Assembly (NCBI GenBank): GCA_016209155.1
Contig: JACQWU010000333.1
Location: forward strand, 1 to 13,207
Direction: 5' to 3'
Source of the DNA: Candidatus Desantisiibacteriota bacterium
GTDB lineage: Bacteria; JACRDZ01
Length of the DNA stretch: 13,207 nucleotides
In this document: positions 1 through 13,207 of the stretch, piece after piece
Numbering within the stretch: position 1 is the first letter of the stretch
Layout: the number at the start of each line of letters is the position of its first letter
Program-made: the position numbers and the translations under genes
The notes under the pieces: generated by a model
Told to the model about the DNA's origin: nothing
Seen by the model: the letters and a program-made list of their open reading frames with translations, nothing else
The model's database searches: none

Positions 1-501
1 TTGAACTTCATTTACAAGAACTAGTTGAAGTGTCGGCCCTTCAGGCGCATTTGTAATAATAAAACTCTGAGGCATTTCCGGGTTTGGGCTAATTGGAGTC
101 AACCATTTCATCCATGGCTCAGATGGTGAAAGTCCCCAACCCTGAATCCATAATTCACCGTATTCTTCTTTCCAATTTTTATTAAGAAATGTCTGCATTG
201 CACTATTTTCAACACCTTCAATCACCAATGGAACTCCGTCTTTTTGATATCTTCTCAATTCTTTTATACAGGCTTCAGGATTCTCAGAACGTTGATTAAA
301 TAATTCATGAAACCTTGTTGAATTAATTTTTACTAATTTGAAACGATCATAAAGCTTAAACACCAAATCGTTATCAGCTTCATTGCCGTCATCTAATGCT
401 AATCCTGTGGCATTATAATCTGTAAGAATGTTACAAAATTCCGCCGCATCAGAAGGAAGAGTTTTTTCATTTACTTCTAAAAGATTCTTTCCATGTTCGG
501 G
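1..501 (-). pseudogene. C-terminal fragment of a degenerate EAL-domain (c-di-GMP phosphodiesterase-like) protein
   Basis: The minus frame is open from 501 to the window edge (167 codons) and continues beyond position 1. It keeps several landmarks of the EAL fold in order: LLEVNE (ExTE-like strand), GLALDDGNEADND (the LDDFG.G loop with F lost), KLVKINSTRF (KID replaced by KIN), LVIEGVENSAMQ (EGVE motif) and LWIQGWGLSPSEPW (QG.....P end). The residues before LLEVNE, including the signature EAL motif and about the first third of the domain, are absent. A TAG at 502-504 closes the frame, and I see no ATG/GTG/TTG with a ribosome site ahead of the conserved part. A 5'-truncated remnant is therefore most likely. 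Loss of the EAL motif and changes at DDFG and KID argue against catalysis. The C-terminal tail after SPSEPW is unrecognised. An intact gene with a frameshift just upstream, or a purely sensory EAL protein, remains possible. Confidence 0.6.
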
Positions 502-502
502 C

Positions 503-520
503 TAAATTCTGTAAATCCTG
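503..520. repeat. Tandem 9-mer (TAAATTCTG/TAAATCCTG) at the pseudogene break
   Basis: Two near-identical 9-base units, TAAATTCTG (503-511) and TAAATCCTG (512-520), are followed by TCAAAAT. They lie exactly where the EAL reading frame is interrupted: the TAG stop is 502-504 on the minus strand. Short tandem units of the type 'aatcctgt' are common intergenic repeats in many environmental bacterial genomes (general knowledge, not searched). Two copies alone are weak evidence, but the position at the break suggests a recombination junction. Confidence 0.35.
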
Positions 521-557
521 TCAAAATATTTTGTTTATATTAAAAATACTGCTCCAT

Positions 558-602
558 TTTGAAACATAATCTGCAACTCAATATTAACAAATATGTTTCA
601 AA
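558..602. promoter_or_regulatory. 11-bp inverted repeat upstream of hsp20, candidate activator site
   Basis: TTTGAAACATA (558-568) and TATGTTTCAAA (592-602) are perfect inverted repeats separated by 23 bases. The centre is about 115-120 bases upstream of the start site predicted from the sigma-54-like element at 671-686, the usual distance for an enhancer-binding activator. It does not match the CIRCE/HrcA operator. With so AT-rich a sequence the repeat could also be a hairpin or chance, although 11 perfect pairs including G/C positions are uncommon. Confidence 0.35.
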
Positions 603-670
603 TTTAAACACTCCAAATAACAACTAAAATATATCCTAATAAAATCAAGGTTTCTTATATTTATGTATTT

Positions 671-686
671 TGGCATACCATATGCA
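671..686 (+). promoter_or_regulatory. Candidate sigma-54 (-24/-12) promoter of hsp20
   Basis: The element is TGGCATACCATATGCA. The invariant GG (672-673) and GC (684-685) have exactly the spacing of the RpoN consensus TGGCACG-N4-TTGCW, and 5 of 6 bases of the -24 box match. Transcription would start near 697, leaving a leader of about 40 bases to the ATG at 739 that includes the ribosome site. No equally good -35/-10 pair was noticed in the same gap. The element is partly self-complementary (GCATA/TATGC), so it could instead bind a regulator. Confidence 0.5.
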
Positions 687-738
687 TATTATAAAGTGTT
701 CAATGTAATATAAATCTATTAAAAGGAGGTGAACAGAT

Positions 739-1176
739 ATGAATATAGTGAAATGGCATCCCGGAAAAGATGTTGTTAATTTACGCACCGAACTGGATAA
801 AGTTTTTGGGGATCTCTTTGGCTTATCAACTGATACTACTTTTGATAGTTGGGCACCTGCTGTGGATATTGAAGAAACAGGCAATGAATTTATTGTAAAA
901 GCAGAAATCCCAGGTCTTAAACAGGAAGATATAAAAGTTACCCTTAAAAATGATACTCTGACAATCAGCGGCGAAAAACAGCAGGAAAAGGAGGATAAAC
1001 ATAAAAATTATCACAGAATTGAAAGAAGCTATGGAAGCTTCAATCGTTCTTTCTATTTGCCATCAAAAGTCGTAGAAGAAAAAATAAAAGCAACTTATAA
1101 AAATGGCGTTCTTGAAGTTGTTATTCCTAAATCAGAGGAAGCAAAACCAAAAGAGATCGCAATCGATGTAAAATAA
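739..1176 (+). CDS. Small heat-shock protein, Hsp20/alpha-crystallin family
   Basis: This is an ATP-independent cytoplasmic holdase that binds unfolding proteins and forms oligomers. The 145-residue length is typical. A short N-terminal arm (1-38) precedes the alpha-crystallin domain (about 39-132), which opens with WAPAVDIEETGNEFIVKAEI, has the DTLTISGEK strand (72-80), the R-S-Y-G-S-F-N-R-S-F stretch (96-105), and the family signature YKNGVLEVVIPK (120-131). The C-terminal I-x-I motif (IAI, 140-142) that docks into neighbouring subunits is present. The start is fixed by a perfect AAGGAGGTGA at 723-732, six bases before the ATG. It is a single-gene unit: a sigma-54-like promoter lies upstream and a hairpin terminator follows. 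Family assignment is secure. Regulation by sigma-54 rather than by heat-shock sigma or HrcA is inference. Confidence 0.97.
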   Translation: MNIVKWHPGKDVVNLRTELDKVFGDLFGLSTDTTFDSWAPAVDIEETGNEFIVKAEIPGLKQEDIKVTLKNDTLTISGEKQQEKEDKHKNYHRIERSYGSFNRSFYLPSKVVEEKIKATYKNGVLEVVIPKSEEAKPKEIAIDVK

Positions 1177-1180
1177 ATTT

Positions 1181-1218
1181 AAAGAGCTAATGGGATTATC
1201 TATCTCATTAGCTCTTTT
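1181..1218. terminator. Bidirectional hairpin terminator between hsp20 and the DUF2141 gene
   Basis: Arms 1181-1195 and 1203-1217 pair over 15 positions (AAAGAGCTAATG... with ...CATTAGCTCTTT) with one G-U pair and a 7-base loop. Runs of T/A lie on both sides. It begins five bases after the hsp20 stop and sits 11 bases from the end of the convergent gene, so it can serve both strands. Confidence 0.88.
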
Positions 1219-1228
1219 ATATCATTTA

Positions 1229-1666
1229 TTAGTATTGAACTTTTATATTAATAACTATTTCTTTTGATTCAAGAATGAATTTTGAATCTGAAAATTTTGG
1301 AGGCCCGAATTTATTTACAATATTATTAGAAGCTCCATATCCTTCTTTTGGGATGCCCAGCCAATTCGAGTCCATATCTCCGCTTGAATTTTCATCATGT
1401 AAAATTGCGGCCGCATAAGCGCCGTAAGGAATATCAGCTATAGCGGTTTCTGCTTTTTGATTTTTTATTTTTATTATTTGAGTTTTGAATGCTTTATCAA
1501 ATTTATCAGGGAAACCATCTTTGGATTTATAAACAGCAATACGCACATCCCCTTTATCATTGCGGAATTCCGCCATCTTTATTATTATACCGCCTCTTGA
1601 AGCTATTTCACCGGAAAAAATAGTTAAAGGTAAAAAACATAAATAAATAAAAATAATTTTTTTCAT
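1229..1666 (-). CDS. Exported DUF2141-family protein
   Basis: A small secreted or periplasmic protein of unknown biochemical role. Residues 1-19 form a signal peptide (Lys-Lys then a hydrophobic run ending IFSG). The rest matches the DUF2141 pattern as I know it: an early strand with V-R-I-A-V-Y, then a G-x-Y-A-A-A-I-L-H-D-E-N stretch, the acidic G-D-M-D loop, and the hallmark GIPKEGYGASNN, ending in a P-x-F-S-D-S-K-F segment and alternating hydrophobic strands. This implies a compact all-beta fold. The acidic HDEN and GDMD residues look like a possible metal site, which is inference. The start is supported by AAAGGAGA five bases upstream of the ATG. It lies 22 bases behind the LVIVD reading frame, so it is co-transcribed with it. 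It ends against the bidirectional terminator. Confidence 0.85.
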   Translation of the reverse strand: MKKIIFIYLCFLPLTIFSGEIASRGGIIIKMAEFRNDKGDVRIAVYKSKDGFPDKFDKAFKTQIIKIKNQKAETAIADIPYGAYAAAILHDENSSGDMDSNWLGIPKEGYGASNNIVNKFGPPKFSDSKFILESKEIVINIKVQY

Positions 1667-1688
1667 TTAAATCTCCTTTAATTATGTG

Positions 1689-3569
1689 TTATTCAACTGT
1701 TACTATGTTATATACTTCTTCCTGTCCTTTATCTGAAAAATATTTTAGTTTATATTTTCCTTTTGATAATCCCCTGGGGAACTTTAATTGTATTGTATCA
1801 GATTCTAATGAATCAAAGAATTGAATTTTTATTGGATTTTTGAAAACCAGTATTCCTTTACCAGAATCAAACATAAATATATATTTATCAGATACCTTAA
1901 TTCTGTCCGCATAGTAAAAAGACGGGAATGTATCGATTATATAGGGATTCGCATTGTCTTTTATATTCATAATTGTAAAGCCCGATCCTGTACTGTAAAT
2001 ATAAAGATAATCTCCATTTATATCAAAATCATTGAAATTCTGTTTTATTCCAATTTCTTTTATTAATTTAGGATTTGAAGAATCTTTAACATTCAATACA
2101 TGGATGGCTTTTGAAAAAGCAATAAATGCAAAATCATTTTTTAATACAATTTTCAAACCTTCACATGGATAACCCTTAATATCCTTCCCATATTCACCAA
2201 TGCGAAGCGGATATTGTTTATCTGATATATCAATCATTTCAAGACCGCTCACATGACCTTTTTCAGCTATATAAGCAATATCGTTTTTTATTTGAATATC
2301 AACCAGATTCCCTTTAGTTTTATATCCGCCGCTAAAGGCAGGATTTTTGGGATCCGAAATATCTATAATAAGAAGATAATAGTTATTCTTTTCTTCTTTA
2401 TTTGAATTTTTTTCTCCAATTGTAAGATAAGCAAATTTATCATCTGCAAAAATACTTATCGGATATCCCTTTTCACCCGCAAATCTTGGTTTGTAATTAT
2501 ATTTAGACAGGATTTCAATATTTAAAATATCATGAATACTTGCAATGGTAAATCCATTTTTATCTACAATATAGATAAGCTTATCTTTAATAAACATTTT
2601 CATTCCGTTTAAATCTTTATTGCTTGCTATGAGTTTAAAATTATCATCAATATCATATATTTTTAATCCATCAATAATACTTATCAGATAATGTTCAAAT
2701 ATAATCATATCTTTATCAGGAGTTTCCGAATTTTTATCGAGAGTTGTTTCATATAGCGGGTTAAGGTTTGCTATGGGTTCTCTATTAATAGTAAGTCCTC
2801 TATCATTTTCAATAAAAAAAGTATTATCCTTTATCGCAAAAGCATCCGCTGCGGAGTCTGAAATTTGCTTGCAAATAATCTCATTAAAATGCCCTGCATT
2901 TTCTTCAAATACTCTAAGATAATTTTTTTCCCCATTGTCTTTAAAATGTTTTAATTGTAATGCATATATTTTTTTATTTTCATATTTTACGGATAAAATT
3001 TTTTCCGCTGAAAATTCATTTGTTATAATATTCTCTGTTATTTTAGGTGTAGGGTTAAATTTAACGACATCGATTGATTTTTCTGTTACAATAAAACTTC
3101 TATGATTATTCGTATCAATGATAAAATCATTATAGTTTCTGCTTAAATTAAAATTTTCTGAAAATGTTTTTAAAAAATAATTTTTCAATAACGGATTGTT
3201 ATCTTTTAAATTATATTCATACAATTCCAATACCATATTGCTAAATGCAGGGATGTAAAATTTATTATTAAAATATCTTATAGATCCCAGTTGATTATTT
3301 ATCTGTATATTATTAATAAATTTGATATATTCAGGTGATGTATAATCGTAAATATTTAATCCTTTTTTACTTAAAATCATTATTTTTTGCCTATTAGCAT
3401 TGGCAATAATATCCGTTATTTCGATTCCGGACAAATAAACAAATACTCCCTGAATTGAAGGATTCTCGCGCTTCTCGCTGATTTTAATATCGTCTATTTT
3501 AATAATATTACGTATATCTTCAATATTTAATATTCTGACACCATATTTTTCATCAACAAGAAATAACAA
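1689..3569 (-). CDS. LVIVD-type beta-propeller protein, C-terminal part of a probably split gene
   Basis: 626 codons read from a TTG at 3569. Repeated blades with LVIVD-like cores are visible: LLIIDISDPKNP (399-410), GLEMIDISD (442-450), IHVLNVKDSSNP (489-500), FTIMNIKDNANP (531-542), each preceded by an 'N-D-I-A-Y-I-A' type strand. A small C-terminal beta segment (about 581-626) follows the propeller. There is no signal peptide, although such proteins act outside the cytoplasm, and the frame starts inside a blade (LLFLVDEKYGVRILNIED). The TTG has no convincing ribosome site, and a TGA lies directly upstream in the same frame. It overlaps the upstream LVIVD frame by 17 bases in another frame. 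Together these suggest that the two frames are one gene broken by an indel, or by a deletion between repeats. Function is unknown; LVIVD repeats are usually surface or periplasmic. Confidence 0.75.
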   Translation of the reverse strand: MLFLVDEKYGVRILNIEDIRNIIKIDDIKISEKRENPSIQGVFVYLSGIEITDIIANANRQKIMILSKKGLNIYDYTSPEYIKFINNIQINNQLGSIRYFNNKFYIPAFSNMVLELYEYNLKDNNPLLKNYFLKTFSENFNLSRNYNDFIIDTNNHRSFIVTEKSIDVVKFNPTPKITENIITNEFSAEKILSVKYENKKIYALQLKHFKDNGEKNYLRVFEENAGHFNEIICKQISDSAADAFAIKDNTFFIENDRGLTINREPIANLNPLYETTLDKNSETPDKDMIIFEHYLISIIDGLKIYDIDDNFKLIASNKDLNGMKMFIKDKLIYIVDKNGFTIASIHDILNIEILSKYNYKPRFAGEKGYPISIFADDKFAYLTIGEKNSNKEEKNNYYLLIIDISDPKNPAFSGGYKTKGNLVDIQIKNDIAYIAEKGHVSGLEMIDISDKQYPLRIGEYGKDIKGYPCEGLKIVLKNDFAFIAFSKAIHVLNVKDSSNPKLIKEIGIKQNFNDFDINGDYLYIYSTGSGFTIMNIKDNANPYIIDTFPSFYYADRIKVSDKYIFMFDSGKGILVFKNPIKIQFFDSLESDTIQLKFPRGLSKGKYKLKYFSDKGQEEVYNIVTVE

Positions 3570-4956
3570 TCAAACCCTGCTCGCGGTCAGCAATATAGGC
3601 AATATTATTTTTGATTTCAATATACTCTATATTTCCTGAAAAAGAAAAAAAGTTTTTAACCTCCACCTTCTCAGGATCAAAAAAATCATAACTGGTTATT
3701 CCTTCTTTTACCTGCCCATAACCCGGCTCACCTGTTCTTTCAAAAAAATTCTTTCTAAATACTTTATATTTACTTAAATCAAGTTTAAATATGTCATTCT
3801 TGTTCAATTTTTTTATTGAATGATTTTCATCAATTGCGAATATTTCGGACCTCTGCTTACTTGAAAAAGTAAAAAAATACTTATCCATATAAAAAATAAA
3901 CTGACAATCATAATTTAATTTAAACATATCAATATACTTAGGATTATTATAGTCATCAAAATTAAATACTAATAAACGTTCTTTTTCCTCGTTTCCCTCA
4001 AAAATACTCATGTTTAGTGAAATAAATAATAAATCTTTTTGAAATGTATAATATATTGGAGGGATGGGTATATTAGTATTACTTTTCTCCAAAATTAAAT
4101 TGTAATTTTTATAAATGGAATTATCTTCAATAAAATTAGATACATCTTTAATTGCAGGATTTGCCGGATTTGTTATATCTATTGATATGATATTAATATT
4201 TTTATTTGTCTGTTTATTTAACCTTGCTTCCAAATTATAATTAGTCACCAATAATTTCTTATTTCTATATCCGGCAAAATAATACATATTTTTATTTAAA
4301 TCTATTTTTGAAATTAATTTAGGATTTTTAGGCATGTCAAACTCAAAGCACATAAAACCTTTGGATGTCAGCAAATATAAATTTTTTTCATCAAGATACA
4401 TATCTCTTATATCTGATTCATTATTATCGTCCATAGCATTTTTATTGATTTTGGTAATCAGAAGCGGAGTTGATGGATTTTTTATATCAAAAACAATTAT
4501 AGTTTCATCTGTTTTCGCATCTGATGAATCAGGTATATTCAGCAAAATAAGTTTGTCATTTTTTATTTTTAAATACTTCCCTATACCATTATCATCATAA
4601 GTAAAACAAAGTTTTATTTTTTTTAAGTTTGATATATCAAACACCATTAAAATATGACCGCGATAATTACCCCAGGCAAAGATATAATTTCCATATTGAA
4701 TTATTTCTTGTGAACCTGTGCGGGAATGCAAAAAAATATTACTTATGAAATCCGTTCCATATACATAATCTGAAGTCAAATAAAAGGAACCTTCTTTGTT
4801 AAAATTATTAACATGAAAAAGTATTGTTGTATCATTATAAGTATTGATTTTAACTGCCGGTTTTTCTTCCGGATTATTTCCTCTTATTGCACAAGGGCAG
4901 AAAGTTATTATAAATAACAAAAAAATAAATTGATTTAGAAATTTAATTTTCTCCAT
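3553..4956 (-). CDS. Exported LVIVD-type beta-propeller protein, N-terminal part of a probably split gene
   Basis: 467 residues. Residues 1 to about 26 form a signal peptide (M-E-K-I-K, then a long Phe/Ile/Leu core ending in F-C-P-C-A-I-R-G). The cysteines do not make a standard lipobox, so signal peptidase I cleavage is more likely. Propeller-like repeats follow: VFDIKNPSTPLLITKI, FEFDMPKNPKLISKI, SIDITNPANPAIKDV, and the terminal blade strand NNIAYIADREQGLIVIS before the TGA at 3553-3555. The frame ends in the middle of a blade, exactly where the overlapping downstream frame begins in the middle of a blade. The start has GGAG seven bases upstream. It is the first gene of a minus-strand operon with the downstream frame and the DUF2141 gene, and has a long leader. 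No enzymatic motif is seen; a structural or binding role outside the cytoplasm is inferred. Confidence 0.78.
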   Translation of the reverse strand: MEKIKFLNQFIFLLFIITFCPCAIRGNNPEEKPAVKINTYNDTTILFHVNNFNKEGSFYLTSDYVYGTDFISNIFLHSRTGSQEIIQYGNYIFAWGNYRGHILMVFDISNLKKIKLCFTYDDNGIGKYLKIKNDKLILLNIPDSSDAKTDETIIVFDIKNPSTPLLITKINKNAMDDNNESDIRDMYLDEKNLYLLTSKGFMCFEFDMPKNPKLISKIDLNKNMYYFAGYRNKKLLVTNYNLEARLNKQTNKNINIISIDITNPANPAIKDVSNFIEDNSIYKNYNLILEKSNTNIPIPPIYYTFQKDLLFISLNMSIFEGNEEKERLLVFNFDDYNNPKYIDMFKLNYDCQFIFYMDKYFFTFSSKQRSEIFAIDENHSIKKLNKNDIFKLDLSKYKVFRKNFFERTGEPGYGQVKEGITSYDFFDPEKVEVKNFFSFSGNIEYIEIKNNIAYIADREQGLIVISC

Positions 4957-4983
4957 AATATTTCTCCAAAAAATAGGAACCCT

Positions 4984-5016
4984 GCGGCAGAGACCGCTTA
5001 CGTATCTTCCGTCTCT
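4984..5016 (-). promoter_or_regulatory. Leader segment with two mutually exclusive stems ahead of the LVIVD gene
   Basis: Read on the minus strand, AGAGAC (5016-5011) can pair with GTCTCT (4994-4989) around a 16-base loop. Alternatively GCGG (4997-4994) can pair with CCGC (4987-4984) around a 6-base loop whose bases belong to the first stem. The two stems share base 4994 and exclude each other. A T-rich tract and then the GGAG ribosome site follow about 20 bases later. This is much more GC-rich than the surroundings. I could not fit it to GEMM, TPP, SAM, cobalamin or other riboswitch consensus sequences. Treat it as an unassigned structured leader or a dispersed repeat. Confidence 0.3.
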
Positions 5017-5054
5017 CTTTGGTATTCTTGATTATTTATTTTGTGCCAATTTAT

Positions 5055-5075
5055 CCCTGCCTAAGAAAGGCAGGG
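5055..5075. repeat. Perfect 8-bp hairpin (CCCTGCCT/AGGCAGGG)
   Basis: CCCTGCCT (5055-5062) and AGGCAGGG (5068-5075) flank a 5-base loop, with one G-T pair outside. It is strikingly GC-rich in an AT-rich gap. No T-run follows on either strand, so it is not a classic terminator. It could be a REP-like dispersed palindrome or part of the LVIVD leader RNA. Confidence 0.5.
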
Positions 5076-5208
5076 GATTAATGATACATCCAGATAAATA
5101 AAACTGTCTTCAATTTAATTTTTTATTTCTTATTCGTATTTAATCTCCTATATTAGCTGTTTGTTTTATCTATAAATCAAATCTGCATATATTAATTATC
5201 TATCTTTA

Positions 5209-5237
5209 ATGTTAGATTATATTTTTTATTTAGTCAA
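5209..5237 (-). promoter_or_regulatory. Candidate sigma-70 promoter for the LVIVD-DUF2141 operon
   Basis: On the minus strand TTGACT (5237-5232) is followed after 17 bases by TAACAT (5214-5209, 4 of 6 to consensus). Transcription from near 5202 would give a leader of about 245 bases before the ATG at 4956. The -35 match is strong and the -10 moderate. Confidence 0.4.
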
Positions 5238-5262
5238 TATTCAGGCTGCATATTAAAAGGTT

Positions 5263-5290
5263 TTGACTTTTTCATTGATTTTGATATAAT
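5263..5290 (+). promoter_or_regulatory. Sigma-70 promoter of the aro operon
   Basis: TTGACT (5263-5268), a 16-base spacer, and TATAAT (5285-5290) with an extended -10 TG at 5282-5283. The start site would be near 5297, giving a 30-base leader that contains AGGAGA (5315-5320) before the aroF ATG. The leader is too short for a ribosome-mediated attenuator, so control probably acts on the enzyme rather than on transcription. Confidence 0.8.
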
Positions 5291-5326
5291 TCTTTGAACT
5301 TTTGATTAATGAATAGGAGATAAATT

Positions 5327-6343
5327 ATGATAATAGTACTCAGGCCTGATGCAACTGAAGAACAAATTAAACATATTTGCGATAAGCTGACAGCTCTTGG
5401 AGTTAAAGTAAATATTTCTAAAGGTGTAGAAAGAACAGTAATCGGGGCTATCGGACCTGAAGACGTGCTAAGAACGCATCCTCTGGAAACTTTTCCGGGG
5501 GTAGAGGAAGTTATGGCTATTTTAAAACCATATAAATTTGCCAGCCGTGAATTCAAAAAAGAAGATACCCTTATTAAAATAGATAATATCACTATTGGCG
5601 GTAGTAGAATCATTGTAATGGCAGGTCCATGTTCTATTGAAAACAAAGAAATGATGTTTGAACTCGGGAAAACAGTTAAAAATTCCGGTGCTCATGTAAT
5701 TCGCGGCGGTGCTTTTAAACCCAGGACATCTCCTTATGATTTTCAGGGTTTAGGAGAAGAAGGCTTAAAAATTCTGGTTGAAGTGAAAAAGAAAATCGGA
5801 CTTCCTGTGGTTACTGAAGTTATGGACACAAGGGATGTAGAGTCAGTTGTTGAACATGCGGATATTATCCAGATCGGTGCAAGAAACATGCAAAATTTCA
5901 ATCTTTTAAAGGAAGTCGGTAAATACCGCAAACCTGTTCTTTTAAAAAGAGGAATATCCGCTACAATTAAAGAATTTTTAATGTCAGCTGAATATATAAT
6001 GTCTGAAGGCAATAATAATGTAATTTTATGCGAACGGGGGATAAGGACTTTTTCTTCCGATGAGACAAGAAATACTCTCGACTTAAGCGCTATTCCTGTT
6101 TTAAAAAGACTGACTCATTTGCCTATCGTTGTTGATCCAAGTCATGCCGTCGGCAGATGGTACCTTGTGGAATCAATGGCAAAAGCATCTATTGCAGCCG
6201 GCTGTGACGGATTAATCATCGAGGTACATCACTGCCCGGAAGAAGCATTTTCCGATGGCGCACAATCTCTTTTGCCGCATAAATTTGAAAAATTAATGCA
6301 ATCCTTAAAACCTGTTGCAGAAGCTATAGGAAGAAGTTTTTAG
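5327..6343 (+). CDS. aroF: 3-deoxy-7-phosphoheptulonate (DAHP) synthase, type I-beta with N-terminal regulatory domain
   Basis: It condenses phosphoenolpyruvate and erythrose 4-phosphate to DAHP, the first step of the shikimate pathway, in the cytoplasm. Residues 1 to about 70 form a ferredoxin-like (ACT-like) domain starting [14 protein letters not shown], as in Thermotoga maritima DAHP synthase, where it gives feedback inhibition by Tyr/Phe. The TIM barrel follows (about 90-338) with MAGPCSIEN (98-106), [12 protein letters not shown] (126-137), GARNMQN (184-190), LLKRG (205-209) and VVDPSHAVG (268-276). The likely metal ligands are C102, H273, E299 and D310. The length of 338 equals the Thermotoga enzyme. 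The start has AGGAGA six bases upstream and its own promoter. The stop is followed after eight bases by tyrA. Function is secure; aroF, aroG and aroA(G) are interchangeable names in such genomes, and Tyr/Phe control is inferred from the domain. Confidence 0.97.
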
Positions 6344-6351
6344 GGGTATAA

Positions 6352-7212
6352 ATGGAAATATATTTTAATAAAATAACCATTATAGGATTGGGATTAATCG
6401 GGGGTTCAATTGCTCTGTCCTTAAAAGAAAAAAATAAAAATATTCAAATCACAGGAATAGGCAGAAATGAAGCGAATTTAAAAAAAGCAAAAGACAAAAA
6501 CATTATAGACCAGTATTATCTTAATCCCGGGGATGGGGTTGGTGATTCGGATCTTATTATTCTGGCTACTCCGGTAAAAACTATATGTAGTATGATTTCT
6601 GATATCGCTCCTTTTGTGAAGAAAGGAGCTGTAATTACAGATGTCGGAAGCTCCAAATCATCCATAATAAATTATGTTGATAAAATAAAAGATAAAAACT
6701 TTATTTTTGTCGGATCTCATCCCATGGCCGGCTCGGAAAAAAAAGGTGTGGATAATGCGGCCCCGAATTTATTTCTTAATTCTATATGTTTTGTTACTAA
6801 AAATAAGCAAACTGATCCATATTTCTTAAATAAAATTAAAGAATTATGGATAATTTTAGGCGCAGCCATAATAGAAATTTCGCCTGAAGATCATGATAAC
6901 ATTGTAGCGCTTACCAGCCATCTTCCGCATATACTTGCTGTTGCATTGGTTAACATGGTATATGACCAAAACAAAAACAACCAACAAATAAAGCTCGGCA
7001 TCTCAAGCGGATTTAAAGATACTACCCGCATTGCTTCAGGAGATCCTGATATGTGGAAAGATATTTGTATTTCAAATAAAACTTTCATTCTTAAAAAAAT
7101 TAATGATTTAAGATTGGAATTATTTAAAATGGAAACATTAATACAAATGGAGGATGAAGAAGGACTTTATAAAAAATTTTATAATGCAAAACATTGTCGT
7201 GATAATCTATAA
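6352..7212 (+). CDS. tyrA: Prephenate dehydrogenase
   Basis: It oxidises and decarboxylates prephenate to 4-hydroxyphenylpyruvate with NAD(P)+, leading to tyrosine. The N-terminal Rossmann domain carries IIGLGLIGGS (10-19), with D97 in ITDVGSSK. Catalytic and substrate features are SHPMAGSEKKG (122-132, with H123), TSHLPH (188-193) and RIASGDPDMWKDI (226-238), where the Arg binds the prephenate side chain in this family. The 286-residue monofunctional form lacks both a fused chorismate mutase and a C-terminal ACT domain, so feedback control may rest on the aroF product. An AGGGG-like ribosome site is at the end of aroF, and the eight-base gap implies translational coupling. The family also includes arogenate dehydrogenases (TyrAa); the cofactor and substrate choice cannot be read with certainty. 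Confidence 0.95.
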   Translation: MEIYFNKITIIGLGLIGGSIALSLKEKNKNIQITGIGRNEANLKKAKDKNIIDQYYLNPGDGVGDSDLIILATPVKTICSMISDIAPFVKKGAVITDVGSSKSSIINYVDKIKDKNFIFVGSHPMAGSEKKGVDNAAPNLFLNSICFVTKNKQTDPYFLNKIKELWIILGAAIIEISPEDHDNIVALTSHLPHILAVALVNMVYDQNKNNQQIKLGISSGFKDTTRIASGDPDMWKDICISNKTFILKKINDLRLELFKMETLIQMEDEEGLYKKFYNAKHCRDNL

Positions 7213-7244
7213 TTTTTAAATATAGCGCGAAGCTAAAGCTATAC

Positions 7245-7312
7245 GTTTGTAGTGCGAGGCTTCAGCCTCGCCAATCGTTACATTTTTTATGTTTGTTGTG
7301 CCTCGCTAATCG
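7245..7312. repeat. Palindromic dispersed-type repeat, one intact and one decayed copy
   Basis: GCGAGGCT-TC-AGCCTCGC (7254-7271) is a perfect 8-bp inverted repeat embedded in a unit running 7245-7277 (GTTTGTAGTG, palindrome, CAATCG). A second unit, 7291-7312 (GTTTGTTGTG, CCTCGC, TAATCG), matches the first unit but lacks about 11 bases, the left arm and centre of the palindrome. A third related piece, GCGCGAAGCTAAAGCT, lies at 7225-7240. It fills the 116-base gap between tyrA and the next gene. There is no T-run, so it is not an obvious terminator. GC-rich 'gaggcttcagcctc' palindromes are a common dispersed repeat type in several uncultured lineages (general knowledge, not searched). Confidence 0.65.
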
Positions 7313-7328
7313 CGGATAAAAGGTTAAT

Positions 7329-7883
7329 ATGGCTGAAATTATAATCAAATTTCCTTATAAAAAAATAAATATTCCCGGCAATTGTTCACATTGCGGAAAT
7401 TATACAGTTAAGCAATCTATTGAAATAACCAGACCTTCTCTAAATAATAGAAGTACTAACAGAGAATGGGATGCCATAGTAAATAAACCCATGCGTGTGA
7501 ATTTATTTCTAAATCTTTGTGAAGAGTGCTTCAAAAAATTAAAAAATAAAAAAAGGAAAGCAATTTTTTTTAGTATAATATTTTTTATTTCCATGATTAT
7601 AGGATTATGGTATTTTATTTTACCCGTAATACAAAATATTTCCGAAAATCAAAGCGGACAGGCCGCGGGATTATTGTTCGTTATTTTAAGTATGATATCG
7701 CTATTCCTGATATTTTTTATGATAGGATTTCCATCAGTAATAACCAACCGTTTTATCGGTATGCAGATATTATCTTATAATCCCCGCAAAATAACAATTA
7801 GATTTTACAATGAAGTACTGGCAAATAAATTTTTTGATCTCAACAATATAACCGAAGAGCATATTATCAAAAGAAAAAAATAA
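7329..7883 (+). CDS. Hypothetical two-TM protein with paired CxxC motifs, inside the aro operon
   Basis: I do not recognise this 184-residue protein. The N-terminal soluble part has C19-S-H-C22 and, 42 residues later, C64-E-E-C67, a spacing that could form a zinc-ribbon-like metal site. Two hydrophobic helices follow (about 78-101 and 112-134), with a Lys/Arg-rich stretch (69-77: K-K-L-K-N-K-K-R-K) just before the first, which favours a cytoplasmic N-terminus. The C-terminal 45 residues are a mixed, strand-like segment ending in basic residues. AAAAGG precedes the ATG by seven bases, and the gene ends 20 bases before aroA, so it is co-transcribed with the aromatic genes. Nothing in it suggests an enzyme of that pathway. 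It may be an inserted passenger, since the repeat cluster lies directly upstream. Confidence 0.75.
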   Translation: MAEIIIKFPYKKINIPGNCSHCGNYTVKQSIEITRPSLNNRSTNREWDAIVNKPMRVNLFLNLCEECFKKLKNKKRKAIFFSIIFFISMIIGLWYFILPVIQNISENQSGQAAGLLFVILSMISLFLIFFMIGFPSVITNRFIGMQILSYNPRKITIRFYNEVLANKFFDLNNITEEHIIKRKK

Positions 7884-7903
7884 AAAATTCAGGATCGGAG
7901 CTT

Positions 7904-9220
7904 ATGAATAGTAAATTAAAAATCAATTCGACTTTAAAAATTAAACCAATTAATTATTTTAAAGGAGAAACCGAAGTTCAAGGTGATAAATCCATATCTC
8001 ATAGGGCTATTCTATTAGGCGGATTATTAGAAGGCTCAATAACAATAAATAATTTTTTGGAATCTGAGGATACTTTAAATACCGCCAGGGCCTATCAAAA
8101 AATGGGAATAGAAATAAAAGGACTGGAGACAAAAAATGTAACAATTAAAGGAAAAGGATTAAACGGATTGATTGAACCTGATGGGATATTGGATCTCGGT
8201 AATTCAGGAACATCCATGCGGTTATTACTCGGAATTCTTTCCGGACAGAATTTTTATTCTGTTGTTACCGGTGATAAATCCTTATGCAGGCGGCCTATGC
8301 AAAGGGTGACAATTCCACTTAAAAAAATGGGAGCATTGATTTACGGCCGTGAAAAAGCCAACTTTGCTCCTTTAACTATCATCGGAAAAAAATTAAACGG
8401 AATAAATTTTAAAAGTAATGTTTCCAGTGCTCAGGTAAAATCATGTCTTATTCTTGCCGGTCTATTTGCTAAAGGAACAACTGTTGTAACTGAACCCATT
8501 TTATCAAGGGATCATACAGAACGAATGCTGGCATATTTCGGCGCTAATATAAAAAAGAAAAATATACTGACAACTTCTATCACATCTAAAAAAAAGCTTT
8601 TGGCAAAAGATATATTCGTACCGGGAGATATCTCATCTGCGGCATATTTTATTATAGGAGCCTTAATTCTTAAAAATTCAAAAGTGACCATAAAAAATGT
8701 GGGGATTAATCCCACCAGAACCGGTATTTTAGATATTCTTAAAAATATGGGAGCAAAAATAACACTCACAAATTACCGGAATATTAACGATGAACCAGTT
8801 GCTGACATTACTGCCTGCTCGTCTAAACTTAATGGAACAGAAATAAGCGGAGATATAATCCCGAGACTGATCGACGAAATACCTATAATTGCTATAGCAG
8901 CGGCATGCGCGGACGGGGAAACAATTATTAAAAATGCAGGGGAGTTAAGAGTTAAAGAATCAGACAGAATTAAAACCGTTACAAATGGTCTCACTACACT
9001 CGGGATAAAAGTTAAAGAATTACCTGACGGCATGATTATACGCGGAGGAATGTTTTCCGCAGGCAATAAAAAATTTAACAGTTACGGTGATCACCGGATC
9101 GCAATGTCATTTGCAATTGCAGGACTTAAAATACAAGGCGGCATTGTTATTAATGATACTGATTGTATTAATACATCCTTCCCTGAATTTACAAATATAT
9201 TAAAAAATCTATCGTATTAA
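7904..9220 (+). CDS. aroA: 3-phosphoshikimate 1-carboxyvinyltransferase (EPSP synthase)
   Basis: It transfers the enolpyruvyl group of phosphoenolpyruvate to shikimate 3-phosphate, the sixth shikimate step. All family blocks are present in the 438 residues: VQGDKSISHRA (25-35, with the PEP/S3P-binding K29, S30, R34), LDLGNSGTSMRL (96-107), RRPMQRV (129-135), SSAQVKSCLILAGL (174-187), SRDHTERML (201-209), GDISSAAYF (241-249), IDEIP (323-327, catalytic Asp D324), RVKESDRI (349-356) and SYGDHRIAM (393-401). The SAQVKS and SRDHTERM blocks are closer to the Gram-positive-like (class II-type) enzymes than to E. coli AroA. The ribosome site AGGATCGGAG is at 7891-7900. The gene lies last in the aro operon, and its stop overlaps the stop of the convergent ecfT gene. 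Confidence 0.97.
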   Translation: MNSKLKINSTLKIKPINYFKGETEVQGDKSISHRAILLGGLLEGSITINNFLESEDTLNTARAYQKMGIEIKGLETKNVTIKGKGLNGLIEPDGILDLGNSGTSMRLLLGILSGQNFYSVVTGDKSLCRRPMQRVTIPLKKMGALIYGREKANFAPLTIIGKKLNGINFKSNVSSAQVKSCLILAGLFAKGTTVVTEPILSRDHTERMLAYFGANIKKKNILTTSITSKKKLLAKDIFVPGDISSAAYFIIGALILKNSKVTIKNVGINPTRTGILDILKNMGAKITLTNYRNINDEPVADITACSSKLNGTEISGDIIPRLIDEIPIIAIAAACADGETIIKNAGELRVKESDRIKTVTNGLTTLGIKVKELPDGMIIRGGMFSAGNKKFNSYGDHRIAMSFAIAGLKIQGGIVINDTDCINTSFPEFTNILKNLSY

Positions 9221-10029
9221 TATTTTTTAAGAACTATCCAATTAACAATATATATTGAAATGAAAAAAAATAAAGCAATATAATCAATAAAACCTGTTTT
9301 TAACTGCCTGAAATGTGTACGTCCATCCCCTCCTCCGGCACTATAACATCTTGCTTCCATAGCTGTTGCCAGTTCATCAGCTCTCTGAAAAGAACTTCTT
9401 AAAAGAGGTACAAATATAGGTATTAAGCAATTAATTCTGTCTCTTAAATTACCTTTATTAAAATCAACTCCGCGGCACATTTGAGCTTTCATTATTTTGT
9501 CTGCTTCCATAAAAAGAATAGGAATAAATCGAAATGAAATAACCAGCATTAAAGCTATTTCATGTGAAGGGAATCCGATTTTTTTCAGGGGTGAAAATAT
9601 TTTTTCAAAAGCATCTGTCATTTGCATTGGAGAAGTTGTTAAGGTTAATAATGATGTGGTTAAAATCAAACAGATTAATCTGATTGTAACTATAGTCCCG
9701 AGTTTTATACCTTCCGATGTTATATTTATAATTCCCCAATTCCAAACAGATGTTCCCTCTGAAAAAAAAACATGAAGTATCCATGTAATAATAAAAAGAT
9801 ATTTTAATTTTAGGACATTTTTCAATACATACTTAAAAGGAATATTCGATAGAATAATAATAGCAATAATAATAAGTACCGGAGTTAGATAATCTATAAA
9901 ATTTTTACACATTAATATCCAGATCATAAATCCCAATAAAATAAAAATTTTTACACGCGGGTCTATTCTATGGATAGTTGAATCGATCGGTATATATTGA
10001 CCAATTGGAATATTATTGAGCAAGTTCAA
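9217..10029 (-). CDS. ecfT: Energy-coupling factor transporter transmembrane protein EcfT (CbiQ-like)
   Basis: This membrane scaffold of ECF vitamin or metal transporters links two EcfA-type ATPases to a substrate-binding S component. The N-terminal signature GQYIPIDSTIHRIDPRVKI is typical of EcfT/CbiQ. About six hydrophobic segments are visible (roughly 27-41, 44-62, 74-90, 110-130, 158-175, 246-265). The two coupling-helix motifs, usually Ala-Arg-Gly, read C185-R-G and A226-R-C, so each deviates by one residue. No EcfA or S component is in the window, so this is either a shared group-II module or its partners lie elsewhere; the substrate cannot be named. The start is TTG at 10029 with AAAGG six bases upstream; an in-frame TGA a little further upstream leaves no alternative ATG. 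The last four bases overlap aroA tail to tail. Confidence 0.9.
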   Translation of the reverse strand: MNLLNNIPIGQYIPIDSTIHRIDPRVKIFILLGFMIWILMCKNFIDYLTPVLIIIAIIILSNIPFKYVLKNVLKLKYLFIITWILHVFFSEGTSVWNWGIINITSEGIKLGTIVTIRLICLILTTSLLTLTTSPMQMTDAFEKIFSPLKKIGFPSHEIALMLVISFRFIPILFMEADKIMKAQMCRGVDFNKGNLRDRINCLIPIFVPLLRSSFQRADELATAMEARCYSAGGGDGRTHFRQLKTGFIDYIALFFFISIYIVNWIVLKKY

Positions 10030-10037
10030 TTTATACC

Positions 10038-10052
10038 TTTCATTTATTCAGC
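10038..10052. repeat. 15-bp direct repeat, left copy, flanking a MITE-like block
   Basis: TTTCATTTATTCAGC at 10038-10052 recurs exactly at 10185-10199, 147 bases away. The right copy contains the last codons and stop of the GGDEF gene (minus strand CTG AAT AAA TGA). The left copy abuts the ribosome site of ecfT. This is consistent with a duplicated insertion target. The reconstructed empty site would place the ecfT TTG about 12 bases after the GGDEF stop, a normal operon spacing. Confidence 0.6.
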
Positions 10053-10184
10053 TATTCAGGCGGATAGACTGAAGGTGGAAAGCTTTTAGGTACATATCTT
10101 AGCCCATAAAGCAGTTGATGATAGATCCGTGCATTATGTTATTGCTAACATACTTCAGCCTTCAACCTTAAACACCTGATTAGT
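10052..10184. mobile_element. Putative MITE-like insertion (about 133 bp) between the GGDEF gene and ecfT
   Basis: The left end reads inward CTATTCAGGCGGATA... then TGAAGGTGGAAAG. The right end, read inward on the minus strand from 10183, is CTAATCAGGTGTTTA... then TGAAGGCTGAAG. Aligned with one single-base gap, these give imperfect terminal inverted repeats of about 30 bases, strongest in CTAxTCAGGxG and TGAAGG. Exact 15-bp direct repeats flank the block. It carries no gene and is visibly more GC-rich than neighbouring intergenic DNA. No transposase is nearby, so movement would need help in trans. A 15-bp duplication is longer than most transposon target duplications, so a recombination-made repeat is the main alternative. 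Confidence 0.45.
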
Positions 10185-10199
10185 TTTCATTTATTCAGC
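10185..10199. repeat. 15-bp direct repeat, right copy, overlapping the GGDEF gene end
   Basis: This is the exact second copy of TTTCATTTATTCAGC. It includes the stop codon and final three codons of the REC-GGDEF gene, so an insertion that duplicated this stretch would leave the protein intact. Confidence 0.6.
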
Positions 10200-11137
10200 A
10201 GAATGGATGCTTCTTTGTTTTCATCATGCGAAAAGAAACAGATATGTCCTTTCCCGAGTTTTTTTGCATCATACAAAGCACGATCTGCTTTTTCAAATAA
10301 TTCTTCTTTAGTCTTGCCATCTTGAGGAAAAGTACTAATTCCTATGCATGATTGAAAATTTATACCTTTTTCCTTAACAACATCAAAATTATTTTTCGAG
10401 ATGGAACCCCTAAGACGCCTGGAAAGATTATAAGCTCCCTCCTTACTGGTTTCCGGTAACACTATAGCAAATTCATCGCCGCCGTAACGGCAGACGAAAT
10501 CAATGGTTCTAACATTCTCAAGTAATATTTTTGAAAATTTTTTCAATATTTTATCACCTGTTAAATGTCCATAGCTGTCATTTATTAATTTGAAATCATC
10601 TATATCAATTAAAAGTAAAGATAAATGATGTTTAAATCTGCCGGAACGATTTAATTCAACCGAAAGAATTTCATTAAAATGGCGTTGATTAAAAATTTCA
10701 GTGAGGCCGTCAATTCTGGATAATTCAAGAAATTTATTTCTTTCTTTTAAAAGTGTCTGTCTCTCGATAGCTTTATTTAAAATAATTCTAATAGTCTCAT
10801 TATCAAAAGGTTTTGGTATAAAATCATAAGCTCCTGCTTTAAGTGTATTTAATGCATCATCAATAGAATTATATCCTGAAGTTACAATAATACAGTAATC
10901 AGAATGTTTCTCCTTAATATGTTTTATGATTTCGATATCATCTATCCCTGGTTTTTTTGCTTCATTAATAATTATTTCACAATATTTATTTTTCAATAGT
11001 TTTTTTGCTTCATTAAAATTTTTTGCTATAGAAATATTAAATTTATCGTTTGACAATGTTTTCTTTACCTGACGATATAAATGTCCATCTTCATCAAGTA
11101 CAATAATTCCAATCTTAATTGTATTTTCAGCCATCAT
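10187..11137 (-). CDS. Response-regulator-like diguanylate cyclase (degenerate REC + GGDEF)
   Basis: A cytoplasmic protein that makes cyclic di-GMP from two GTP. Residues 8-122 form a receiver domain with acidic pocket D15/E16, switch Thr T86 (IVTSG) and Lys K109 (IPKPF). The phospho-acceptor strand reads EIIINEAKKPGIDDIE: by alignment to the usual D-I-x-M-P-G-M-D-G, the acceptor Asp is replaced by Glu (E59). A short linker helix (122-143) leads to the GGDEF domain (144-305) with RIDGLTEIFNQRHF, LLLIDIDDFKLINDSYGH, an intact YGGDEFA active site (G219-F223), and an inhibitory RxxD site (R210-T-I-D213) at the standard distance. The cyclase therefore looks active and product-inhibited. AGGAGG precedes the first ATG by six bases; a second ATG follows immediately. 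It probably shared an operon with ecfT before the inserted block. Confidence 0.93.
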   Translation of the reverse strand: MMAENTIKIGIIVLDEDGHLYRQVKKTLSNDKFNISIAKNFNEAKKLLKNKYCEIIINEAKKPGIDDIEIIKHIKEKHSDYCIIVTSGYNSIDDALNTLKAGAYDFIPKPFDNETIRIILNKAIERQTLLKERNKFLELSRIDGLTEIFNQRHFNEILSVELNRSGRFKHHLSLLLIDIDDFKLINDSYGHLTGDKILKKFSKILLENVRTIDFVCRYGGDEFAIVLPETSKEGAYNLSRRLRGSISKNNFDVVKEKGINFQSCIGISTFPQDGKTKEELFEKADRALYDAKKLGKGHICFFSHDENKEASILLNK

Positions 11138-11305
11138 ATAAAACCTCCTGAATTTAATATATATATTATTAACTTTAATTAATTAACATACATTTTTTTG
11201 CCCGTCAATATTTAATTGTTTTTTTTAAAAAATAGTTTGCAATAATTTAAATGTTAATTAAAAAAATTAAATAATTTAAATTCAGCTAAAATTAAATTAA
11301 ACAAA

Positions 11306-11341
11306 AAAAATCAGATCCATATAGAATAGGATCTGATTTTT
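11306..11341 (-). terminator. Rho-independent terminator of the cytochrome gene
   Basis: AAAATCAGATCC (11307-11318) pairs perfectly with GGATCTGATTTT (11329-11340) around a 10-base loop, extended by one A-T pair. On the minus strand a run of eight T follows, 25 bases after the cytochrome stop. This isolates the gene from the GGDEF gene. The 11138-11300 stretch beyond it is plain AT-rich sequence holding only the GGDEF ribosome site; a TTGACG (11208-11203, minus) lacks a good -10 partner. Confidence 0.9.
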
Positions 11342-11365
11342 AATTTAAAATATTAAAGGACCATA

Positions 11366-11746
11366 TTATTTGGCTTTTGGGTGACATTCATCACACTTAA
11401 CCGGCCCTTTCTTTTTAGTTTTATGGCATTCATCTCTACAGTTTTTATGAAAAGCTTTTTCTAATTTAACTTTTTTAGCATCTTTCTCATCATCTGTTTT
11501 GCCATGGCATTTAAAACAACCTTCTGTTACATCTTTACCTTTTTCAGTTTTATGATGACATTCAGCACACTCAATTTTTCTTTCAGTATTATGTTTTTTG
11601 TGTTCAAATGTCACTGCTGCTCTTTTATCTTTAACATGCTCAATAACAATAGTTTCAGGATTTTTTTGTTCAGCAAAACTAATTGTAGTAATTGCCAATA
11701 GTCCGCATACTAAAGCTAAAAGAATTACTAATTTTCCTTTCGTCAT
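11366..11746 (-). CDS. Periplasmic tetraheme cytochrome c3-like protein (class III) with one CX3CH heme site
   Basis: A 126-residue exported electron carrier. A signal peptide (1-25, ending I-S-F-A) precedes a small, Lys-rich mature protein. Four heme-binding motifs are present: CAECH (60-64), CFKCH (77-81), CRDECH (103-108) and CDECH (118-122). The third has three, not two, residues between the cysteines. Extra histidines H49 and H52 (FEHKKH), H65 (CAECHH) and H100 (AFHKNC) sit where cytochrome c3 places its distal ligands, giving eight histidines for four bis-His hemes. By family it passes electrons among hydrogenases, formate dehydrogenases or respiratory complexes in the periplasm; the partner is not shown here. 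The start follows a perfect AAGGAGGTGA by seven bases. It is a single-gene unit with its own promoter and terminator. Confidence 0.93.
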   Translation of the reverse strand: MTKGKLVILLALVCGLLAITTISFAEQKNPETIVIEHVKDKRAAVTFEHKKHNTERKIECAECHHKTEKGKDVTEGCFKCHGKTDDEKDAKKVKLEKAFHKNCRDECHKTKKKGPVKCDECHPKAK

Positions 11747-11797
11747 TTCTTTTTCACCTCCTTTTATATTTTTTTATTTTTGATTAAATATTATGTT

Positions 11798-11826
11798 GTT
11801 ATACAGTAATTCAAAAAAAAATGCAA
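11798..11826 (-). promoter_or_regulatory. Sigma-70 promoter of the cytochrome gene
   Basis: On the minus strand TTGCAT (11826-11821), a 17-base spacer with a T-tract, and TATAAC (11803-11798). The start site would be near 11791, about 45 bases before the ATG. Good matches and ideal spacing support a constitutive vegetative promoter. Confidence 0.7.
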
Positions 11827-11908
11827 GTATTTTTTACAAAATTTTTCACAAATCGTTAAAATAATCTTACTAATATTAGAATTAATATAAAATGGAATCA
11901 TATAATTT

Positions 11909-12808
11909 TTAAGCATCTAATATTTTTCGATAGTAATCTTCATATTGTGTGACAATTTTGGCAAGAGAAAAATGCATTTCAACAAAATCTCTTGAAAAAA
12001 ATCTCATTTTATTCTGGATTTTTTCATTTTTTAAAATCTTTAAAGCCATATTCCCGGCACTTGCAATATCACCGGGTTCAACCAAAAAACCGTTTTTCCC
12101 TGATTTTATTATTTCAAGTAATCCTCCAACATTTGTAGCTATAACAGGGACCCCGCAGCTCATTGCTTCTATTGCCACAAGACCAAAACTTTCATTTTCC
12201 GAAAGCAGAAGCAGCAAATCGCTGTTTTTTAAAATATTTTCTATATCATCACGTTCTCCAATAAAATCCACATGTTTTTCAATTTTCATGGTTTTTACCA
12301 GATTTTCCGCTTTATGTCTTTCCGGACCATCACCTACCATGAGTAATATAGCCGGTATTTGTTTCTGAATTAAAAAAAAAGTATTAATAATATGCGGCAA
12401 ATTTTTTATCGGCCGGATGGGATCCATTCCTAAAAGACGTATATCTGTTCCATGCAGAGTTGTAATTATTTTGGTATTGCATTTTCCGGCCATTTCACGT
12501 GCAAGATATGCAGAGGTGGAATGTGGAATTGCATAATGCACATGAAGGATATCGAGCTTATGAATTTTAATACATTCATACATCTTTGAAGCCAGAGCCA
12601 TTGTATAAGGAGGAAATTTAAATAATGGATACGGTACCACATCAACTTTATAAAAATTTATCTTATTTATGGATTTTTTAATTCTCTGCGGCAGATCATA
12701 GCAAATAAAATATACCTCGTGTCCGCGATTTAATAATTCCAGACCCAATTCACATGCAATTGTACTGCTTCCCCCGTAAGTAGGATAACAGGTAATACCT
12801 ATCTTCAT
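11909..12808 (-). CDS. bshA: BshA-type glycosyltransferase (N-acetyl-glucosaminyl L-malate synthase) with an internal deletion
   Basis: BshA joins UDP-GlcNAc to L-malate, the first step of bacillithiol synthesis. The start MKIGITCYPTYGGSSTIACE, then FICYDLP, YPLFKFPPYTMALASKM, LDILHVHYAIPHSTSAYLA and TTLHGTD are characteristic of BshA. After G-M-D-P the sequence jumps straight to RPIKNLPHII, LLMVGDGPE, the nucleotide-sugar site ENESFGLVAIEAMSCGVPVI and NVGGLLEII. Known BshA proteins have about 75-80 more residues between those points (last part of the N-domain, linker, first strand of the C-domain). The product has 299 residues; the family usually has about 375-380. The reading frame is intact, so this is a clean in-frame deletion, real or from assembly. 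The ATG at 12808 is preferred: GGAG is eight bases upstream, and the protein then begins as BshA does. A TTG ten codons earlier is less likely. bshC ends 17 bases upstream. Confidence 0.85.
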   Translation of the reverse strand: MKIGITCYPTYGGSSTIACELGLELLNRGHEVYFICYDLPQRIKKSINKINFYKVDVVPYPLFKFPPYTMALASKMYECIKIHKLDILHVHYAIPHSTSAYLAREMAGKCNTKIITTLHGTDIRLLGMDPIRPIKNLPHIINTFFLIQKQIPAILLMVGDGPERHKAENLVKTMKIEKHVDFIGERDDIENILKNSDLLLLLSENESFGLVAIEAMSCGVPVIATNVGGLLEIIKSGKNGFLVEPGDIASAGNMALKILKNEKIQNKMRFFSRDFVEMHFSLAKIVTQYEDYYRKILDA

Positions 12809-12825
12809 ACGAAAATCTCCGTAAT

Positions 12826-13207
12826 TTATTTCACACAAAAAATATTATGCCCGGGTTTATCAATGATTAACGATTGATATAAAATTTTTAAAAAATCTTC
12901 CCCGTATTTATTAAGAAAATAATAAATATTCAGCTTTCTTTCTTGAAAATCTTCTTCCGGCAGTAAATTATTAAATAGCTTAGAAATCTGTCTGACAATT
13001 ATTTGCTCGTTCATTTCTATTTTTCGCCAGACTCTATTTTCTATTTTTTCAACTGCATCATTTATTGGTTTAATGCTTTTATTATATATTGCAAAAAGTT
13101 CAGGATCAATTTTTTTCAAGTCTAAACTCATGTCATTTCCTGCAATTTCTAATGTGTTTTTAAATTTCTCAATTATTTTATCAATTCCTCCTGAATATTT
13201 ATTCTTA
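12826..13207 (-). CDS. bshC: BshC, bacillithiol biosynthesis cysteine-adding enzyme, C-terminal part (cut by window edge)
   Basis: The minus frame is open from the TAA at 12826-12828 through the end of the window; the first whole codon is 13204-13206 (126 residues visible). An ATG at 13131 is internal, and coding continues upstream of it (K-Y-S-G-G-I-D-K-I-I-E-K-F). The visible part matches the C-terminal coiled-coil and tail of BshC: alternating charged helices (about 28-75 of the visible part), then LLPEEDFQERKLNIYYFLNK, Y-G-E-D-F and a terminal H-N-I-F. The L-P-x-x-x-x-Q-E-R-x-x-N block is typical of that family. BshC adds cysteine to glucosaminyl-malate in the last step of bacillithiol synthesis. 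The next gene downstream, 17 bases away, is bshA, which strongly supports the call. The catalytic N-terminal part is outside the window. Confidence 0.82.
   Translation of the reverse strand, partial: KNKYSGGIDKIIEKFKNTLEIAGNDMSLDLKKIDPELFAIYNKSIKPINDAVEKIENRVWRKIEMNEQIIVRQISKLFNNLLPEEDFQERKLNIYYFLNKYGEDFLKILYQSLIIDKPGHNIFCVK

Follow-up and report, generated by a model that had tools for sequence, protein, structure and literature searches.

BshA is a GT-B glycosyltransferase of the GT4 family and catalyzes the opening step of bacillithiol synthesis, the coupling of GlcNAc with L-malate. In this study, we examined a bshA gene whose product was recognizable as BshA at both ends and lacked the sequence in the middle. 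The window, by which we mean the whole stretch of 13,207 nucleotides analyzed, is an entire contig (C304) of a draft assembly of 3.08 Mb, which comprises 352 contigs and is 78.8% complete. Three features of the window are relevant here:

Window 11909-12838, minus strand: bshA (N-acetyl-alpha-D-glucosaminyl L-malate synthase) lacking its central part, 309 aa, TIGR03999
Window 12416-12422, minus strand: the join, an ATC codon (I) between GMDP and RPIK, with about 68-75 codons absent according to the alignment of relatives; pLDDT below 50
Window 12826-13207, minus strand: 3' end of bshC, truncated at the contig end, TIGR03998 profile positions 411-527

The 309-aa reading begins at a TTG at 12838, and the start typical of the family, MKIG, is found at residue 11. 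In the profile search, the open reading frame scored 377 bits against TIGR03999, above the curated cut-off of 273.7, and was therefore assigned to the family. The match was made of two stretches, covering profile positions 1-132 and 208-374 of 375, with no sequence between them, so that 75 positions (133-207) were absent from the reading frame as assembled and the match was not continuous. The solved BshA structures 3mbo, 2jjm, 5d00 and 6d9t also aligned in two stretches, and the same two-part match was given by all five distinct solved BshA sequences. The initial annotation, which had described a BshA with an in-frame internal deletion, was thus right about the reading frame as it stands.

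Alignment with full-length BshA, which had been suggested as a check, showed a spacing between the DP and R residues of 71, 68 and 68 residues in three relatives of the same phylum, all with full-length bshA, versus one residue here. The loss amounted to about 67-70 residues relative to these closest relatives and to about 75 positions of the family profile, a little under the 75-80 residues first proposed. By alignment, the absent elements were those originally named, namely the end of the N-terminal domain, the interdomain linker and the first strand of the C-terminal domain with its SNF; the R and K of the SNFRxxK block are retained. The glycine-rich GGS near the N-terminus, HGTD and ESFG, which occupy invariant alignment columns, are also kept. 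The remaining residues were well conserved in the alignment with relatives and lay in a single open frame, in agreement with the initial annotation.

At the junction, the product reads G-M-D-P-I-R-P-I-K in one open frame without any N. The isoleucine, encoded by ATC (plus-strand positions 12416-12418), fits neither flank in the family alignment. This codon may be a fusion, its first base coming from the serine codon of the family's DPS and its other two from the phenylalanine codon of SNF. A GGATCC palindrome, to which attention had been drawn, is indeed present at 12420; it occurs again at 2350, and 0.8 copies are expected in the window by composition, so its position was attributed to chance and given no weight.

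The surroundings of bshA were also incomplete. The contig break falls inside bshC, 370 bp from bshA, which lies downstream of bshC in the same order as in one relative (G002, L055). The N-terminal part of bshC was found at the start of another contig (G000:C137:2-688; TIGR03998 profile positions 2-230), and about 180 profile positions were present in neither contig. The break and these missing positions indicated that the region around bshA was assembled badly. A complete bshB1 was found on C218, above the cut-off. The bshA gene is therefore accompanied in the genome by bshB and by bshC, the latter as two pieces at the ends of C137 and C304, and a complete bshB1 with bshC on both sides of the break indicated that the bacillithiol pathway is present. 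Elsewhere in the window, the minus strand carries two adjacent genes for large proteins with LVIVD beta-propeller repeats, whose ends overlap (1689-4956). On the plus strand (5327-9220), a cluster for aromatic amino acids was recognized by sequence inspection, with DAHP synthase, prephenate dehydrogenase-like and EPSP synthase-like genes and, among them, a gene for a small membrane protein.

A second bshA, another check suggested by the initial annotation, was not found in this assembly (79% complete), and the missing block was not found elsewhere in it, the best match (E = 0.08) being attributable to chance. A protein scan of the genome contigs, which may have omitted the closest records, returned distant glycosyltransferases only. 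Orthologues with the same short form, which had been named as evidence against an artefact, were absent from the phylum (4 genomes), from 60 genomes drawn as relatives and from two other phyla (139 and 132 genomes); about 149 other genomes in this survey had bshA above the cut-off. Apart from the gene studied here, a two-piece match above the cut-off was seen only in G288, where a run of 58 N inside the gene explained it. Shortened cases were located at contig ends or at N-runs, or were frameshifted (G143). In the frameshifted case (G143:C2, L058, 794-1474), bshA ends after SNFRP, and a bshB-like gene lies directly upstream. Since no orthologue in the survey shares the shortening, the gene could not be placed in a natural short-form GT-B group.

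An AlphaFold model of the short BshA was built with an alignment of 15 sequences. The remaining parts were placed as in full-length BshA, and 300 residues superposed on S. aureus BshA at 1.9 Å with a Z-score of 33.7; the only residues with a pLDDT below 50 were 1-5 and 134-142, the latter containing the join. A full-length relative modelled in the same way had a mean pLDDT of 91. Its model contains the elements missing here: helices 121-128 (in part), 131-141 and 151-160, the N-domain strands 145-148 and 167-169, and the first C-domain strand, 193-198. Nothing in the short model pointed to a minimal, rearranged fold, which is weak evidence because the alignment steers the prediction towards the fold of the family.

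We looked for misjoins in a partial and non-random sample of about 335 kb from this assembly. Three further internal losses without N were found, all with a frameshift:

C24 (L085) 14556-14700: pheS, about 24 codons lost near the N-terminus, frameshift, no N
C11 (L072) about 1545-1565, at base 1548: PPDK, profile position 530 followed by 651 (about 120 codons lost), frameshift, no N
C3 (L062) about 13816-13850: Mg P-type ATPase, profile position 264 followed by 312 (about 47 codons lost), frameshift, no N

In pheS, the N-terminal part ends in DELDKIK and is followed directly by RRETGKMANETAGKLDE (RRETGKMANETAGKL) in a different frame. The conserved VKYLG(K/R)xGELT stretch of about 24 residues, which is present in relatives, is absent. 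As pheS is an essential gene, and is present as a single copy in this assembly, its loss must be an artefact. PPDK is complete in all three relatives, and the PPDK and Mg-ATPase losses are most simply explained by the same artefact as that in pheS. N-less losses of the kind seen in bshA therefore occur in unrelated conserved genes of this assembly. About two dozen other conserved genes were free of them; these had been chosen as long open frames and so give no rate. A hydroxylamine reductase/hybrid-cluster protein of 426 aa (C51, L071, 18-1298) is missing about 95 profile positions downstream of its N-terminal cysteine motif. Hybrid-cluster proteins include a natural short class, to which this protein probably belongs, and it was set aside rather than counted as a misjoin.

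The scaffold gaps of the sampled contigs were also irregular. There were nine N-runs of 8-106 bases, several of them within genes. The flanks overlap by 16 bp at a run of 82 N (L072 3102-3183), by 10 bp at a run of 106 N (L081 1769-1874) and by 23 bp at a run of 11 N (L090 2303-2313), and the scaffolder overestimated the gap sizes at these three places. The gene for HU contains 10 N in place of the roughly 39 nt expected for the family; in the NCBIfam scan it had no match at the threshold used. Tandem duplications at blunt joins, considered as an additional sign of misjoining, were uninformative (four in 313 kb).

Considering all the above results, we concluded that the short bshA is an assembly artefact, a blunt scaffolding misjoin rather than a real feature, with a probability of roughly 0.9, and that in the organism itself bshC is very probably followed by a normal bshA of full length. 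The scaffolder would have placed contigs with a wrong distance estimate and joined two bshA pieces end to end without N, so that about 200-225 bp between them would have been dropped; the join would be in frame by chance, an outcome of one in three. We infer that it shares its cause with the other N-less losses and mis-sized gaps of the assembly. This explanation was favored by the losses in pheS, PPDK and Mg-ATPase together with the mis-sized scaffold gaps, by the break in bshC 370 bp away with its missing profile positions, and by the survey, in which no natural short form was seen and the G288 match reflected a gap. It was also favored by a model that keeps the full-length arrangement with low pLDDT at the join, and by residues as well conserved as in a working gene. 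Counting against it, the bshA frame is intact while the frames of the other three genes are broken, and no N marks the junction. A repeat collapse in a k-mer assembler was disfavored relative to a blunt join, as the family match on both sides reaches the join and a shared repeat could not be accommodated.

The intact frame and the N-less join would also fit a real deletion that arose recently and in frame in the strain sampled and inactivated BshA, so that bacillithiol is no longer made from this gene, and the absence of a second bshA and of any trace of the block elsewhere in the assembly agrees with it. However, in an assembly 79% complete, the absence of the block means little; bshB1 is intact, bshC is conserved at its two ends, and the N-less losses in the essential pheS and in PPDK cannot all be real. 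We therefore regard such a deletion as improbable. Far less probable still, indeed close to negligible, is a minimal BshA that would be active despite lacking the linker and the strands flanking it (the last ones of the N-domain and the first of the C-domain), as might be proposed from the open frame and from the retained glycine-rich start, HGTD, R/K and ESFG. No short orthologue was found in the three same-phylum genomes or in the about 149 others above the cut-off, and in the model the join has to span what is otherwise occupied by two N-domain strands, several helices and the first C-domain strand, with a pLDDT below 50 against a mean of 91 for the full-length relative. Of the three readings offered in the initial annotation (recent deletion, assembly or cloning collapse, minimal GT-B protein), assembly collapse was thus strongly favored by pheS, PPDK, Mg-ATPase and the gaps, and the minimal protein was unsupported.

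As a biological claim, the short bshA has no import. A short form that proved real and active would call into question whether GT-B enzymes need both complete Rossmann domains. The case is instructive as a caution: where a gene of a draft genome seems to have lost a domain in frame, the other genes of that assembly should be inspected for similar losses before an evolutionary reading is adopted.

Compared with known BshA (TIGR03999; 3mbo, 2jjm, 5d00/5d01, 6d9t, 6n1x), both remaining parts of the gene match above the curated cut-off. Unlike known BshA, the reading frame lacks profile positions 133-207, most likely through loss in assembly. The locus resembles the scaffolding and gap misjoins of draft genomes, in which sequence is lost at joins without N and N-gaps are mis-sized, as seen here in pheS, PPDK, Mg-ATPase and HU. 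In contrast to the other three N-less losses in this assembly, the bshA join is in frame and therefore resembles a protein variant.
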